Assembly: GCF_000802385.1 (NCBI RefSeq)
Contig: NZ_JTDN01000003.1
Location: 1-64,000 of the forward strand
Length of the DNA stretch: 64,000 bases
Direction: 5' to 3'
Origin: Croceibacterium mercuriale
Lineage (GTDB): Bacteria; Pseudomonadota; Alphaproteobacteria; Sphingomonadales; Sphingomonadaceae
This document shows, in pieces, positions 1 through 64,000 of the stretch (positions are counted from its first letter, which is position 1; every line of letters begins with the position of its first letter). A program made the position numbers and the translations under genes. The notes under the pieces are model-generated. The model was not told the DNA's origin. It was given only the letters and a program-made list of their open reading frames with translations, and made no database searches.

Positions 1-168
1 CAGCCAGGTGCGGCGATCGCTCGACAGCGCCAGGACGTCGAAGGCCGGTGCTTTGCTGTTGTTGGAGCGGACCTCCTGCAGCGCGATCACGGCGCTGAAG
101 TTCATGGTGGCGATGCGGCCGACGGGGGCGCTGGTCTGCGGGTCGAGCTTGAGGTTGCCGATGTTCAT
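1..168 (-). CDS. DUF736 family protein (3' part cut by window edge)
   Basis: This is a partial gene: 56 N-terminal residues are visible and the C-terminus lies beyond the left edge. It begins MNIGNLKLDPQTSAPVGRIA and continues with a basic/hydrophobic pattern ending DVLALSSDRRTWL. That is the layout of the small DUF736 proteins found on alphaproteobacterial plasmids, whose function is unknown. The start is supported by GGAG about 9 nt upstream. It is the last visible gene of the leftward backbone block and is separated from its upstream neighbour by a GC-rich hairpin. I am confident of the family but not of any function. Confidence 0.75.
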   Translation of the reverse strand, partial: MNIGNLKLDPQTSAPVGRIATMNFSAVIALQEVRSNNSKAPAFDVLALSSDRRTWL

Positions 169-210
169 GGTGGAAGGCTCCTGATGCGTCCGAACCCATT
201 GTCCGGATCA

Positions 211-240
211 TCCTCCTCCATCCCCCTCTCCTCCCGGGCC
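211..240 (-). repeat. polypurine intergenic tract, copy 1
   Basis: A pyrimidine run (CCATCCCCCTCTCCTCCC) that reads as a G/A-rich tract on the coding strand. It lies about 45-70 nt upstream of the DUF736 start. It is the least perfect copy of a tract that recurs at gene junctions in this block. Confidence 0.45.
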
Positions 241-251
241 CTTCGGCCCGG
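234..251 (-). terminator. GC-rich hairpin before the DUF736 gene
   Basis: A perfect 7-bp stem (CCGGGCC / GGCCCGG) with a 4-nt loop lies between the 112-residue gene and the DUF736 gene. No U-run follows, so it may be a processing or attenuation structure and not a true intrinsic terminator. Confidence 0.4.
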
Positions 252-361
252 CGCGCGCGAACTGCGCGCATCCGCGCCGCCCCTTCGGGCGAGCGCGTAA
301 GCTTCAACGTGTTTTCTCTATGCTCGTCCGGCAGGCAGGCCGTGTATACGGCTATACCGGT

Positions 362-700
362 CTACTCGGAGCGTCGTCGCTTCAGCTGCTCGAGGAAGGC
401 CTTGGCTTGTGCCTGAGCAGGTCCGTCGCGGTTCGCGAGTGTCTTCATACGATCGATCTGCAGCGTGGCGCTCAGCCCTTCGGGGATGTCGCACCAGGGC
501 GCCAGGAGGCGCAGTGCCTCGTCGGGCGTCTTGAGCTGGCCTGGGTCGGCGCCTTCCCAGAGGATCTCCTCCTCTTCGCCATCGTCTTCGGTGCTGCTGC
601 GGAAGACTTGGACAAAGTAGGTCTGCAATGGCCGATCCCAGCCTACGAACGCTTCGCAGGCATCGATCCCGGCCTTGATCGGTACAGTGTGGCGGCTCAT
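362..700 (-). CDS. hypothetical plasmid protein (112 aa)
   Basis: I do not recognise this family. The protein is soluble, starts MSRHTVPIKAGIDACEAFVGWDRPLQTYFV, has an acidic stretch (EDDGEEEE, about residues 38-45) and ends in a basic tail (LKRRR). There is no signal peptide or membrane segment. It lies downstream of the DUF3768 gene with a 40-nt gap and is probably co-transcribed with it. The opposite-strand reading frame over the same bases has no family-like features, so the minus frame is chosen. Confidence 0.6.
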   Translation of the reverse strand: MSRHTVPIKAGIDACEAFVGWDRPLQTYFVQVFRSSTEDDGEEEEILWEGADPGQLKTPDEALRLLAPWCDIPEGLSATLQIDRMKTLANRDGPAQAQAKAFLEQLKRRRSE

Positions 701-740
701 GGCGGCATCTTCCTCGAGACTGGGGCGGTGTGCAATTCGC

Positions 741-1115
741 TCAGTAATCGCTCACCAGCATGACGGTGACGACGCGCACGGTGACCGAGGCGTTGGCCGG
801 ATCGGGCGAAGCGAAGTCCATGCTCTCGTCGTAGCAATCGATCTTGAGCATCAGCTTGTGACCGTCGATCTCGAACCAGGCCATGTCCCGCTCGGGTGAG
901 CTGGGGGTGAAGGTGCATTCGCGCAGCGCGCGCATGATGCGCGCCTGCGCCATGACGTTCTGTCGCGGATCGTTGGCCGGAGACAGCGTGGACAGAAGGC
1001 TTCTCGTCATGACGATCTTGGCCTGGCGATCGAAGCCTATGCGGGCACGATCGTTCAGTCGGGCGATCCGCTCGGTGACGGTATCGGCGGGGAGCGTGGG
1101 CAGCTGGCGGGTCAT
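741..1115 (-). CDS. DUF3768 domain protein
   Basis: A 124-residue protein with the DUF3768 pattern: an N-terminal helix RIARLNDRARIGF, a central FEIDGHKLMLKIDCYD strand pair near residues 81-96, and a C-terminal PANASVTVRVVTVMLVSDY. The molecular role of this plasmid-associated family is unknown. The MTRQLPTLP start overlaps the stop of the upstream PAPS-reductase-like gene by 4 nt (ATGA), so translational coupling is likely. A longer upstream extension of the frame lies inside the neighbour and was rejected. Confidence 0.8.
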   Translation of the reverse strand: MTRQLPTLPADTVTERIARLNDRARIGFDRQAKIVMTRSLLSTLSPANDPRQNVMAQARIMRALRECTFTPSSPERDMAWFEIDGHKLMLKIDCYDESMDFASPDPANASVTVRVVTVMLVSDY

Positions 1116-2017
1116 GCGGCCTCCGTCATGTGCTGGGCGTGGAACCGATCGAGCCAGCTTTCCAGCGTCGGCCGGGTCTCGATGGGGAGCGCAGCGGCGC
1201 GCTCCTGGAAGCGGATCAGGTCCGTCGGCGCCGCGGCGATGATCCGGTCGACCTCGGCTGCGGGCAGCAGCCCCTCTTCGCGGATGAAGTCGGTCATGCG
1301 GCCCGGCCTGGTCTTCGTGCCACGGCGCCACAGGCCTTCGACGGTGCGCAGCCGCGGCGCGGCGCGCGCCTCGATCAGGACGATGATGCGCAGCCAGTGC
1401 GCCGGCACCTGCCGCAATTCGTCCGGCTTCATCGCCAGGCAGAACACGCAGCTCGACTTCGCCGGCACCGGCAGGCCTTCGGCGACGATCCGCGCTTCGC
1501 AAGCTGCGCGGTCCCAGCCCCACACCCGCAGCGGGTACTGGTTATCGAACAGCGGATCGTCGATGCCCGCGGCGTGCGCGTAGCGCTGCCCGTCGCGGGT
1601 GCTGGCGTCGTAGCCGATGAACCGCACCACCTTTTGCCCTGCGGCCCATGCCGCCTGCGCCGGCGCCCACGCCTTGACGAACGCCTCCTGCGGCGCCGCC
1701 TTGTATTTCGCGCTGCAGCTGTGGCGGCCGAAGCTGATGCTGGGCAGGCAGCCATTGGTGAGGAGCGAGCCGGCGAGATCCTCGTAAGGTGGCCAATGCT
1801 TGAACCGCTTGGTGACGTAGCGGACCACCTCATGCCGGATGCCGCGTGCGGCCATCCACTCGCGCATCATGGCGAGATAGGCGTAGGTCTCTGGCTTCTC
1901 GGCGCCGGTGTCGGCGGTCAGGACCAGATCGGGCGGCTGACCGATGGCGACCAGCTCGACCAGCATTGCGGTGGAATCGACGCCGGCGCCGTAGCACAGG
2001 ACAGAGGGCGCACGCAT
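1112..2017 (-). CDS. PAPS-reductase-like ATP-pyrophosphatase family protein
   Basis: A 301-residue protein of the adenine nucleotide alpha-hydrolase (PAPS reductase/N-type ATP pyrophosphatase) fold. The N-terminus, SVLCYGAGVDSTAML, carries the PP-loop equivalent of SGGKDS at about residues 8-18, followed by LTADTGAEKPET, where family members place an acidic residue after the second strand. Cysteines occur at NGCLPSISFGRHSC and at SSCVFCLAMKP. The latter CxxC resembles the zinc or Fe-S site of DndC/PAPS-reductase-like proteins. Known relatives activate substrates with ATP in sulfur assimilation, phosphorothioate DNA modification or tRNA thiolation; the substrate here is unknown. It is packed 1 nt after the ATPase gene and overlaps DUF3768. 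Confidence 0.75.
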   Translation of the reverse strand: MRAPSVLCYGAGVDSTAMLVELVAIGQPPDLVLTADTGAEKPETYAYLAMMREWMAARGIRHEVVRYVTKRFKHWPPYEDLAGSLLTNGCLPSISFGRHSCSAKYKAAPQEAFVKAWAPAQAAWAAGQKVVRFIGYDASTRDGQRYAHAAGIDDPLFDNQYPLRVWGWDRAACEARIVAEGLPVPAKSSCVFCLAMKPDELRQVPAHWLRIIVLIEARAAPRLRTVEGLWRRGTKTRPGRMTDFIREEGLLPAAEVDRIIAAAPTDLIRFQERAAALPIETRPTLESWLDRFHAQHMTEAA

Positions 2018-2018
2018 G

Positions 2019-3713
2019 TCACGCGGCCTCCGGGAGGTCGCCGAGTTCGACCGCCACGGCCTCCTGGCCGATGGCGATGGTCACCGTCCGGCCCTGTGGC
2101 AGGCGCCAGCGATTGGCGAAGATCAGGTCGCGGATGTTGGCCACGATCGCCTCGTCGGCGCTCAGCAGCAAGGTGTTGGCCCGGCTTCGCGCATCGCGCA
2201 GGAACGCCTCGTGCTGGGTGTCCCAGGAATCCGCGGCGCTGTCGTCGCTGGGAGAGAAGCAGACGCACTCCAGGAGGTTCACCAGCTCCTCCGGCTTCAG
2301 CGCACGCGTATCCGTCCACGCGATCCGCAGCGCCTCCAGGTTTTCCCACCAATAATCGTCGTCGACGAACAGGGCGATGTCGGTTGGGGTGGTTTCCTGC
2401 CGGAGCACGTCTCCCGCAGCCGTGGCAATGTTCCAACGGCAGGCGATCGCCTGTGCGCGCAGGTCGGCCTTGAACTGGTCCGCCGCCATTTCGGTCGCCG
2501 ACAGGATCTGGCCATCAACGGTCGTCACGACGAACTCGACGTCCTGCAGCCGGGCAACCGCGTCGTACCAGGCGAAGCCGGCATAGCTGCTGTGCTCGGC
2601 TGCGAGGTACGGTCCCATCGGATGCGTCACCAGCGCGCGGTCGAACGGCTGTTCGACAAAGGCGTCGTCGCCGAGCACGATCACCGTGCCGGCATCAACC
2701 GGGATTTCCTCGCCGGAAGCGCCCTGGCGCGATAGCGACGGATTGCCGTACTCGCTGTGCGAGGTGGCAGGCGCCCAGCGCTTGAGCACCGGATCGGCCT
2801 CAGGCAGCGTCACACCCAGTTCCGCAGCGCGCTGCCAATCTTCGAACGACAGGCGGTGGCTCGGCTGCAGCGCTATGTGTTCGTAGATGGCGCGTTCGCA
2901 GGCGATCAGCAGCTCGGCATAGGCTTCGTTGACCACGAACTCCTTGCGCGCGGGCAACAACAGCTGCAGCCCGGCGGTGTCACCGATATCGACGCGCGCG
3001 TGGTAGTGCCGTGCAGTCAGGCTCTCCGAGACGGTCACCAGCTTGTGGTTGATGGTGAGGCCATGGAAGTTGACGCTCGGCTCCTTCCAGCTGTTGCTAC
3101 CGGCATGGACACCGATCGTGGTGCCGCGCCAGCTTGTCCGGTGCAGCGCGCTGTCGAGAAAGCCCTCGCGCTTCGCCTCGATGCCGTTCACGATGACAGG
3201 CAACGGGAAGAACCTGGCGACAGCGGCGATGGCCTGCTCGGCCTTCGGCTGACTTGGGCTCTGCTCGATCGAGAAGCGGAGGCTGGTTCCGATCGGGTGC
3301 TCTGCGGGGTGCAGCACGAGGTCCGTTTCGCCCGTCCACCCATCGGCAGGGATCGTAACCCGCCATGCGCTGTCATGCGCTGCATGGCACGACGTGATCG
3401 TCACCTCGCGGCCTGCCAGACTGAACACGCCCATGCCGGCGGGATCCTCGCGCGCGATCGTGCTGCCGTCCCACCCCGACGATCCCAGCGTCAGCAGATT
3501 GGCCGGTTGTTCTACCCCGCTGCCGTCATCGGTGACGCAGATCGTCGCGATGTCGTCATCCGTGTGATGCGAGATCGCCACGCAACTGGCACCTGCGCGC
3601 CGGGCGTTCTGCAGCAGTTCGTTGAGGACGTCAGTGAGGGTGCCGTTGAACAGCCTGGTCACCTTGATGATGGTGTTCTCGGCAACGCTTGGGCGGATGG
3701 AGGAAGGCAGCAT
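2019..3713 (-). CDS. GHKL-type ATP-binding protein
   Basis: A 564-residue protein whose N-terminal third carries a Hsp90/MutL/histidine-kinase type ATPase. The N box is LNELLQNARRAGASCVAI (about residues 30-47), the G1 box is DDGSG (about 61-65), and a glycine-rich lid segment is PAGMGVFSLAGREVT. The C-terminal two thirds is mixed and unrecognised, without a kinase dimerisation helix or membrane segment, so it is not a sensor kinase. The start MLPSSIRPSV is chosen because GGAGA lies 7 nt upstream; the frame stays open further upstream but reads into low-complexity DNA and the next gene. The downstream PAPS-reductase-like gene follows after 1 nt, so the two probably act together. Confidence 0.75.
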   Translation of the reverse strand: MLPSSIRPSVAENTIIKVTRLFNGTLTDVLNELLQNARRAGASCVAISHHTDDDIATICVTDDGSGVEQPANLLTLGSSGWDGSTIAREDPAGMGVFSLAGREVTITSCHAAHDSAWRVTIPADGWTGETDLVLHPAEHPIGTSLRFSIEQSPSQPKAEQAIAAVARFFPLPVIVNGIEAKREGFLDSALHRTSWRGTTIGVHAGSNSWKEPSVNFHGLTINHKLVTVSESLTARHYHARVDIGDTAGLQLLLPARKEFVVNEAYAELLIACERAIYEHIALQPSHRLSFEDWQRAAELGVTLPEADPVLKRWAPATSHSEYGNPSLSRQGASGEEIPVDAGTVIVLGDDAFVEQPFDRALVTHPMGPYLAAEHSSYAGFAWYDAVARLQDVEFVVTTVDGQILSATEMAADQFKADLRAQAIACRWNIATAAGDVLRQETTPTDIALFVDDDYWWENLEALRIAWTDTRALKPEELVNLLECVCFSPSDDSAADSWDTQHEAFLRDARSRANTLLLSADEAIVANIRDLIFANRWRLPQGRTVTIAIGQEAVAVELGDLPEAA

Positions 3714-3746
3714 CGACAGATCTCCGTGAACAGGATCGTTCGACTC

Positions 3747-3768
3747 CACCCTCCCCCTCCCCTTTTCG
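3747..3768 (-). repeat. polypurine intergenic tract, copy 2
   Basis: CCACCCTCCCCCTCCCCTTT, a polypurine run on the coding strand, lies about 35-55 nt upstream of the GHKL ATPase start. Confidence 0.55.
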
Positions 3769-3816
3769 GCCGTTCCAGCGCTGCAGAGCGCCGCGTCGAC
3801 GGTGACCGGCTTGGCC

Positions 3817-4524
3817 TCAGCGCTGAGCGGCGGTATCGCGAGTGTGCCGGTACTCGGCGAGCCGGACATCTGCCGCTGCGATGATCCCCTCCAGGTGCGG
3901 CTGCAGGTCGGGGCACGGTCGCGATGCGCGCCGGTCCTGCGCCAGCAGCCATTGCGCATCGGCCTTGGTGAGATCCCCGCGGCGTTGCCGGGCATAGACC
4001 TCTTCGGTGTAGTCAGGCTCCTGTGCCAGGATCCGGATCGCCCGATCGCGGATGCTGTCGTCAGCGCCGTTCACCACTGTTTCGTCGGGCTTGCCGTTGC
4101 GGATTGTGGCGATGGCCGCGTCGGTCGGTTCAGCTTTGTACTGATATGCCTTGTCGTCGCTGCCGAGCGTGACGACGTGCTTGCGCAAGAGGCGCTTCAG
4201 CGCCTTGCCCGCCTCGTCCAGCGCCATCATCCGGCTGACCAGCAATTCCAGGTCGCACAGCGAGCCAGTGTCCCAAGGCTGCCGCTGAGCAGGGTCGGCC
4301 TGAAAAGGGCCGGACGGCGCCACGTTGTCGGCGAGCCAGCTATTGATCTCGGCCACGGTCGGACCGTCAGAGCCGCTGACCCGGTGAATGCGGTCGCATC
4401 CTCCTCGGCCCTCGTTACTGGTGTGGAACGCGGCCTTGCCGTCGACATAGATCGTGGCGCTGTAAGCGGTTGTCTCTTCCGACAGGTGGTTGGCGATCTT
4501 CAGGTTCTTGAGCTCGATCTTCAT
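3817..4524 (-). CDS. hypothetical plasmid protein (235 aa)
   Basis: I do not recognise this protein. It starts MKIELKNLKIANHLSEETTAYSATIYVDGKAAFHTSNEGRGG, a beta-rich N-terminus with a conserved-looking GRGGCD. It continues with helical segments (LELLVSRMMALDEAGKALKRLLRKHV) and a C-terminal helical region. There is no signal peptide. It sits alone between the GHKL ATPase gene and the 450-residue gene. A likely ribosome site (AGGAGACG) precedes the start. Confidence 0.65.
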   Translation of the reverse strand: MKIELKNLKIANHLSEETTAYSATIYVDGKAAFHTSNEGRGGCDRIHRVSGSDGPTVAEINSWLADNVAPSGPFQADPAQRQPWDTGSLCDLELLVSRMMALDEAGKALKRLLRKHVVTLGSDDKAYQYKAEPTDAAIATIRNGKPDETVVNGADDSIRDRAIRILAQEPDYTEEVYARQRRGDLTKADAQWLLAQDRRASRPCPDLQPHLEGIIAAADVRLAEYRHTRDTAAQR

Positions 4525-4552
4525 GGCACGTCTCCTCAGCTAGAGGCGTCCA

Positions 4553-4573
4553 CCGCCCTCCCCCTTTTCTTTC
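4553..4573 (-). repeat. polypurine intergenic tract, copy 3
   Basis: GCCCTCCCCCTTTTCTTTC lies about 30-50 nt upstream of the MKIELKNL start, in the same position and orientation as the other copies. Confidence 0.5.
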
Positions 4574-4616
4574 AGCCGCACGTTCCCCCAGCGTGCAGCG
4601 GCACCAGGCTGCTCGA

Positions 4617-5969
4617 TCACTGTGTTGGCGCCAGCTGGGTAGCGCCGCCGAATGAGCGCAGCGCGGCCGCCATTTCCTGCCGCATCCGGGTTTTGCTTCC
4701 AAAGCTGACGCGCGGATCAAGCGGGCGGCCATCGGCCGTCACATACCCGGTTGCCGGTGTTCCGGTGGTTGTCTCGACGACGATGATGTGACGCCGGTCC
4801 TCCACGGCCTTGCCGCCATACCGGACGGTGAACTCGCCGAGCTTGCCGCTGAGCCCCTGGGCAAGTTTGCTCCAGCGGATATGCCCGGCGCCGACATTGC
4901 CCGTCCCGGTGGCAGCGCGGTCGAGCCAGGTTTTGAGATGCTGGCGTTGCTGCAGGACGGTGTTGCGAGTGCGCTCCATGCTCCGGCAGAGCGGCAAGGC
5001 AGACGCATGGGCGTCGATCACGGCCAGGGCATCGCCCTGTGCCGCCACCAGTATGTCGTCGATCGTCAGACCGGCGGTCAGATGGCGGAGTGTCGCTGTC
5101 TGCTCGGGATCGGTCGCAAGTTCGTCGCACCGTTCGGTCGTAAGCGGTTCGCGACGTGGGATGCTCGACGGCGTGGTGAAGCCGCCGGCGGTCAGCAGTA
5201 CAATGTTGAGCTGCTCGGCTTCTGGACGAGCAAGCACCTGATCTAGGATCGTGCTGGTAGAGCCCTCTTCGAAGGCGGGATCGTCAGCAAGGATCAGCAA
5301 CCGCCGGTGCCATCGCGCTGGTCGCGCGTCGTCCGTCGGCCGTGGCCAGCTGCTTGGCAGGGGACGACCTGCCGGTGCGGCCGCACCGGTCTTCGTCTGT
5401 TCGCCTGTGCGATCGGCGGCGATCATGCTGCGGCGTGCGGCATCGAACAGATCCGCTGGATCTCCGCCGCCATCGGCAAAGCCGCGATCGTACGCGGCGC
5501 GGTGCGCGTCTAATTGACGTGTACAGCCCGGCTTCCCATAGGACCAACCTGCGTGGGCAGCGTACCAGCCCTGGCTGTAGCAGGTCGCCGTTTCCCAATC
5601 GTAGCCGTAGTCAGCACGGCCACGGAGGATGGCGCGGTCACTGTCGGTGATCGAACCGCTGACGTCCTTGCCTTCGACATGCGCGAAGTTGGTGCGCTGA
5701 CGTTCGCCCTCGGCCGCCGCTGCGATGGCGTCGTTGACCGGGCGCATGGCGACCACGCGTGCCCGTGTTCGCGCCATCCTGTCCTCCAGAGGTGCTGTCG
5801 GCGCGAGATCGGGAAAGTCGCGCCACGCTTTTGCGAGAGCCTCGGCGTGAGGGGGTGATCGGCCTCGTGCAATCCACGTAGCTGCGTCTGCCGGGTCGAA
5901 CCTTTCAGCGAGCTGCGATGTGACCAGGCGGTCGAGCACGATTGCGCCCGACGTCATGGTGCCGTGCAT
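4617..5969 (-). CDS. hypothetical plasmid protein (450 aa)
   Basis: A large soluble protein of unknown family. The N-terminal region contains GRADYGYDWETATCYSQGWYAAHAGWSYG (about residues 115-143), rich in Trp, Tyr and Gly, and a second GGGDPADLFDAARRS segment. The middle is Pro/Ala-rich (GAAAPAGRPLPSSWPRP) like a linker. The C-terminal part (KLAQGLSGKLGEFTVRYGGKAVEDRRHIIVVETT) looks like a compact beta domain. It lies 22 nt downstream of the DpdA-like gene and is likely co-transcribed. I assign no function. Confidence 0.65.
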   Translation of the reverse strand: MHGTMTSGAIVLDRLVTSQLAERFDPADAATWIARGRSPPHAEALAKAWRDFPDLAPTAPLEDRMARTRARVVAMRPVNDAIAAAAEGERQRTNFAHVEGKDVSGSITDSDRAILRGRADYGYDWETATCYSQGWYAAHAGWSYGKPGCTRQLDAHRAAYDRGFADGGGDPADLFDAARRSMIAADRTGEQTKTGAAAPAGRPLPSSWPRPTDDARPARWHRRLLILADDPAFEEGSTSTILDQVLARPEAEQLNIVLLTAGGFTTPSSIPRREPLTTERCDELATDPEQTATLRHLTAGLTIDDILVAAQGDALAVIDAHASALPLCRSMERTRNTVLQQRQHLKTWLDRAATGTGNVGAGHIRWSKLAQGLSGKLGEFTVRYGGKAVEDRRHIIVVETTTGTPATGYVTADGRPLDPRVSFGSKTRMRQEMAAALRSFGGATQLAPTQ

Positions 5970-5991
5970 GTTGGGCTCCTTTCAGGTGATG

Positions 5992-6993
5992 TCAGGCGGC
6001 AGCGCGGTAGAGCTCGGCCGCCCACGCCTGGACCCATGGCTCGACCACCTCGTCATGACTGAGCGCGCCTTCTTCGATCAGCGTGTTCAGCTGATCTCGC
6101 GCCGTGGCGATCGCCTGTTCCCATGGGTCCAGCATCGGCCGCCTGAGGGGATGGCCGGCCTCCGCCTTCAGCTGCCGTGGTCGCAGACAGGCGGCGCGGC
6201 GCTGCTTGCGATACCAGCTGACCATATGGGTTGCGGCCAGAACGTCGGTCTTGCTGATCTGCTGCCGATGCGCCTCCCTGCGGGCCTGGATTCCCCAGGC
6301 TTGGCTATCGATACTTGCCACTCGGTCACCGAAATCGCTTAGAAACGGCAGGGCCGGGCCTTTCACCCCGAAGCAATGTAGAACCACATCTTTGGGCAAG
6401 ATGCGGTCGAGCCGCTCCACGACCGAGATCACGCCTTCAGGCCCGCGGATCTCGCGCCGGCACATGCTGCCCACACCGATGGTCCGCCCGGGCTCGATGG
6501 ACCAGCTCAGTGCGTCGGCACAGCGCTCGTAATCGTCAGGGGTGCGGCCCTGCAGCACCGGCATGAAGCGATGTTCGATGCCGGCAGCGCGTGCACGGCG
6601 CCGGGTCTCGCGGTTGGCGGCAATGGTGCGCGAGAGCCGCTCGTCGATCGCGGTGCGGTCGGCGGCGATCTCCTGTTCGACCGGATAGTCGAAGCTGGCG
6701 AAGTGGCGGAACTGGAAGCTCGCCGCCAGCTCCACATAGGCGTCGATGGTCCAAGGGAATCCGCCATAAACCATGTGGCTGGTAAAGCCGCCGCTATCGA
6801 GCGTCAGGTCGGTGCCGGCAGGCAGGCGCTGCAGGTCCGCCAGGTTCCATCCCGCCCATCGCCGGCGTTCGCCCTGCCCGCGCCAGCGGGACAGGGCATT
6901 GGCTGACACCAGCAACGGTGCACCGAGCGCGAGAGCGCGCGCGAGGATCGGGCCTTGCCGCAGATGCGGCAGACCGAGAATGATCTCGATCAT
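5992..6993 (-). CDS. DpdA-like (TGT-fold) deazapurine transglycosylase
   Basis: A 333-residue protein of the tRNA-guanine transglycosylase superfamily that looks most like DpdA, the enzyme that inserts 7-deazaguanine bases into DNA. Visible motifs in order are LTLDSGGF (residues 63-70, the TGT substrate-binding Asp motif), FASFDYPVE (98-106), PVLQG (145-149), GVGSMCRR (173-180), LHCFGVKG (205-212) and SIDSQAWG (227-234). DpdA proteins share the spacing and sense of these motifs. The start at 6993 overlaps the upstream DUF7007 stop by 4 nt, so coupling is likely. No preQ0 synthesis or other dpd genes are visible, so the substrate may come from the host or this may be a divergent family. Classic bacterial Tgt is less likely, because I see no C-terminal CxCxxC zinc site. 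Confidence 0.65.
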   Translation of the reverse strand: MIEIILGLPHLRQGPILARALALGAPLLVSANALSRWRGQGERRRWAGWNLADLQRLPAGTDLTLDSGGFTSHMVYGGFPWTIDAYVELAASFQFRHFASFDYPVEQEIAADRTAIDERLSRTIAANRETRRRARAAGIEHRFMPVLQGRTPDDYERCADALSWSIEPGRTIGVGSMCRREIRGPEGVISVVERLDRILPKDVVLHCFGVKGPALPFLSDFGDRVASIDSQAWGIQARREAHRQQISKTDVLAATHMVSWYRKQRRAACLRPRQLKAEAGHPLRRPMLDPWEQAIATARDQLNTLIEEGALSHDEVVEPWVQAWAAELYRAAA

Positions 6994-7634
6994 GCCGCAT
7001 TCCTGACCTTTTGGGCCGACGGGCTTGCCGGCTTGTCGACGATCGTCGCGCCGAGCGCCTCCACCAAGCGCGGCGTTTCCATGGCGTTCCACCGGCCTTT
7101 GTCGGCCAGCATCCACTGTTCGGCCTCCGCGTAGGAAGCGTGGCCCAGGTGATCGACCCCGGTGACTTCGCGCGCGACGAACCCGATCATGCCATCGGGC
7201 ACCCACTGCGCCCAATCGCCCCACGCCGAGCAGGCAATGACCTGACCGATCACCTGCTGGTACTTGGCGCGCTCCTTCAGCACATAGGACTGGTTCTCGG
7301 GCACAGCCTCGCCGGTGAACGCCGTGTAGCGATCGGGATGCCAGCAGCGCACCGTATCGCGCGCGAGCTGCAGCTGATCCGGCGTGCCCATCGTGGTCCC
7401 GGCGAACTCGGGCTCGAAGGCGAGCACCGGCAGGGCCCAGTTGCAATCCTCCTCGTAGCTGCGGCTGTCGAGCCGAAGCTTTTCAGGCATTGCGGCCTGC
7501 CGCTCATCCGAGAGGATCATGCCGCCATGACTGGCGGTAGTGACGAACCACGCTCCGGGGATCACCTCGGTGGCGGTCTGGACGCGGCCCCAGATGGATT
7601 CAGCGGGGCGCGGTGTGTTGGCGAAATGCTGCAT
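6990..7634 (-). CDS. DUF7007 domain protein
   Basis: A 214-residue protein. The N-terminal part, SIWGRVQTATEVIPGAWFVTTASHGGMILSDERQAAMP, matches the DUF7007 layout (promoter-proximal WG..Q, then a SHGG strand, then Leu-Ser followed by an Arg near residue 45). The second half contains RCWHPDRYTAFTGE and ends in a basic tail. Function is unknown; the family is frequent on alphaproteobacterial plasmids. It is the first gene of a minus-strand pair with the DpdA-like gene (4-nt overlap), which suggests a shared role. A ribosome site (AGGAGATCC) lies just upstream. Confidence 0.7.
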   Translation of the reverse strand: MQHFANTPRPAESIWGRVQTATEVIPGAWFVTTASHGGMILSDERQAAMPEKLRLDSRSYEEDCNWALPVLAFEPEFAGTTMGTPDQLQLARDTVRCWHPDRYTAFTGEAVPENQSYVLKERAKYQQVIGQVIACSAWGDWAQWVPDGMIGFVAREVTGVDHLGHASYAEAEQWMLADKGRWNAMETPRLVEALGATIVDKPASPSAQKVRNAA

Positions 7635-7657
7635 GACGGATCTCCTGTTCCGTCACG

Positions 7658-7680
7658 TTCCCTCCCCCTCCTCTTTGCCG
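7658..7680 (-). repeat. polypurine intergenic tract, copy 4
   Basis: TTCCCTCCCCCTCCTCTTTG lies about 25-45 nt upstream of the DUF7007 start. It is nearly identical to the tracts at 15.45 and 19.05 kb. Confidence 0.6.
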
Positions 7681-7754
7681 CCCTGTCGCGGCTTTGCGGA
7701 ACGAGCGGCTTCTGGCACGGCTTGTACCAGCAAGAGCAATCACAGGTCATTCAA

Positions 7755-8009
7755 GTGGACGAGACACCTCCGCCCCTCGCTGAGCGAATGCAGCGCGCGC
7801 TCATCGAGCATCTGGTCCGATCGGGATTGCTGGACGGCGATGATATCGCGGACATCTGCGAGCGACTGAAGCGCAGCGGCGATGATGCGGCCGCACGCGA
7901 GTTCGCCGCGTTGATGCTGCGCGGAATGAAGCCCGATCAATCGGAGCGGGCTGCTGATCGCGCTCGCGAGCGGTTTCATGCGATCGAGGGTGGCAAAACC
8001 TCCGATTGA
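7755..8009 (+). CDS. small hypothetical protein (84 aa)
   Basis: A short plus-strand gene divergent from the DUF7007 gene. It could start at GTG 7755 or at ATG 7788 (MQRALIEHLVRSGLLDGDDIADI). The product is helical and charged and ends with ADRARERFHAIEGGKTSD, and codon use looks normal for the backbone. The Tn3-type cassette is inserted 7 bp after its stop codon, so the gene itself appears intact. There is no recognised family and no strong ribosome site. Confidence 0.45.
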   Translation: MDETPPPLAERMQRALIEHLVRSGLLDGDDIADICERLKRSGDDAAAREFAALMLRGMKPDQSERAADRARERFHAIEGGKTSD

Positions 8010-8016
8010 TCTACAG

Positions 8017-8054
8017 GGGGACATCGCAGATTTTGTGCGTAAACGTACGCTAAG
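8017..8054 (+). repeat. left 38-bp Tn3-type terminal inverted repeat
   Basis: It starts GGGGACATCGCAGATTTTGT and ends GTACGCTAAG. The outer end faces left, immediately after the TACAG duplication. Confidence 0.9.
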
Positions 8055-8218
8055 CCGTGTGCGTCCGCGCATCGCCGTCCAGCGGCGCGGCCCGCGTTCA
8101 ACGGCCGCTTTCGAGATGCACCGGAGACCGCTCCAATGGCGAGGTAGGGTGGAGAGCGGACAGGCGGCTTTGCGGCGCCAGGTAGTAGAAAGCGGCCGTT
8201 TGTTGGCCTAGCTGGGTC

Positions 8219-8905
8219 ATGCACATTCCGGATAGAACCACCGCGCTCCGATTTATCGGGCACGGAGCGCAGCTGTATCGTAGCGCCGTCTCTCAAGATT
8301 TGAGCAGCTTGCACGCCTTGTTCGGCTCCCTGCCGAGGGAGCACGCAGGCATCCGCATCAGCGGCATGGAGGCATTGCGGCATTTCCTCAGAGCGGACGG
8401 ATCGATCGGCTTGATCGCAGCGGGCGTGCTCGGCTCTGCAAGTCGTCCTGTCCGAGCAATCCTGTTCGACAAGACGGCCGAGACAAACTGGTCGCTGGCG
8501 TGGCATCAGGATCGCACGATCTGCGTTCAGAAGAAGGTCGATGTCCACGGCTTCGGGCCATGGACGATGAAGGCCGGCATGCAGCACGTCGCTCCGCCCT
8601 TCCATCTGTTGACCCGTATGGTCACGTTGCGGGTTCATCTGGACGACGTCCCGGCCACAAACGCTCCGCTCTTGATCGCACCCGGTTCTCACACATGCGG
8701 GCGTATCCCTGTCGATAAGATCGAGGAGGTGGTTAAACGATGCGGAACTGAGGTTTGCATCGCTGAAGCAGGCGACGTGTGGCTCTATGCGACCCCAATC
8801 CTGCATGCGTCGGAGGCGGCTGAGGCACCTACACACCGGCGCGTTCTACAACTCGACTTCGCGGCTGAAGACCTTCCAAATGGCTTGGAGTGGCTCGGGG
8901 TCTGA
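8219..8905 (+). CDS. phytanoyl-CoA dioxygenase (PhyH) family protein
   Basis: A 228-residue Fe(II)/2-oxoglutarate-dependent oxygenase of the PhyH family. The metal triad is visible as H96-x-D98 in WHQDR and H196 in PILHAS. The 2-oxoglutarate-binding Arg is in HRRVLQLDF (about residue 207), and a PGSH motif at 155-158 is also typical. The family hydroxylates small organic substrates in the cytoplasm; the substrate here is unknown. It is the first cargo gene of the cassette and starts 164 bp inside the left end. The upstream DNA is full of GC-rich repeats, so promoter placement is unclear. Confidence 0.8.
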   Translation: MHIPDRTTALRFIGHGAQLYRSAVSQDLSSLHALFGSLPREHAGIRISGMEALRHFLRADGSIGLIAAGVLGSASRPVRAILFDKTAETNWSLAWHQDRTICVQKKVDVHGFGPWTMKAGMQHVAPPFHLLTRMVTLRVHLDDVPATNAPLLIAPGSHTCGRIPVDKIEEVVKRCGTEVCIAEAGDVWLYATPILHASEAAEAPTHRRVLQLDFAAEDLPNGLEWLGV

Positions 8906-8910
8906 CGGCT

Positions 8911-9090
8911 GCTTTCAGGCACGATGCGGGATCGCCTAAATGACTGAGTTGGGGCGAAAGCGGAACGGCTGCTTTTAGGTCGACGGAGCGGAAAGCGGAC
9001 GCCAAGCCGGCGTCTAACGTAGTGTCCGCTTTACCAGGGCTTGGGCCAATAGCTGCCAGACAGCTAGCGCCCCATTGCCGACATTTCGAT
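8911..9090. repeat. dispersed GC-rich extragenic repeats (cassette copy A)
   Basis: A cluster of short imperfect units such as GAAAGCGGAACGGCTGCTTT, GCGGAAAGCGGACGCC, GTGTCCGCTTTACC and AGCTAGCGCCCCATTGCCGA. The AAAGCGG and CCGCTTT halves are complementary and could form hairpins. The same vocabulary recurs at 9.7, 11.5, 50.4, 54.6-55.6 and 58.9 kb. Confidence 0.65.
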
Positions 9091-9176
9091 CACCCGGGGG
9101 TGACCGCGGCCTATGGGCCGGTTAGGTGAGAAGGCCAGTGGCGATCGGAAGTCGATCAGCCTCAAGGAGAGCTCGC

Positions 9177-9575
9177 ATGCTTTTTCACACCATGGTCGGA
9201 TCGAACGACATTGAACGGTCGAAGCGCTTCTACGACACGGTGCTCGCCACTTTGGGGGCAGGCGAGGGGGCGCGGAACATCGCCGACAGCGGTCATACGC
9301 GGCTGATCTATAATAATGGCAACGGAACCAACTTCATCGTCAGCCAGCCGATCAACGACGAGCCGGCAAGCGTCGCCAACGGCAGCACCGTCGCCTTTTC
9401 GTGCAACTCGCCTGAACAGGTGAAGCAGCTTCATGATACCGCGGTTGCCAACGGTGGCACCTCGATCGAAGCCCCGCCCGGCCCGCGCAATACGGCATCG
9501 CTGGGGACGGTTGAACTTGCCTATTTTCGCGACCCTGACGGCAACAAACTATGCGGAATCCATTTTCCGGCCTGA
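9177..9575 (+). CDS. VOC (glyoxalase/bleomycin-resistance fold) family protein
   Basis: A 132-residue protein with the paired beta-alpha-beta-beta-beta layout of the vicinal-oxygen-chelate superfamily. It begins MLFHTMVGSNDIERSKRFYD, has the central GNGTNFIVSQP strand, and ends VELAYFRDPDGNKLCGIHFPA, where FRDPDGN is the signature turn. Members include glyoxalases, dioxygenases and drug-binding proteins; the substrate is unknown. The start at 9177 has AAGGAGA 6 nt upstream, better than an earlier in-frame ATG. It is the second cargo gene of the cassette. Confidence 0.85.
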   Translation: MLFHTMVGSNDIERSKRFYDTVLATLGAGEGARNIADSGHTRLIYNNGNGTNFIVSQPINDEPASVANGSTVAFSCNSPEQVKQLHDTAVANGGTSIEAPPGPRNTASLGTVELAYFRDPDGNKLCGIHFPA

Positions 9576-9714
9576 TCTGTCCGACATGAGTCCGCTTCTG
9601 AGTCTAGCGGACCCGTATCATGCGATCGCGCGAATGTCCGCCTCCCACCCACTTCCAGCCATCCCAATCCTAGCGAAACCCGCTCAATAGCAGAAGAGCG
9701 GCTTTGCCCTCGGG

Positions 9715-9765
9715 CTGGACAGAACCTGCCAGGCGGCTAGCGCCCCATTGCGGACAATTAGAGTG
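9715..9765. repeat. dispersed extragenic repeat (cassette copy B)
   Basis: It contains GCCAGGCGGCTAGCGCCCCA followed by TTGCGGACAAT, a close copy of the unit at 9053-9083. Confidence 0.6.
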
Positions 9766-9992
9766 CCCCTTTTGGCTCCTCACTCCCGCCATACGTTCAT
9801 CACAGCCTTACTGCCGCTTTCTGACGCTCTGATTGAGGCGGTGGACGACGAGGCCATTGCGGCCCGGTAGCGTTCTACTAAGGGGGCGCAGAGAGCTGCA
9901 TTGGTCAAGCTCAGGTTTACGCAGGGTTCCCAGCTGTTTAAGGTAAACGAAGCTGACAAGAACCCCCGCTACTTGAAGAGTAAGGAAGTGCG

Positions 9993-10727
9993 ATGCAGCG
10001 CCGATTGCTATCAATGCTTGCTTTCGCCGCGGCCAGCGCCGTTGCGCTGCCAGTACAGGCACAGATGTGGTTCGACACGGCCGCCATCATGCAACCGGTC
10101 GTGCTGAATCCGTGTCCTGGCGCACGATGTCCGGGAGCAGGCAGCAACGGCGACACAGGCGACGCCGCGACCCTCGCCTCCGATCCAGCGGGCTCGGCGA
10201 CGGCGGCTGTCGACCTGACCTACGCTCCGTCTATCGAGCGGCGCCGTGCCAATCTTGCGGAGTTTGTTGCCAGAACACGAGCCGACAATCCCGAGAGCGC
10301 GACGCAGATGGAAGAGCTTTTCGCCTCTACCGACGTGATCGGACAGGTCGGTTCCGCACTTGCACCCTATGGCTATTCGGTGGCTGACCTGGGCGACGCC
10401 TATGCCTTCTGGTGGATGACCGCATGGGAAGGAACACGAGGTTTCAACCGTGCTTTCAGCCAAAGTGAAATGCAGGCTGTTCAGGAGCAAGCTCATCACG
10501 CGCTCGCCAGCACCTCGCAGATTGCTCAATCTACGGATGCGCAGAAGCAGCAAATGGCTGAGGCCCTGTGGATCCAGGCATCCATGATCGATGGCCTAGT
10601 CGACATGGCCGAGCAACAGCCCGGGCTCATGTCGCAGCTGCAAGCGGCCATCAGGCAGGGCGCCTTGGCATCAGGCGTCAATCTGGATGCCATGCAGCTG
10701 ACCCCTCGCGGGTTCACCAGCCGATAG
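9993..10727 (+). CDS. secreted protein, DUF6683-like
   Basis: A 244-residue protein with a clear Sec signal peptide (MQRRLLSMLAFAAASAVALPVQAQ, cleavage likely after AQA near residue 23). The mature part has a Gly/Cys-containing linker (NPCPGARCPGAG) and a helical domain containing YAPSIERRRANLAEFVARTR, GYSVADLGDAYAFWWMTAWE and a C-terminal Gln-rich helical region. The WWMTAWE segment resembles that of DUF6683 secreted proteins. Function is unknown. It is the third cargo gene; the ribosome site AAGGAAG lies 7-13 nt upstream of the ATG. Confidence 0.65.
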   Translation: MQRRLLSMLAFAAASAVALPVQAQMWFDTAAIMQPVVLNPCPGARCPGAGSNGDTGDAATLASDPAGSATAAVDLTYAPSIERRRANLAEFVARTRADNPESATQMEELFASTDVIGQVGSALAPYGYSVADLGDAYAFWWMTAWEGTRGFNRAFSQSEMQAVQEQAHHALASTSQIAQSTDAQKQQMAEALWIQASMIDGLVDMAEQQPGLMSQLQAAIRQGALASGVNLDAMQLTPRGFTSR

Positions 10728-11044
10728 ACAGCGTAGCCTTCCTCCGGAGGAAAAAACGCGCGCAGCCTCGCAATGGGCTGCGAGGTGCAAGCCAAGGACG
10801 ACTTCCGGCCGCGACAGGAATGGCCGCTCTCCGGCAGCAGCGACCCGGAAGCAGCCCTTCCGCTCCCCACCCACCTCCAGTCACGCTGGGGCAAGTGAAA
10901 CTCGCCCGAAAGCTGAATTGCCACTTTGCTCCCTTCCAGGCAGGCACTGTCGATCGGGGAGCCTCCGAGTACGTCGAGACATCGCTGTTGCGGCTACCCT
11001 GAAAGCGAACGTAGGTTGACGCCAGCTCTGCTAAAGAGGTCGGT
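10728..11044. other. 317-bp spacer between cargo genes
   Basis: No gene is seen. A 14-bp palindrome (TTCCTCCGGAGGAA, about 10739-10752) followed by A residues sits just after the DUF6683-like gene, with a second stem CCTCGCA/TGCGAGG near 10777-10796. Either could end transcription of the upstream gene. Confidence 0.4.
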
Positions 11045-11467
11045 ATGAATGATCGGGATGTTTGTGTCGGCAAGTGCCATTGCGGAGCGGTGCGCTTCGA
11101 AGCGACATTGACCGACGGCTTCAACACCATCCGCCGGTGCACCTGCTCATATTGCAGAATGCGAGGAGCCGTGGCCGTCTCCGCGGAAATGGGTGGGGTG
11201 AGGATTGTACAAGGTGAAGAGGTTCTGACCCGCTATCAGTTTAACACCGGCGCAGCGAACCACTTCTTTTGCTCACGCTGTGGTATCTACACGCATCATC
11301 AACGTCGCTCTAATCAAAACCAGTTTGGGGTGAACGTCGCATGCTTGGAGGGGATCAGCCCATTCGACTTCTTGGTTGTACCTGTCGAAGACGGTGTAGA
11401 GCATCCGAATGATAACGGCGGGCTGACCCGGCTAGCAGGTACGCTCCGGTTTATACCTGCTGAGTAG
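11045..11467 (+). CDS. GFA family (zinc-binding) protein
   Basis: A 140-residue protein of the GFA fold (glutathione-dependent formaldehyde-activating enzyme-like, Mss4 fold). Zinc ligands are visible as GKCHCGAVRFEA (residues 10-21), CTCSYCRMRG (about 33-42) and FFCSRCGIYTHHQ (about 77-89). Family members bind zinc; most have no proven substrate despite the name. It is the fourth and last cargo gene of the cassette. AGAGGTCGGT precedes the ATG as a weak ribosome site. Confidence 0.85.
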   Translation: MNDRDVCVGKCHCGAVRFEATLTDGFNTIRRCTCSYCRMRGAVAVSAEMGGVRIVQGEEVLTRYQFNTGAANHFFCSRCGIYTHHQRRSNQNQFGVNVACLEGISPFDFLVVPVEDGVEHPNDNGGLTRLAGTLRFIPAE

Positions 11468-11504
11468 CACTTTGCTGACAAACTACAGCTTTTGGACGTA
11501 CCAG

Positions 11505-11590
11505 GCCGAAAGCGGACCGGCAGCTTGCCACCCAAACTTCGCCATAAAGTCGGCTTCTGACGCGACCTGAAAGCGGTCGTTCCATACGCG
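11505..11590. repeat. dispersed extragenic repeats (cassette copy C)
   Basis: It contains GAAAGCGGACCGGCAGCTTG, AAGTCGGCTTCTGACGCGAC and TGAAAGCGGTCGTTCC, units of the same family as at 8.9 kb and 50-60 kb. Confidence 0.6.
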
Positions 11591-11694
11591 GGGTGCTGCT
11601 TGAGGTCGTGGCGAAAGGCTTACCGTGAATCTGTGTCCGGGGCCGCTACGGTGCGTGAACTGCCGTTGCTTCGGTCGCTCCGCAAACGATGTGG

Positions 11695-11732
11695 CTTAGC
11701 GTACGTTTACGCACAGATTCTGCGATGTCCCC
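11695..11732 (-). repeat. right 38-bp Tn3-type terminal inverted repeat
   Basis: It starts CTTAGCGTACG (inner side) and ends GCGATGTCCCC (outer side), directly followed by TACAG. It matches the left end except for two bases. Confidence 0.9.
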
Positions 11733-11833
11733 TACAGGGACCGGCGGGTTCAGCCGATCGTCGCCTTTTGCGAGAGAGACCAGGACCGGAGCCTTTCGCC
11801 CGGCCTCTCGTTAGTGGCGGGAAAGGTAAACAC

Positions 11834-12022
11834 ATGCTTATCAAGCTCGCCGCGCTCGCGGCCGCCGGTTACGCTGGCTATAAATACTTCTATGAGGACA
11901 AAGGGAGCAGTGCGCCTCGCGTGTCCTCTCGTCCCTCACCCAACCCGCGTGCTGTGGCTGGTGGCCCGATCAGTGGCGATGCGCAGCTGATCCATCCCGG
12001 TGAGGAACTGCCCAGCGGCTGA
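11834..12022 (+). CDS. small membrane-anchored hypothetical protein (62 aa)
   Basis: The product begins MLIKLAALAAAGYAGYKYFYEDKG, a single short hydrophobic helix, followed by a Ser/Pro-rich tail ending HPGEELPSG. It probably sits in the inner membrane with a short soluble tail. GGGAAAGG lies about 7 nt upstream of the chosen ATG. The longer upstream frame was rejected because it runs back through the Tn3-type repeat. The gene is plasmid backbone, about 100 bp outside the cassette. Confidence 0.65.
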   Translation: MLIKLAALAAAGYAGYKYFYEDKGSSAPRVSSRPSPNPRAVAGGPISGDAQLIHPGEELPSG

Positions 12023-12062
12023 CCGGGCGGGCTCGGCTATTCGGCGACGCGCTCCCGTATAG

Positions 12063-13349
12063 TCAGTCGATCATGGCCTCGAGCTTGTCGAGGATCGCGT
12101 CAGTGGCGATGTCATCTAGCGTTATGGTCAGAGCGGGGCGGATCTCGATGATGCGCTCCCGCTCGATCAGCTTGCGTTCGAGGTAATGACTGGTCGTTTC
12201 GCGCAATACCTGCACTGCAAAATCGGCCTCCTCGCCGGTGCGCCAATCCATATAGGCCACCACCAGGTCGGGCCTCACATTCCCTGACGGATGGAAGATG
12301 TCGAACAGCGGCTTCTTGATCGCGACCTGCACGCCCTTGGCGCGCATCCGGTACTGGAACCGGGTCAGGCGTTCGAGCAGCTGTCGATCGTCGGCGCGGT
12401 CCGACGGGATGAACTGATTGCCCTTGAACACGGGCTGCGCATAGGCGCGTAGCGGCAAGTAGCCCTCGCGCTTGCTGTGCTCACCGACGACGACCAGCGC
12501 AAGGAACGGCGGCTCGACCTGAGCGCGGACGATGCCGGTATGCTGGATGCGGTTGCGCACCGTAACCGTGCCGAGGCCGGTCTCGATATCGGTGCCGGTG
12601 ATGGCGTTGGCCTCAAGCAGCATGAAGGCCTGCGGCGCAAACCCGACCGGCCACTTCTTCGCGGCCTCGCGCAGGCGGGCATGGACCCGCAGGCTCTCGT
12701 AGTCGGTCGCCTTGGTGTAGAGGTGATCGGCAAGGCAGATGCCAGGCGCGATCTCGAACCGCTGCGCGGCCTTCCAGACCTTGCGCATCTCGTCGCGGAT
12801 CGAGAACTCGGGCCGGCCTTCCGATGGCAGCCCCTGGATGACGTTGGTGCGCGCGGCCTCCAGCAGCATCCACAGCAGACGGGCGAGGCGAGGGATGTCG
12901 ACGCCGCGGCTACGATCGTCGGGCTCGCTATCGAGGGGGGCCTGCGCCAGCTTCTCCGGCGCTTCCTTGTGGGCGTTGAACAGACCCTTCGGGAACTCGA
13001 TCTCGAACAGCGTGTCGTCAGCGCGCTCGCGGATGCGGTCGGGCGCCGGCGGTAAATAGAACGGGCAGCTGCGCTTGTGTGGCGGCCTGCTGGTGAGCCG
13101 GCGCAGGTAGTACGTTTCCTGGAAGCTCAGGTAAGCCGGGCTCATGATCGGTGGCCGTGCCTCGTCGCCCAGGCAGTCGCAGGCGATCCACTTGTGGTTC
13201 TCGCGCGCGGTCACGACCATCGACACCGACGCTGCATGATCGTCCTGCGAGCCGCTGCCGGTATACCAGCGGACGAGCGCTGCGCGCAGCGCTGGCGGCA
13301 GGGCGAAGCGCTTGCCCAAACCATTCGTGTCCCGTGTCACCAGCCACAT
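12063..13349 (-). CDS. hypothetical plasmid protein (428 aa), DUF1173-like N-terminus
   Basis: The N-terminal third has spaced Cys/His residues (HKWIACDCLGDEARPP around residue 53-68, and RPPHKRSCPFYLPP around 92-105) that recall the metal-binding start of DUF1173-type plasmid proteins. The C-terminal part has IKKPLFDIFHPSGNVRPDLVVAYMDWRTGEEADFAVQV, whose PD followed by acidic residues could be a nuclease-like core, but I cannot confirm that. There are no membrane segments. It is divergent from the neighbouring 168-residue gene. Function is unknown. Confidence 0.6.
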   Translation of the reverse strand: MWLVTRDTNGLGKRFALPPALRAALVRWYTGSGSQDDHAASVSMVVTARENHKWIACDCLGDEARPPIMSPAYLSFQETYYLRRLTSRPPHKRSCPFYLPPAPDRIRERADDTLFEIEFPKGLFNAHKEAPEKLAQAPLDSEPDDRSRGVDIPRLARLLWMLLEAARTNVIQGLPSEGRPEFSIRDEMRKVWKAAQRFEIAPGICLADHLYTKATDYESLRVHARLREAAKKWPVGFAPQAFMLLEANAITGTDIETGLGTVTVRNRIQHTGIVRAQVEPPFLALVVVGEHSKREGYLPLRAYAQPVFKGNQFIPSDRADDRQLLERLTRFQYRMRAKGVQVAIKKPLFDIFHPSGNVRPDLVVAYMDWRTGEEADFAVQVLRETTSHYLERKLIERERIIEIRPALTITLDDIATDAILDKLEAMID

Positions 13350-13411
13350 GATGAATGCCTTGACGCCTCCGCGATGTTCACGTTACGTTCACGCCATCAA
13401 AGGAGCATACC

Positions 13412-13918
13412 ATGGTTCAGTCAGTTGCCATTGGCCAGTTCGATCTCGACGTAACGCTACGTGATGCAGCCCTCGACCCTGCCATAAGCCCGACCCGTCG
13501 GATGATCGCCAACGCCTCGATCGGGGTGGAAACCTGCGACGCGTTCTACTCGACGTGCGAGCTGCTCGAAGCGTTGGAGGCGGTGCTCGAGGTCGGTGGC
13601 CCCAAGAACAAGGCGAAGCTCGCCACCGTGTTGTCGAACAACTGCGACGATTTCCAGCGCTGCCTGTATTACTGCCTCGCCGGTCGCGGCATCGTGCAGA
13701 TGCTGGAGGATCTTGAGTGGCTCGCCGGGATCCTGAAGGCGCGCGGCCAGATCGAAGGCGAGGAGATCCGCAAGCACGGCCGTCAGCCGCTGCCGCTGGT
13801 AAACCCCTATGTCGCAGCGGCGCCGGATGCCCTGCTGGTGTCGGCCTCGGCCGACTTCCAGGAGGGCCCGTCCTGGTGGTTCGATCCCAAGCTGCCCGGG
13901 ATCATCACCGAGGACTGA
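13412..13918 (+). CDS. hypothetical protein (168 aa)
   Basis: A soluble helical protein, MVQSVAIGQFDLDVTLRDAALDP..., with a Cys-rich middle (NNCDDFQRCLYYCLAGRG, about residues 87-104) and a C-terminal SWWFDPKLPGIITED. No family is recognised. AAAGGAGC precedes the ATG at good spacing. It is one of the few backbone genes on the plus strand in this block, divergent from the DUF1173-like gene and convergent with the small gene at 13.9 kb. Confidence 0.65.
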   Translation: MVQSVAIGQFDLDVTLRDAALDPAISPTRRMIANASIGVETCDAFYSTCELLEALEAVLEVGGPKNKAKLATVLSNNCDDFQRCLYYCLAGRGIVQMLEDLEWLAGILKARGQIEGEEIRKHGRQPLPLVNPYVAAAPDALLVSASADFQEGPSWWFDPKLPGIITED

Positions 13919-13920
13919 GG

Positions 13921-14121
13921 CTAGAGCATCACCACTTCAAGTTCGACGTCCTCGTCGGTGGTCTCGTCGCTGGGCATGACGCGGTAGGGCTGCAGCTCAC
14001 ACCGCGTCCTGACCACGGCCTGCGGGCCGAAGCCGTCTTCGCACATCCGCTCGGCAACTCGGTCGGCATTATCGCGGCCACACAGGCGCCGGCGGAGGGG
14101 TGACAGGGGCTCGGTGTCCAT
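13921..14121 (-). CDS. small hypothetical protein (66 aa)
   Basis: MDTEPLSPLRRRLCGRDNADRVAERMCEDGFGPQAVVRT... ends in an acidic tail (DETTDEDVELEVV). The start at 14121 is preferred because GGAAGGA lies 8 nt upstream; an earlier in-frame ATG at 14142 is possible. It follows the DUF6927 gene by about 20 nt and is probably in the same transcript. No known family. Confidence 0.5.
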   Translation of the reverse strand: MDTEPLSPLRRRLCGRDNADRVAERMCEDGFGPQAVVRTRCELQPYRVMPSDETTDEDVELEVVML

Positions 14122-14143
14122 GGCTTCGGTCCTTCCCATCATC

Positions 14144-14758
14144 TCAGCCGAAGAACGTCTTCGGCGGTTTGCGCTCGGGCACGATCTCGAAGGCGAGCTT
14201 CATCAGATTGCCCACGCGGTAGCGACCATAGCCGTTCAGCGATGTCAGCACCATCCTGCGCCCTTCCTTCCGCACCCGGAACTCGCTAATTTTTGAGCCG
14301 TCGGTGAACTCGATCGGATCGGCAAAGCGGATCATCGCGCCATCATCCAGCTTGCGTCCGGCGAGCCGCAGATTGCGGTAGCAGCGGTTGCGCCAGTTGA
14401 GCTTGTATGGATTGTCGCTCGATGACAGCAAGGCCAGCACGCTGGCCGGACACTCGGCCTCGCATGGTCCCATGCTTTCCGACATATCCTTATACCCGAA
14501 AATGAAGCCGTCGGCCGCGTTGGGATTCCACCGCACCAGGCAGACAATCGCGGTCACTTCGAGCACCTCGCCGGCCCCGGTGTAGCTTTCCACAGCGGCG
14601 TAATAGGTCTTGCCCGACCAGACACTCTTGAGAACCCGCAGGCCATTGATCTCCTGATCGTCGGCCTGGCGCGGCTCATAGGTGAGCTGGGTATCCAGGT
14701 AGGCCTTCGGTGTCTTGTGTCCGCCCATCGAACTGGAAGGCATGGAGAGCCATCCCAT
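14144..14758 (-). CDS. DUF6927 domain protein
   Basis: A 204-residue protein with the features of DUF6927: it starts MGWLSMPSSSMGGHKTPKAYLDTQLTYE, then VYYAAVE-like KTYYAAVESYTGAG, VTAIVCLVRWNPNAADGFIFGYKDMSESMGP with PCEAECPASVLALL, and a C-terminal RIRFADPIEFTDG-like strand. The family is widespread on alphaproteobacterial plasmids and has no known function. The start has AAAGGA at good spacing. It lies 14 nt after the stop of the upstream gene. Confidence 0.75.
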   Translation of the reverse strand: MGWLSMPSSSMGGHKTPKAYLDTQLTYEPRQADDQEINGLRVLKSVWSGKTYYAAVESYTGAGEVLEVTAIVCLVRWNPNAADGFIFGYKDMSESMGPCEAECPASVLALLSSSDNPYKLNWRNRCYRNLRLAGRKLDDGAMIRFADPIEFTDGSKISEFRVRKEGRRMVLTSLNGYGRYRVGNLMKLAFEIVPERKPPKTFFG

Positions 14759-14772
14759 TGTGTTGGTCCTTT

Positions 14773-15417
14773 CTAGAGGAGGTTGCCTTGCCCGGGAGCG
14801 GGCAGTTGCAGGTCGCGCATCAAGCGCTCGGCGAAGGCGGGGATGTCGCGCAGCGCGGTGATGTGCGCCTTCTTCAGCGTGTTGCCCGGCTGCGCCCAAT
14901 CAGGGCGGCGCCAGGCTAGGCCAGGCTCACCAAGCCGCTGCGGCGACAGGCGCAGGTAGATGCCCTCGCTTTGCAGCGTGTGTTCGCCGGCGAACCTGGT
15001 GGAGGAGGTGAGGTAGTTCACCTGATAGTCGTTGCGGCTTAGCCCGACGGCGGTGGCGATCTGCCGCAGCGCCCGCTGGCCTTCACGCTGGTAGTGGCGC
15101 AGTTCGTCCGGCCGGTTGTCGCAGCCACGCAGCACCAGGCTGACGATCGCCGGTTTGTGCTTCAGCTCGGCGAGGCGCTCCAGGCACCGCTCGCGCAAGG
15201 GTGCATCTTCGGGGTGGTCGGCCGCTACCGTCCCGCAGGTCAGGCGCGACAGTCGGCGGCTGAGCAGCTGCACCGCCGGATCCTCGCCTGGGTCCAGACC
15301 GGCAAGCCGGCTATCAGCCACAGCGTCGGTCACCGCCTGCAGGCAGGTGTCGAACGTCACCAAGGCATCAGGGGCGAGTGCCCGGCGGTAGCGGTAGTCG
15401 ATATCGGGGTTGCTCAT
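14773..15417 (-). CDS. hypothetical plasmid protein (214 aa)
   Basis: MSNPDIDYRYRRALAPDALVTFDTCLQAV... is a helical protein with several Arg-rich segments (LLSRRLSRLTCGTVAAD and GQRALRQIATAVGLSRNDYQVNY) and a C-terminal LRLSPQRLGEPGLAWRRPDW. No recognised domain, signal or membrane span. It probably belongs to one transcript with the DUF6927 gene. Confidence 0.6.
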   Translation of the reverse strand: MSNPDIDYRYRRALAPDALVTFDTCLQAVTDAVADSRLAGLDPGEDPAVQLLSRRLSRLTCGTVAADHPEDAPLRERCLERLAELKHKPAIVSLVLRGCDNRPDELRHYQREGQRALRQIATAVGLSRNDYQVNYLTSSTRFAGEHTLQSEGIYLRLSPQRLGEPGLAWRRPDWAQPGNTLKKAHITALRDIPAFAERLMRDLQLPAPGQGNLL

Positions 15418-15444
15418 CGATCGGCTCCATCATCAGGTCCGATC

Positions 15445-15467
15445 GTTCCCCTCCCCCTCCTCTTTGC
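15445..15467 (-). repeat. polypurine intergenic tract, copy 5
   Basis: TTCCCCTCCCCCTCCTCTTT lies between the 123-residue gene's stop and the 214-residue gene's start (about 28 nt upstream). It is a near-identical copy of the 19.05 kb tract. Confidence 0.6.
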
Positions 15468-15480
15468 TGGCGCCGCGGTC

Positions 15481-15852
15481 TCAGTTCAACGTGACCGGCT
15501 CCACCGCCACATAGGCCATGTCGCCAGCGAATGCCTCGGGCGCGGCGATCGCGATCGCGCGCAGCAGGATCAGCGGATCGGCGCCGCCCGGCACTGTCTC
15601 AATGGTGGCTTCCGTCCCTCCCGCAGGCTCGAAGTGCCATCGCGGCGGCTCGGCCCCGAACAGGTCGGCATAGGCTCTGGCCGCATCGACGCCGGGGGCA
15701 ACGCTGTGCAGCGCCGCGGCGAGCTCGTCCGGAACGCGCAAACTGTCTGGTTTGGCCTGCGTCAGCTGCCAGCCATATTCACTGATCTGCAACAGCCGCA
15801 GGAGGCTGCGCGCCGGCGCGCTAAGCGTGAGCCGGAAGTGCGCTAGTAACAT
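15481..15852 (-). CDS. hypothetical protein (123 aa)
   Basis: MLLAHFRLTLSAPARSLLRLLQISEYGWQLTQAKPDSLRVPDELAAALHSV... is mostly helical and continues with an Ala/Pro-rich half ending AGDMAYVAVEPVTLN. No family recognised. Its start overlaps the end of the ArdC-like gene by 32 nt, so it is probably translated by coupling or has a somewhat later start. The long overlap is unusual for this block. Confidence 0.5.
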   Translation of the reverse strand: MLLAHFRLTLSAPARSLLRLLQISEYGWQLTQAKPDSLRVPDELAAALHSVAPGVDAARAYADLFGAEPPRWHFEPAGGTEATIETVPGGADPLILLRAIAIAAPEAFAGDMAYVAVEPVTLN

Positions 15853-16759
15853 GACCCGCCTCCTCCTGATCCAGGCCGTAACCGGAAAATTGTGCCAGGA
15901 AGTTAAAGGCCTGCTCGGCCTTGGCGGCAGCGGTGATGATCGCCGTCTTGTCGGCCTTCATCAGCGAAACGAAGTGCTCGACATAGCTGGCGTGACTGTC
16001 GTGTAGTTCCGCCGGCAGGCCGAGTTCGTAGCAGACGCGCGCGGCCGTCAGTTCGGCGACGAGCTCTTCTGCCGAATAGGCCTTGTCGCCGAACCGCTTC
16101 CCGAACTCGCGATGCAGGCGGTCGGCTGCTCCGGTGGCGTGCCCAAGTTCATGGGCCAATGTGGCGGCGTGATGATCGCTCGACACGAATGAACGCAGCA
16201 GCGGCATCTGCACGTAGTCCCCGGCAGGTGAGTAGAACGCGCGGTTGCCGCCGTGTCGCACCTCGATCGGGATCGGTGCGAAGAAGGCGTCGATCTGTGC
16301 CTGCCGCTCCGATGGGCTCGGCGATGCCTCCGGGAGCGGATTCGGATAGAAATGTACCGGCAGGTTGTCGATCTGGGTTGCGTTGAAGACCCAGTATGAG
16401 CGCATGAAGCGGATGTGCCGGGTCGATTCCTCGCCGGTGCGGGCGTCCGTCTCGGTCTTGCTGGTGGTGTTAAAATAGATGCTCGGGTGCGCGGCCTCGC
16501 CGCGTCGGACCTGACCACCCAGCTCCTGCGCCTGCCGATAGGTCATCCAGTAGCGCGAGCCATAGCCCATGCCGTCGGCAACCGCCCACAGGTACAGCGC
16601 GTTGATGCCGGTGTAGCGCTGGCCGCCGGCGCGCAGCGGTGCACCGCCTGCGCCAGTGGTCATCCAAGGGCGGCGCCAGGGCAACACGCCCTGCTCGATC
16701 TTGGACAGGATCAGGTCGGTGATTTCCTGCGCGACGTCGCGCTTCGGGCCATTGCGCAT
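15821..16759 (-). CDS. ardC: ArdC-type ssDNA-binding and zincin metallopeptidase protein
   Basis: A 312-residue protein with the two-domain ArdC layout. The N-terminal ssDNA-binding domain (DUF1738) is seen as QGVLPWRRPW, YTGINALYLW, SRYWMTYRQAQELGGQVRRGE and a YWVFNATQI strand. The C-terminal zincin-like peptidase has HELGH at residues 203-207 followed by ATGAADRL and a downstream EELVAELTAA helix that supplies the third ligand. ArdC proteins protect incoming plasmid DNA from restriction during conjugation and act in the recipient cytoplasm. AGGAGACGCGCC precedes the start. An upstream extension of the frame has no ribosome site. Confidence 0.85.
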   Translation of the reverse strand: MRNGPKRDVAQEITDLILSKIEQGVLPWRRPWMTTGAGGAPLRAGGQRYTGINALYLWAVADGMGYGSRYWMTYRQAQELGGQVRRGEAAHPSIYFNTTSKTETDARTGEESTRHIRFMRSYWVFNATQIDNLPVHFYPNPLPEASPSPSERQAQIDAFFAPIPIEVRHGGNRAFYSPAGDYVQMPLLRSFVSSDHHAATLAHELGHATGAADRLHREFGKRFGDKAYSAEELVAELTAARVCYELGLPAELHDSHASYVEHFVSLMKADKTAIITAAAKAEQAFNFLAQFSGYGLDQEEAGHVTSALPAHA

Positions 16760-16795
16760 GGCGCGTCTCCTTGGGTGGCGGGATGCACGAAAGAA

Positions 16796-16821
16796 GGCCC
16801 GGAGCGTCACCGCCCCGGGCC
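16796..16821 (-). terminator. GC-rich hairpin between ParB-like gene and ardC
   Basis: An 11-bp stem (GGCCCGGAGCG / CGCCCCGGGCC, one mismatch) with a TCAC loop lies in the gap between the ParB-like gene's stop and the ardC start. No clear U-run follows, so it may attenuate transcription or separate transcripts. Confidence 0.45.
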
Positions 16822-16850
16822 AAGGTTCATCAGGAGGAGCTTGGGGCCTT

Positions 16851-19010
16851 TCAGCCCATCATCGCCGCTTCCTCGTCGGCGATCTGGTCATTGGCGACGC
16901 CGGCACCGTCATCGTCGTCGTTGTCGGCACCACCGTTACCGTCATGGCCATCGATGGCGTCATCATCGTGCGGTCCGTCGAGCGCGTCGGCACCGAGATC
17001 ATCGGTCGCCCCGCCCTCCTCGCCGTCGGCATCATCGGCATCGTCCACGTCCGCCGGCACCTCCGGAGCGGCGAGATCGAACCGCATCGCCGGCGGCACC
17101 CATTCGACCGCGCGGTCGCGCACCTCCGGCTCGACGATGCTCTCGCCGGCGAACAGCTTGCTGCAGGCCGCGGACAGGTCGGGCTTCTTGGAGGCGGCAT
17201 AGCGGGCGGCCAGTTCGGCGCCGCCCACGTCGGTCAGCGCCGCGAGGCACTGCGTCTTGCTGATCCGGTCGAAGAAGTTCTCCGACGTCGGCCGCCACAA
17301 CGCCGGCACATCGATCTCGAGCAGCGTGCCCAGCAGTGCGTGAACCGGATGGTAGGCGCTGCCGTAGCCCTTCTTGGCTTCGAGCGAAGTCGCCACGGTA
17401 TAGGCGAGCCATGCGGCTTTGGCGTCATCGTCGAGCGCGCGGAAGGCGATGAACCGGTCGACCACCGACTTGGGTTCGCGCCAGCTGGCATCGAGCGCAT
17501 CGCGGGCCTCGGCTAGCATGGTCTCGGCCGTCCCTTGCGGAATGTCGCCGCGCGCCGGATCCTGCGGCCGCCCGGCGCTGATCGACGTGCCCTTGTCGGA
17601 CGCATACTCGCTGGCCGCGAGGCTGAAGATCGCGAAGTCGAGCGCCAAGCCCGGATCGCCCAGCAGCGAGGCCGCCAGGATGTTGCGCCGCTGAACCGCC
17701 AGCTGATCGAACAGCGACTGGCTGATCTTCTTGCCGTCGGGCGCCGCCGCCTCGGCCGATTCCGGCGTCTTGTCGCCGCCGCGCGGAGCCGGTTCGGAGA
17801 ATGAGCCGCCGGTGATCGCCCCGCTGTCGTCGGTCTCGAGCCGCAGCACCTTCTCGCTGTAGTAGTCCGGCTCCAGCACCATCTCGCCCTGCTTGGACAA
17901 GATCAGGAAGCGGCCGACCTCTCCCTTCCACTCCTCCGGCAGCACGCGCACCGGGTTGCTCAGCTCGCTGAGTTCGGTCTCGAGCCCTTCGTACTCCTTC
18001 TCGGCGGCGAGCACCTCGGCGTCGCGCGCCTCGCTGTCCTCAGCCGTCTCGTCATCGATCAGTTCGACCAGGACCTCCATGCGCTCATGGATCTGATCGA
18101 TCCGCAACGCCGCTTCCTCGCTGATCGGCGCGGGCGGCAACCGCACGGCGTTGAGCTTCAGCTCGGTCTTGACGTTGTAGCTGTAGGTGCTTGCCACCGG
18201 CCAGACACAGCCGATGCCGAGGTCCGCCATCAGCCGGGCGGCTTCAGCTTCCATCTTCTCGCCCACGAGCCGCTGGACGATCTCGACATCGAGCCAGGAA
18301 TCGGCGGCCACGTCGCTGAACAGGTCGCGCTCGATCCGGCCACCGGCGGCGGTGTAGGCACCCTCGCCGATCAGCAGCGCTAGCGGATCGGTGCCGGCGA
18401 CAGCCTGGCCGGCGATGGTCCGGCGGATGTTGTCGGGGGTCTGCGAGTAGCTGTGGCGCAGCTGCTCGAACACGCGCAGCTGCACGTCGTGCTGATCGGT
18501 GCTGGCATAGGCCTTGGCGAGCTCGAGCGTGATCTTGCCGCTCGCCAGCGCATCGAAGATCGGCTCGGCCAGCGCGGCAAGCCGCAGGCGCCCATCCACG
18601 AACCGCTGGGTCTGCCCGAACCGCTTGGCGACGGCGGCGGTATCGTCACCTTCCTTGATGAAGTGCTGGAACGCGCGGCACTCTTCCGCCGGCGTCATTG
18701 CGAGACGCTGGAAGTTCTCGGCCAGCGAAACCTCGGAAGCGCTCTCTTCGCTGCCTTCCAGCAGCTTGCATTCGATCTCGACCGTCGGCTCCCATGCACC
18801 GCGATCGACGATCATGCCGATCCCGCGCAGGCGCCGCCCACCGGCGATCACCGCGTAGAACCCGCGCTTCTTGGCCTTGGTGACCACAAGGTTCTGCAGC
18901 AGGCCATGGGCCTCGATGTCGAGCGACAGCTGCTCGTCGGCGTCGCTGTTATGGGTCTTGCGGACATTGCTGTCGCTGAGCACGAGCTTGTTGAAGGGAA
19001 TGAGCATCAT
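16851..19010 (-). CDS. ParB/RepB-like nuclease-domain protein with acidic tail
   Basis: A 719-residue protein whose first 120 residues are a ParB N-domain: MMLIPFNKLVLSDSNVRK, then LLQNLVVTKAKKRGFYAVIAGGRRLRG, where AGGRRLRG replaces the usual GERRLRA. A helix-turn-helix-like segment follows (TPAEECRAFQHFIKEGDDTAAVAKRFGQTQRFVDGRLRL). The long middle is unassigned. The last 70 residues are extremely acidic and Asp/Gly-rich, which could mimic DNA or bind basic partners. This is not the segregation ParB (that gene is at 27.5 kb); such long relatives are common beside ardC and strawberry-notch genes. The start is chosen from the conserved N-terminus. Confidence 0.8.
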   Translation of the reverse strand: MMLIPFNKLVLSDSNVRKTHNSDADEQLSLDIEAHGLLQNLVVTKAKKRGFYAVIAGGRRLRGIGMIVDRGAWEPTVEIECKLLEGSEESASEVSLAENFQRLAMTPAEECRAFQHFIKEGDDTAAVAKRFGQTQRFVDGRLRLAALAEPIFDALASGKITLELAKAYASTDQHDVQLRVFEQLRHSYSQTPDNIRRTIAGQAVAGTDPLALLIGEGAYTAAGGRIERDLFSDVAADSWLDVEIVQRLVGEKMEAEAARLMADLGIGCVWPVASTYSYNVKTELKLNAVRLPPAPISEEAALRIDQIHERMEVLVELIDDETAEDSEARDAEVLAAEKEYEGLETELSELSNPVRVLPEEWKGEVGRFLILSKQGEMVLEPDYYSEKVLRLETDDSGAITGGSFSEPAPRGGDKTPESAEAAAPDGKKISQSLFDQLAVQRRNILAASLLGDPGLALDFAIFSLAASEYASDKGTSISAGRPQDPARGDIPQGTAETMLAEARDALDASWREPKSVVDRFIAFRALDDDAKAAWLAYTVATSLEAKKGYGSAYHPVHALLGTLLEIDVPALWRPTSENFFDRISKTQCLAALTDVGGAELAARYAASKKPDLSAACSKLFAGESIVEPEVRDRAVEWVPPAMRFDLAAPEVPADVDDADDADGEEGGATDDLGADALDGPHDDDAIDGHDGNGGADNDDDDGAGVANDQIADEEAAMMG

Positions 19011-19049
19011 TTCGTCTCCTGATCTGCCCGCCCCATTCGACGGACACCC

Positions 19050-19071
19050 ATTCCCCTCCCCCTCCTCTTTC
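19050..19071 (-). repeat. polypurine intergenic tract, copy 6
   Basis: TTCCCCTCCCCCTCCTCTTT lies directly after the strawberry-notch stop codon and about 40 nt before the ParB-like start. Confidence 0.6.
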
Positions 19072-19078
19072 CCGGGCC

Positions 19079-22000
19079 TCAGACCGCCGCCAGCACTGCG
19101 CCGATGATCTCGCGCGCGCGGTCGCCCCTGGGCACAAAGACGCGCGTCTTGTAAGCGATGATCTCGGTGAAGCAGCCGAGGCTCTTCAGCCATGGCAGAC
19201 GTGCCCCCAACTCGCCGGCGAGCTCGACGCGGTATTCACCGGCAACCAGCGAGCGCTTGATGGTGACCGCGAAGGGCCGCGTCAGCGTGGTCGGGCGATG
19301 GCCTTCAAGGGCATCCATGATGCCATCGGCAGTGGGCGTGTAGCTGTCCTCGGCGCCGAACTTCGTCAGCACGCCGGCGACGTCGCTCTCGTGGACCAGG
19401 CGCCCGAGCCAGCTATTGCCGGTTTCGTCGACGATCCGGTTCACCGCCATCGTGTCGCGTGGCAACGCCGACCAGATCGGCAGCAGCAGGCCAGTGGCGA
19501 GATAGCGCGTCTCGCGACTGATCTTCGTCGCGGCCTCGTCCACTTCCGCCTGCCACAGTTCAGCAAAGCGGGCCTCGTCGCACGTCTCCCATGCGGTTTC
19601 GGCAAGATCGGCCAGGAACTTGTAGTCGCGGGTCAGGGGGCGGTGCAGGACGACACGCGGGAGCAGCTCGCCATTGTCCTCCATGAAGCTGCGGGCGCGC
19701 TCGCACAGCGCGACGCGCCGGCTCTTGCCATTGACCATCAGCCGGGCGTCGGTCGCCCATTCGCGCATCCCGAGGACCCGGTCGAGCGACATGGAGGTGT
19801 AGCGCTGCTGCAGCTCGATCGTCAGCAGGTGCGAGGTCGCGCCGGTCCGCTCGTCGGTGCGCAGCACCACGTCCTGGATCACGCTGGCCTGGTCGACCTG
19901 GATCGTCTCCACGCCGATATCGAGCTTGCCCGCTTCGCGCGCGGCCGCGACCCGCTTCTCGACCAGCGATAGGAACTCGTCGAAGATCGCGTTCTGGATC
20001 CCGATCGGCAGCGCCAGGATCCGGTTGAGCCAGCGCTGTATCGGCGGCAGGTCCTCGACCAGCACCCCGCCCTCACCCAGCAGCTTCAGCCCTGAGCGTT
20101 CCTGGAACTCGACCATGGTCGTGCTCTTGAGCTTGCCGCTGGCGAGAAGGTCGAACCAGGTCACCAGCGCCGCCTTGGCGTACTCGCTTTCGAGGTTGTC
20201 GGCCGGGTCGAACAGGTTCTGACCTCCGGTCTGCCGCTGCCCGCGGGTGAGCGCGCCCAGGCTGTCGAGACGGCGGGCGATCGTGCTGGTGAAGCGCAGC
20301 TCACCCTTGCAGTCGGTGGTCACCGGGCGGAACAGCGGGGTTGCGGCCTGATGCGTGCGATGGGTGCGGCCCAGACCCTGTATGGCGCGATCAGCGCGCC
20401 AACCCGGCTCGAGCAGGAAGTGAACCCGCTGCTGCTGGTTCTTCGCATCGAGGCTCGCGTGGTAGGAACGGCCGGTGCCGCCGGCATCCGAGAACACCAG
20501 CACGCGCTTGCCGCCGCCCATGAAGGCATCGGTCTCGGCCTGGTTGGTCCGGCCCGAGCGGGTCTCCAGCTTCTGCGAGCCGTCGGACTGCACCAGCAGC
20601 CGCTTGGTGCGTCCGGTCACCTCGGCCACGATGTCAGTGCCATAGTGCTCGATCAGCCCGTCGAGCGCCGGCTTGATCGGCGGCATCGCGCAGATCTGCT
20701 CGATCATCTCCGCCTTCCTGGCCTCGGCCTGCTGGTTGATGACCGGACGGCCGAAATCGTCGAACATCGGACGCGAGCGGATCTCGTTCGTGTCGTCCCG
20801 GTAGGTTTCCATCTGCTGGGTCGGGAAGGCGCGGTCGAGATAGTCGATCACGTTCTCTCGCGGTGACAGGTCCACTTCCAGCGCGGCACGCTCCTCCGGT
20901 GAGAGCGCGTTCAGCCGGCGATCGAGGATGCTTTCGGCCGTGGAGACCAGCTGCACCACCACGGATTGATCCGCATCCAGATGCGCGTCAACCGCAGCGA
21001 TCAGGCTTGGGAGCTTCATGCTCAGCAGCACCTGGTTGAAGAACCGCTGCTTGGAGGACTCAAACCGCGATCGGGCGGCCGCCAGCGCGCCGCTGTTCTG
21101 CGTCCCGCCTTCGATGGGATCGACCACTTCGGTCAGCGCCAGCGCCGCTTCCAGGTTGGCATGGATCACGGCCCATGCGTCAGCATAGGCATCGTAGATG
21201 GCGATCTGATCGGGCGTGAGTTCGTGCTTCAGGATCTCGTACTCGACCCCGGCGAAGCTGAGTGCCCGGGCCTGGTAGAGCCCCATCGCCTTCAGGTCGC
21301 GGCTGACCAGTTCCATCGCCGCAATGCCGCCGGCGCGGATCTGGCTGATGAAGCTCTCCCGGTTCTCGAACGCGGTGCCGGGTCCCCACAGCGGCAGGCG
21401 CACCGCATAGGCCAGATTGTTCACGTCAGAGGCTCCGGTGGCGGAGGCGTAGAGCACCCGCGCGCGTGGCAGGTAGTTCTGTAGCAGTACGCCGGCGATG
21501 CCTTGCTGCGACCCCTTCTTGGCGCCGAGCATCCCCTCCCCGCCGGCGACGCCGCCCATCTCGTGGCTCTCGTCGAACGCGATCACGCCATCGAAGTCCG
21601 GTCCCGCCCATTCGAGCAGCTGCTGCAGCCGGGTCGCATCCTGGCGCCCACTGCGCAGCGTGGGATAGGTGGCGAAGATGATTCCTTCATTGTGCGGGAT
21701 CGGCTGATCGATCTTCCACGCGGACAGGGGCTGGATGTCGGCCGCCATGCCGCCGAGCGCGCTCCAGTCGCGTCGGGCGTCCTCCAGCAGCGGCTCGTTC
21801 TTGCTGATCCAGATCGCCTTGCGCCGCCCGGCAAGCCAGTTGTCGAGAATGCAGCCGGCGACCTGCCGGCCCTTCCCCGCTCCGGTGCCGTCGCCCAGGA
21901 AGTAGCCCTTGCGATAGCTGGCGCCATTGGCGTCCGGGTCGAGCCCGACGCCCTCCTTCTGCGGCTTGAAGGTGCCCGGCAGAAACTGGTCCCACGCATT

Positions 22001-23308
22001 GCCGGCATAGATCACCGTCTCGAGCTGGGCTTCGGACAGGCCGGCGCCGGTGAGGATCCGTTCCGGGAGCGTCGGGGTATAGGCCGGGATCGGTGCTGGG
22101 ATCGAGCCCATGGCGACGGACTCCACCAGCGGCGTGGGGTGCCCCGCGGCGCCGGCGATCTCGATCCGGCTCGGCCGATACGGCAGATAGACCCCCTTCT
22201 GCTCGCCAAGGGCGCGGGGCTGCTGCAAGGCTTCATAGCTGACTGCCGTGAGCGCATGGGTCCGCGCAACCCTCTTCGGCGCCGTCGCCGGGCGCGGAGC
22301 GGTACGCATGGCGCGGAACAGCGACGGTTTTGCCGGGGGCTTCGCGGCCGCTGCCGGCACAGGGCGGACAGGCGTCGCACGCAACGGTCGCCGCGCAGGG
22401 ATGGTGACCACATAAGCGAGCTCCGCCACGCTGTCGCGCGCAATCACCGTCGGGCTGATGTTCCCCGGTGCCTTGTCGATCACATACAGCCGCACGGCCA
22501 CGCTGGTGCCTTGCTTTTGGTAGCACTTCGACAGCCGGCAGGAGGTTGCCACCGTGCAGTCGGCCAGCGTCTCCTTGTACGCCACTTCCATGCGCGCGCT
22601 TGTGGTGAACCAGTCTGGCATGATCGCGACGATGCGGCCTCCAGGCGCGGTCTTGGCGATCGCCGAGCGCAGGTGCCGCACCGCGGCGAAGCTGTCGCTG
22701 CCCCGCCCTTCCGAGCGCGAGAATGGCGGGTTCATGATGGTGAGAGTGGGGCGCAGCTCCGCCGGCAGCAGCGAGGTCAGCATTGCGCCATCGACGCCGG
22801 TGATCGTGGCGCCGGCGAACAGGAGCTGCACCTTCTCGCGGCGCCGGGCATCGAGTTCGTTGAGGTGGAGCGCGGCTACCTGCGGCAGCATGACGGCCAG
22901 CATCCCGTGCCCGGCGCTGGGCTCGAGCACGATGTCGTCAGCCCGGGGCTGCGCCAGCACGGCCGCCAGCGCGGCGAGGTCCGCCGGCGTCGAGAACTGC
23001 TGGTAGCGGATCTGGTCTTCGCTGCGAACGGTCTGCGTCGGCAGGCTCTGCACCAGGTCGCTGTATCTGGCGACGGTGGCCAGGTCGGTCGGAGAGGATT
23101 GCGCCGCCAGGTGCTGCACGACACCCGCTTCCATCATCTCGAAAGCGTCGCGCTGGCTCCACCGGCCGTCGGCGGAGCCGCCACCGTGGAGATCGGTCAT
23201 GGCCGCGAACAGCACCCGCTTGTTGAAGCTGGTACTGGCGATCGCGGACGCGATGGCGGTGATGGTGGCGCCCATCCGGGTCGCCTGGTGGTCGAAGAGG
23301 TCGGTCAT
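19079..23308 (-). CDS. strawberry-notch family helicase with N-terminal methyltransferase
   Basis: A 1,409-residue cytoplasmic protein. The N-terminal domain is a SAM-dependent methyltransferase: EPSAGHGM at residues 129-136 binds SAM and NPPF at 193-196 is the N6-adenine-type catalytic motif. The central strawberry-notch helicase has a Walker A variant GDGTGAGKGR (472-481) and a DESH box (579-582). The C-terminal part carries LVFSDAGGTGRSYHA and IQGLGRTHRTHQ, the helicase motif VI region. Related methyltransferase-helicase fusions include phage P1 DarB, which protects DNA from restriction. The start is supported by AGGAGCG. It sits between the Toprim gene and the ParB-like gene. Confidence 0.85.
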   Translation of the reverse strand: MTDLFDHQATRMGATITAIASAIASTSFNKRVLFAAMTDLHGGGSADGRWSQRDAFEMMEAGVVQHLAAQSSPTDLATVARYSDLVQSLPTQTVRSEDQIRYQQFSTPADLAALAAVLAQPRADDIVLEPSAGHGMLAVMLPQVAALHLNELDARRREKVQLLFAGATITGVDGAMLTSLLPAELRPTLTIMNPPFSRSEGRGSDSFAAVRHLRSAIAKTAPGGRIVAIMPDWFTTSARMEVAYKETLADCTVATSCRLSKCYQKQGTSVAVRLYVIDKAPGNISPTVIARDSVAELAYVVTIPARRPLRATPVRPVPAAAAKPPAKPSLFRAMRTAPRPATAPKRVARTHALTAVSYEALQQPRALGEQKGVYLPYRPSRIEIAGAAGHPTPLVESVAMGSIPAPIPAYTPTLPERILTGAGLSEAQLETVIYAGNAWDQFLPGTFKPQKEGVGLDPDANGASYRKGYFLGDGTGAGKGRQVAGCILDNWLAGRRKAIWISKNEPLLEDARRDWSALGGMAADIQPLSAWKIDQPIPHNEGIIFATYPTLRSGRQDATRLQQLLEWAGPDFDGVIAFDESHEMGGVAGGEGMLGAKKGSQQGIAGVLLQNYLPRARVLYASATGASDVNNLAYAVRLPLWGPGTAFENRESFISQIRAGGIAAMELVSRDLKAMGLYQARALSFAGVEYEILKHELTPDQIAIYDAYADAWAVIHANLEAALALTEVVDPIEGGTQNSGALAAARSRFESSKQRFFNQVLLSMKLPSLIAAVDAHLDADQSVVVQLVSTAESILDRRLNALSPEERAALEVDLSPRENVIDYLDRAFPTQQMETYRDDTNEIRSRPMFDDFGRPVINQQAEARKAEMIEQICAMPPIKPALDGLIEHYGTDIVAEVTGRTKRLLVQSDGSQKLETRSGRTNQAETDAFMGGGKRVLVFSDAGGTGRSYHASLDAKNQQQRVHFLLEPGWRADRAIQGLGRTHRTHQAATPLFRPVTTDCKGELRFTSTIARRLDSLGALTRGQRQTGGQNLFDPADNLESEYAKAALVTWFDLLASGKLKSTTMVEFQERSGLKLLGEGGVLVEDLPPIQRWLNRILALPIGIQNAIFDEFLSLVEKRVAAAREAGKLDIGVETIQVDQASVIQDVVLRTDERTGATSHLLTIELQQRYTSMSLDRVLGMREWATDARLMVNGKSRRVALCERARSFMEDNGELLPRVVLHRPLTRDYKFLADLAETAWETCDEARFAELWQAEVDEAATKISRETRYLATGLLLPIWSALPRDTMAVNRIVDETGNSWLGRLVHESDVAGVLTKFGAEDSYTPTADGIMDALEGHRPTTLTRPFAVTIKRSLVAGEYRVELAGELGARLPWLKSLGCFTEIIAYKTRVFVPRGDRAREIIGAVLAAV

Positions 23309-23340
23309 TGCACGCTCCTGATGCTGATGCCCCCACCAGC

Positions 23341-23355
23341 ATCCCCCTCCCCTTT
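23341..23355 (-). repeat. polypurine intergenic tract, copy 7
   Basis: ATCCCCCTCCCCTTTC lies about 33-47 nt upstream of the strawberry-notch start, in the same orientation as the other copies. Confidence 0.5.
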
Positions 23356-23383
23356 CGCTTGTCCTGGGTCGGGGTTCAGGGCG

Positions 23384-24232
23384 TCAGGTGACGGGCGGAG
23401 CTGTCGCCTCGTTGACGGCTGACCAATCCTTGTGCGGTGCCGGAGGGGTGCGTCGCTCGATGGCCAGGCCGGCGCGCCGGTAGGCGGCGATTGCCTTCTC
23501 GGCCCCGCGCTCGCCCTCCGCGTCCCGGTCTTCGGCGATCAGCAGCTTCGTCAGTGTGTTCGGCAACTGGACCAGCGGCAGACGCCGGGCGCCGAGCGGC
23601 GACCAGCACACAATGCCGTGCAGCCGCGTGAATGCCGCGGCGTCCTCGAAAGATTCCGCCAGCGCCAACACCGTCCCGTGCAAGGCAGGTTGCCACGCAC
23701 CCGTGCCTGGCCGTCCAAGCATGAACTTGCCCCGATGCCACGATGTTTCGGGATCGAGCAGGATCCGCTGGATGGCGGTCAGCTCCCGACCGTGCCGCAC
23801 CGCCACAAGCAGTGCTGGCAGAAACACCGTCAGCGGCTTTGGTCGGAACGGGCAGCGTGGGTGGAACCGGATGTCGGGCAGGTCGTGAGGGAGGTGACGC
23901 TGTGCGAGATAGCGCTCGGCTAGGGTGCCGCCGACCTCGCGCGCCTGATCCCACAGCCTCTGGACATTCGCAGTCCCCTGCCCCGCCCTGATGTCCGGCA
24001 TCGGGGCGCCGCGTTTAGGATCCAGGCGCCCGATTTCGCGCAGCACGGTCTCGCGATCGCAACCTGCAAAGCAGGTGACAAGCATGCCGCTGTCGCCCTG
24101 GCGGATCGATAAAGAAGGGGTGTTGTCGATGTGAGCCGGGCATCGGCACATGGCTTGGTTACCGCGCCACGTGCCGCCGAGCGCGGCCACGATGTCGACG
24201 GTTTTTTGAGTTGGTGGCTGGGCGATCAGCAT
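23384..24232 (-). CDS. Toprim / CHC2 zinc-finger primase-like protein
   Basis: A 282-residue primase-like protein. The N-terminal zinc finger is CRCPAHIDNTPSLSIRQGD...VTCFAGC (about residues 29-57), a CHC2-type arrangement. The Toprim domain follows near 195-235 with the conserved acid in LAESFEDAAAF and the DxD-type motif in LLIAEDRDAEGERGAEKA. Such proteins are probably involved in priming or processing transferred plasmid DNA. The start MLIAQPPTQ has GGAGAGGA about 5 nt upstream. It is the first gene of the leftward backbone transcript, about 700 bp from rep. Confidence 0.8.
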   Translation of the reverse strand: MLIAQPPTQKTVDIVAALGGTWRGNQAMCRCPAHIDNTPSLSIRQGDSGMLVTCFAGCDRETVLREIGRLDPKRGAPMPDIRAGQGTANVQRLWDQAREVGGTLAERYLAQRHLPHDLPDIRFHPRCPFRPKPLTVFLPALLVAVRHGRELTAIQRILLDPETSWHRGKFMLGRPGTGAWQPALHGTVLALAESFEDAAAFTRLHGIVCWSPLGARRLPLVQLPNTLTKLLIAEDRDAEGERGAEKAIAAYRRAGLAIERRTPPAPHKDWSAVNEATAPPVT

Positions 24233-24258
24233 CGAAATCCTCTCCTTTTCGTGCCGCC

Positions 24259-24276
24259 CTTCCCTCTCCCCTTCGA
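24259..24276 (-). repeat. polypurine intergenic tract, copy 8
   Basis: CTTCCCTCTCCCCTTC lies about 27-44 nt upstream of the Toprim start, an imperfect copy. Confidence 0.45.
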
Positions 24277-24669
24277 CAAGCCCAGACCCTCACTTTTTCG
24301 GTTTGAATACGACCTTTGCAAGGGTGCTCACGACTTGATCGATCCATGCGCTTCGCCGAATCATCGTGGTTTGAACGCAACTGGTCAGCGACGTGCGACA
24401 AGCTCAGGATCGTCGTTTGTACTGCGGACGCTACCTACGATGACGATCTTGCACTGATTTCTCCGAACAGCGACGGTCCATGCCGTTGGTGCTTGCGTCT
24501 TACGAAGGCAGCAGCGCTGGTCGCTAATTTGATGTAGCGGATACGCTGTGATGCTGGCGTGAATCTGTCTCTATAAAAACGCCGCTGCTTGCAGCGGGAG
24601 ATTCTTGATTCAGATGATTCAGATTCAGCTTCGAAAAACCCTCGAGTTTCAACAACGTAGACCGGTCTT

Positions 24670-24775
24670 CCTGACCGCGCGGGGGATTAAGCCTGACTTC
24701 CTGGGGGAAGTGAGCCTTACCTCTTGGGGGGGATGTCCTTACCTCCTGGGGGCATTCCTGACCTCTTGGGGGCTC
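24670..24775 (+). repeat. five iterons upstream of rep
   Basis: Direct repeats of CCTGACCTCTTGGGGG or close variants begin at about 24670, 24692, 24715, 24737 and 24757, spaced 20-23 bp (two helical turns). The first is the most diverged. Such arrays are the Rep-binding sites that start and limit replication in Rep_3 plasmids. Confidence 0.85.
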
Positions 24776-24867
24776 GTGTTTGATCACTCGTTTGCGCCTT
24801 GCTGAAGGTGCGAGTTGAGCACCTCTTTCCGGTCACCGCTACACTCTCCTGGGTTCACTCTCTTATC

Positions 24868-24899
24868 CTGACCTGACTTGACGGAGAAGGACAGGTCAG
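24868..24899. promoter_or_regulatory. inverted half-iterons upstream of rep (Rep operator candidate)
   Basis: CTGACCTG (24868-24875) and CAGGTCAG (24892-24899) form an 8-bp inverted repeat separated by 16 bp. The arms equal the iteron core CCTGACCT. Rep_3 initiators commonly repress their own gene by binding such inverted half-iterons as dimers. It lies about 40-70 bp upstream of the rep start. Confidence 0.65.
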
Positions 24900-24940
24900 C
24901 CAATCTTCTACCTTCAGCGATCACTCACCTACGGTAGAAC

Positions 24941-26095
24941 ATGGACGCGCAATCGGACTCGTTGGAGACAGAGGCCAACATCGACCTGCAGGCTTCGGCG
25001 CCACTTGGCCGAGCAATGCGGGTCGCCACGGCGTTGAAGGCAAAGGGGACCGATGAGTTCGCCAAGCCTGGCAGCATCATCGAGGTCAAGTTCGTAAAGG
25101 GAGAGTCCCTCAGTCTTACTGCCTCACGTTTGTTGGCTTTGATGATCCTTGCAGCCGGAGGGGATGCTTGGGCTGACCGGCCCCATCGGATGCGCAAGGC
25201 CGACATTCGGCGGGGCCACAAGGGCAACGAACGCATCAGCGATATGCTGGAAGAGCTTCATCGAACCCTCTTTGCCGTGGACGACCGGTCTTGGCGAGGA
25301 AAGAAGGCCACCCTTCGCTTTTCTCTGATCTCTCGATCAAGGGAAGAGACAGAGGAGGAGGGCGGGGAAGCTGGCTGGATCGAGTGGGAGTTCACGCCCG
25401 ATGCGAGACGCCTGATCCAAGCATCAGAAACCTACGCTGTGCTGAATAGGCAGGCTGTCCTTGGGTTCAGATCGAGCTACGCGTTGAAGCTGTACGAACT
25501 TGGCGCCTTGCGGCTGCATCGACGTCAAGCCACCTGGCGGGGTGACATGCAGGCTTTGCGCGCGGCGCTTGGCATACCCCCTGATGTTTACGCCGACTTC
25601 GCTCAACTTCGTCGGAAGGTCTTAGAGAAGGCGAGGGCAGAGATCGATCAGCTAGCGCATTTCCGCGTTGACTGGCGTGAGATCCGGCAGGGCAGGAAAG
25701 TAACTGAGCTTGAATTTAGCTTTGAACCCAAGGGCGCGCCGGAGGTCATCGAAACGGTCGACGAGCTTGATCGGCACTCCGCTGGCCGCGCTCCGCGGCG
25801 CGAGAAGCAAGTGGAGGAGGTAGTCGCGCCGTTGTCGGCAATAGTGGCCCCTGGTCAAATTCGAGAGAGGGCGAAGGCGGAGGATGGCGAGTTCCCCGCT
25901 GGTACGTTGCGCTTTGGCGCGAACGACCTGCTTACGATCGCACAGGATCATGGGGGCGGTTGGGATATCGATCTTATTGCAGATGGCTTCCGCCAGCACA
26001 TGGGCGATCGTCTCCAGAAGGTTCGCGGAGCCAAGTTGATTGCGGCCTGGAAAGGCTTCTGTGAAGGCTGGGTCAACCGCCGCGGTCGGCCTTAA
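24941..26095 (+). CDS. repA: Rep_3 family replication initiator
   Basis: A 384-residue initiator with the tandem winged-helix layout of Rep_3. The first domain carries GSIIEVKFVKGESLSLTASRLLALMILAAGG and the second carries FRSSYALKLYELGALRLHR, followed by MQALRAALGIPPDVYADFAQLRRKVLEKARAEIDQ, a typical WH2 recognition segment. The C-terminal extension is variable and basic. Rep binds the iterons upstream to open the origin. The gene lies between the iteron array and parA. Autoregulation through the inverted half-iterons is likely. Confidence 0.9.
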   Translation: MDAQSDSLETEANIDLQASAPLGRAMRVATALKAKGTDEFAKPGSIIEVKFVKGESLSLTASRLLALMILAAGGDAWADRPHRMRKADIRRGHKGNERISDMLEELHRTLFAVDDRSWRGKKATLRFSLISRSREETEEEGGEAGWIEWEFTPDARRLIQASETYAVLNRQAVLGFRSSYALKLYELGALRLHRRQATWRGDMQALRAALGIPPDVYADFAQLRRKVLEKARAEIDQLAHFRVDWREIRQGRKVTELEFSFEPKGAPEVIETVDELDRHSAGRAPRREKQVEEVVAPLSAIVAPGQIRERAKAEDGEFPAGTLRFGANDLLTIAQDHGGGWDIDLIADGFRQHMGDRLQKVRGAKLIAAWKGFCEGWVNRRGRP

Positions 26096-26102
26096 TGCCC
26101 CG

Positions 26103-26120
26103 AATTGCACGCGTGCAATT
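26103..26120. promoter_or_regulatory. parS-like palindrome, copy 1
   Basis: AATTGCACGCGTGCAATT is a perfect 18-bp palindrome, located just after the rep stop and upstream of parA. It recurs upstream of parB, which suggests a centromere (parS) or a ParA/ParB operator. Confidence 0.65.
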
Positions 26121-26210
26121 TTCGTGACACCCCCATTCGGTCAGGATACCTCACTCGATCACTCTCGCGCTTAAAACGATGGCGGTCAATTTTCGAAAGT
26201 CAGGCCGTTC

Positions 26211-26239
26211 TTGACGTAAAATCGCAAATCGGGTTAGCA
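26211..26239 (+). promoter_or_regulatory. candidate sigma-70-like promoter for parA
   Basis: TTGACG (26211-26216), a 17-bp spacer and TTAGCA (26234-26239) lie 25 bp upstream of the parA start codon. It is only a sequence match. Confidence 0.4.
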
Positions 26240-26264
26240 TAGCCTGAGTTGCGAAAGGACGTCT

Positions 26265-27467
26265 GTGGCAAACAGTCTTGATATTGAGGAAGCTGACAGG
26301 GTTCTCTCTGTCAGCACCTTGGCGAGCCGAACTTCCTCCGTCTTAGAGAGGCTGCGTGATTCTGCCCGGAGTGCCCGAGCCGACGAACGCCGCGAGCCGA
26401 CGTTCACCATCGGGAAGGCTGCGGAACTTGTCGGACGAACTCCCGCCGCGATTAGGGAAGCGGAAAAGGACGGCCGGCTCCCGGAACCTGCTCGGACGGA
26501 TAACAATCGACGGGAACGCTACACTCTCGCTCAATTGAACGATATGCGTGGGGTGTTTGGCACTCGGCCTTACAGGTCCAGTGATGATCCTTGTTGCGTT
26601 CTTGCGGTGCAGAACTTCAAGGGAGGCGTTGGAAAGTCGACGATCGCGGTTCATCTCGCTCAGTATCTCGCAATCAAAGGCTACCGGGTCGCGATCGTCG
26701 ATTGCGATAGTCAGGCTTCAGCTACAACGCTGTTTGGATACGTGCCCGACCTTGATCTCGGCGAAGACGAGACCCTCTATCCGTTCTTGCGGGAAGGGGA
26801 GCGTTCTTCGCTCGATTACGCTTTGCGGAAGACGCACTTCGACGGTTTGGAGCTGATCCCGGCGAACTTGCGTCTTTTCAATTCCGAATATGAACTTGCG
26901 GCGCGTATGGCGCGGGGAAGCGAAAGCCTTCTGAACCGGCTTAAGGACGGCATCGACAGCATTGCCGACCGCTTTGATGTCATCGTGATGGACCCGCCGC
27001 CGGCACTCGGCGCTATCTCCCTTTCGGTGCTTCGCGCAGCCAATGCCTTGATCGTGCCTGTTCCGCCAACCGTGATGGATTTTTCTTCGACGGCGGCATT
27101 TCTGTCGATGCTTGATGAGACGATCGAGCAGCTGGCCGAGCGCGGCCTTGCGCCTGAGCTTCAGTTCCTCAGATTCGTCGCCTCAAAGGTCGACGAGAAC
27201 AAGTCTATGCAGAAAGAGCTGCTGCATCTCATGCGAACATTGTTCGGCCATGGGATGATCCGAACGCCGCTCAAGGACTCTGCGGAAATCGACAATGCCA
27301 CCGCGCGACTGATGACCGTCTATGAACTAGATGGTCCGGCGACCAGTTCGGCAGTGCGCAACAGGTGCCTGGGATATCTGGATGGCGTGAATTCAGAAAT
27401 CGAGCTCGACGTTCGGTCGATGTGGCCTAGCCACCAAGCCGCTTTACGGAAGGCCGCTCTCGCGTGA
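26265..27467 (+). CDS. parA: ParA plasmid partition ATPase
   Basis: A 400-residue ParA of the type with an N-terminal DNA-binding domain. A helix-turn-helix (TFTIGKAAELVGRTPAAIREAEKDGRLPEP, about residues 45-75) precedes the ATPase domain. The latter has the deviant Walker A FKGGVGKST (about 118-126), DCDSQASATTLFG, and Walker B VIVMDPPPALGAIS. ParA drives segregation and usually represses its own operon. The start is GTG 26265 with GAAAGGAC at good spacing. The gene lies between two identical palindromes and directly upstream of parB. Confidence 0.93.
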   Translation: MANSLDIEEADRVLSVSTLASRTSSVLERLRDSARSARADERREPTFTIGKAAELVGRTPAAIREAEKDGRLPEPARTDNNRRERYTLAQLNDMRGVFGTRPYRSSDDPCCVLAVQNFKGGVGKSTIAVHLAQYLAIKGYRVAIVDCDSQASATTLFGYVPDLDLGEDETLYPFLREGERSSLDYALRKTHFDGLELIPANLRLFNSEYELAARMARGSESLLNRLKDGIDSIADRFDVIVMDPPPALGAISLSVLRAANALIVPVPPTVMDFSSTAAFLSMLDETIEQLAERGLAPELQFLRFVASKVDENKSMQKELLHLMRTLFGHGMIRTPLKDSAEIDNATARLMTVYELDGPATSSAVRNRCLGYLDGVNSEIELDVRSMWPSHQAALRKAALA

Positions 27468-27473
27468 TCTGTG

Positions 27474-27493
27474 AAATTGCACGCGTGCAATTT
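27474..27493. promoter_or_regulatory. parS-like palindrome, copy 2
   Basis: AAATTGCACGCGTGCAATTT, a perfect 20-bp palindrome containing copy 1, lies between the parA stop and the parB ribosome site. Confidence 0.7.
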
Positions 27494-27510
27494 GCTGAAT
27501 GGAGGCTCAG

Positions 27511-28530
27511 ATGAGCAGGAAGAATTCCGGTTTTGCAGCTGATCTGGCGGCAGGGATTGACCTGTCCGATGAAGCTCCCGCGCGACGTACAGGTCTGGCT
27601 GCGAACGTGCTGACCGGGCGAGCCAACAGGCTCGCCGATCTTGCGTCCGGAGCTCTGATCAGCCGGACGCATGAGCTTGTTGACCCTGCTCGGTGCCGCA
27701 TGTGGGCTGGCCATAATCGCGATTATGGCTTGCTTACGGAGGAGCGTTGCGCAGACTTGATCGAGAGTATTAAGGCCCAAGGGCGGCAGGAGATGCCGGC
27801 CATTGTGCGGCGGGTGACTGGCGAGCCTGATTACGACTTTGAAGTTATCTGCGGTGCCCGGCGGCACTGGTCGATTACATGGCTTCGTTCTCACAACTAT
27901 ACCGAGTTCAAGTTCCTTGTCGATATTCGGGAGCTCGGAGATGAGGAGGCATTCCGGCTCGCCGACATCGAGAACCGCGCTCGTGACGATCTAACCGATC
28001 TTGAACGAGCAAGAGATTACCTGCGCGCTCTCGAGGCCTATTATGGCGGGCGACAGAAGACTATGGCGGAGCGCCTCAACGTCTCGGAGAGTTGGCTGAC
28101 CCGCTACCTTGATCTTGCGCGCTTGCCGGCTGAACTGACCTGCGCGTTTGCAAACCCACAAGAGCTAGGCATTCGCAACGCCATTGCGCTCAAGGCATTG
28201 CTCAAGTCCGAGGAGCGGAAGGCGAGGGTGCTCAAGGAGGCCCGGCACTTGGCTGATCTTCAAGCCGACACGGGCATCTTTCTGCCCATTCTCGAGGTCA
28301 TCAAGAGGCTGACAAACGTCATTGACGTCCCCCCCAAGAGGTCAGGAACGACATCCCCCAAGAAGTCAGGAAAGCTTAAGACGCACGCTACCGCTGAGGG
28401 AACATTGGTCCTGCGAGTTGAAGGCGCCGACCGAAAGGGCATACGCCTGACCCTCTTGCATCGAGGCGGCGCGACACGTGAGGATGCCGAGGCAGCAATC
28501 CGTGCTGTGTTAGACGAGCACTGGAGCTGA
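27511..28530 (+). CDS. parB: ParB centromere-binding partition protein
   Basis: A 339-residue ParB/RepB-type protein. The N-terminal ParB domain includes the SIKAQGRQEMPAIVRRV box, EVICGARRHWSITWL (the GERR-like arginine patch) and LADIENRARDDLTDLERARDY. A central helix-turn-helix follows (KTMAERLNVSESWLTRYLDLARLP). The C-terminal linker PPKRSGTTSPKKSGK is encoded by two reversed iteron-like sequences. The start at 27511 has GGAGG 7 nt upstream; an in-frame ATG four codons earlier is less well placed. It forms an operon with parA and would bind the AATTGCACGCGTGCAATT palindromes. Confidence 0.92.
   Translation: MSRKNSGFAADLAAGIDLSDEAPARRTGLAANVLTGRANRLADLASGALISRTHELVDPARCRMWAGHNRDYGLLTEERCADLIESIKAQGRQEMPAIVRRVTGEPDYDFEVICGARRHWSITWLRSHNYTEFKFLVDIRELGDEEAFRLADIENRARDDLTDLERARDYLRALEAYYGGRQKTMAERLNVSESWLTRYLDLARLPAELTCAFANPQELGIRNAIALKALLKSEERKARVLKEARHLADLQADTGIFLPILEVIKRLTNVIDVPPKRSGTTSPKKSGKLKTHATAEGTLVLRVEGADRKGIRLTLLHRGGATREDAEAAIRAVLDEHWS
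28330..28370 (-). repeat. two reversed iteron-like repeats inside parB
   Basis: CCCCCAAGAGGTCAGG (about 28331-28346) and CCCCCAAGAAGTCAGG (28355-28370) are reverse complements of the rep iteron, spaced 24 bp, and are translated as a basic Pro/Lys/Ser linker. Confidence 0.8.
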
Positions 28531-28611
28531 GGCGTCAATTGGGTGAACCGTCGGCAAACGGGGGGAGTCCGATGGCCGGGCGACGCGATCGGCACTGACA
28601 CAAGGATCGCT

Positions 28612-29649
28612 TCATTCTTCCTCGTCGGATCCTCCGTTTGGCAATGGGCCGAAACGAGCCAGCATAGCGTCGATCGCCGCCAACTCGTCATCAAACGCCT
28701 GCAGCGTTGGCGTGAGTGGCAGGGGCCTCGGGGCAAGGGCGGGCGGTCTTCCCCGAGGCGCTTCGACATACCCGAACTCGATCGCCAGATGCGGGCTGAG
28801 GTAGGTACGCCACGACGCGCGCCCACTGACCTCGACCACGAGGCCGAGCCTGGCAGCGCGCGCCAACAGCTTGCCGGCGCCAGAGATCGACAGGCCATAC
28901 TCGCGCGCGATGCCGCGCGGAGTAACGATGCCATGGCGCCCGACCAGGTCGATTAACGGTCTCAGCGCCCCGGCGCGCGGCTCTCCGTCGAGTACGCGGG
29001 CTGCATGGGTTGCGCCGGCCTCGATCCTGGCGAGCCGCTTGCGCGCGCGCAATGCGGCGCGAGTGAGCCGACGCAGGCTCCGGCGGACCGAGGCGGCGAC
29101 CTTGCGCGGCCGATGGCGCCAGGCCGGGTCGATGATGACCAGCGACGGCAGCACCGCCTCGCTTAGGCCGAGCGCCTGCAACAGCCGCGGCATAATCGGT
29201 GGCGCCGTCGATGGCTGCTGCTGCGTGTGGTGTGCGGCGAGCGCGAGCAGCCGCAGCAGGGCAGGGGCGGCGTCCCATGCCTCGGGCAGATCGACAGCCA
29301 CATGGACCAGCTCACGCCAGGGCGGCGCCGCACGCACCTGCAACGCCGATCGCCATTCCTCGAACACGGCGCAGTCTTCCTGCTTGAGTGTTGCCGGGAG
29401 CCGATGGGGCAGGGGAGTGCCGCGGAGATGGCTAAAAAGGTCGCTTTCCGCCGCACTACTATCGTGCGCCCGAAGGCTGGTCGCGAACCCGGCCATGGTC
29501 GCTTCCTCATGCCACCGCTCTTTGCAGAAACTGGCGGAAATCCGCGCATCCAGGCGCCCGATCGCCAGTGCGGCACCCTCCAGGTCCCGGACGAGCGGGG
29601 GTGTCAATGAAACCTGAGCCACGGCCAACCACGTTTTGTTCATGTGCAA
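28612..29649 (-). CDS. DUF1612 / RHE_PE00001-like helix-turn-helix protein
   Basis: A 345-residue protein with Arg/Ala-rich helices. Early elements are GRLDARISASFCKERWHEEATM and a segment around WRELVHVAVDLPEAWD. The C-terminal half holds a winged-helix-like segment GIVTPRGIAREYGLSISGAGKLLARAARLGLVVEVSGRASWRTYLS, typical of the DUF1612 HTH of rhizobial and sphingomonad plasmid proteins. Role is unknown; a transcriptional or plasmid-maintenance function is plausible. It is divergent from the neighbouring recombinase, so the 111-bp gap could hold shared control sites. Confidence 0.6.
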   Translation of the reverse strand: MHMNKTWLAVAQVSLTPPLVRDLEGAALAIGRLDARISASFCKERWHEEATMAGFATSLRAHDSSAAESDLFSHLRGTPLPHRLPATLKQEDCAVFEEWRSALQVRAAPPWRELVHVAVDLPEAWDAAPALLRLLALAAHHTQQQPSTAPPIMPRLLQALGLSEAVLPSLVIIDPAWRHRPRKVAASVRRSLRRLTRAALRARKRLARIEAGATHAARVLDGEPRAGALRPLIDLVGRHGIVTPRGIAREYGLSISGAGKLLARAARLGLVVEVSGRASWRTYLSPHLAIEFGYVEAPRGRPPALAPRPLPLTPTLQAFDDELAAIDAMLARFGPLPNGGSDEEE

Positions 29650-29760
29650 GTACTAGCGTGAATGACATGCCTGCATCTACCACGGCTGACTTTTGGTATT
29701 GATAATGGCTGCTTATCACCACCATTGATCCCGTTTGCGGCCCGTGGCACACCGTCGACC

Positions 29761-30906
29761 ATGCCCGAAAACGCCCTTGTTATGCCGGACCTACCTGACG
29801 ACAGCTCGGTGCGCGACCTTGTCGCTGAAGTCCGGCTGCTGGCGGTCGGGACTGCAGCGATCGATCCGGCGTTGGTCGCCGCGGCCGCCCGAGGTTGGTC
29901 GGCCAACACCCAGCGGGCATTCCGCTCGGACTTGGCTTTGTGGGGCCGTTGGTGTCGGGCGCTCGGACTACGACCGGCCGACGCGGACGGCGCAACCGCG
30001 GCCGCCTGGGTCCGGGCGCTGGGCGGGGAAGGGGCGCCCAACAAGGCCGCCCGGGCGGCTGCGGGAAAGCCGCGCAAGCCCGCGACCATCGCCCGCTATC
30101 TGGTGCATGTGGCAACCGCTTACCGCTTGGGGGGCCTGAGCGACCCCACGGCCGCTCCGCTGGTCCGGCTCGAGCTCAAAGCCATACGCAAGCGCCTGGG
30201 TGTCCGCCAACGTCAGGCGCTGGCCTTGCGCTACAAGGGCGAGGTCGCCGATCTCGCCGAGCCGCCCAAGGGTCCGTGCGTCGCCACGCTGCTCAAGGCT
30301 ACCCGCCGGGACTGGTTGGGCCTGCGCGACCGGGCGTTGTTGGGCATAGCCTATGACACCGGCTGCCGCCGCTCCGAACTGGTGGCGATCCGGGTCGAAC
30401 ATGTCTCGATTGAAGCCGACGGGTCCGGGCTGCTCGAAATCCCGAACAGCAAGACCGATCGGGAAGGGGAGGGTGACCTTGCCTACCTGTCCTCTCGCAC
30501 GATGGAGGCGATCCGCGCCTGGCGCAAAGGAGCCGAGATCCGCTCAGGGGCGTTGTTGCGGCGAGTTGAGTGTCATGCCGACGGTTCGGTGCGGCAGGTG
30601 GGGGAGGGGGCGCTGCATGCCAATTCCATCTCGTTGATCTACCGCCGACTGATCCGCGCCGCTCACGAGAAGAAGCTGCTGGGACCGATCAGCGAGGCGG
30701 AGCTTGCACGCTACCTGCGGGAGGTGACCAGCCACTCGGTGCGGGTCGGGGTCGCCCAGGACAATTTTGCCGCTGGCGAAAGCCTACCGGCGATCATGCA
30801 GGCTTACCGGTGGCGCGACGCCCGGACGGTGATGCGCTATGGTGCGCGCCTCGCCGCCAGGAGCGGCGCCAGTGCGAGATTGGCGGAGCGGTTCAGTGAC
30901 ACCTGA
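29761..30906 (+). CDS. tyrosine recombinase / integrase
   Basis: A 381-residue tyrosine recombinase. An N-terminal SAM-like core-binding domain (WSANTQRAFRSDLALWGRWC, then ATIARYLVHVATAYRLGG) is followed by the catalytic domain with Arg in DTGCRRSELVAIR, the HxxR motif in TSHSVRVGVAQD, and the nucleophile Tyr in VMRYGARLAAR near the C-terminus. It could resolve plasmid dimers or integrate an element; the proximity to rep/par favours multimer resolution. I chose MPENALV as the start. An upstream ATG at 29662 is possible but would leave only 12 bp to the divergent gene. Confidence 0.85.
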   Translation: MPENALVMPDLPDDSSVRDLVAEVRLLAVGTAAIDPALVAAAARGWSANTQRAFRSDLALWGRWCRALGLRPADADGATAAAWVRALGGEGAPNKAARAAAGKPRKPATIARYLVHVATAYRLGGLSDPTAAPLVRLELKAIRKRLGVRQRQALALRYKGEVADLAEPPKGPCVATLLKATRRDWLGLRDRALLGIAYDTGCRRSELVAIRVEHVSIEADGSGLLEIPNSKTDREGEGDLAYLSSRTMEAIRAWRKGAEIRSGALLRRVECHADGSVRQVGEGALHANSISLIYRRLIRAAHEKKLLGPISEAELARYLREVTSHSVRVGVAQDNFAAGESLPAIMQAYRWRDARTVMRYGARLAARSGASARLAERFSDT

Positions 30907-30947
30907 CGGTTCGGGGTTAGCACGCGGTTGAACCAAGCGAGAGCTAG

Positions 30948-31145
30948 CTAAAGACTAATTCCGCGCCTCGCCATTTCGCGCGCAGCAATCTCCTTCAAAA
31001 TCGACGGCGGCGCAGCTTCGAAGATGTCTGCAAGATCGAGAAGGTCGTCGTCACTCAGGGCGACGACCGTCCCCTCAAGCTCCGTTAGGTGCTTCTTTGC
31101 ACGCGTGTCCTGATTAGCACGCCAAGCGCCGCGGGGTTTCAACAT
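30948..31145 (-). CDS. small hypothetical protein (65 aa)
   Basis: MLKPRGAWRANQDTRAKKHLTELEGTVVALSDDDLLDLADIFEAAPPSILKEIAAREMARRGISL is a charged, helical product of unknown family. The frame continues upstream but loses protein character, so the ATG at 31145 was chosen. It is convergent with the recombinase gene. Confidence 0.45.
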   Translation of the reverse strand: MLKPRGAWRANQDTRAKKHLTELEGTVVALSDDDLLDLADIFEAAPPSILKEIAAREMARRGISL

Positions 31146-32178
31146 CTTCGTAGCGTAGCACAGCGCGCTTAGATTAGGACCCGCAAAGGCGGGTATGAAT
31201 GCCACGATCTTTAGGGCAGGTGATAGCCTTGAGTTGGGCCCTCTCGCAACGCCAGTCGCGGACCATTCGCTGGCACGGGTATGGTGGGACGAGCGGCTGT
31301 ACGCCTGACCAACGGCTTCGGGTCGCTGGTGGGGCAGCGGGTCTTCTCCTTGGGGAATTTGGGTGTGACCCCGATCCGGTTGGAACACGGCCTGCCCTGC
31401 GTCACTTAACAGGGGCGGCCCTCCTGTCCGCGGGAGTTGGAATTGGCCAAGGACAATAAAGCGGCGACGGGCATCATCCAACGGTGGGTGGCGGCGTGGG
31501 ATGGCCGGGTGTTGTTGCTGACCTGACGGATAAAGCGCGACAAGCCCGGCAGCATGGAATGGTGATGTTCGTCGTTCAGAGCAGCAATTGAAAGATACGT
31601 TGCCTTCGAGGCGCTTCTTCTCATCGCCGCGCCAACTAAATCTAATTATCGACATGTGGCGGCCGTAGCAGACTGCAATGGCAGTTGCGGGCACGACACC
31701 AAGGTACCGGCACCACGCTCAGGATTGATGCGCCAGGAACCGTGCTTGAATGCATAAGCGAGAAGTAGGGGGGCATCGCAGAATCTGTGCGTAAACGTAC
31801 GCTCTCATGCCCGCCATCGGGGACGTTGGCCAAGTTCACTCCCTCGCCGGTTGCGAGACCAGCAGTTGTATGGAGCGTGGCGGGTGTGCTGCGGCCGCCT
31901 GATCGACGACGATTGATCACGCCTTCACCCGCGGGTTGGTTACCGCACTAGCCGTCGCTGGCCTGCCCTCCGTCTAAGTTTGGGCGTCGGACGAACCTGT
32001 CCGATCGTACGTCGTGGATTGCCCATCACAGTTGGGTGCCCGCGGCACGCCGGCCAAGGCTCTGCAGTTGATGCGCCCGCGCCTCCCTTGGTAACAACAG
32101 CCCATCAAATAGCAGACGAGTAGAGAGCTTCTCGGCAAGCGCATTGACGCTTCGAACCCTACAGGCCATTATCTCGCG
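31146..32178. other. gene-poor stretch with decayed DNA and a lone Tn3-type end
   Basis: No credible gene is seen. Several short frames on both strands look like broken remnants. The only clear element is a Tn3-type terminal repeat copy at 31769-31806, with no visible partner. Confidence 0.5.
31769..31806 (+). repeat. solitary Tn3-type terminal repeat (third copy)
   Basis: It starts GGGGGCATCGCAGAATCTGT and then GCGTAAACGTACGCT, matching the cassette's right end except for a base after the G-run and the last three bases. The outer end faces left. No inverted partner is visible to its right, so it may be a remnant of another element of the same family. Confidence 0.7.
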
Positions 32179-33897
32179 ATGACTTCTCTGACATCCGTCG
32201 AAACATCGGATCGGTTAATGACACGAGATACCTACACGAAAGTGCTTTGGTGGCTGCTGCCATTTGCCGTTTTGGTGGTGTCCACACTGATCCAAACTAC
32301 TGGCGGCGTATATTTTCACATGTTCACTCATGACATGTTTATTCCGCTGGAAGGTGTCTTGCACCTGCACAACGGTCATCTTCCACATCGGGATTTCGTA
32401 ACACCCATTGGAGCGCTTTATTATTTCGTCCACTACCTTCCCAGCCTGATAGTGCCAATTTCTGCTAAGACGCTGATCTACGCCAATCTGCTGGTCGCAA
32501 CAGTGGTGGCGCTTGCGACCTTAGTATTCGGGCGTCAGCGGCTGCCGTTGTGGCTTGCATCCCTGGTCGCCTTGTATCTCGGCATCATAGCATCTTCGCC
32601 AAGGCAAATCGGCGAGCCGTTCACACTTATCAGTAACAACGCTTCCTATAATCGATTTGGTTGGGCGTTGATCGGTCTGCTGGCATTGGTTGCGGCGTGC
32701 CCGCGTCTGGTTCCGACCCGAAGATCATCATTGATTGACGGAGCGGTGGTCGGCAGCCTGCTGACTGGACTTTTCCTGATCAAATTGACCTATGCAGGGG
32801 CAGCCTTAGGAATTGTGCTGCTGACGATGGTCACCACCCGGAAGTTTTCTGATTGGCGCTATCCGTTGATGCTGTTCGGCCTATTTGCATCAGTCGCGTT
32901 GGCAATTGAACTGAGCACAGGATTAATCCACCTCTACCTCTCCGATGTGCAGATGACCGCCTCGGTTACGACGAACTTGTTGCGACCTGATTTCGCCGTC
33001 CGCTTGTTGTTCTACTGCGCTACAGGAGCAGTGGCAGTACTGATGGTCGGGCTAATCAATGAATGGGATCAGCGGCGCTTCCATGTTTGGGTTCCGCGCA
33101 CGCTTCTCAGCTTGGCGATTGTCATGGCAGGCGTCGTGATCGGCATCCAAAATCATCCTGAACTCGAGAACCCGCTCTTAGCTGTCGCGGTACTTATCGC
33201 CGGCTATCCGAGCCTCCGGTTCTTGAACTCAAGAGCAGCGCAAGATGCGCCCGCGACGAAGACGACCTTCGATAACGGTGCAGCGAACGGTATAGCCAAA
33301 CTCCTGGCTGGTCGCGCCTGTATAATTGGCTTTGTCGCGATGGCGGCCGGGCCGGTCGCACAGGACGTTGCGGCCATCGCATGGGTTGCTGTGGCTCCGC
33401 GTGCTAGCGGCAGCGAGGTAGCGTGGTTAGCCGAAACGCCGCTTTCGGATCTGACATTGTTTGCCACTGAACCGACGAAGCGAGGAACGGCTGTCCCTGG
33501 TACCTCCGTTAGAGACGATGTCGACCTGATTGGCGTCATCGGAGATGGGGTTGCCCTTATTCGTCCTCATGTGCGTGGCCGCGATGATGCCGTGGTTTTG
33601 CCGCTTACCTTCAGCAACCCATATCCGGTGCTCCTCGGATTGCTCCCCGTTCGACATGAACTTGCTTGGTGGCACGCGGACAGGACATTTTCCCGCTCAA
33701 TCAAACCAAATGCTGACCTACTTCTGAGCGGCGTTGACTTCGTTATGTTGCCGAAGCGCTACACCAACTATTCCAATGTTGCTGCGTTTCGCGATGCCTA
33801 TGCTCCGGAGATTGCGCGTGATTTTCGCGTCGCCGACGAGAACGCCACTTGGTTGTTATTCGCTCGGAACAGGTGCCAAATGAGATTGCGGTGCTAA
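32179..33897 (+). CDS. polytopic membrane protein, GT-C glycosyltransferase-like
   Basis: A 572-residue inner-membrane protein with about nine to eleven hydrophobic segments (starting LWWLLPFAVLVVSTLIQ). Between the first two spans lies an acidic loop with HDMFIPLEGVLHLHNGHLPHRDFVTPIG, resembling the first periplasmic loop of GT-C enzymes that use polyprenol-phosphate sugars. The C-terminal 170 residues are soluble, probably periplasmic. Substrate is unknown; a role in exopolysaccharide or glycan transfer fits the neighbouring beta-helix, GT4 and polymerase genes. The start is uncertain (32179 or 32218). Confidence 0.6.
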   Translation: MTSLTSVETSDRLMTRDTYTKVLWWLLPFAVLVVSTLIQTTGGVYFHMFTHDMFIPLEGVLHLHNGHLPHRDFVTPIGALYYFVHYLPSLIVPISAKTLIYANLLVATVVALATLVFGRQRLPLWLASLVALYLGIIASSPRQIGEPFTLISNNASYNRFGWALIGLLALVAACPRLVPTRRSSLIDGAVVGSLLTGLFLIKLTYAGAALGIVLLTMVTTRKFSDWRYPLMLFGLFASVALAIELSTGLIHLYLSDVQMTASVTTNLLRPDFAVRLLFYCATGAVAVLMVGLINEWDQRRFHVWVPRTLLSLAIVMAGVVIGIQNHPELENPLLAVAVLIAGYPSLRFLNSRAAQDAPATKTTFDNGAANGIAKLLAGRACIIGFVAMAAGPVAQDVAAIAWVAVAPRASGSEVAWLAETPLSDLTLFATEPTKRGTAVPGTSVRDDVDLIGVIGDGVALIRPHVRGRDDAVVLPLTFSNPYPVLLGLLPVRHELAWWHADRTFSRSIKPNADLLLSGVDFVMLPKRYTNYSNVAAFRDAYAPEIARDFRVADENATWLLFARNRCQMRLRC

Positions 33898-33954
33898 CCC
33901 GTTAGGCCACACTGTTGGAAAAGTTGACAGCGTTTGCGCTTCTAGGTTAATTAT

Positions 33955-33982
33955 GGGGATGGGGATGGGGATGGGGATGGGG
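33955..33982 (+). repeat. GGGGAT hexanucleotide tandem repeat (G-quadruplex motif)
   Basis: Four tandem GGGGAT units followed by a fifth GGGG lie 58 bp downstream of the GT-C-like gene stop. Five evenly spaced G4 runs are a strong G-quadruplex candidate and a slippage-prone microsatellite. Confidence 0.85.
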
Positions 33983-34176
33983 AGCCGTTCTCTCGACGAC
34001 TTGCGTGAACCTGCAATTTGCTGTTCCGGTTAACTTAAAGGGAGCGGCAGCCACGGTTCTCTGGTTTTCGTGGCCCGGCGCTGTCTTATCCTCCGGACCA
34101 TCTTCACACCTCTGCTCCGTGCAGTTGTCACTAGTTAGACTATATCATGGGCCGAAGTGCGATAGCGGAGGCGGAG

Positions 34177-35245
34177 ATGGTCGGGCAGCCCGGTTTCTTC
34201 GATCTTTAGGGTCGATATGAGCAGATGAGCGCGGCGGGTGATCCGCTGGAGCGAATGGCGACGGTAGGCAATTGCGAGGTGTTCCGCGGTCCGCTGGTGG
34301 CAGCGCTACAGCGTAGTACCGGCGGCAAGGGCGGACTGGTGCCGCTCGACCCGGTGCTGATGTTCAACATCCTGGTGCTGCAGGCGCTTTACCGCTGGCG
34401 GACGAGGCAACCGAGCTCCAGATGAAGGATCGCCTGTCGTTCCAGCGCTTCCTAGGCCTTGGTCTGGACGGCACGGTGCCGGACGCGACGACTTTGTGGC
34501 TGTTCCGCGAGCGCTTGGTGAAGGCAAAGCCGATCGACAGGCTCTTCGCTCGCTTCGATGCGGCGCTGACCGATCGCGGCCATCTTGTGATGGGCGGTCA
34601 GATCATCGACGCCATTGTGGTGCCTGCGCCTAAACAGCGCAACACCGAGAATGAGAAGGCAGCGATAAAGGAAGGGCAGATCCACGAGCGCTGTCAGGAC
34701 AAGCCAGCCAAGATCCGGCAGACGGACCGCGATGCGCGCTGGAAGATCCAGTACAGCAGGGCCAAGGTGAAGGATGACGTTGATCCCACAGCGTTCAAGC
34801 CGGTCGACCTCGCCATTCCAATATTCGGCCAAAAAAATCACATCGGCATCGACGGGGCTCATGGCCTGATCCGGACCAGGGAAGCCAACGCTCACTATTG
34901 CCGGTTCCGATCAGCCGAGACCACACCGCCTCGGGTGCCTGGGTTGACACGGGCTGACGTTCAAAGCAGAACTACGCCTTCCTGGCCGAGGGCATGTTCA
35001 CCAGCAACATCCCCCGGCGACAGCCGCACGGCAAGGCGATGCCCGAGCGCATCGCTCGCGCGAACGACAAGCGGCCGGCGGTGCGCTCGGCCGTCGAGCA
35101 AATCTATGTCAGGCAGAAGCACCGCACGGGTCTGATGGTCCGCACTGTCCGCATCGCTCGTGGCCAGCTCAAGATCGGAATGGCCCACTTGGCCTATAAA
35201 TCCCTGCGGCTCGCCTTGCTTCAGGGGCGAACTGCGCCTGCGTGA
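34177..35245 (+). pseudogene. decayed IS5-family transposase
   Basis: Collinear with IS5-group DDE transposases: FFDL[stop]GRYEQMSAAGDPLERMATV, PLDPVLMFNILVLQALY, then a frameshift to MKDRLSFQRFLGLGL, PDATTLWLFRERLVKAK, GGQIIDAIVVPAP, GIDGAHGLIRT, and after a deletion and shift HGKAMPERIARANDKRPAVRSAVEQIYVRQKHRTGLMVRTVRIARGQLKIGMAHLAYKSLRL. A premature TAG near 34208 and at least two frameshifts disable it. Confidence 0.85.
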
Positions 35246-35249
35246 TGGT

Positions 35250-36118
35250 GATGCGGCCCTGAACGGCCGCGCCAGCTAGCAGTGCCTTAGAAACCTAACA
35301 ACTCACGTAGCCAACGCGAGCTGCTGCGCTCCTCACGTCGCTCTTGGGGCAGAAACCGCTGTTTTCGAGGTGTTCAACTGTTGGATGATCATTGCAATTC
35401 CGAAGTTTGCTATGAGAACAGCAACGCGAACTGCCATTGCCCGGGTTCATCCGCCACAGCAAAGTTATCGATTGAGCGCACTTAAATGGACGCATGTTCA
35501 CCGGTGTAGTGACTAATGACAACAATAAGTAAGGGCTCTGCCTTGTCCGCCTACCGGAGCCAGTTCAAGGGGGCTCGCTAAGGGCGGGCGGCCGACTCAA
35601 TCTAATTCGAAGCAATACGCAAGGGGCACGCCGATGCCGCATGTACTGCGTGCCGGCGCAGCCAACTCTACTCCGCTCGCCCGGGTGAAGGGCATGTACG
35701 CCCGCTATCAAGGAACAGACGGGAATATTGATCCGAGCCATCGGCATCGCACATGCCGAGGCGAAGACCGACCTTCCCAATCTCGCCTACAACGTTGACT
35801 GCCTGATCTTTCACGATCGTCGTGCCATCACCAGTCACCTTCGCCGGCCGAAGAGCCGTTCGGCCAGAAGAAGCCCTCGGCTTCCTCATGCCGGCGACGA
35901 GCCGGCCAGCGCTCTTGGCACGGTCCTGCCACTGTTAAGCACCACGTGATGTGGGTCCTCAACTAGCCACGGACAGCTTGCAGGACCTTCAGCTGAATCC
36001 AAACACTCTGCTAACGTGAGTTTAACAGCACATACCGGGGAAACAACTATAGAGGAAGCAATGAATTCTCAGCCAGATAATGAGAATTTGAATCTCGTAA
36101 AAATTACGAGGTTTGTTT
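35250..36118. other. spacer with IS remnant upstream of the beta-helix gene
   Basis: About 870 bp hold no intact gene. A C-terminal IS5 transposase fragment lies at 35.7-35.83 kb. The rest has no recognisable feature. The last 100 bp before the beta-helix gene are AT-richer and probably contain its promoter. Confidence 0.5.
35728..35826 (+). pseudogene. C-terminal fragment of an IS5-family transposase
   Basis: IRAIGIAHAEAKTDLPNLAYNVDCLIFHDRR matches the conserved last helix of IS5 transposases. Upstream bases match poorly and in other frames, so only this remnant is confident. Confidence 0.65.
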
Positions 36119-37612
36119 ATGAGCGTTCTAAGCTTGCGTACATCAAAACCTGATTACACGCTCTCGCCAATCACTGACAATCCAGGTCGGGAGTCGGACC
36201 TTGTTAATAGACGAAACTTCCTAATGGGCGGCACAGCTTTCTTTGTCGCGGCATGTGGCGGCGGAGACAGCGGCACGACGCCCAAGGTGCCCGCCGGGGC
36301 GTTGCCGCCCGCCCCCAGCCCAGTCCCGACGCCAAATCAGGTGTTTGGTCCAGAGATTGTGCCCGTCCAGCAATTTTACCGTGCCGAGCACGGCGATAAC
36401 GTTCAACCAGCGTTCCAGGCAGCCATCAATGAGGCGCAAGGGACCGGCCGGAAAGTCGTTAACGACATGAGCGCCCTGGCCGCTCAGATGTGGGCTCCCG
36501 TGCGCTCAAGGGGTTTCGACGAGAAGACACCTGATGGTGTGCCCCTTGTGATTAGAGAACCTGTACATGTCGATTTTCGGGGCCTCTCGATAGACCTTCG
36601 TGGCCCGGGCGGTGGCACTCGAAAGCAAGCTCTAGCGGGATCGGCTGAGCCTTGGCTTGGTGGATGGCTTTATGCTTTTGGTCACAAAACGTTCGATCGG
36701 CTTACAATCGAGAACGTTACGGTTAATGGCGGCTTCGATGGTGATTACGCCAACAACGAACACAGGAACTTAAGCGATAAAGGTTTCCGGCTTCAGGATA
36801 CCGATATAAAAGAAATCTATATGCGCAACATCGAGCTGAAGAACTTCGCGGCGGAGATCTATTATATCGGTGGATTGGGCCCTCTCTATCAAGAGATTGA
36901 GAACTGCCATTTTCACGGTAGTCCACAGGCGGCATGGAACCCGGGCGGCACTGGTAAGCTCGTTGCCAAAAATCTTCAGGCGGGTCGGGCTTGGCAAAGT
37001 GCCGAGGTTGTTTGCGGCCAAGGCCATACCTATGTGGACTGTCGCTTCTACCAATCAGGTCATGGAGGCGCGGCATTCTTGAGTGGTCCAAGTCCAGTCT
37101 TTACACCTGGACTACCCTATTGGTACACCACTTGGGATGGTATTGGTGATCCGCCTTATAACTACTTCAGAGATACTCGGTTTGAGAATCATCAACACGT
37201 ACGGCTTGGATCATGGACGAAGGGGGATCTTGCCTTACTCGATACTGGTATTTCATTAGATCACGGGAACGGCCGATTGGAGGATATTGAACTGCGCATT
37301 AAAAGTATCTCGGCCAAGAGACGGTTTGATGCTGTCTCGATATCTGGGCCGGAGACAGCAGAGACCCAGGTCCGTGGCTGCCCAGAGGGAATATACTACC
37401 GGATTCCGTCTGATATCAATCTCGAGGTTGTTTGTGAACAAACAGAAGATGCGGTTAAAACAGGTGTGAGGCATACTTCGGCAGTCATTTTCGAAGGAGG
37501 ACTGGTGGACGCCGGGTCAATTCGCATCAAAGCTTCTGGTAGTATGGAGAAGGCTCAGAACATTAGGGCGCCCGTTGTGGGCTTTGTGGCGCCATTAGTT
37601 CAGGCATCCTAA
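36119..37612 (+). CDS. secreted lipoprotein with right-handed beta-helix
   Basis: A 497-residue protein. It has a twin-arginine motif (RRNFLMGG) followed by a hydrophobic stretch and a lipobox-like VAAC-GGG, then a Pro-rich linker. The mature part has an N-terminal ...AFQAAINEAQGTGRKVVNDMS and repeated short strands (DRLTIENVTVNGGF, LKNFAAEIYYIGGLGPLYQEIENCHFHG, LVAKNLQAGRAWQSAEVVCGQGHTYVDCRFYQSG), the pattern of pectate-lyase-like parallel beta-helices. It is probably an outer-membrane or periplasmic polysaccharide lyase or binding protein. GAGG lies 7 nt upstream of the start. Confidence 0.7.
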   Translation: MSVLSLRTSKPDYTLSPITDNPGRESDLVNRRNFLMGGTAFFVAACGGGDSGTTPKVPAGALPPAPSPVPTPNQVFGPEIVPVQQFYRAEHGDNVQPAFQAAINEAQGTGRKVVNDMSALAAQMWAPVRSRGFDEKTPDGVPLVIREPVHVDFRGLSIDLRGPGGGTRKQALAGSAEPWLGGWLYAFGHKTFDRLTIENVTVNGGFDGDYANNEHRNLSDKGFRLQDTDIKEIYMRNIELKNFAAEIYYIGGLGPLYQEIENCHFHGSPQAAWNPGGTGKLVAKNLQAGRAWQSAEVVCGQGHTYVDCRFYQSGHGGAAFLSGPSPVFTPGLPYWYTTWDGIGDPPYNYFRDTRFENHQHVRLGSWTKGDLALLDTGISLDHGNGRLEDIELRIKSISAKRRFDAVSISGPETAETQVRGCPEGIYYRIPSDINLEVVCEQTEDAVKTGVRHTSAVIFEGGLVDAGSIRIKASGSMEKAQNIRAPVVGFVAPLVQAS

Positions 37613-38370
37613 GGGTTAGAACTCATTGGTCACAGCCACGAGATGACGGCGGCGGCGGGGCAGATGGCCGCGAAGAAGGTGTGGACGCATCTGTCGTAAC
37701 GAGTGTGGATGCGGCGCCGGTCCTTGAAGCGGCCGAATATGATGTCGGCTTGGTGGCGCTGGCGGTAAAGGGCGGGGTCAGGCGGGTTGGGCACCCGCTG
37801 GTTTGCTCTGGACGGAATGCGGGCAGCGATCTTGCGATTGGCCAAGACGACCCGGAACCGGTCAGCGTTATAAGCTCTGTCAACTAGCGGAGTTTTGGCC
37901 TTGGAGAGCGCATCGAGCGAAAGGGCAGCCCTTTGTAGTGGCTCATCTGTCCTCCGCTGAGCGTCATGATCGATGAGCGCTCCTTGCCATTGCAGACGGC
38001 ATGAAGCTTTGAGTTTAGGTCGCCCTTGGTGCATCGGATACGGCGGGGAACAGCCCCTTTTTGAGCAGCCTGGCGGCCGTCCGAGGCGCCTTGAGGAGGG
38101 TCGCGTCGATCATCAGCTGGTCGGACGTGCCGCCCTTGACAGCGTTCGCGGCGAAGACGTTGTGAACCCGCCAAGCCGCCTCCAGCGGACGGACCGGTGT
38201 AGATTGTCTTTTTGACCCGTAGCCGGGCGATATTCCGGCAGTGCAGCCCATTGCGGATCTTGAAGATGATGCCGCTGACGATCCGTCGATCATCGACCCG
38301 GCAGGTGGCGTGAGCCAACAAATACGGCCGGATCCGGCGCATCTGCGGCTTAGAGTTGGTTCTAGAAATC
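37611..38370 (-). mobile_element. IS5-family (IS427-like) element, right end abutting IS66
   Basis: The span runs from an imperfect left terminus near GGGTTAGAACTCA to sequence (TTCTAGAACC on the minus strand) directly against the IS66 inverted repeat at 38371. Only approximate ends can be given. Confidence 0.6.
37623..38342 (-). pseudogene. IS427-type IS5 transposase, frameshifted
   Basis: The N-terminal part is MRRIRPYLLAHATCRVDDRRIVSGIIFKIRNGLHCR, the middle in another frame is MIDATLLKAPRTAARLLKKGLFP, and the C-terminal part is KTPLVDRAYNADRFRVVLANRKIAARIPSRANQ and RIHTRYDRCVHTFFAAICPAAAVISWL. Several frameshifts separate these parts, unlike the usual programmed two-frame arrangement, so it is probably inactive. 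Confidence 0.8.
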
Positions 38371-39956
38371 GTAAGCGGTGTTCTCAGGCCACGCGAGCGG
38401 CATGCCTGCCACGGCATGAGGCCATCTAGGGCCGTTGCAGGATGGCCTGCTGCAAGGCGGGCAAGCGTGCTGGCGAGCCAGGCTTGAGGATCAACGCCGT
38501 TCAGCTTGGCGGTTTCGATGAGCGGGGCGATCACCGCCCAGTGCTGGCCACCTTCGTCCGAGCCGGCGAAGAGCGCATTCTTGCGGTTGAGTGCGAGCGG
38601 ACGGATCGCTCGTTCGACTGTGTTGCTGTCGAGCTCGACCCGGCCGTCAGCAAGGAAGCGGGTCAGCCCGTCCCAGCGGGTGAGCGCATAGCGGATCGCC
38701 TCGGCAAGGGCGCTTTTGCGGCTCGCCTGGGTCAGCCTGGCTTCGAGCAGCGCATGCAGGCTGTCGACGATCGGGCGGCTCTGCTCCTGGCGCACGGCTT
38801 TGCGCTCCGCCGGAGACTGGCCCCGCAGCCCGGCCTCGATCGCGTAAAGCTGTGCGATGCGCGCCAGGACGTCATCAGCCACAGGTGACGCGCCACCCTT
38901 GGCCAGCTCGAAGAAGCGCCGACGCACATGTGCCCAGCAGAAGGCCAGCATGACGTCACCGCGTCTCGCCAGCGCAGCATAGCCGCCATAGCCGTCCACC
39001 TGCAGTACGCCGGTATAGCCGGTCAGGTGCTCGATCGGCCGCTCCGCCTTGCGATCGGGCGTATAGACGTAGGCCACCGCCGGCGGATCAGCGCCGCCCC
39101 ATGGGCGATCGTCGCGAGCATAGGCCCATAGCTGCCCCGTCTTGGTGCGACCGCGCCCGGGGTCCAGCACCGGCGCGGTGGTCTCGTCCGCGAAGAGCTT
39201 CGGGCTATGCTTCAGCCTGCCGAGCAGATGATCGCGCAACGGGGTCAGCCACCATGCCGCCCGGCCGACCCAGTCGGCGAGGGTCGACCGATCAAGCGTG
39301 ACGCCCTGGCGAGCATAGATCTGTGCCTGGCGGTAGAGCGGCAGGTGATTGGCATATTTGCTGACCAGCACATGCGCTATCAGCGCCTCGGTCGGCAGTC
39401 CGCCCTCAACGATGCGTGCCGGTGCCGGAGCCTGTACTGGCGCCGCCTCGCACGAGCGGCAGCCATAGCGCGGCCGGCGGGTCACCGGCACGCGGAACGT
39501 CGCCGGCACCACGTCGAGGCGCTCGGCCACGTCCTCGCCGATCACGTGCAGCGCACCGCCGCAGCAGGCGCAGCTCTTGTGCTCGATGTCGACGAGCTGC
39601 TCGACGCGCTCGAGGTGAGCCGGCAGCGCTCCGCGATTGCGCCTGACCGGACGTGGCTCACCCGGAACCGCCGCGGCCGCATCCAGCCCGGCCTTCACCC
39701 GGCTTACCGCTGTGTCGAGCTCCTCGAGCGCAAGCAGAAGCTGGTCGGGGTGCAGCTGCTCCGAACGCGCACCGAAGCGGTGCCGCTGCAGCGCCGCGAT
39801 GATCGCCGCCAGCCTTGCCAGTTCGGCATCGGCCTGTGTCCTGGCATCGACCAGCGCCTCGATCTGGCGATCGCGCGTCGCCACCTGTGCCTGCAACGCC
39901 ACCAGCATCGCGCGGAGCGCCTGGGGATCATCGGGCAAGGCAGCTTCGGCAAGCAC
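37884..39956 (-). CDS. tnpC: IS66 TnpC transposase with read-through tail into IS5
   Basis: Residues 1 to about 515 are a complete IS66 TnpC. It has an N-terminal coiled coil (ALVDARTQADAELARLAAIIAALQRHRFGARSEQL), a zinc ribbon (CACCGGALHVIGEDVAERL, CRSCEA), a DDE core (LFADETTAPVLDPG, LQVDGYGGYAAL, WAHVRRRFFEL) and the C-terminal ELDSNTVERAIRPLALNRKN. The frame has no stop inside IS66: it runs through the terminal repeat and continues about 165 codons into the neighbouring IS5 element. The tail is probably non-functional. Confidence 0.85.
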   Translation of the reverse strand: MLAEAALPDDPQALRAMLVALQAQVATRDRQIEALVDARTQADAELARLAAIIAALQRHRFGARSEQLHPDQLLLALEELDTAVSRVKAGLDAAAAVPGEPRPVRRNRGALPAHLERVEQLVDIEHKSCACCGGALHVIGEDVAERLDVVPATFRVPVTRRPRYGCRSCEAAPVQAPAPARIVEGGLPTEALIAHVLVSKYANHLPLYRQAQIYARQGVTLDRSTLADWVGRAAWWLTPLRDHLLGRLKHSPKLFADETTAPVLDPGRGRTKTGQLWAYARDDRPWGGADPPAVAYVYTPDRKAERPIEHLTGYTGVLQVDGYGGYAALARRGDVMLAFCWAHVRRRFFELAKGGASPVADDVLARIAQLYAIEAGLRGQSPAERKAVRQEQSRPIVDSLHALLEARLTQASRKSALAEAIRYALTRWDGLTRFLADGRVELDSNTVERAIRPLALNRKNALFAGSDEGGQHWAVIAPLIETAKLNGVDPQAWLASTLARLAAGHPATALDGLMPWQACRSRGLRTPLTISRTNSKPQMRRIRPYLLAHATCRVDDRRIVSGIIFKIRNGLHCRNIARLRVKKTIYTGPSAGGGLAGSQRLRRERCQGRHVRPADDRRDPPQGASDGRQAAQKGAVPRRIRCTKGDLNSKLHAVCNGKERSSIMTLSGGQMSHYKGLPFRSMRSPRPKLR

Positions 39957-39987
39957 AGCTGCATTGAGTCAGGCCTGGAGCATCACG

Positions 39988-40344
39988 TCAACCGGCGATC
40001 TGCGGCACCTGCGCTCGCCGGCCGCCATGCACCCGCCGCCAGTCCAGTCCCTCCAGCAGCGCGCCAAGCTGCGCAGCCGTCAGCCGCATCACGCCATCCT
40101 GGATCCCGGGCCAGCGGAAGGCACCCTGTTCCAGCTTCTTGGCCATCAGGCACAGCCCCGTGCCATCCCACCAGATCAGCTTGATGCGGTCAGCACGCTT
40201 GGCCCGGAACACATAGATGACCCCCGAGAACGGGTCGCCGCCGTACTCCTTGCCGACCAGCGCGGCGAGCGCATCGGGTCCCTTGCGGAAGTCCACCGGG
40301 CGGGTCGCCACCATCACCCGCGTGCCCGGTCCGATCCCGATCAT
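39988..40344 (-). CDS. tnpB: IS66 accessory protein TnpB
   Basis: A 118-residue TnpB: TRVMVATRPVDFRKGPDALAALV, the GVIYVFRAKRADRIKLIWWDGTGLCLMAKKLEQG core and RLTAAQLGALLEGLDWRR. It is the required partner of TnpA/TnpC in IS66 transposition. It overlaps tnpA by 4 nt. Confidence 0.9.
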   Translation of the reverse strand: MIGIGPGTRVMVATRPVDFRKGPDALAALVGKEYGGDPFSGVIYVFRAKRADRIKLIWWDGTGLCLMAKKLEQGAFRWPGIQDGVMRLTAAQLGALLEGLDWRRVHGGRRAQVPQIAG

Positions 40345-40766
40345 CGCTGGCCCTGCAACGCCTGGAGCACCGCTGTCGCCAGATCAGCCCGCGCAGCCCG
40401 TCCGATCCGGACCACCGCGCCGCCAAGCTCGATCTCTATCGCACCATCGTCGGGCACCGCCTTGGGGGGCTCCGCCACCACAGGCACGAACATCGGCTCG
40501 GCGTGGTTCGTCGGCTGCCCCGCCTGCAGCGCGTAGCGCAGCTCGCGGCGCCAGGTGTAAAGCAGCGATGTGCGGATATCGTGCTCGCGCGCGAACGCGG
40601 TAATGTTGTCACACCGCGCCATCTCGCCGACGAACGCTAGCTTCTGCTCCAGCGTCCAGTTCCGCCGCCGCCCCGCCATGCTGCCCAGCACCTCAGGGCG
40701 GTGGATCTGCTTACGACCTACTCCAGTGTGGGTGTCCAGTGCGCTCGTACGGCTCTCGGCTTCCAT
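40341..40766 (-). CDS. tnpA: IS66 accessory protein TnpA
   Basis: A 141-residue protein with an N-terminal helix-turn-helix (RRRNWTLEQKLAFVGEMARCDNITAFAREHDIRTSLLYTWRRELR), typical of IS66 TnpA. The start MEAESRTSALDTHTG is chosen from family similarity. It is the first gene of the IS66 operon. Confidence 0.85.
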   Translation of the reverse strand: MEAESRTSALDTHTGVGRKQIHRPEVLGSMAGRRRNWTLEQKLAFVGEMARCDNITAFAREHDIRTSLLYTWRRELRYALQAGQPTNHAEPMFVPVVAEPPKAVPDDGAIEIELGGAVVRIGRAARADLATAVLQALQGQR

Positions 40767-40829
40767 GCAGCCCAGCATCTGCCGCAATCATGGCTCCGCG
40801 CAATGTGGGTCCGAAACACCGCTTACGTT

Positions 40830-40944
40830 TAACCACCCAGCGCCTTGGATAGGCGATGAAGCCGATCTGGCTGGCGATTTCCCGGACGATCTCGACGTCG
40901 ATCACCGTGGCTTGGGCGTATCTGGCGAGGAGGCGTAACTTCAA
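40830..40944 (-). pseudogene. fragment of an IS5-type transposase interrupted by IS66
   Basis: KLRLLARYAQATVIDVEIVREIASQIGFIAYPRRWVVK matches the conserved GF..LPRRWVVERT region of IS5-type transposases, and the IS66 terminal repeat begins exactly after PRRWVV. The rest of this transposase is not found on the other side of IS66. Confidence 0.65.
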
Positions 40945-41841
40945 GTTCGCGGACAGGCGCTCGCAGATACCAGCGCCCTAAACCTGCCCAGAACGGTGCC
41001 CGCGCGGCTGTTTCCGAGTACTCGTTGGCCGAGGATAGCGGACGCAATCCGCGCTCAAATCTCTGGTTCGTCGATGACGCAATACGACGTCTCGCGTCGG
41101 CAGCTGGTCCAAAACGAAGTGCACAATCTCATCATGACTGCAACCTCTCCGTGGTGCCACGAGGGTATCAATCGGTAAACCATAATCGGGTTAGCGCGTC
41201 GCGGGTAACTTGCCCGAATGCGGTAGCCCTCTGCCCTATGCAAGTGATGCTGCACCTGCTAAGCGTTACGGCGACACCTATGATGCACTTTCATGTTGTC
41301 ATCGACCCGAGGCAGCGGCAAACGATTGGTAGGCTCGTGATGAGAATTTGGGCAGATCTGCAAGAGCGGTTGCGAGCTCGGTTGGACGAGTTGGCGGATG
41401 CGGAAGACTCTCTGAAGTCACTGTCTGCCGGTTCATCACAGGACAGGGCAACTATTGACACGTCCGAGTCGCGCGAGGAACTTTGACGGTTGCCATCAGC
41501 AATATGCATTAAGGCTTGGGGGTTCACCGCTGTTGTAATGGGCAGATTGCTGAACGGCTGGCGTAGCGGCAAGCGCGTCTTAAGCGGTTTGACCATGCTG
41601 CTCGTGCTTGGCTGAATTGCTAGCGACGCTGGCGCGGGACGTTGTTCGTGTGGTCGAGTGGAACGCGAGAGCGTCTGCGTTTCGAGTAGGTGAGCCCTCT
41701 ATGTCGAAAGTAAGTAGCGAAGTACCTTCTAACTGAGATGCGATCGAAGCGCTGGCCTGTGGAGGACGATGACGTCAGCGGTTCGGGATCGTCGCGCAGA
41801 ATCCCTGATGGGCGCTGATGCCGACTTGGTCGATCGTACTC
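40945..41841. other. gene-poor stretch with IS debris
   Basis: Apart from one possible small frame at 41280-41486, I see no gene in this 900 bp. Short transposase-like snippets are present, but none is long enough to name. Confidence 0.45.
41280..41486 (+). CDS. possible small protein (68 aa), doubtful
   Basis: MMHFHVVIDPRQRQTIGRLVMRIWADLQERLRARLDELADAEDSL... would form an amphipathic helix. There is no convincing ribosome site and no known family, and the surrounding DNA is decayed. Confidence 0.25.
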   Translation: MMHFHVVIDPRQRQTIGRLVMRIWADLQERLRARLDELADAEDSLKSLSAGSSQDRATIDTSESREEL

Positions 41842-43119
41842 CTATGGCGTTCCCGGCGAGCGAGCATACTCGCTGATGGACGGGTACGCAGCGCCTTCGA
41901 TCTTCCAGGCGAGTACCGCTTTGGCATGATTCGCGATAGCTTTGCGGAAGTCAGCTTGACGCCAGCGGCGACCTTCCGCGGCGATCGCATCTCGATCGAA
42001 CCCTCCTGACGCCACCTTTGCTATAGCAGTATCAATTGCAGTGCTGATCTCAGCAAGGTTTCCGGGACTTACGAGTGTCGCAGCTCCTTTACTGAGGTGA
42101 AGGTCAGGGAGGCCTGTATTCGGAGTTGCAATCACGTGGCATCCTGCAGCTAGCGCCTCGAGATAAACAAGACCGAATCCCTCGAGGAGTGACGGCATGA
42201 TGAAAACGTCGCTGCGGGCAAAAAGAGTTTCGAGTTCATCCTTGGTCTGGTAGCCGGTGATGGTTACCGAAGGATCATCTGCTGCGATCGCTGCTACTGT
42301 TGGATCAAGGTCATAGCTGACGACCGTCAGCTTTGCGCCCTCACGAGCCTTCAAGCGCCAAGCTTTCAGGAGGTGGTGGATCCCCTTACGCTGCAAGCCA
42401 TTTCCAACGAACAGGAACCTAGCATCTCGTCCAGTGGTGAAGGAGGATGCACAAGGGGATAACCCGGTAGGTAGGCCATATGGAATCACGGTGATGCGGT
42501 CAGGTGGTGCTCCGGCATAGATGAGAGACCGTGCTGTCACCCGGGATGCGCAGACGATTGCGTCAGCTCTACTCCAAGGAACAGGCATCTTGGGATCGCT
42601 TACGCTAGACTGTTGCTGAGAGAAGGCGGCGCGAACCTCTGGGTGGTCGTCCAAATCCGCCGCGAACAGCGCTTCAAACTGGCTTTCCAACGGATGAAAG
42701 ACAAACACGATTAGGCAACAATCGTCTGCGACGTCGCTTGGAACGTAGTTATGGTAGCAGTAAAGATGCGCTCCTGCTTTTTGGGCCCGCTTTCCCGCGA
42801 CGTGAGCTAATCGTCGATCAACCCATGAAAATACCCCGGTCATGGGCAGTTTTATTAGTTGTGCCGCATATTGGACTAGAAATGCCAGTCTGTCCGACTT
42901 CGTCAGCTCCGACGGAAGATCGATGTGATGCTTACTTGCAAGTGCTCGGGGTAAAAAGCTTCGAGCCGCGATAGAAGCGTAGAAATCTGTAACAAGAACG
43001 TCAAGAAGACCGCCTTCGAACAAGCCAAGTGGGACCTGATAGCTGTCGCGGGCTCTATTGAAGACGCACGTGAAAGCTTGAACATGCTTCTTCGATGCGA
43101 GAGCTTTATCTTGGTCCAT
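41842..43119 (-). CDS. GT4 family glycosyltransferase
   Basis: A 425-residue GT-B fold enzyme of family 4. The C-terminal nucleotide-sugar domain starts at RFLFVGNGLQRKGIHHLLKAWRL, has VTITGYQTKDELETLFARSDVFIMPSLLEGFGLVYLEALAAGCHVIATPNTGLPDL, with the E-x7-E motif in EGFGLVYLE, and ends with a helical tail. The acceptor domain is less conserved. It acts at the cytoplasmic face of the membrane, probably adding a sugar to a lipid-linked glycan. It is isolated from other biosynthesis genes by IS remnants on both sides. Acceptor and donor sugars are unknown. Confidence 0.88.
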   Translation of the reverse strand: MDQDKALASKKHVQAFTCVFNRARDSYQVPLGLFEGGLLDVLVTDFYASIAARSFLPRALASKHHIDLPSELTKSDRLAFLVQYAAQLIKLPMTGVFSWVDRRLAHVAGKRAQKAGAHLYCYHNYVPSDVADDCCLIVFVFHPLESQFEALFAADLDDHPEVRAAFSQQQSSVSDPKMPVPWSRADAIVCASRVTARSLIYAGAPPDRITVIPYGLPTGLSPCASSFTTGRDARFLFVGNGLQRKGIHHLLKAWRLKAREGAKLTVVSYDLDPTVAAIAADDPSVTITGYQTKDELETLFARSDVFIMPSLLEGFGLVYLEALAAGCHVIATPNTGLPDLHLSKGAATLVSPGNLAEISTAIDTAIAKVASGGFDRDAIAAEGRRWRQADFRKAIANHAKAVLAWKIEGAAYPSISEYARSPGTP

Positions 43120-43664
43120 AGATACTAACCATCCAAATCTCTAGGGAGGCGACAAGCCTTCCTAGAAGGTCGCATAGTTCTTAGCAAGTGTATGCTGCGC
43201 CGCGGCGAAAGACACAAGGTCTCGCTCACTCGTTGAAACGATCCTAAACCGAATTAGACTCACTAGCGTTCTAGTTGATGATTTGGGCAGTGCAGGTCAA
43301 CGGTTCGGCAAAGGTAAGCCGCAGGGAGCAAAGTGGTCTGTCGCAAGCTGCCATCCAGGTGCCCTCGACCTGTGGATGCCTCTTGAACGATGCTATGAAC
43401 AACGGGTGTCGTCACTGTCTCGTGTTGCCGGTATTCGCGGATCTGTTTGGTTTACTTGCGCGCCACCTTTAGACAGGTCTTTGTCAGACTGAATCATCAA
43501 GGAAGCAAATCGTGAGGCAGCTGCGCAATCGCCAAGCATGTATGAGGTTTAAGAATCGTTCGGGCATACCATTAGCTGACAGGTGTCCATCCCGTGGCGG
43601 CCGCCTTATCCGGCGGGTGAACGAGCGTTCTTAAACGTGCTCTTACGAGCATGCTTAGGAGCAA
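43120..43664. other. spacer downstream of IS66 debris
   Basis: About 545 bp with no credible gene. Short overlapping frames lack ribosome sites. It probably contains the promoter of the leftward GT4 gene. Confidence 0.4.
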
Positions 43665-45470
43665 TCCGTGGGTAAGGTGACGGCGTATCCAGGGCCAGAA
43701 CGGCGGCGGCGGTGGGCTGACGCGGAGCTGCTTTTGATCCTGGAGGAGGCGTTTGCGCCAGGAGCCCGCGTGCCCGATGATGCACGGCGCCGAGGTGTTG
43801 CCACTATGCTGATCTATACCTGACGTCGCAAGGCCCTTGAGGCGAGTGCCATAGCGGCGCCGCAGGGGGTGCCTTGAGCCCGGGTTTTCGAGTCGGTATG
43901 CTCGATGGCGCAGCAAGGGTCGGTTCCGGCGGCGCTCCACGATGGTCATTGTTCTTGCGCGTGGACGGCGGGTCACCGTCTTCGCTGCTGCCTCATCGTT
44001 GCAGGTGGCGGCCGCGCTGAAGGCGCTGCAATGATCCCTTTCGGCACGCGGGTGTGGATCGGGCTGGGGCACACGGATAGGCGCAAGGGCATGCAGGGTC
44101 TGGCGCTGTCGGTGCAGCAGGGCTTGCAGCGCGATCCCCGCGGCGGCGATATGTTCGTGTTCCGGGTCCGGTCCGGGTCGTTGGTCAAGATCATCTGGCA
44201 CGACGGCAACGGCATGGCGCCCTACGCCAAACGGTTGAGCGAGGACAGTTTGTCTGGCCGTCAGCGAAGGACGGCACAGTGTCGCTGACTGGCTTGCAGC
44301 TTGCTTGCCTGTTGGAGGGGGGCGACTGGCGTATCTCACAGTATAGCTGGCCACCGCAGAGCGCCGGATAAGCTGTTAGCGACTGCATTCTGGCCTTTGC
44401 AGGAAGGGGTACAGGTGATCCATTCATCTGCGGGTCACCGCCATTTCCGGCCTAACGATATATGGGCGCTGCTGGCGTTCACCGCCGCGGCCGTTCTGCG
44501 CACCGGCAAGGCGGAAGCGAAACGACCAATGCCAACGCCCGAAAAAGCGCCATTGGGGCGCTGATAGCCCGTCTCAAGCTGTAAATTGCCAAGCTGAAGG
44601 GCGAGCAGTATGGTGGCAGCGCCGAACGCACCCGCCGCCTGCTCGACCAGATGGAGCTGCAGCTTGAAGAGTTGGAGGCCAGCGCCAGCGAGGACGCTCT
44701 GGCCGCCGAGGGTCTCTGTGTGAAGACAGCGAGCGTCTGCGGCTTTGAACGCAAGGTTCCGGCAAGAAGGCCGTTCCACGAGCAATCGCCGCGTGAGCGC
44801 GTGGTGGTGCCAATGCCGTGCTCGTGCCCGGCTTGCGACCGCGGGCGCCTGGCGAAGCTCGGCGCGGACGTCCCCGAGACGCTCGAGGTGATGCCGCGCA
44901 ACCGGAGGGTAGTCCAGACTGTTAGGGAGAAGTTCTCCTGCCGAGAGTGCGAGACGATCACGCAGCCGCCGGCGTCGTTCCATGTGGTGCCGTGAGGTTT
45001 GGCGGGTCCCAGCTTCCTCGCCATGCTGTTGTTCGGGACGTAAGGCCAGCATGCGCCGTAAAACCGCCGGGCCGAGCGCTTCGCCCGCGAGGGCGTGCCA
45101 CTCAGCACCTCCACCCTGGCCACCAGGTCGGCGCCGCGTCGGCAGCGCTGCTGCCGCTCTACCGGCGTATCGAGGCGCAGGTGCTGGCGGCCGAACACCT
45201 GCACGGAGACGACACCACGACGCCTCCTACCTCAACCAGGCCGGAACGGTGAATGGCTCGGCAGATATGACGCCACCGAGCCCGACCATCGCCCTCAGAT
45301 GCATCGCCCCCTGCCGAAGCGCCGCAGCGACGCGCATCATCAAACCGGCACCCGACTGACCAAGCATCAGCGCGGCTCTCACCGGATGGATACGCCGTAA
45401 ACGCCGCTTGGCCGAAAACGTCAAACCAAGCCAGCTTCTCCACCAGGTCCTCCTTCTTGCAGCCGCCAGG
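43665..45470 (+). pseudogene. degenerate IS66-family element (tnpA-tnpB-tnpC remnants)
   Basis: In order on the plus strand: a broken tnpA-like stretch (PGPERRRRWADAELLLILEEAFAPGARVPDDARRRGV), a tnpB from 44032 (MIPFGTRVWIGLGHTDRRKGMQGLALSVQQGL, then VFRVRSGSLVKIIWHDGNGMAPYAKRL) that shifts frame near 44255, and a tnpC remnant (LKGEQYGGSAERTRRLLDQMELQLEELE, CSCPACDRGRLAKLGADVPETLEVMPRNRRVVQTVREKFSCRECETITQPPA) with stops near 44995 and later shifts. Clearly inactive. Confidence 0.85.
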
Positions 45471-45979
45471 ACCCTAGTCAGGGCACCAGGCTAACAGGAC
45501 GAGTTCTGAGATGCCTTTTGACCGAAGATTTCTGTCCACGGTACGGCTCTGCCCCGGGAGCTCATCTATGCGCATGCCGCGCATCAGATCGAATTTCGGC
45601 TTTGTACACCACCATAGAAAAGGGAGCCCGAAAAGGCAGCAGCAAGGACAAGGGCGCTGTGTTTATCGTCGCCAGATCCTCTTGCGAGGGCGGTCTGCCC
45701 GCAACAAGGGACTGCGATGGTCAGGATTGCACGGCGGCGACATAAGGCCGTTTCGGCCAAGTTGGAACAAAACACAGCCACACGAAACCCATCGTACATA
45801 GCTGTGCTTCTCGCAGCACGATGTACGCTGGGCTCTGAAGCGGCGCTCATGTTGAACTGATGCAGGAGGACTCTGTCCTTCATTGCCTTCAGAAATCTGG
45901 TGCAGCGAATGACCCTATTTGCTATCGAGAGTTTTGCCATGGGAGAGTGCTGGGTCTACTCTCAAGCTTAAACGACCAG
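45471..45979. other. spacer before the polymerase gene
   Basis: About 500 bp without a recognisable gene. The frame leading into the polymerase is open from 45860 but its first 40 codons do not resemble a membrane protein, so they are treated as upstream DNA. Confidence 0.4.
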
Positions 45980-47539
45980 ATGGCCAGTCACAAGTTAGGA
46001 AACCCAATGTACGAGTTCATGCTGGTCACATCGGTTGTGATATTCTTCTGGATATCAGGCACCTATGCTATGCATCCAGCAGCATCTGTTCTTCACCCAC
46101 AGACGTTCTATCTGCTATTCCACGGTGTAGTATTTGTGGTTAGGCCTATTTTTGCATGGTACTACAACTTCAATGGGTTGTATGCTGCAATCCAGTTTGA
46201 TCCAACCCCATGGCAAAAAACTACGGTACTTATTTGCACGAACATAGCTTTAGTAGTTTTCTCGGGCGTCTGCATGGCCATTGCTCGAGATCCCATTCGA
46301 TACGGTCAGTCATCCGCGGAGCTTGCTAAGCGGGGTCCCTTGCTTCGTAACTTCTGGATTTTTGCACTTATTATCGGTGCGCTTGGCATGTGGGCGGTTT
46401 TTTCGGGTTTGCAGTTTAAATCGACAGGCAATATCGATGATATCCGAAAAGTAGATGCGCGAACAGGCGCAACATACCTAACAGGAGCGAGCGGCTATTT
46501 CATTAGCTTGCCGTTCATGCTTTCCTCTCTTACTGCTATCATTGTTTACCTCGGACGGCACAGATGGTGGTCTTATTTGCCATTTGCTATCTTTGCGCTC
46601 CTAAAGTTAGGAACTGGCGGCCGAGGCGGGGTCGTTGCCGCTGCGGTCATGATTATAATGCTCTACCTCTTCGATAAGCGACGTCGGTGGCCCGGCGTGG
46701 GCTTGCTATTGGCTGTTGCTGCCGGCTGGATGATCTTCGATCAAGTAGGCACCGATCGCGGAGCGGGGATCCGTGAAGCTCTTGGTTATCAGTCAGGTGA
46801 TCGCGCGTACATTCGCGAGCGTAGCCAAGAGTTACCGCTAGAAAGCATGGATCTCGCGAACATGGAGTTTTTCGAGTACCTTGTGTGGGCTATACCGCAA
46901 CGCACCGGATCATATGACTACTTCGTCAGCAACTTACAGCTTTTTACAGAACCAATCCCACGAGCTTTGTGGCCAGAGAAACCGGTAGGCGCCCCTATTA
47001 AAATGTACGAGCTTTATCGCTATGCTATTCCGCTAGGAGCTACTGCGTCGGTACCAGGGGTCGGGTGGGCCTCCGCAGGTTACGTTGGAGTGGTGATCTG
47101 GTCAGCTTTTTTCGCATTTATATACGGTGGAGTATACCGGTGGTTCGTCCGCAGCGAGGGAAGCAATGTTGCGGTACTTGCCTATATTGTCTTCGTGTCG
47201 ACCTCAGTCGTTGGGTTCCGTGACGGTGGCTTGATGACGATACTCAAGCAGCTACAATTCTTTTTCGTTCCAATTGGTGCCCTCTGGATCGTGTCTCACT
47301 TACTTAATAAAAGGCACCTTGATTTTCGTTCGTTTAAAGATGTGTCGGGACTACGCAGCAAAGTGCGTCCACTAAGAACGGGCAAAGAACGCAGGTTAGC
47401 AGCAATGTCCCAAGCACAGGTGGGTAGCTCAGATCGGCCGCCCACAAGTGCGGCATTTGCCGCTAGCCGGGATACTCCAAAGGACCGACGTATTGCGCGC
47501 ATGCAACTAAGCAGCTCTACTTCGAAGTTGACGGAATAG
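45980..47539 (+). CDS. Wzy-like oligosaccharide repeat-unit polymerase
   Basis: A 519-residue integral membrane protein with about ten to twelve spans beginning YEFMLVTSVVIFFWISGTYAM. A large periplasmic loop near the C-terminal half includes DRGAGIREALGYQSGDRAYIRERSQELPLESMDLANMEFFEYLVWAIPQRTGSYDYFVSNLQLFTEPIPRALWPEKPVGAP, whose RTGSYDYFVSNLQLFTEPIPRALWPEKP is the kind of motif seen in O-antigen and exopolysaccharide polymerases. It would polymerise lipid-linked repeat units at the periplasmic side of the inner membrane. The C-terminal 60 residues are a basic cytoplasmic tail. A later start at MYEF (46007) is possible. Confidence 0.75.
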   Translation: MASHKLGNPMYEFMLVTSVVIFFWISGTYAMHPAASVLHPQTFYLLFHGVVFVVRPIFAWYYNFNGLYAAIQFDPTPWQKTTVLICTNIALVVFSGVCMAIARDPIRYGQSSAELAKRGPLLRNFWIFALIIGALGMWAVFSGLQFKSTGNIDDIRKVDARTGATYLTGASGYFISLPFMLSSLTAIIVYLGRHRWWSYLPFAIFALLKLGTGGRGGVVAAAVMIIMLYLFDKRRRWPGVGLLLAVAAGWMIFDQVGTDRGAGIREALGYQSGDRAYIRERSQELPLESMDLANMEFFEYLVWAIPQRTGSYDYFVSNLQLFTEPIPRALWPEKPVGAPIKMYELYRYAIPLGATASVPGVGWASAGYVGVVIWSAFFAFIYGGVYRWFVRSEGSNVAVLAYIVFVSTSVVGFRDGGLMTILKQLQFFFVPIGALWIVSHLLNKRHLDFRSFKDVSGLRSKVRPLRTGKERRLAAMSQAQVGSSDRPPTSAAFAASRDTPKDRRIARMQLSSSTSKLTE

Positions 47540-47554
47540 AGCGGTTTCCGATCA

Positions 47555-48260
47555 GTCCGGGTCATAGCCGCAGGGTCGGACTTAGTTAGGGCATTCCTGC
47601 GGCTGGCACAGGTCTATCAGCTTGCCGATGAAGGACCATAAGCCGGATACAGTCCGCTCGCTGCCTTGGCGGAGCATGGCCTTGAGGCGGGCGAATGCCT
47701 CCTCAATTGGTTGGGGGCAGGGCTGTAGGGCGGGAGGGAACATGAGGCGGGCACCGGCTGCCTCGATCAGGTCGCGGATACTGGCGCGCTTGTGGCTGGA
47801 CAGGTTGTCCATAATCACAACATCGCCGCGCCTGAGGTCGGGCACGAGCACCTGGTCGACATAAGGCTCGAACCAGCCGCCATTGATCGGTCCATCGAGC
47901 ACCATGGGCGCGACCATGCCGCTCATGGCGGCGACGTTGCGCTGCTGCGGGATGGCAAAGTAGCACTGGCACTCGCGGCTACGACCGCCGCTTCGCGATC
48001 CGTGGCGAAAGGCTTTGTTGAAATGACCGTCGCAGCTGTCCGCTGGGCTCACCGGGGAAGCTGTAAGCGCCCTGGTAAGGTGAGCCGCCGCTGACCGTGG
48101 GCACGGTATCGCGCTCGTCGCCGCACTTCTCAATAATTGCCGTGGGCTACAGGCGGCATGCGATCGTGCCGGCGGCTTCAATCGACGTTGCTCGCAGTTG
48201 TTGGCACTGACCGCGATGCGGTGGACGGCCTGCGCTAGAGCGAGGTCGAGGCCCTAGGCG
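47555..48260 (-). pseudogene. degenerate IS630-family transposase
   Basis: The DDE core is readable (MVAPMVLDGPINGGWFEPYVDQVLVPDLRRGDVVIMDNLSSHKRASIRDLIEAAGARLMFPPALQPCPQPIEEAFARLKAMLRQGSERTV) and matches IS630 proteins, where DNLSSH is followed by PDxNPIE. A premature stop truncates the C-terminus (PQECPN-stop before a readable GYDPD) and the N-terminal part is broken by shifts. Confidence 0.85.
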
Positions 48261-49370
48261 GCCCGGTGCCGCTGTGGCGAGTGCTACATGGGCGGCGGAG
48301 CTGAAACGGTTGAAGAAAGGAGGCGCGACTTGAGCATCTGCGTCGAACTCGGTGGCGGCCGTGCAGGTCGTGTGGGCAGGAGCGCGGGAATGGGTCAGAC
48401 GCCCATTCTGATTAGAGTGCTCTAGCTCTTCCAGACCGTAGAGGCTCGAGTTTCATGGGCGGATGCGCGCGCGCCGAACTCTACCTCGGCGCTGGCTTCA
48501 TCATTCTGCATGTATCGTATGGCTGGTGCGCCAGCTTCAACACGAACATTAACGAGCGCTTTAGGGAAAGGGTCACACATTGCAACAGACGCAATGCTGT
48601 GTCATGCGTAGATTGAGAACATCGAGTTTGGCTTACAATCAACCGCAGCTGCTCGGGCGTGGGGGCGACTGTTTGATTAAAGGGGCGCAGTGCTGGTGAA
48701 GAAAGAGACTGACCACTCCCGGCGTAGCTGCGCGTATCAGGTAATGCGTGATTTGCTACTTGCTGCCGCGAGCATCTTTGCGCTGCTTCTAATTATCGCA
48801 GGCGGTTACAACCTAGAAGTTTAGCGAGAGCTGCTCGGAGGGCGGCGCGTTCGATTACCGGCCGGCTCGTGAGGAAAGCAACAAGGCTATGGCGCCTTAC
48901 ACTCCGTCGCTGCAGCTTGGCCGCGGGCGGAAGTTGTTGAACGGTGAGGTAGGATGCTGTTAAGCCAGTCGTGCCTGGTAAATGCTGCTGTCGGTGTCAT
49001 CCGGCATTTTAGTTCTGATCCTCGACGAGACATTAGGATATAGGATATCGGCGTCTTGTCTTCAGCGGTGCCTTGGCTCTCATCAAGTCAAAGGTCAGCT
49101 AGTTGCTTCAAATCAGCAGGCCCAGCAATGCCTAAATGCGAGGCCATAAGCTCACTCCGTTTCACTCCTGTCTTGTTTCTCGGGGCCGGGCTTAGCGGCA
49201 AATCGCACACAGCGGAGAAATGGCGACCGGTGCCGAAAGGGCCAATCGAGCGACGCACCGCGGGGCGCATCCTATCTCGCTGTATGCGTCCGGGCACCGC
49301 CGTCCAGCGGCGCGCCCCACGTTCAATGACCGCTTTCCGGTTGTGCCCAGACCAGGGAAATCCGACAGCG
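48261..49370. other. gene-poor stretch between IS630 remnant and the 49-60 kb block
   Basis: About 1.1 kb with no convincing gene except a possible 42-residue frame at 48696-48824. The segment at 49286-49338 is about 87% identical by eye to 8061-8113, just inside the Tn3-type cassette's left end, and belongs to the dispersed GC-rich repeats. Confidence 0.45.
48696..48824 (+). CDS. possible small membrane protein (42 aa)
   Basis: A GTG-started frame, MKKETDHSRRSCAYQVMRDLLLAAASIFALLLIIAGGYNLEV, has a basic N-terminus and one clear transmembrane helix. There is no strong ribosome site. It may be a genuine small protein or chance. Confidence 0.3.
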   Translation: MKKETDHSRRSCAYQVMRDLLLAAASIFALLLIIAGGYNLEV

Positions 49371-49817
49371 CTACGGGAGTGCTTGCAGCACTGCTCCAGC
49401 TTTGCGCCGCGACTCATCGGCGCTGCGTACCATATAGCGGCCTAACGTCCTTCGATCCGCTTCTGAGAGACGGAACGCTATGTCGATCAGCTGCTCTTGC
49501 TCAAGCCTCTCAAGCCGCTCCGCTTCAGCAACCTGCTCCGCAGCCAATTCCACCAGTATTCCACGGTCCGGGTTCTCGAGAGCGAGTTGTTCGCCGATTG
49601 CCCGATCGATCTCGGTCGAGCGCGTGTAACGGTCGTAGGAGCTGTTCTCGACAGAGTGTCCGGCCCAGAGGTCCAGACCTTCAGGCGAAAGTCCAATCAT
49701 CGACCCAATGGTCCGGGCGGCTTGCAGCAGCCGATCTGAGGAGTCCTGACCAGCTGACACGGTGCTCGCAGAAGCGATCATTGCAAGCCCAATGAGAATA
49801 TAGTTCCGGCGGCGCAT
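49371..49817 (-). CDS. secreted hypothetical protein (148 aa)
   Basis: MRRRNYILIGLAMIASASTVSA is a typical Sec signal peptide with cleavage near SA-GQ. The mature part is helical and Glu/Arg-rich (ILVELAAEQVAEAERLERLEQEQLIDIAFRLSEADRRTLGRYM) and probably periplasmic. No family recognised. The start at 49817 is chosen because it begins the signal peptide; the frame extends upstream without one. Confidence 0.6.
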   Translation of the reverse strand: MRRRNYILIGLAMIASASTVSAGQDSSDRLLQAARTIGSMIGLSPEGLDLWAGHSVENSSYDRYTRSTEIDRAIGEQLALENPDRGILVELAAEQVAEAERLERLEQEQLIDIAFRLSEADRRTLGRYMVRSADESRRKAGAVLQALP

Positions 49818-49974
49818 GCCAAGATAGTACGACGCCGATGAACGCTGGCAAGAGGCGAGCGGGCATCGATCTTCAATGATCATTTAGGTGCATCACAAAG
49901 TGAACGCATGGCCACTTTCGGAAAAGGCAAAGCGGTCATCAAACGACCGCAATGGGGGCGTGAGCCGTCTTCAA

Positions 49975-50220
49975 TCATCCCTCAACGACCTCAAACATGA
50001 TGTCCTTAGCGGCATGTTCGCTGACGAACTCCAAGGCGATCCTCTCGGCAACTCCCGGCTCCTGCATCGGCGAAGAGAGGTCAAGAATGAGGTCCAATCG
50101 CCCTATGTAGCCTTCAGAAACTATCTGGAAGCCATCCACCCCGAGCAGCCTTTTTCCAGTGCTCTTGCAGGATGTAATCCGTTCAACGGCTTCGGCTGCG
50201 CTCAACATCTCAATCGCCAT
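49975..50220 (-). CDS. hypothetical protein (81 aa)
   Basis: MAIEMLSAAEAVERITSCKSTGKRLLGVDGFQIVSEGYIGRLDLILDLS... looks like a small alpha/beta protein; the VDGFQIV.EGYIG.LDLILDLS pattern resembles small hypothetical proteins seen in other genomes. Function is unknown. A good ribosome site (AGGAGC) precedes the start. The overlapping plus-strand frame lacks such a site and was rejected. Confidence 0.6.
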   Translation of the reverse strand: MAIEMLSAAEAVERITSCKSTGKRLLGVDGFQIVSEGYIGRLDLILDLSSPMQEPGVAERIALEFVSEHAAKDIMFEVVEG

Positions 50221-50319
50221 CTCAATTGCTCCTGGGCTCGGCCGCTCACCAGTATTTGCTCAGGTCCGTGTGGCTGCAAGTGGGTCCATGAAGCTGAGGC
50301 CTAATGACCGGAATGGGGC

Positions 50320-50495
50320 GCAAGCTGCCTGGCGGCTTTTGGGTCGAAGCCGCAGGATAGCGGACAATGCAGCCGGCGCCGGCTCAGTGTCTGCTTTCCC
50401 CCTCCGGCGATCTGGAAGCTGCCGTTCGGCTTCCGCCCCTTAGTCGCCGTTCGAACCGGCCCTCGCGCATCCTGGAAGCCGCCGTTCGTTCATAG
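50320..50495. repeat. dispersed GC-rich extragenic repeats (block copy D)
   Basis: It contains GCCTGGCGGCTTTTGGGTCG, GAAGCCGCAGGATAGCGGAC, GGAAGCTGCCGTTCGGCTTC and TGGAAGCCGCCGTTCG. It is the same repeat vocabulary as inside the Tn3-type cassette. Confidence 0.65.
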
Positions 50496-50611
50496 ACCAG
50501 CCTCCGGCGGGCGGCATGCACCCTTGGACACAATCGCGTCCGTGCATTCATCGCTCAGCGAAAAACAGTATGCGAGCGGGTTGCCCAAACGGGCGGCGGC
50601 GCCTAGATCGC

Positions 50612-50722
50612 GACTTCGCTCTTGGGGAGTAGCTACCCGCTTCAGGTGGGGCCATCGTCAACACGCTTGATCCTTCAGGATCGTGGCGGTGGCAGCAAAC
50701 GGACGTTTGCCCAGCAAGACCA
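50612..50722 (+). ncRNA. yybP-ykoY (manganese) riboswitch candidate
   Basis: The leader contains CTTGGGGAGTAGC (50621-50633), the hallmark opening of the yybP-ykoY class, then ATCGTCAACA, a helical segment ending in the central region, and GCAAGACC (about 50714-50721) that pairs back to the 5' side. It lies about 70 bp upstream of mntP, the classic target of this Mn2+-sensing RNA. High manganese would be expected to turn the exporter on. Confidence 0.75.
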
Positions 50723-50792
50723 ATGACGCTGCATTCCGCTTTGAGGCCGGGGGTGCGTGCGTTATTTGGTTATCGGCCCCCGAGATTACGAC

Positions 50793-51362
50793 ATGGCTGG
50801 AATATTGACGCTTGGCGCGTTGGGCGCGAGCTTGTCCGTCGACGCATTTGCCGCCTCACTGGGCAAAGGTGCTGCGGAGCGAGGAAGCCGCTGGCGCGAC
50901 GCTGTGCGGGTCGGAGTGGTGTTTGGCTTCTTCGAGGCGATCACCCCGGCGATCGGGTACTTCCTGGGCTACATGCTCAACGACAGGATCGCTGCCTACG
51001 ATCACTGGGTTGCCTTCGGCCTGTTGTTTGCAGTTGGCGCTTACATGGTCCGCGAAGCCATTGTGGGCACCGACGGGTCCGCAACAGAGCCGAGCGCCGA
51101 CGCGAGTTACTGGCGCTTGGCGGCGACCGCGATCGCCACCAGTATTGACGCCGCGGCAGTGGGTATTTCGCTCGCGCTCATGGATGTGAACGTGTGGGTG
51201 GCGTGCCTGATTATCGGCGGCATCACCACGATTGTCGCTACCAGCGGTGTTATGCTCGGCAAGCACATCGGACCATATCTCGGGCGGTACGCTGGCATCC
51301 TCGGCGGCTTCGTGCTTGTGGCAATTGGTGGATCGATCCTGTTCCAGCATCTGACGGCGTAG
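50793..51362 (+). CDS. mntP: manganese efflux pump MntP
   Basis: A 189-residue, six-span inner-membrane Mn2+ exporter, matching the usual MntP length. The repeated DUF204 halves are visible: LGASLSVDAFAASLGKG near the start, with the conserved Asp, and IATSIDAAAVGISLALMD in the second half with its Asp. It exports excess Mn2+ to limit toxicity. The start at 50793 gives the family length; the upstream frame extension was rejected. The riboswitch in its leader and a hairpin after it define a single-gene unit. Confidence 0.95.
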   Translation: MAGILTLGALGASLSVDAFAASLGKGAAERGSRWRDAVRVGVVFGFFEAITPAIGYFLGYMLNDRIAAYDHWVAFGLLFAVGAYMVREAIVGTDGSATEPSADASYWRLAATAIATSIDAAAVGISLALMDVNVWVACLIIGGITTIVATSGVMLGKHIGPYLGRYAGILGGFVLVAIGGSILFQHLTA

Positions 51363-51507
51363 ACGGGCACAGAACACCCGGCCAACTTGGTCCAGGTAGC
51401 GCCCTTCCGATTGCAGCAAGAACAGAGTTACAACCCAAACCTGCATGATCGTCGGCGCCAAACCAGATACAGAAGCTTCCGGTCGGCAATTGCCATCTTT
51501 GTCATCT

Positions 51508-51540
51508 AGGGCTGATCCCGCACTCCTCGGGACCAGCCCT
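51508..51540. terminator. bidirectional hairpin between mntP and the TonB receptor gene
   Basis: A 13-bp stem (AGGGCTGATCCCG / CGGGACCAGCCCT, one mismatch) with a 7-nt loop sits between the convergent genes and probably terminates both. Confidence 0.7.
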
Positions 51541-51557
51541 TGGTCCAGGTCGCCTCG

Positions 51558-53534
51558 CTACTCGGAACCGCCGAAACGGAAGCGCACGCCGCCGTTCAGC
51601 ACAAAGCCTTCGAGTGGCGCCCAGGCGTCGACCGTCCAGCGTCCGTCGGCTGCTCGGGTAGGCCTTAGAAGCGGATCGTACTGCGTCTGCCGGGTGCCGA
51701 AGATGTTCTCGGCATTGAGGAAGAGGCGAGCGTTTCCGACGGCGATTTCGCCCATCAGTCCGACCTCGAAGTAGGGCCGCGAACGCGTCCTGTACGGATT
51801 GTCGTCCAAGGACTGGCGACCCGTATAGTAGATCTCCAGGCCGAGACGCCCCTTGTCGTGCTGCTCCCACATGGCGACCAGTCCGGCCGTATGCTTGGGC
51901 GTAAGTGGCACCCGCCTGCGGCCCGATCCATCCGGGCTCTCCTCGTCGGCATCGACGTAGACGTAGCTGCCGGTCAGAGCGAGGTCTTCCCAACGGTAGC
52001 GCAGCAGCAGCTCCGTGCCCCGTGTTCTAGTGGTGCCCGGAAGGTTGATCAGGCGCACCCGGCTTACTCCGCCGGGGACGTCGAGCGGCAGCAGTTCGGT
52101 TGTATTGCGCATGTTGGCACCAAAGAGGGTGACGTTCGCCTCCAGCGGCCCCCTCTTGTAGCCGAGGTCGACGGACGCGTTGGTGGCCGTCTCCACCTCC
52201 AGACCCTCTATCGGTGCGAGGCGCGACAGACCCGCCGCCTCGATCTCCTCCACGAACGGCGTGGGGGCGTAGAACCCACGCCCGCCAGAAAGTCGGACGG
52301 TCCAGAAGCCCGGCCTGTAGAGCAGCGATAATCCGGGACTGAACTGGGTGCCGAACTTGTTGTGGAAGTCGAGCCGGGCACTGCCGGCCATCGTGAGGTC
52401 CGGCGACAGATCCTGTTCCAACTGGCCGAAGACACTTGGCACCTCGTACGTGTAGTCAAAGATGGAAAAGGTCTGCGACCGGAAAGTGTCGCGCTGATAC
52501 GCCACCCCGCCGATCCAGGAAGTGCTGCCCGCCGCACCCGACAAAGACGCTTCCGCAAAGGCTGTACCGTGACGGTCGTTCTCCACGACCTCTCCGAACT
52601 GGTGCCGGTGCCCCTGCGTCATGCCCGACCCGCGCAGATGCACGCTCAACGTGTCGCTGAGCGGAGCTTCGGCAACCAAGCCGATATCGAAGCGGTCTGT
52701 ATCCTGCCCCTGGCGAAAGGCGGTGCCATCGGGCGTCGTCCGCCCCTCAAGCGTTCCGCCGACGCGGTTCTCGGTCATGGCGCCGGCGGTTAGGAAGACT
52801 TCGGCTCCGCTGTCGCTTTCCCAGAACAGACGCGGTCGCACTGTCCAGCGCTCAAAGCCCGGCATGTCCACCCAGCCATCGTCATCCAGATCCTGCCGGC
52901 TCTGGCGATGGTAACCGCCTGTGATCGAGCCGGCCAAGCCGCCGCCGAGGGGCGACGCTGCATAGGCGGTGGCGTCCTGACCATTGCGCGAGGTGGCATT
53001 GAGCAGGGTCTCCGCCTCGAACGTGTCGCCCGGCCGGCGCGATACAAGGTTGATCACCCCGGCGAGTGCCGACGGACCGTAGAGCGCGGAAGCGGCTCCC
53101 TTGATCACCTCGACCTGGCCGAGATCGGTCGGCGGGATTTGCAGGAGGCCGAGGGACGAGGCCTGACCGCCATAGAGGGGCAGTCCATCCGCCAGCAGCT
53201 GCGTGTAGCGGCCTTCCATGCCCTGTATGCGAATGTTGGCGGAGCCGAGCGCGGGCGAAGTAATCTGCACGCGCAGACCGCCGGTCTCGCTGAGGATTAG
53301 CGCGATGTTGCCGGGGCGCATGAGGATCTTCTCCTCGATCTCCTCGCGGCCGAGCACTTCGACCCGGACGGGTTCATCCTGAACCTGGCGACCAGAGCGG
53401 GTTGCCTGGACGATGATCTCGTCCTCGCCTTCTTCAATCTCGTGGCCGTCTGGCTGAACTTCCTGCGCGAAAGTGGAAGCGGGCATGAGCAATGCGACGC
53501 CCACAAGCAGGGCGTGACGTAACCTAATAGTCAA
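51558..53534 (-). CDS. TonB-dependent outer-membrane receptor
   Basis: A 658-residue receptor with a signal peptide (MTIRLRHALLVGVALLMPASTFAQ), a TonB-box-like EDEIIVQATRSGR, a plug domain (EKILMRPGNIALILSETGGLRVQITSPALGSANIRIQGMEGRYTQLLADGLPLYGG, GQVEVIKGAASALYGPSALAGVINLVSRRPG) and a beta-barrel ending in GGVRFRFGGSE. It imports a ligand across the outer membrane using TonB energy. The start is TTG 53534 with AGGAG about 9 nt upstream. With the His-rich secreted protein upstream, a metal ligand such as copper, zinc or a metallophore is plausible, but it is not shown. Confidence 0.9.
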   Translation of the reverse strand: MTIRLRHALLVGVALLMPASTFAQEVQPDGHEIEEGEDEIIVQATRSGRQVQDEPVRVEVLGREEIEEKILMRPGNIALILSETGGLRVQITSPALGSANIRIQGMEGRYTQLLADGLPLYGGQASSLGLLQIPPTDLGQVEVIKGAASALYGPSALAGVINLVSRRPGDTFEAETLLNATSRNGQDATAYAASPLGGGLAGSITGGYHRQSRQDLDDDGWVDMPGFERWTVRPRLFWESDSGAEVFLTAGAMTENRVGGTLEGRTTPDGTAFRQGQDTDRFDIGLVAEAPLSDTLSVHLRGSGMTQGHRHQFGEVVENDRHGTAFAEASLSGAAGSTSWIGGVAYQRDTFRSQTFSIFDYTYEVPSVFGQLEQDLSPDLTMAGSARLDFHNKFGTQFSPGLSLLYRPGFWTVRLSGGRGFYAPTPFVEEIEAAGLSRLAPIEGLEVETATNASVDLGYKRGPLEANVTLFGANMRNTTELLPLDVPGGVSRVRLINLPGTTRTRGTELLLRYRWEDLALTGSYVYVDADEESPDGSGRRRVPLTPKHTAGLVAMWEQHDKGRLGLEIYYTGRQSLDDNPYRTRSRPYFEVGLMGEIAVGNARLFLNAENIFGTRQTQYDPLLRPTRAADGRWTVDAWAPLEGFVLNGGVRFRFGGSE

Positions 53535-53594
53535 TTTTCAGAACTCCTGAGCACAATGGTCAGCGAGCAGGCACAGGCCTGCAGCTTGCAGTGC

Positions 53595-53915
53595 TCAGGC
53601 GGCAGGCGGCTCGATCGGCGGCGCCTGCGCGGAAGGTGTCAGCGGCCAGCTCGGCAGCGCGAAAAGCACCGTCCGAACGGATGTTCGCGCGCCGAGGAGT
53701 GGCGACGGGTCGATGTCAGGCGCAACCGGGCAGTGATTGTGGCATCCATGCATGACATCGGCATTCGGGTGACCGTCGCGGCCATGCTCAGCAGAGCGGG
53801 CATGCGCGACGGCATCCGCGCCCGTCCACACACCGCCGTCAGCCTCCGCCGGTGACAGGTGAAGCCCGCACCAGAGCACCGCTATCGCAAGCAGGAGACG
53901 GAACATGCGCTGCAT
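53595..53915 (-). CDS. small secreted His-rich protein
   Basis: A 106-residue protein with a signal peptide (MQRMFRLLLAIAVLWCGLHLSPAEA) and a His/Cys-rich mature part, HARSAEHGRDGHPNADVMHGCHNHC. It then ends with a hydrophobic Pro/Ala-rich C-terminus. It is probably a periplasmic metal-binding accessory to the receptor 60 nt downstream. No named family recognised; ATG 53906 is an alternative start. Confidence 0.6.
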   Translation of the reverse strand: MQRMFRLLLAIAVLWCGLHLSPAEADGGVWTGADAVAHARSAEHGRDGHPNADVMHGCHNHCPVAPDIDPSPLLGARTSVRTVLFALPSWPLTPSAQAPPIEPPAA

Positions 53916-54004
53916 ACGGCAGGCCTTAGCTTAGGCCATCGCAGAAGCCCAGCACCTCCCCGAGCTCAGGATTATACGCGACAAGTCAGTTGTCGGGGAT
54001 TAAC

Positions 54005-54472
54005 TTACATCCACCGACGAACCCGTTTCCTATAAGCGTCGAAACTGGCGCCGAAGCGGCGGCCTAGATATGCTTCCTCCCGTGCGATGACCAACCGATC
54101 GAGGACTGCGACCAGCGGAAGCAGAAGCAAGCCTGCCGTTGGGCTTTTCAACGCCAGCGCGATGCCGGAATAGACAATGGTCATCCCAAGATACATCGGG
54201 TTGCGCGTGAAGCGGTAGACGCCGGACTGAGCCAACTCTGACGAGGGCTGCCAAGGCTCCGGCCTTGTGCCGACTTTGCGAAACAACCTGAGGGCGAGTC
54301 CAATAAAAGTCAGGCCTCCAGCGATCAGCACCGCGCCAACAATCAGCAGGAGCGTGGGCGTCGTGGGCCAAACGTAGAGCAGCCCGTCGAGCCACAGCCC
54401 GGCAACCAAGGTTCCTGCCACGATCAGGGGTGGCGGGACGAAGATCCGGGGCGAGTCCATAGACGACACCAT
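54005..54472 (-). CDS. isoprenylcysteine methyltransferase (ICMT)-like membrane protein
   Basis: A 155-residue protein with four to five membrane spans and the family motif GVYRFTRNPMYLGMTIVYSGIAL near the middle, followed by EEAYLGRRFGASFDAYRKRVRRW. The RNPMYLG and EE...Y....R pattern binds SAM in ICMT/PEMT-type bacterial methyltransferases. The lipid or small-molecule substrate is unknown. It is probably a separate transcript. ATG 54460 is an alternative start. Confidence 0.8.
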   Translation of the reverse strand: MVSSMDSPRIFVPPPLIVAGTLVAGLWLDGLLYVWPTTPTLLLIVGAVLIAGGLTFIGLALRLFRKVGTRPEPWQPSSELAQSGVYRFTRNPMYLGMTIVYSGIALALKSPTAGLLLLPLVAVLDRLVIAREEAYLGRRFGASFDAYRKRVRRWM

Positions 54473-54544
54473 GCTCCTTTGCCGCGGTGATGGTGGCTAC
54501 ATGTCGAACAACCGGACCCTGGACACCATCGTTTTCGGGGGACC

Positions 54545-54710
54545 GCTATAAGCGTCTGCCCTCCCGAAAGCAGCCTGTCCGCTCACCACCCACTACCAGC
54601 CATGTGGAGCTGAGCGGAGCTCACCCGGAAGCGGAACAGCGGCTTTGCCCGGATCCTGACCAGGACCGGCCGTTCGGCTCCCGCCCCCATTGCGGACATG
54701 GAAGCTACCT
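54545..54710. repeat. dispersed GC-rich extragenic repeats (block copy E)
   Basis: It contains CCCGAAAGCAGCCTGTCCGC, GGAAGCGGAACAGCGGCTTT and GCCCCCATTGCGGACATGGA, the chromosome-type repeat units. Confidence 0.6.
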
Positions 54711-54724
54711 GCCAAAATCTCGAG

Positions 54725-54892
54725 ATGCGGTGGCGATACGATTATTCATGGGCGGCATTCTTCCTCGCTAACGCGTTCGTATCAGCCTTGATCGGTCAAT
54801 CGTGGTCACAGCGGCTGCTGATATTCTTTCTCACCGCAGTGCCGGTGAGCATCTGGGCATGGGCGCAAGCGCGCAAGGCGAACGGCAGCTAA
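54725..54892 (+). CDS. small membrane protein (55 aa)
   Basis: MRWRYDYSWAAFFLANAFVSALIGQSWSQRLLIFFLTAVPVSIWAWAQARKANGS has two short hydrophobic segments and basic ends. A longer start lies within the adjacent repeat and is less likely. No known family. Confidence 0.45.
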   Translation: MRWRYDYSWAAFFLANAFVSALIGQSWSQRLLIFFLTAVPVSIWAWAQARKANGS

Positions 54893-54909
54893 CCACATGT
54901 AGCAATGTC

Positions 54910-55045
54910 GGGTCGAGCGAAGCGCGCCTGCAAGCCGAAGTGCGGCTTTGCCCCATCTTTGACCAGGACCTGCCGTTCTGCAACCCACCCAATCATCGCC
55001 GCAGAACCACCCTTTGGCACAGCCAAATAGCGGACCTGCGTTCAT
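54910..55045. repeat. dispersed GC-rich extragenic repeats (block copy F)
   Basis: Units such as CCGAAGTGCGGCTTTGCCCC and AAATAGCGGACCTGCGTTCA repeat the cassette vocabulary in weaker form. Confidence 0.4.
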
Positions 55046-55087
55046 CCAACGCATAGCCATGACTGGATTGGTGGACGCGTTGATCCG

Positions 55088-55612
55088 CTACATCGTCGGC
55101 CCTTGTGTTTTCGGAAATAACCAGCCCAACTCGGCGCTCGCCGCTTTCAGCCCCAGTGCGACAACAAGGGGTGCAGCCATATCAAGGCTGAGAGACGCGA
55201 ACTTAAACGCATCCCATGCCAGCGGGCGGCAGTATCGCCAGACAAGCTCAAATCCGACGAAAGCGCCTGCGACAACAGCTATGTCCAGCCATGGAAATGC
55301 TGCTGCCCTTAGCGAACGCCTAATTACGAGTGCCACGACGATGAGGAACCCAGCGAAGAGAGCGAGACTGAGAACATCCTGCACAACGGGAGCGAGTTGG
55401 CCCGCATAGAAACCTGACCCGCCGTAACCCGTTGCCGTCAACCACAATGCGAAGGCGACGTAGAAGGCGACGGTCGAGGGTTCCGGGCGAGAGCTCACAA
55501 GCGCAGCATCATCCAATCTGGGAATATTCGCAACGGCTAGAGCAGCATTCTTGGCTGTTTCCGAACGTCCGCTTCGGCGCCACTTCCGGAAAGCGGCCGT
55601 TCCGCTTTCCAC
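55088..55612 (-). CDS. integral membrane protein (up to 174 aa)
   Basis: The conserved-looking part has about four transmembrane helices (TVAFYVAFALWLTATGYGG, VLSLALFAGFLIVVALVI, WLDIAVVAGAFVGFELVW, LDMAAPLVVALGLKAAS). The first 35-40 codons of the frame lie inside a dispersed repeat, so the true start is probably GTG 55498 or nearby. No family recognised. Confidence 0.5.
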   Translation of the reverse strand: MESGTAAFRKWRRSGRSETAKNAALAVANIPRLDDAALVSSRPEPSTVAFYVAFALWLTATGYGGSGFYAGQLAPVVQDVLSLALFAGFLIVVALVIRRSLRAAAFPWLDIAVVAGAFVGFELVWRYCRPLAWDAFKFASLSLDMAAPLVVALGLKAASAELGWLFPKTQGPTM

Positions 55613-55680
55613 CCAGACATCGCCACCGAACTGGCCTCTGGCGCATCCCGAAAGCGGTCGCTCGATCGGTGGGCGTGCCG
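55560..55680. repeat. dispersed GC-rich extragenic repeats (block copy G)
   Basis: It contains GGAAAGCGGCCGTTCCGCTT and CATCCCGAAAGCGGTCGCTC. It overlaps the doubtful 5' end of the neighbouring membrane gene. Confidence 0.6.
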
Positions 55681-55702
55681 CTGGACGGCCGTAGGCGGAC
55701 GC

Positions 55703-56935
55703 TTACGGGCAGGCTGCTACTGCAGAACAGCTCACTTGGTCGAAGGGTTTGCTCTCGTCCGGTGAGGCTAAGGGCGGGATCGCAACGTTATTCGAGTCAG
55801 TTCGGAAGGCCGTCCAAAGGCGTAAGGCAAAGCCCGGCCATAGGGCGGTGCCGTTGCTGACGTAGAGTGTCATTCCACCAACCTCGTACCGGCCGGACAC
55901 GAACCCGTTATTGGCCGGCGCGACGAGCCGGTCCAGTCCGACGACCATGCCGCCATGCGTATGCCGGACAATTGGAGCGCCACCCCGCTGGCGGCGGCTC
56001 TCCGTGCCGCCCTGGGCTGGTGATCGAGGAGGAGGGCCGGCACGCCCCGCGGGGCGCCGGCCAGGGCACCGGCAAGATCCGGACCCGGGCGCCCGTGCTG
56101 CGGCGCCGAGAGATCGGTCACGCCGGCAAGGACCAGCCGGCCCTCGCCCCGCGCCAGCACCACATGCGCATTGGGCAGCATGCGAATGCCCATGCCCGAC
56201 AGGTGTCGCATCCAGTCGTCATGGCTGAAGAAGTATTCGTGGTTTCCCGGGATCGCGAAGACCCCGTCCGGAGCGCGCAGGTCGCGCAATGGCTCCACAT
56301 CGTCGCGCCGCATGGTCACGGAGCCATCGATGAAATCGCCGGTGATCACGATCAGGTCGACCCCGGTCGCGTTTGCGCGCGCGACCGTCGCCCTTGCCCA
56401 GCTTGCAGGAAACAGGCGACTGATATGCAGATCGGTTAGTTGCAGCAGGCGTTAGCCGTCGAATTGCGGCGGCAGCCCGCGGACAGCGATCTCACATCCT
56501 TCAGCGGTGGCACGCGCGTGGCATTGGCCACGCCGATCGAGGCGATGATCGTGGCCAGCCCGGCCGCCGCGTAGCGCAAGCCGTCCGGAATGGTGACGCT
56601 GTGCCACCGCACCGCCGCCGCTACCAAGGCACCCGGATCGAGCAGGATCTGCACGACGGCGAGCAGCAGGATCGCGCCCAGCGCCCAGTTGAATAAGATG
56701 ATTACTGCGCGCGGGAACTCGGGCGCGAACACCGAACCGGAGGAAAGCCGGCTCCACAGATGGTACTGCGAAGCGACCAGCAGCAGCACGGCAACGGCAC
56801 CCTTGACGGGCAGAGGCAAACTCAGCGGCCAGAGTGTGCGGACCAGCAGATAGAGGACCGGCGTCGCAAAGATGAGGTGCAAGATCGTCTGAATCTTTGT
56901 GGAAAGGTGCGGAGGCGCCGGCACCCACCTGCATG
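55703..56935 (-). pseudogene. metallophosphoesterase with membrane anchor, multiply disrupted
   Basis: The gene can be pieced together from three frames. The N-terminal part has several transmembrane helices (TILHLIFATPVLYLLVRTLWPL, VIILFNWALGAILLLAVVQILLD, YAAAGLATIIASIGVANATRVPPLKDV). After a frameshift EIAVRGLPPQFDG ends at TAA. In a third frame LLQLTDLHISRLFPASWARATVARANATGVDLIVITGDFIDGS, AIPGNHEYFF and GVTDLSAPQHG follow. One more base is missing in the SGHTHGG metal motif near 55955. The metal-binding motifs DLH, GDFID, GNHE and GHTH are otherwise intact, so decay is recent. Confidence 0.8.
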
Positions 56936-57059
56936 CTGTAGCGTGCGGGCCCGGCACGCGCATCCTGCTGATCCCAACCTTTTTTCCGCATTGCACAAGG
57001 GCGGTAGTTGGGCAGCGCGGAAGCAGCGATGACGTCCGCAAGCGGGCGCTCACCAGCAC

Positions 57060-58382
57060 CTACAGCCCAGAAGGCCAGGTCTCGTCCGCGCCGGGTTTCC
57101 GGCTCATGCCGGTGGCAATCACTGCGCTGGTCCTGTCGAACCAGACAAAGGCATCGTACTCGTCCACCAGTGTCGCTGCCGAATAGTGGCTCCAACGTTC
57201 GGTTTCCGGCCGGTAGATCACCCCGATATAGCGCTCCAGTCGTTCGTCGCCGAGGACAAGCCTCAGCTCCTCCGCTGCCACGCCGTCGCGAAGATCGAGC
57301 AGGAAGCGGTCTATCCCGCTATCGTGCATGATCCGTTCGTAGCTGTCCGCGCGTGACGGATTGATCGTCTTGACCTGCATCGGCTCGTCCCAGTCATCGG
57401 CGGCGGCAACAGTGCCGCCGTGCGTTCCGAAACCGATCAGGCACGCAGCGCTGCCATACCGTTCCCGGAGAAGCTGCCCCAGGTTGAGTTCGTCGCGGCT
57501 GCGGCCCATGTCGGTACGGCGGGCATCGCCAACATGGCTGTTATGCGCCCAGACCACCGCCTTCGCGTCCGGTCCCCTGCGCTGCAGCAGCACCTCCAGC
57601 GTGTCGGCCATGTGCTCGTCCCGCAAGTTCCAGCTGGCGGCCGATCCGTGATACATGGCGCGGTAATAAGCCTCCGCGTTGGCGACCAGCCGCGCATTCT
57701 GGGCGGCATCCAGGAACGAGTCAGGATCATCCGGCGCATAGTCGCCTTCCCGCGCGAACAGGTCGCGCAGCAACTTCACGACGCCCGCCTCGCACCGGCC
57801 GTGCCCCTCGCTCAACGCCATGCGACCATAGATGGCGGGCTGCTCCTTCCACGGCTTCAGGCAACCGTACAGCTTGCGTGCCTCTGCTGCCGCTTCGAGA
57901 TCGGTCCGCTCGAGATAGCCGATCACCGCCGCGATGGATGCGCTCATATTGTACAGGTCGAGGCCATGAAAGCTGACCTGCCCGGCAGGCGCCTGCGCCG
58001 CATTGTGGGTGCTGAGCCAGTCGACGAAGCCCTGGAACTCGGCATTGCGCCACATCCAGGTGGGAAAGCGTGTAAATGGCGCCTCCGCTTCCGGCAACGC
58101 CGGCTTGCCCCGAACCATCCGGTCGACCGTCGCGGCATCGGGCCAATCAGCTTCCATCGCGACCATGGTGAAGCCATGTTTCTCGATTAGGCGGCGCGTG
58201 ATCGCTGCCCGGGCGCGGTAGAACTCGGAGGTGCCGTGGCTTGCCTCGCCCAGGCAAACCACGCGGGCACCGGCGAACCGGTCGAATGCAGCGCCGAAGG
58301 ACGGGTCGTCGAAGTCAGGCAGCGGCTCGGCCGCCGTCGCGACCAAGTCAGCCGCCAGGCGAGTGTCGCTTTCTGTCACCAT
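57060..58382 (-). CDS. erythromycin esterase family protein
   Basis: A 440-residue protein of the EreA/B-like family. Conserved patches are VVCLGEASHGTSEFYRARAAITRRLIEKHGF (residues 41-71), AMEADWPDA, FHGLDLYNMSASI, AVVWAHNSHVGDARRTDM and GTHGGTVAAADDWDEPMQV. Characterised members hydrolyse the macrolide lactone, but many relatives have unknown substrates, so drug resistance should not be assumed. AGAGGAGC precedes the ATG. It follows the metallophosphoesterase pseudogene and is probably an independent unit. Confidence 0.9.
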   Translation of the reverse strand: MVTESDTRLAADLVATAAEPLPDFDDPSFGAAFDRFAGARVVCLGEASHGTSEFYRARAAITRRLIEKHGFTMVAMEADWPDAATVDRMVRGKPALPEAEAPFTRFPTWMWRNAEFQGFVDWLSTHNAAQAPAGQVSFHGLDLYNMSASIAAVIGYLERTDLEAAAEARKLYGCLKPWKEQPAIYGRMALSEGHGRCEAGVVKLLRDLFAREGDYAPDDPDSFLDAAQNARLVANAEAYYRAMYHGSAASWNLRDEHMADTLEVLLQRRGPDAKAVVWAHNSHVGDARRTDMGRSRDELNLGQLLRERYGSAACLIGFGTHGGTVAAADDWDEPMQVKTINPSRADSYERIMHDSGIDRFLLDLRDGVAAEELRLVLGDERLERYIGVIYRPETERWSHYSAATLVDEYDAFVWFDRTSAVIATGMSRKPGADETWPSGL

Positions 58383-58423
58383 GCGCTTGCTCCTCTCAAG
58401 GTCAGAATGCCTGGAGGAGCATC

Positions 58424-58522
58424 ATGGGTCTCGCTAAGTTGCCGGCTTTCGCGTCGATCAAGCGGCGGCAGCGGATTGGGCCTGCCGATCGCCCATTCGC
58501 TCCTCGCGGCAAGTTCGAGTGA
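58424..58522 (+). CDS. possible small basic protein (32 aa)
   Basis: MGLAKLPAFASIKRRQRIGPADRPFAPRGKFE has a strong ribosome site (GGAGGAG, 5 nt before ATG) divergent from the erythromycin-esterase gene. It is too short to assign; the good ribosome site is the only support. Confidence 0.35.
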   Translation: MGLAKLPAFASIKRRQRIGPADRPFAPRGKFE

Positions 58523-58945
58523 CCGCATCTGGCAGAAGCATCGAATGGCACGACCTTCCGGATCACCCTGCCCTTGCGGCCTTAAACGTCTTGCCGGTGG
58601 CTCCTAGTTGTAGCTTGGCGCTCGGCTGTATAGGCAGCTTTCGCCTCACGATGGCGGTCTTATCGGCTCGGAACGCAGGTGAGCGAGCGGCCTGTTTCGA
58701 AAACAAGTGGCGGTTGCCTGAATCCGTTTCGAAGGACACTCGTCCGGCAGTCCTCAGTGCCCTTGCAGCCAAGGCGGAATGACCATATCGGCCCGCAGCC
58801 GTTAAGTCGCGCATTCCCTGGCAACCTCCGCCCGCCCTCCTAGTTGGCTTGCCTCGTAGCGCTATCCTCGGGCGTGACCCCAGAAGCCGCTTGGCAGCTC
58901 ACGCCCCATTGCGGACATGCCAGCGACCGGCATAATGTGGCTGCC
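58523..58945. other. spacer with a dispersed repeat
   Basis: No gene is supported. The 3' part (about 58885-58945) is a repeat unit, AGCTCACGCCCCATTGCGGA, similar to 9740-9760. Confidence 0.5.
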
Positions 58946-59353
58946 GTGCTTTCGTTCACCCAACTGGAAACGAGCGTCCTTGACGCAATCTCTGCTGAGA
59001 ACCGCGAGGCTCTGCCACCTCTGTCGGCGTTCCTCGCGTCCGCTGTCGTCGTGCGCCGAGAGAACACAGGGCATGGCTTCTATACCTATTTCGAGTCGGA
59101 CCCCGCCAACGGCAGTCTCGTGTGGCCAAGGCCCATATACGGGCCTCATGCTTACATGGTTGGCATGGGTGAGGAGGCCCTCATGGGCTTCCTACTGTGG
59201 TGCTCTGGCGACGAGCCGAGCGCCCTAGAGGGTTACCAGTATGGAGACTCGACGGGCGAAACGGTTGACCTCAAGACCATCGACCTCGCGGACCTGCGCT
59301 TTTGCCGCTTGGAGTGGGATCGAGAAGTGAAGTGTACGAAGCCCGCGCTCTAG
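58946..59353 (+). CDS. hypothetical protein (135 aa)
   Basis: A soluble protein starting at GTG (VLSFTQLETSVLDAISAENREALPPLSAFLASAVVVRRENTGHGFYTYFE) and ending RLEWDREVKCTKPAL. Conserved-looking motifs are TGHGFYTYF and GYQYGDSTGETVDLKTIDL. No named family. The GTG start begins right after a dispersed repeat; an upstream ATG would lie in the repeat. Confidence 0.55.
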   Translation: MLSFTQLETSVLDAISAENREALPPLSAFLASAVVVRRENTGHGFYTYFESDPANGSLVWPRPIYGPHAYMVGMGEEALMGFLLWCSGDEPSALEGYQYGDSTGETVDLKTIDLADLRFCRLEWDREVKCTKPAL

Positions 59354-59424
59354 CGAACGTCCTCTTTCCGCCGTTGAGCCCACCCCCCATTGTGGACGCC
59401 TAGCTCCGAAGGCATCTTCGCCGC

Positions 59425-59859
59425 ATGCGTACCATTCGCTTCACCTTCCTATCGTTGCTTTCGTCTTTGCTGGCCGGATGTGCAGCTGCCGGTGACGATA
59501 GAGGGAGATTGATCGAGACGATCGAGGACGCTCTTGTGCTGCCTTCGGAAGCGGCGCCGCTAGCTAGCTATGAGCGATATTACGCTGATCGTGACGGCGT
59601 TATCTTGGCTGTGCTAATCAACCACTCCGATGAACATCGCCAAGCGGTAGCGCAGCATTGCCGAACACTGAGCGAGGCACCATTCCCCTGTCCGCTAAAT
59701 AGCGGCGAGCTGCGTCTGGTGGATGCCGGCGAAAGCACGTGGGTCGAGGACTGGAAGGAGCTCCCTGGCATGAGCGGTGGCGGATGTGCTCAGGTTGAGA
59801 TCGAGTACCTACCTAACGAGCGGACGTTCTTTCGGGCGGAATGCAACGGCCCTTACTAA
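59425..59859 (+). CDS. hypothetical lipoprotein (144 aa)
   Basis: A lipoprotein signal MRTIRFTFLSLLSSLLAGCAAAG, with lipobox LLAGC, anchors the product to the membrane. The mature part has Cys residues (HCRTLSEAPFPCP, GGGCAQVEIEY, AECNGPY) that could pair in the periplasm. Family unknown. Confidence 0.6.
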   Translation: MRTIRFTFLSLLSSLLAGCAAAGDDRGRLIETIEDALVLPSEAAPLASYERYYADRDGVILAVLINHSDEHRQAVAQHCRTLSEAPFPCPLNSGELRLVDAGESTWVEDWKELPGMSGGGCAQVEIEYLPNERTFFRAECNGPY

Positions 59860-59949
59860 GAGCTGACAGACAACTATCCACCCACACCTCGCCATAGAAC
59901 TAGCCTCCGGCGCCACCCAGGAGCGGACATTCATGCGCTTCCGGATCAA

Positions 59950-61536
59950 CTAGGCCGCGGTACTCCAGCACCACGGCGCAAGATCGCCGATGCGATTGGC
60001 AGGGTGGCCATCGGCGATGCGGGTGAGCACGTCGCGCAGCCAGGCTTCAGGGTCGATATGATTGAGCTTGGCAGTTTGGAGAAGCGTGTAGATCGCGGCT
60101 GCCCGCTCGCCGCCCTTGTCGGAGCCGGCAAAAAGGTAATTCTTGCGGCCAAGGGCGATCGGCCGAAGGCAGTTCTCGGCGCGGTTGTTGTCCGCTTCGA
60201 GCCGTGCGTCTTCGCAGAACCGGGTCAGCGCTTCGCGCCGCTTCACGGCATAGCGGATCGCGTCCGCCAGTGCGCCCTTGTTGGAGATCCGGCGTAGTGT
60301 GTCCTCCGCCCAGTTGAAGAAGCCGTCCGCCCCGACCCTGACCACTGTCCGCCGTTCAAGCCTGTCTTCCAGCGGCAGTCCGCGGCCGAGCTCCTCCGCC
60401 TCGTACATCAGGTCGATCAAGCTGACACCGGTGCGCGCCGTGGTTGAGCCGGTCGCCTTCCATACATCGTAGATCTTGCGTCGAACGTGCGCCCAGCACG
60501 CTACCTCATAGATGGGACCGGGTTGCCGGCGTCCATCGTACAGCTGGTCGTAGCCCGCATAGCCGTCCGCCTGCAGAAAGCCGGTAAAGCTCGCGAGATG
60601 CGATCGGGGTCGCTCGCCTTTGCGGTCGGGCGTGTAGAAGTAGGCCGCTGCCGGTGGACCGATGCCCTGCCATCCCCGGTCATCCCGGGCATAGACCCAA
60701 AGCCTGCCGGTCTTGGTCTTGCCGCTGCCGGGCGCCAGCACCGGCACAGGCGTGTCGTCGGTGTGGATCTTGTCGGCCGTGAAGACGTGCTGGCGGATGT
60801 GCTCCACCAGTGGCTGCAACAGCCAGCTGACCTGGCCCACCCAGTCCGCCATGGTCGAGCGGTCGAGATCGACACCTTCGCGGGCATAGATCTCCGCCTG
60901 CCGATAGAGCGGCAGATGGTCGGCATACTTGGACACCAGCACATGCGCGAGCAGGCCGGGTCCCGCCTTGCCGCGCGGGATCGGCAGCGCCGGTGCCGGC
61001 GCCTGGTTGATGACGTCGCAGCGCTGGCAGGCAAGCTTGGGACGGACATGACGCATGACCTGGAAGCGGCCGGGCACATACTCGAGCACCTCGGTTACGT
61101 CCTCGCCCAGCGCAGACATCGTACCACCGCACGCGCCGCAGCCATCAGCGTGCGGAGCGGCATGCACGATCTCCTGACGGGGCAGGTGGTCTGGCAGCGG
61201 CAGGCGCTTGGGCTGACGCTTCTCGCGGGCAGGTGGAGCGACACCCGTGTCAGCGGATGCGCTGATCGCCTCGGCCTCAACCGTCTCGAGATCTTCAAGC
61301 CTGAGCTCCAGCTGCTCGATCTCGCGGGAGAGCCGCTCGGAGGACTGACCGAACTGCATACGCCGGAGCCTAGCCAGCTGGACCTTGAGCTTCTCGATCT
61401 CCAGCGCGGTCAGCTGAATGGCGGCCTTGGCCGCGCGGAGCTCGGCAGCGGTGCTGGCCAGTTCGTCAGCGGTGCTTGCCAGCGCTGCTGCTGTGCTGAC
61501 ACGGGCTTGCTCAACGGTCGCCAACTGCTGCTGCAA
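59950..61536 (-). CDS. tnpC: IS66 TnpC transposase (right element)
   Basis: A 528-residue TnpC with a coiled coil, zinc ribbon (CGACGGTMSALGEDVTEVLEY, CQRCDV), DDE core (KIHTDDTPVPVLAPG, LQADGYAGYDQL, WAHVRRKIYDVWK) and C-terminal LEADNNRAENCLRPIALGRKNYLFAGSDKGGE. Upstream codons in another frame (MSLVPTDLPSD) look like the family N-terminus and join this frame (DELRAFAQAL) after a 1-nt shift near 61566, so the N-terminus may be damaged. Confidence 0.88.
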   Translation of the reverse strand: MQQQLATVEQARVSTAAALASTADELASTAAELRAAKAAIQLTALEIEKLKVQLARLRRMQFGQSSERLSREIEQLELRLEDLETVEAEAISASADTGVAPPAREKRQPKRLPLPDHLPRQEIVHAAPHADGCGACGGTMSALGEDVTEVLEYVPGRFQVMRHVRPKLACQRCDVINQAPAPALPIPRGKAGPGLLAHVLVSKYADHLPLYRQAEIYAREGVDLDRSTMADWVGQVSWLLQPLVEHIRQHVFTADKIHTDDTPVPVLAPGSGKTKTGRLWVYARDDRGWQGIGPPAAAYFYTPDRKGERPRSHLASFTGFLQADGYAGYDQLYDGRRQPGPIYEVACWAHVRRKIYDVWKATGSTTARTGVSLIDLMYEAEELGRGLPLEDRLERRTVVRVGADGFFNWAEDTLRRISNKGALADAIRYAVKRREALTRFCEDARLEADNNRAENCLRPIALGRKNYLFAGSDKGGERAAAIYTLLQTAKLNHIDPEAWLRDVLTRIADGHPANRIGDLAPWCWSTAA

Positions 61537-61655
61537 CGCCTGTGCGAAGGCGCGCAGCTCGTCCGATCAGAGGGGAGATCGGTCGGGACCAGCGACATGG
61601 CCCATCCTACCACCGGCGCGACTCAGGCCAAGCAAAAAGGACGGAAAAGCGCCAT

Positions 61656-62009
61656 TTAGATGAGGGTTGGCGCGGTCGTCGGAGCCGGCGCTACAGTGCG
61701 CCGCCAGTCAATGCCTTCGATCAGTAGTGCAAGCTGCGCAGGGCTGAGCACGATGCCGCCGTCGACCAGCGGTGGCCACACAAACCGGCCCTGCTCCAGG
61801 CGCTTAGCAAACAGGCACATGCCCGAGCCATCCCAGTAGAGCGCCTTTAGATAGTCGCCGCGCTTGCCCCGGAAAAGGAACAGGTGACCCGAATATGGAT
61901 CAGCCTCAAGGACCTGTTGGGCCAGTGCGGTGAGCCCGTCGAAGCCCTTCTGCATGCTTACCGGCTTGCAGGCGAGATAGACCTTGGTGCCTGGCGCCAG
62001 CGCAATCAT
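61656..62009 (-). CDS. tnpB: IS66 accessory protein TnpB (right element)
   Basis: A 117-residue TnpB: TKVYLACKPVSMQKGFDGLTALAQQVLEADPYSGHLFLFRGKRGDYLKALYWDGSGMCLFAKRLEQGRFVWP and LSPAQLALLIEGIDWRR. It overlaps tnpA by 4 nt. Confidence 0.9.
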   Translation of the reverse strand: MIALAPGTKVYLACKPVSMQKGFDGLTALAQQVLEADPYSGHLFLFRGKRGDYLKALYWDGSGMCLFAKRLEQGRFVWPPLVDGGIVLSPAQLALLIEGIDWRRTVAPAPTTAPTLI

Positions 62010-62428
62010 GCGACATCCCTCAGCGCCCGCAGCACTCGGGCAAGTGCCTTCTCATTGACGTAGCTGTCGACCGACAGGCGAACGCCGCTTGCCAGGTCGA
62101 TATCGATGCCGCCGGGTCGCGCACCCGGGTGCGGGCGGATCAAGTCCTCCGCCAGTGCGGCAGGTGACGACGGCTTGGCTGGTGTCGCCTGCGCTGATGT
62201 CATGTCCGGCTCGGTCGATGTGGCGTGCGTCACCACGCCATATGGGATGAACTGCAAGGGCTCGCTGGCGATGCGCTGCGCCTCGCGCCTCGTCTTGCGC
62301 CAGCCATGAATGAGGCTGGCCGAGACGCCGACAATCGTGGCACCCGGCTCATCACACTGCGCCAGCACCGCCTCGCGCTCCTCGTCCGAGTACCGCCGGC
62401 GACGTTCGACCCGTGTGATGACTTCCAT
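62006..62428 (-). CDS. tnpA: IS66 accessory protein TnpA (right element)
   Basis: A 140-residue protein. The N-terminal helix-turn-helix is RRRRYSDEEREAVLAQCDEPGATIVGVSASLIHGWRKTRRE. The second half is variable. The start MEVITRVERRRRYSD is chosen from family habits. Confidence 0.82.
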   Translation of the reverse strand: MEVITRVERRRRYSDEEREAVLAQCDEPGATIVGVSASLIHGWRKTRREAQRIASEPLQFIPYGVVTHATSTEPDMTSAQATPAKPSSPAALAEDLIRPHPGARPGGIDIDLASGVRLSVDSYVNEKALARVLRALRDVA

Positions 62429-62443
62429 GTGGCTCATCCGCAC

Positions 62444-63262
62444 TCTCCTTACGGAGTGCGAAAGGACACTCCCGAGAGCTCACCGCCTCGCGCAGCTGGG
62501 CCGCGCCAGCAACACGCGTCAGGCCGGACGCTTACATCTCGCTCGCACATACGAACCGTTTGTCGGGATATGCGTAACCGCTCCTCTAAGTTCGCGCAAA
62601 CTACCTCGCGCCTCGCCGGACTATCGGCCGAGCCAAGCCGTTTTGCTCGTTGATCCAATCCTCGCGTTGGGGTCGGTTTCGTATGTCATTTGAGCCGAGG
62701 CGAACTACAAAGCGACATTAGGAACCTCTCAGGAATCCCTTCTCTTATCAGGATCAGGATACCCTTGGTATCGTCGCCGCTCAAGAATTTGCCCTGCTTC
62801 GCTTCGTGTGCGTCAATGCTCTTGTTCTCCCTCAGCGTGGGCCCGGACAACCCCTCGCGGATGAAAGGCTGTCGCTGGCACTCGCTTGCCGTAACGCACG
62901 CGACCCGCAGCAAATACCGGGAAGTATCAAATTGCCTTTACAACCCTTGCGTGCTCTCGCGACTGACCCGACCAGCCATTCAGCAACTGTCGAGTTCCAC
63001 GATCGCCTCCTAAGGCCAGCTTGCCGGCTCCCGCACGCAACCGGCCACATAGCCCGTCGTGAAAAGCGCATCTATATGATGGTACCGGAACATTCATGCT
63101 ATCAGGCTAATAGCGACATAGCCGCTAACGCATCCCAGACGGCCCTTCGGCCGCGTTCTGCAACGGGGTAAGGTCAAGGCCAGCGTAAGGCTCGAGGTTG
63201 CCCGCGTGCGTCGATTTCCGGCGTTTGCAGCATGATCCGGCGGTGGTAAGATTTCGAAGAGG
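62444..63262. other. spacer between IS66 and the partial glycosyltransferase gene
   Basis: About 820 bp with no convincing gene on either strand. It probably includes the promoter of the plus-strand gene at 63263. Confidence 0.4.
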
Positions 63263-64000
63263 ATGGTACTAGTGACTACTGACACGAGTGGCGGCAATCC
63301 TACCGCCGTGCGCGACCTGTTCGCAGCTGGGCCGTTGCCGACCACCGCTAAGGGGCGGATGCTGTGGTACGTGCGGCAACCATTTATTTTGCCGTCCCGT
63401 TCGCTCTTAGGATCTCGCAGAATCCGTAGTCATGTGGATCGCAACACTACTCCAGCATCATGGCGTGAAGATTTTTCCTGTCGATCCACACTGGTAGTAG
63501 GCACCGGACCGAGCCTCGATAGGGTAGACCAAAGTTTTTTTGCTCGGTTTCAAACCATCATCTACATCAACTTTGCACTGCAACGAGCAACCTATCAAAG
63601 GCCAGAGTATTACTTTACTACCGATATTATGCCCACCCGTGATATCGTGGTTAAAATGGGCCCCGCTTGTCTGACACAACTTGGGCGCGATCGATGTATT
63701 TTTGCGCCGTTCTTCCTTGACCAGTGGTATTTATTGACACCTGAGGGACGGGAATTGTTTACATGGCTGAGTAGTGACTCTTCGTGTTGGACCGGCCAGA
63801 CCTTCAAAACTTTGCCGCTTCCGCTTATATGGCGATACTCCCCTCGACAGCCAGTCTGGACCAGCTTGAAGCTACCTACTGCAGAGCGCACTATTCCGAT
63901 ATTGCGTCATACTTCTGCATTGACTGCGGTATTGTTTGCGGCGCTTCAAGGTTCACGCGAGATTGGCTTGATCGGCTGCGATTTCTCTGCCGGACGAGCT
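63263..64000 (+). CDS. GT/DUF115-like glycosyltransferase-fold protein (3' end beyond the window)
   Basis: An open frame of 246 residues, truncated by the right edge. After a 70-residue leader it has STLVVGTGPSLDRVDQSFFARFQTIIYINFALQRA (a Rossmann start with GTGPSLD), then YYFTTD, and near the edge VLFAALQGSREIGLIGCDFSAGRA, the IGxDFS motif. GTGPSLD and IG.DF are shared with DUF115/MptE-like and some sialyltransferase-fold proteins that modify surface glycans. It fits the polysaccharide genes further left. The start could be ATG 63263 or GTG 63272. Confidence 0.6.
   Translation, partial: MVLVTTDTSGGNPTAVRDLFAAGPLPTTAKGRMLWYVRQPFILPSRSLLGSRRIRSHVDRNTTPASWREDFSCRSTLVVGTGPSLDRVDQSFFARFQTIIYINFALQRATYQRPEYYFTTDIMPTRDIVVKMGPACLTQLGRDRCIFAPFFLDQWYLLTPEGRELFTWLSSDSSCWTGQTFKTLPLPLIWRYSPRQPVWTSLKLPTAERTIPILRHTSALTAVLFAALQGSREIGLIGCDFSAGRA

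Follow-up and report, generated by a model that had tools for sequence, protein, structure and literature searches.

A transposase-less Tn3-type element of Croceibacterium mercuriale and the integron-like array it probably carries

The window, a 64,000-nucleotide stretch of Croceibacterium mercuriale DNA, includes a 3.7-kb element (8017-11732) that is, on our reading, probably a non-autonomous Tn3-family element with an integron-like array of cassettes as its cargo, a reading that takes an outer, transposon layer and an inner, cassette layer together. With the outer element, the Tn3 mobile insertion cassettes gain an example from a sphingomonad, and the VOC gene inside it, found in many related bacteria as a precisely bounded lone unit, suggests that a little-known system of gene shuffling may sit within an ordinary transposon. 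Sphingomonads are known for pollutant breakdown; if the inner layer is true, they own a second gene-capture system besides integrons, made of a small recombinase and a simple site, and this would help explain the spread of single metabolic genes among them.

Terminal repeats, cargo genes and a candidate helper

The element is bounded by Tn3-type terminal inverted repeats of ~38 bp with the pattern GGGG...ACGCTAAG, at 8017-8054 (+ strand) and 11695-11732 (- strand), which are identical at 36 of 38 positions (38 of 40 with two extra bases). With up to three mismatches allowed, the window's matches to the 38-bp end are the element's own two and no others, and 100 dinucleotide shuffles gave none. 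A perfect TACAG, read directly from the sequence, lies immediately outside each end (8012-8016 and 11733-11737). Both the inverted ends with two mismatches and the perfect target duplication of the original prediction were therefore borne out.

Between the ends are four intact genes, all on the + strand and all above the respective Pfam gathering scores: a PhyH-family (phytanoyl-CoA dioxygenase-like) gene (8219-8905, 228 aa; 33.1 bits, cut-off 22), a VOC/glyoxalase-superfamily gene (9177-9575, 132 aa from the ATG at 9177; 38 bits, cut-off 20.6), a DUF6683 gene (9993-10727, 244 aa; 45.4 bits, cut-off 23.6), and a GFA-family gene (11045-11467, 140 aa; 44.7 bits, cut-off 24.3). By eye, the N-terminus of the DUF6683 protein resembles a signal peptide. 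No Tn3 transposase (PF01526) was found in the whole 3.48-Mb genome, using a search that was positive in two of 14 named genomes. The predicted cargo without a transposase is thus confirmed by the Pfam scores and the genome-wide absence of PF01526; together with the ends and TACAG, so is the broader description of a transposase-less, cargo-bearing Tn3-type element inserted with a 5-bp duplication.

Such ends, a 5-bp duplication, and passengers without a transposase place the outer layer among the Tn3-family mobile insertion cassettes, a known kind with a new sphingomonad member. These cassettes had been said to be usually empty or to carry resistance or degradation genes, which is too narrow, as the Tn3-type cassettes of Xanthomonas carry other passengers (PMC6304161). 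The TnXax1-type cassettes described there resemble our element in having Tn3 repeats around passengers, no transposition enzymes, and a need for a cognate transposase in trans; our element differs in its sphingomonad host and in its cargo, an array of short genes for metabolic or secreted proteins with repeats between them, one of the genes being mobile alone. TIME and TIME-COMP elements, including the integron mobilisation unit (IMU), likewise have non-autonomous Tn3 ends, 5-bp duplications, and cargo, blaGES-5 in the IMU-bounded case (PMC4133298; PMC13367494). Compared with the elements as described there, ours has a single end per side, where they have a whole miniature element with two ends at each border, and it lacks a res-like stretch by comparison with the transposons we fetched.

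A Tn3 transposase with matching ends, proposed as a check of the original prediction, does occur elsewhere: plasmid pRW412b of Sphingopyxis granuli has a complete Tn3 transposon whose ends match those of the element at 33/38 (left) and 35/38 (right) positions, so a plausible helper exists. The transposon at L008:12001-17033 has mutually identical ends with TGATT on both sides and encodes a 989-aa TnpA (DDE_Tnp_Tn3, 489.9 bits) and a resolvase. Judged from these sequences, the pRW412b-type TnpA is a plausible candidate for helping the element in trans. Mobilised in this way, the element would have had both of its 38-bp ends recognised by TnpA from a transposon of the pRW412b kind; replicative transposition would have inserted it, with TACAG duplicated in the process. 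Since no part of the element is similar to the res region of the fetched transposons, resolution of the cointegrate presumably relied on homologous recombination or on a resolvase acting in trans. An unlikely alternative is that the element is a full Tn3 transposon decayed by deletion of tnpA and tnpR, with no later movement; the two differences between its 38-bp ends fit such decay, but the target duplication is intact and, apart from its ends, no part of the element aligned with the transposon of pRW412b, leaving no tnpA, tnpR, or res remnant.

The insertion had also been called recent, for which the perfect duplication speaks; the 2/38 differences between the ends and the failure to find an empty TACAG site leave this part unproven. 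The check for such a site (joined flanks) in relatives found none in 72,556 plasmid records, and none in 396 genomes, which returned just the two own halves and three short weak matches. The end is rare: among the order's 396 genomes it occurs in 2 (the own genome and G178), and scans of further genome-contig and viral-contig collections gave no exact match. When up to 13 mismatches were allowed across the contig, two further end matches appeared, both outside the element. A third, orphan end of this type (31769-31803, + strand) is truncated: its 35 bases equal the outer 35 of the end on the Sphingopyxis sp. 113P3 plasmid and then diverge. Bases 8017-8179 are ~80% identical to this same 113P3 Tn3 end and ~130 bp of its inside, and the homology breaks at the first repeat, beyond which 113P3 has a different gene, then a repeat, GFA, and another repeat. 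Hypothetical proteins of equal length neighbour the Tn3 ends in 113P3 and FARSPH; a similarity between them was rejected (E 0.63).

Spacer repeats and the VOC unit

The spacers between the cargo genes are repeated, a feature absent from the original prediction. All five belong to one palindromic sphingomonad repeat family that is rare elsewhere on the contig. The first (8068-8203) lies just inside the left end; the second (8951-9085, + strand) has two matches to a repeat model (8955-9001, E 0.016; 9016-9085, E 0.013); the third (9632-9758, + strand) is the best match on the 171-kb contig (E 9.8e-5); the fourth (10819-10973) is diverged, aligning to the other spacers and missed by the model; and the fifth (11472-11613) is matched at 11472-11555 (E 0.0098). 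The model, trained on other genomes, gave five matches on the contig at E ≤0.05, four of them inside the 3.7-kb element (binomial P ~1e-6, or ~4e-5 if the two that share a spacer are counted once). Rfam gave no matches in 7900-11850 up to E 5.

Homology searches and flank comparison delimit a VOC gene unit (9077-9649, + strand) that recurs alone in other genomes and is bounded at the spacer-repeat motifs. The ~580-bp unit is present in at least 25 of the 397 genomes of the family, across 15 genera, at 82-97% DNA identity over >500 bp, and the own contig C2 holds another copy (97% over 579 bp). Among 15 copies (the window's and 14 others), homology stops at repeat motifs in the compared flanks, and conservation falls from ~0.9 to ~0.3-0.5 within some 40-60 columns at each edge. 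Pairwise blocks do not exceed 622 bp even at 98.6% identity. The unit ends are short inverted repeats, GCGGACATTC/GAATGTCCGC. In a flank-motif test with two rows mis-anchored and one of the 15 dropped, the left side was the clearer (8.6 of 12 positions vs 6.0 in shuffles) and the right was weakly above shuffles (5.7 vs 4.65 of 9). An empty site was not found among seven relatives of G308 in its genus, which do not make a clean test: in G308 the inserted stretch measures 1.8 kb and includes a further gene in addition to the VOC unit. In two of the relatives the flanking genes are separated by 17 and 19 bp that contain no repeat core, in three the gap is filled with other DNA, and two gave no answer. 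Movement of the VOC unit is well supported by these sequence comparisons.

It is somewhat unlikely that the cargo is plain chromosomal sphingomonad DNA caught between two Tn3 ends, with REP-like extragenic palindromes near gene ends as its spacers and the VOC gene spreading by homologous recombination between dispersed repeats. Cores are indeed dispersed, on both strands in some genomes (in G293, 8 forward and 14 reverse, scattered, which also tells against our preferred reading), and several lie just after apparent stop codons, by eye. However, VOC copies up to 98.6% identical sit in loci of 52-68% G+C without shared flank, which asks for an active mechanism, and ~30 bp of homology, in cores that are imperfect, offers little length for exchange by RecA. 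Like REP/BIME repeats, which have RAYT transposases, the window-type repeats are short dispersed hairpins near gene ends; unlike them, they delimit a unit of one gene that is found again at unrelated sites.

In the integron-like reading, the cargo would consist of small gene units in an array, with a copy of the palindromic sphingomonad repeat between one unit and the next; the units would be able to move singly, probably by site-specific recombination at the repeats. Since the VOC unit starts and stops at a repeat, its excised circle would carry one core, comparable to the single attC on the circle of an integron cassette. PhyH, DUF6683, and GFA may be units of the same kind: for PhyH and GFA, the one close copy of each that was compared from elsewhere has edges that agree partly, and DUF6683 has a single match, at 68%, among the matches listed. 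The idea of a single detoxification or catabolic set made up of all four genes is not supported, given the repeat-bearing spacers between them, the recurrence of VOC alone, and an array in G479 that holds other small enzymes.

Core sites, arrays and a tyrosine recombinase

The core-site pattern was present in all 14 hand-picked genomes (1 to 22 each), while the reversed control was absent from 13 and gave 1+1 matches in G143. In the own genome, however, the strict pattern matched once, outside the element. Site arrays with short genes were found in three other genomes examined. Runs of sites share one orientation in L101 (4/5, the odd one weak), L140 (5/5), and L066 (5/5), the four of L101 and one of L140 being among the model's training sites; this common orientation argues against plain DNA with REP-like spacers. 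The G479 array has two genes that run against the sites, contrary to our preferred reading.

These features recall integrons and CALINs, in which small gene units also lie between ~125-bp imperfect palindromes and a unit circle would hold one site; the IMU-bounded blaGES-5, as the unit's name indicates, sits in an integron. We consider it very unlikely that the cargo is an ordinary integron fragment (a CALIN, attC clusters without integrase) inside the Tn3 element. The short genes in one orientation and the palindrome-rich spacers related to ~125-bp sites elsewhere would suit it, and a CALIN needs no integrase. Integron core motifs, though, are RYYYAAC/GTTRRRY, and by eye the unit edges do not seem to lie at them; the window-type sites have a different core sequence and are also dispersed singly, and no IntI-type integrase exceeded the TIGR02249 cut-off in any of 24 genomes, the own genome included.

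A ~210-aa tyrosine recombinase gene has borders similar to those of the VOC unit in some loci, itself forming a 782-bp block (92% identity) with sharp edges. Site-like matches number 16 in 13 of 30 recombinase loci (105 kb), 17 loci having none, vs 2 in 203 kb of control loci unmatched by genome. The gene is present in 12 of 25 VOC genomes vs 139 of 397 overall, no clear association, and this weak co-occurrence favours plain DNA with REP-like spacers; nor was the gene found in the window's own genome, which counts against the cassette reading. Catalysis of unit movement by this recombinase is our guess and the weakest step of the proposed mechanism. That a DDE or HUH transposase instead moves the units via their inverted GCGGACATTC/GAATGTCCGC ends, in MITE-like or RAYT-type fashion, seems quite improbable: the ends are short inverted repeats, as it would need, but the aligned VOC copies have no consistent target duplication by eye, and some loci have a tyrosine recombinase gene with similar borders.

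More tentatively, the integron-like reading could extend to an unrecognised system of the Sphingomonadaceae, which we regard as possible. Single-gene cassettes (VOC, GFA, PhyH, AHSA1, cupin, and others) with a ~31-bp hairpin core would be excised and reinserted at dispersed cores and arrays by the solo ~210-aa tyrosine recombinase, itself a cassette, and Tn3 ends would capture arrays onto plasmids (the window, 113P3). Literature on sphingomonad REP repeats, integrons, and Tn3, on integron-like recombinases, and on RAYT, with few subscription journals covered, gave no description of these units among the best 5-20 matches listed. Five 238-aa ORFs in the G337 array, suspected of being recombinases, look by eye like IS6-type transposases.

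The outer Tn3-type layer

The element at 8017–11732 has, as the original prediction held, 38-bp inverted ends (36/38 identical) with TACAG on either side (8012–11737). The cargo and the lack of a transposase within the element were likewise borne out: PhyH, VOC, DUF6683 and GFA genes are all intact, on the + strand and above Pfam cut-offs. Searches of the 3.48-Mb own genome recovered neither a Tn3 transposase (PF01526) nor a further copy of the full 38-bp end with up to three mismatches. The G+C content of the element is 60%, vs 65–66% in its flanks and 62% across C4, the 171,065-bp contig that includes the window, and we take this as a mark of foreign cargo.

The 38-bp end, used as a blastn query, matched 17 of 72,556 plasmid records, six of which we examined. 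Among these is a Tn3 transposon with matching ends, as the original prediction proposed to look for, a complete one on Sphingopyxis granuli pRW412b. Its 38-bp ends are identical to each other and flanked on both sides by TGATT, and it encodes a resolvase and a 989-aa TnpA with a Tn3 DDE domain. These ends match those of the element at 33/38 (left) and 35/38 positions (right, compared by eye). Nothing aligned beyond the ends, and therefore no trace of such a res or tnpA was seen in the element. An empty TACAG site, which would have confirmed the insertion, was not found in the 72,556 plasmid records or in 396 genomes.

PMC6304161 describes mobile insertion cassettes as Tn3 ends with passengers and without enzymes, needing transposase in trans, and the element, with its Tn3 ends, passengers, no enzymes and a presumed need for a transposase in trans, fits this description. 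The related TIMEs and TIME-COMPs are described in PMC13367494 and PMC4133298; the element is not a TIME-COMP because each of its borders is a single end. Altogether, the outer layer is very probably a further Tn3-family mobile insertion cassette, a kind already known.

A plasmid of Sphingopyxis sp. 113P3 carries a 35/38 Tn3 end followed by ~130 bp resembling the left interior of the element; the alignment spans 168 bases at 80% and stops at the first repeat. Beyond it lie a 457-aa gene without a Pfam family in the place of PhyH, a repeat, a GFA gene and a repeat. No partner end was seen within the 100 kb read. In this single comparison, the plasmid and the element look as if they share a Tn3 end behind which cassettes can be exchanged. 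Within C4, window 31769–32093, C4:84192–84523 and C4:98737–98953 are 84–96% alike. A Tn3-type end opens the first two, differing from the left end of the element at 6 and 12 positions, and the third lacks this outer end; the three are perhaps remnants of another Tn3-type transposon.

Spacer repeats and site arrays

Every one of the five spacers has an alignment at E <1e-5 with one or more of the others (63–77% over 60–139 bases), and three of the ten pairs were weak (E >0.1). The 9-mer AAAGCGGAC occurs 13 times in the own genome, vs 24 for the reversed control; three of the 13 copies are inside the 3.7-kb element and none is elsewhere on C4. A repeat model trained on eight sites from three other genomes (G337, G479 and G012) found five matches across C4 (E up to 0.05). 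Four of these are inside the element, in three of the five spacers, and three of the four reach E near 0.01. The fifth, at 54576–54699, is a full-length spacer repeat beyond the element, between a gene at 54005–54472, which by eye resembles a membrane methyltransferase, and an ORF at 55088–55612.

The core pattern GCTANCGMCCCANTNGCGGACATT (up to three mismatches) matched in all 14 hand-picked genomes, with 1 to 22 matches each, and its reversed control gave 0 in every genome but G143 (1+1). In five of the 14 the pattern matched only once; one of these is the own genome, whose match at 54677 is not in the element. Same-orientation runs of full sites (~125 bp, with two terminal cores) are present in G337, G479 and G108. 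Short genes lie in the G479 intervals, in the order unassigned, AHSA1, VOC, and VOC with cupin in a shared interval; one VOC and the cupin are oriented against the sites. Cores in G293 are scattered over both strands, a pattern more in keeping with dispersed repeats than with arrays. In the G337 region with a site array, a 238-aa gene that by eye resembles an IS6-type transposase is also present five times (L101:5661–6377, 7541–8257 and 13757–14473, L101:19628 to L102:344, and L102:2660–3376), interleaved with RHS-like gene ends.

The VOC unit in other genomes

The whole element, as a DNA query, matched 159 of 397 family genomes. VOC matches of >500 bp at 82–97% occur in at least 25 of the 397, from 15 genera, counted among the matches listed with two candidates scored per genome and the own genome entered once, through its contig C2. 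We aligned 15 copies with flanks (window, own C2, an S. parapaucimobilis plasmid and 12 other genome copies); conservation is ~0.9 or above across most of the unit and drops at both edges. Each edge has its own motif, exact or varied: GCGGACATTC on the left, with a variant of GCTAACGACCCA ahead of it in most rows, and GAATGTCCGCTTTCCACCC on the right. If its ends were joined, the unit would yield one hairpin core, AATGTCCGC-loop-GCGGACATT. In an all-against-all comparison of 972 kb (pairs from different genomes, 300–4000 bp, at least 78% identity), VOC blocks did not exceed 622 bp, despite identity up to 98.6% (G108 vs G337, over 582 bp). The loci compared range from 52 to 68% G+C.

The VOC copy of another genome, G308, lies between genes taken by eye as yaaA and mutL, and the insertion includes yaaA besides the VOC unit. 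Among seven relatives from its genus, the flanking genes are 17 and 19 bp apart in two, with no core between; three have 1.0–2.6 kb of other DNA in the gap, and two are uninformative. Gene turnover is evident at this place; precise insertion into a core is not. For the other cargo, G455 has a PhyH copy, apparently a remnant, that ends on the right at a core-like motif, and in G386 the right edge of a GFA copy shows no clear core. On balance, we consider it reasonably likely that the VOC gene is a mobile single-gene unit and, by extrapolation, that the other cargo genes are too.

The second VOC unit of the own genome (C2:1020497–1021075; 97% over 579 bp) adjoins a three-gene set that by eye resembles an IS66-type element. 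A further match (85% over 557 bp) is at MT836346.1:9163–9719, a record of human faecal origin that bears the label Bacteriophage sp.; either a phage with a mobile unit or a contig under the wrong label may explain it.

A candidate recombinase

A ~210-aa Phage_integrase-family protein is present in 139 of the 397 family genomes; none was found in the own genome. Its gene lies within ~780-bp blocks (for example, 782 bp at 92%) with sharp edges at motifs similar to those of the VOC unit. Near the recombinase, 13 of 30 loci (105 kb) hold 16 site-like matches (up to seven mismatches) and the other 17 hold none, vs two matches in 203 kb of control loci, which we chose from other regions, partly from other genomes, and none after shuffling. 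The recombinase occurs in 12 of the 25 VOC genomes vs 139 of 397 overall; this association is not strong and, like the absence from the own genome, counts against a recombinase role. We name this tyrosine recombinase only tentatively as the enzyme that may move the units. In G452, a broken recombinase copy adjoins a VOC unit.
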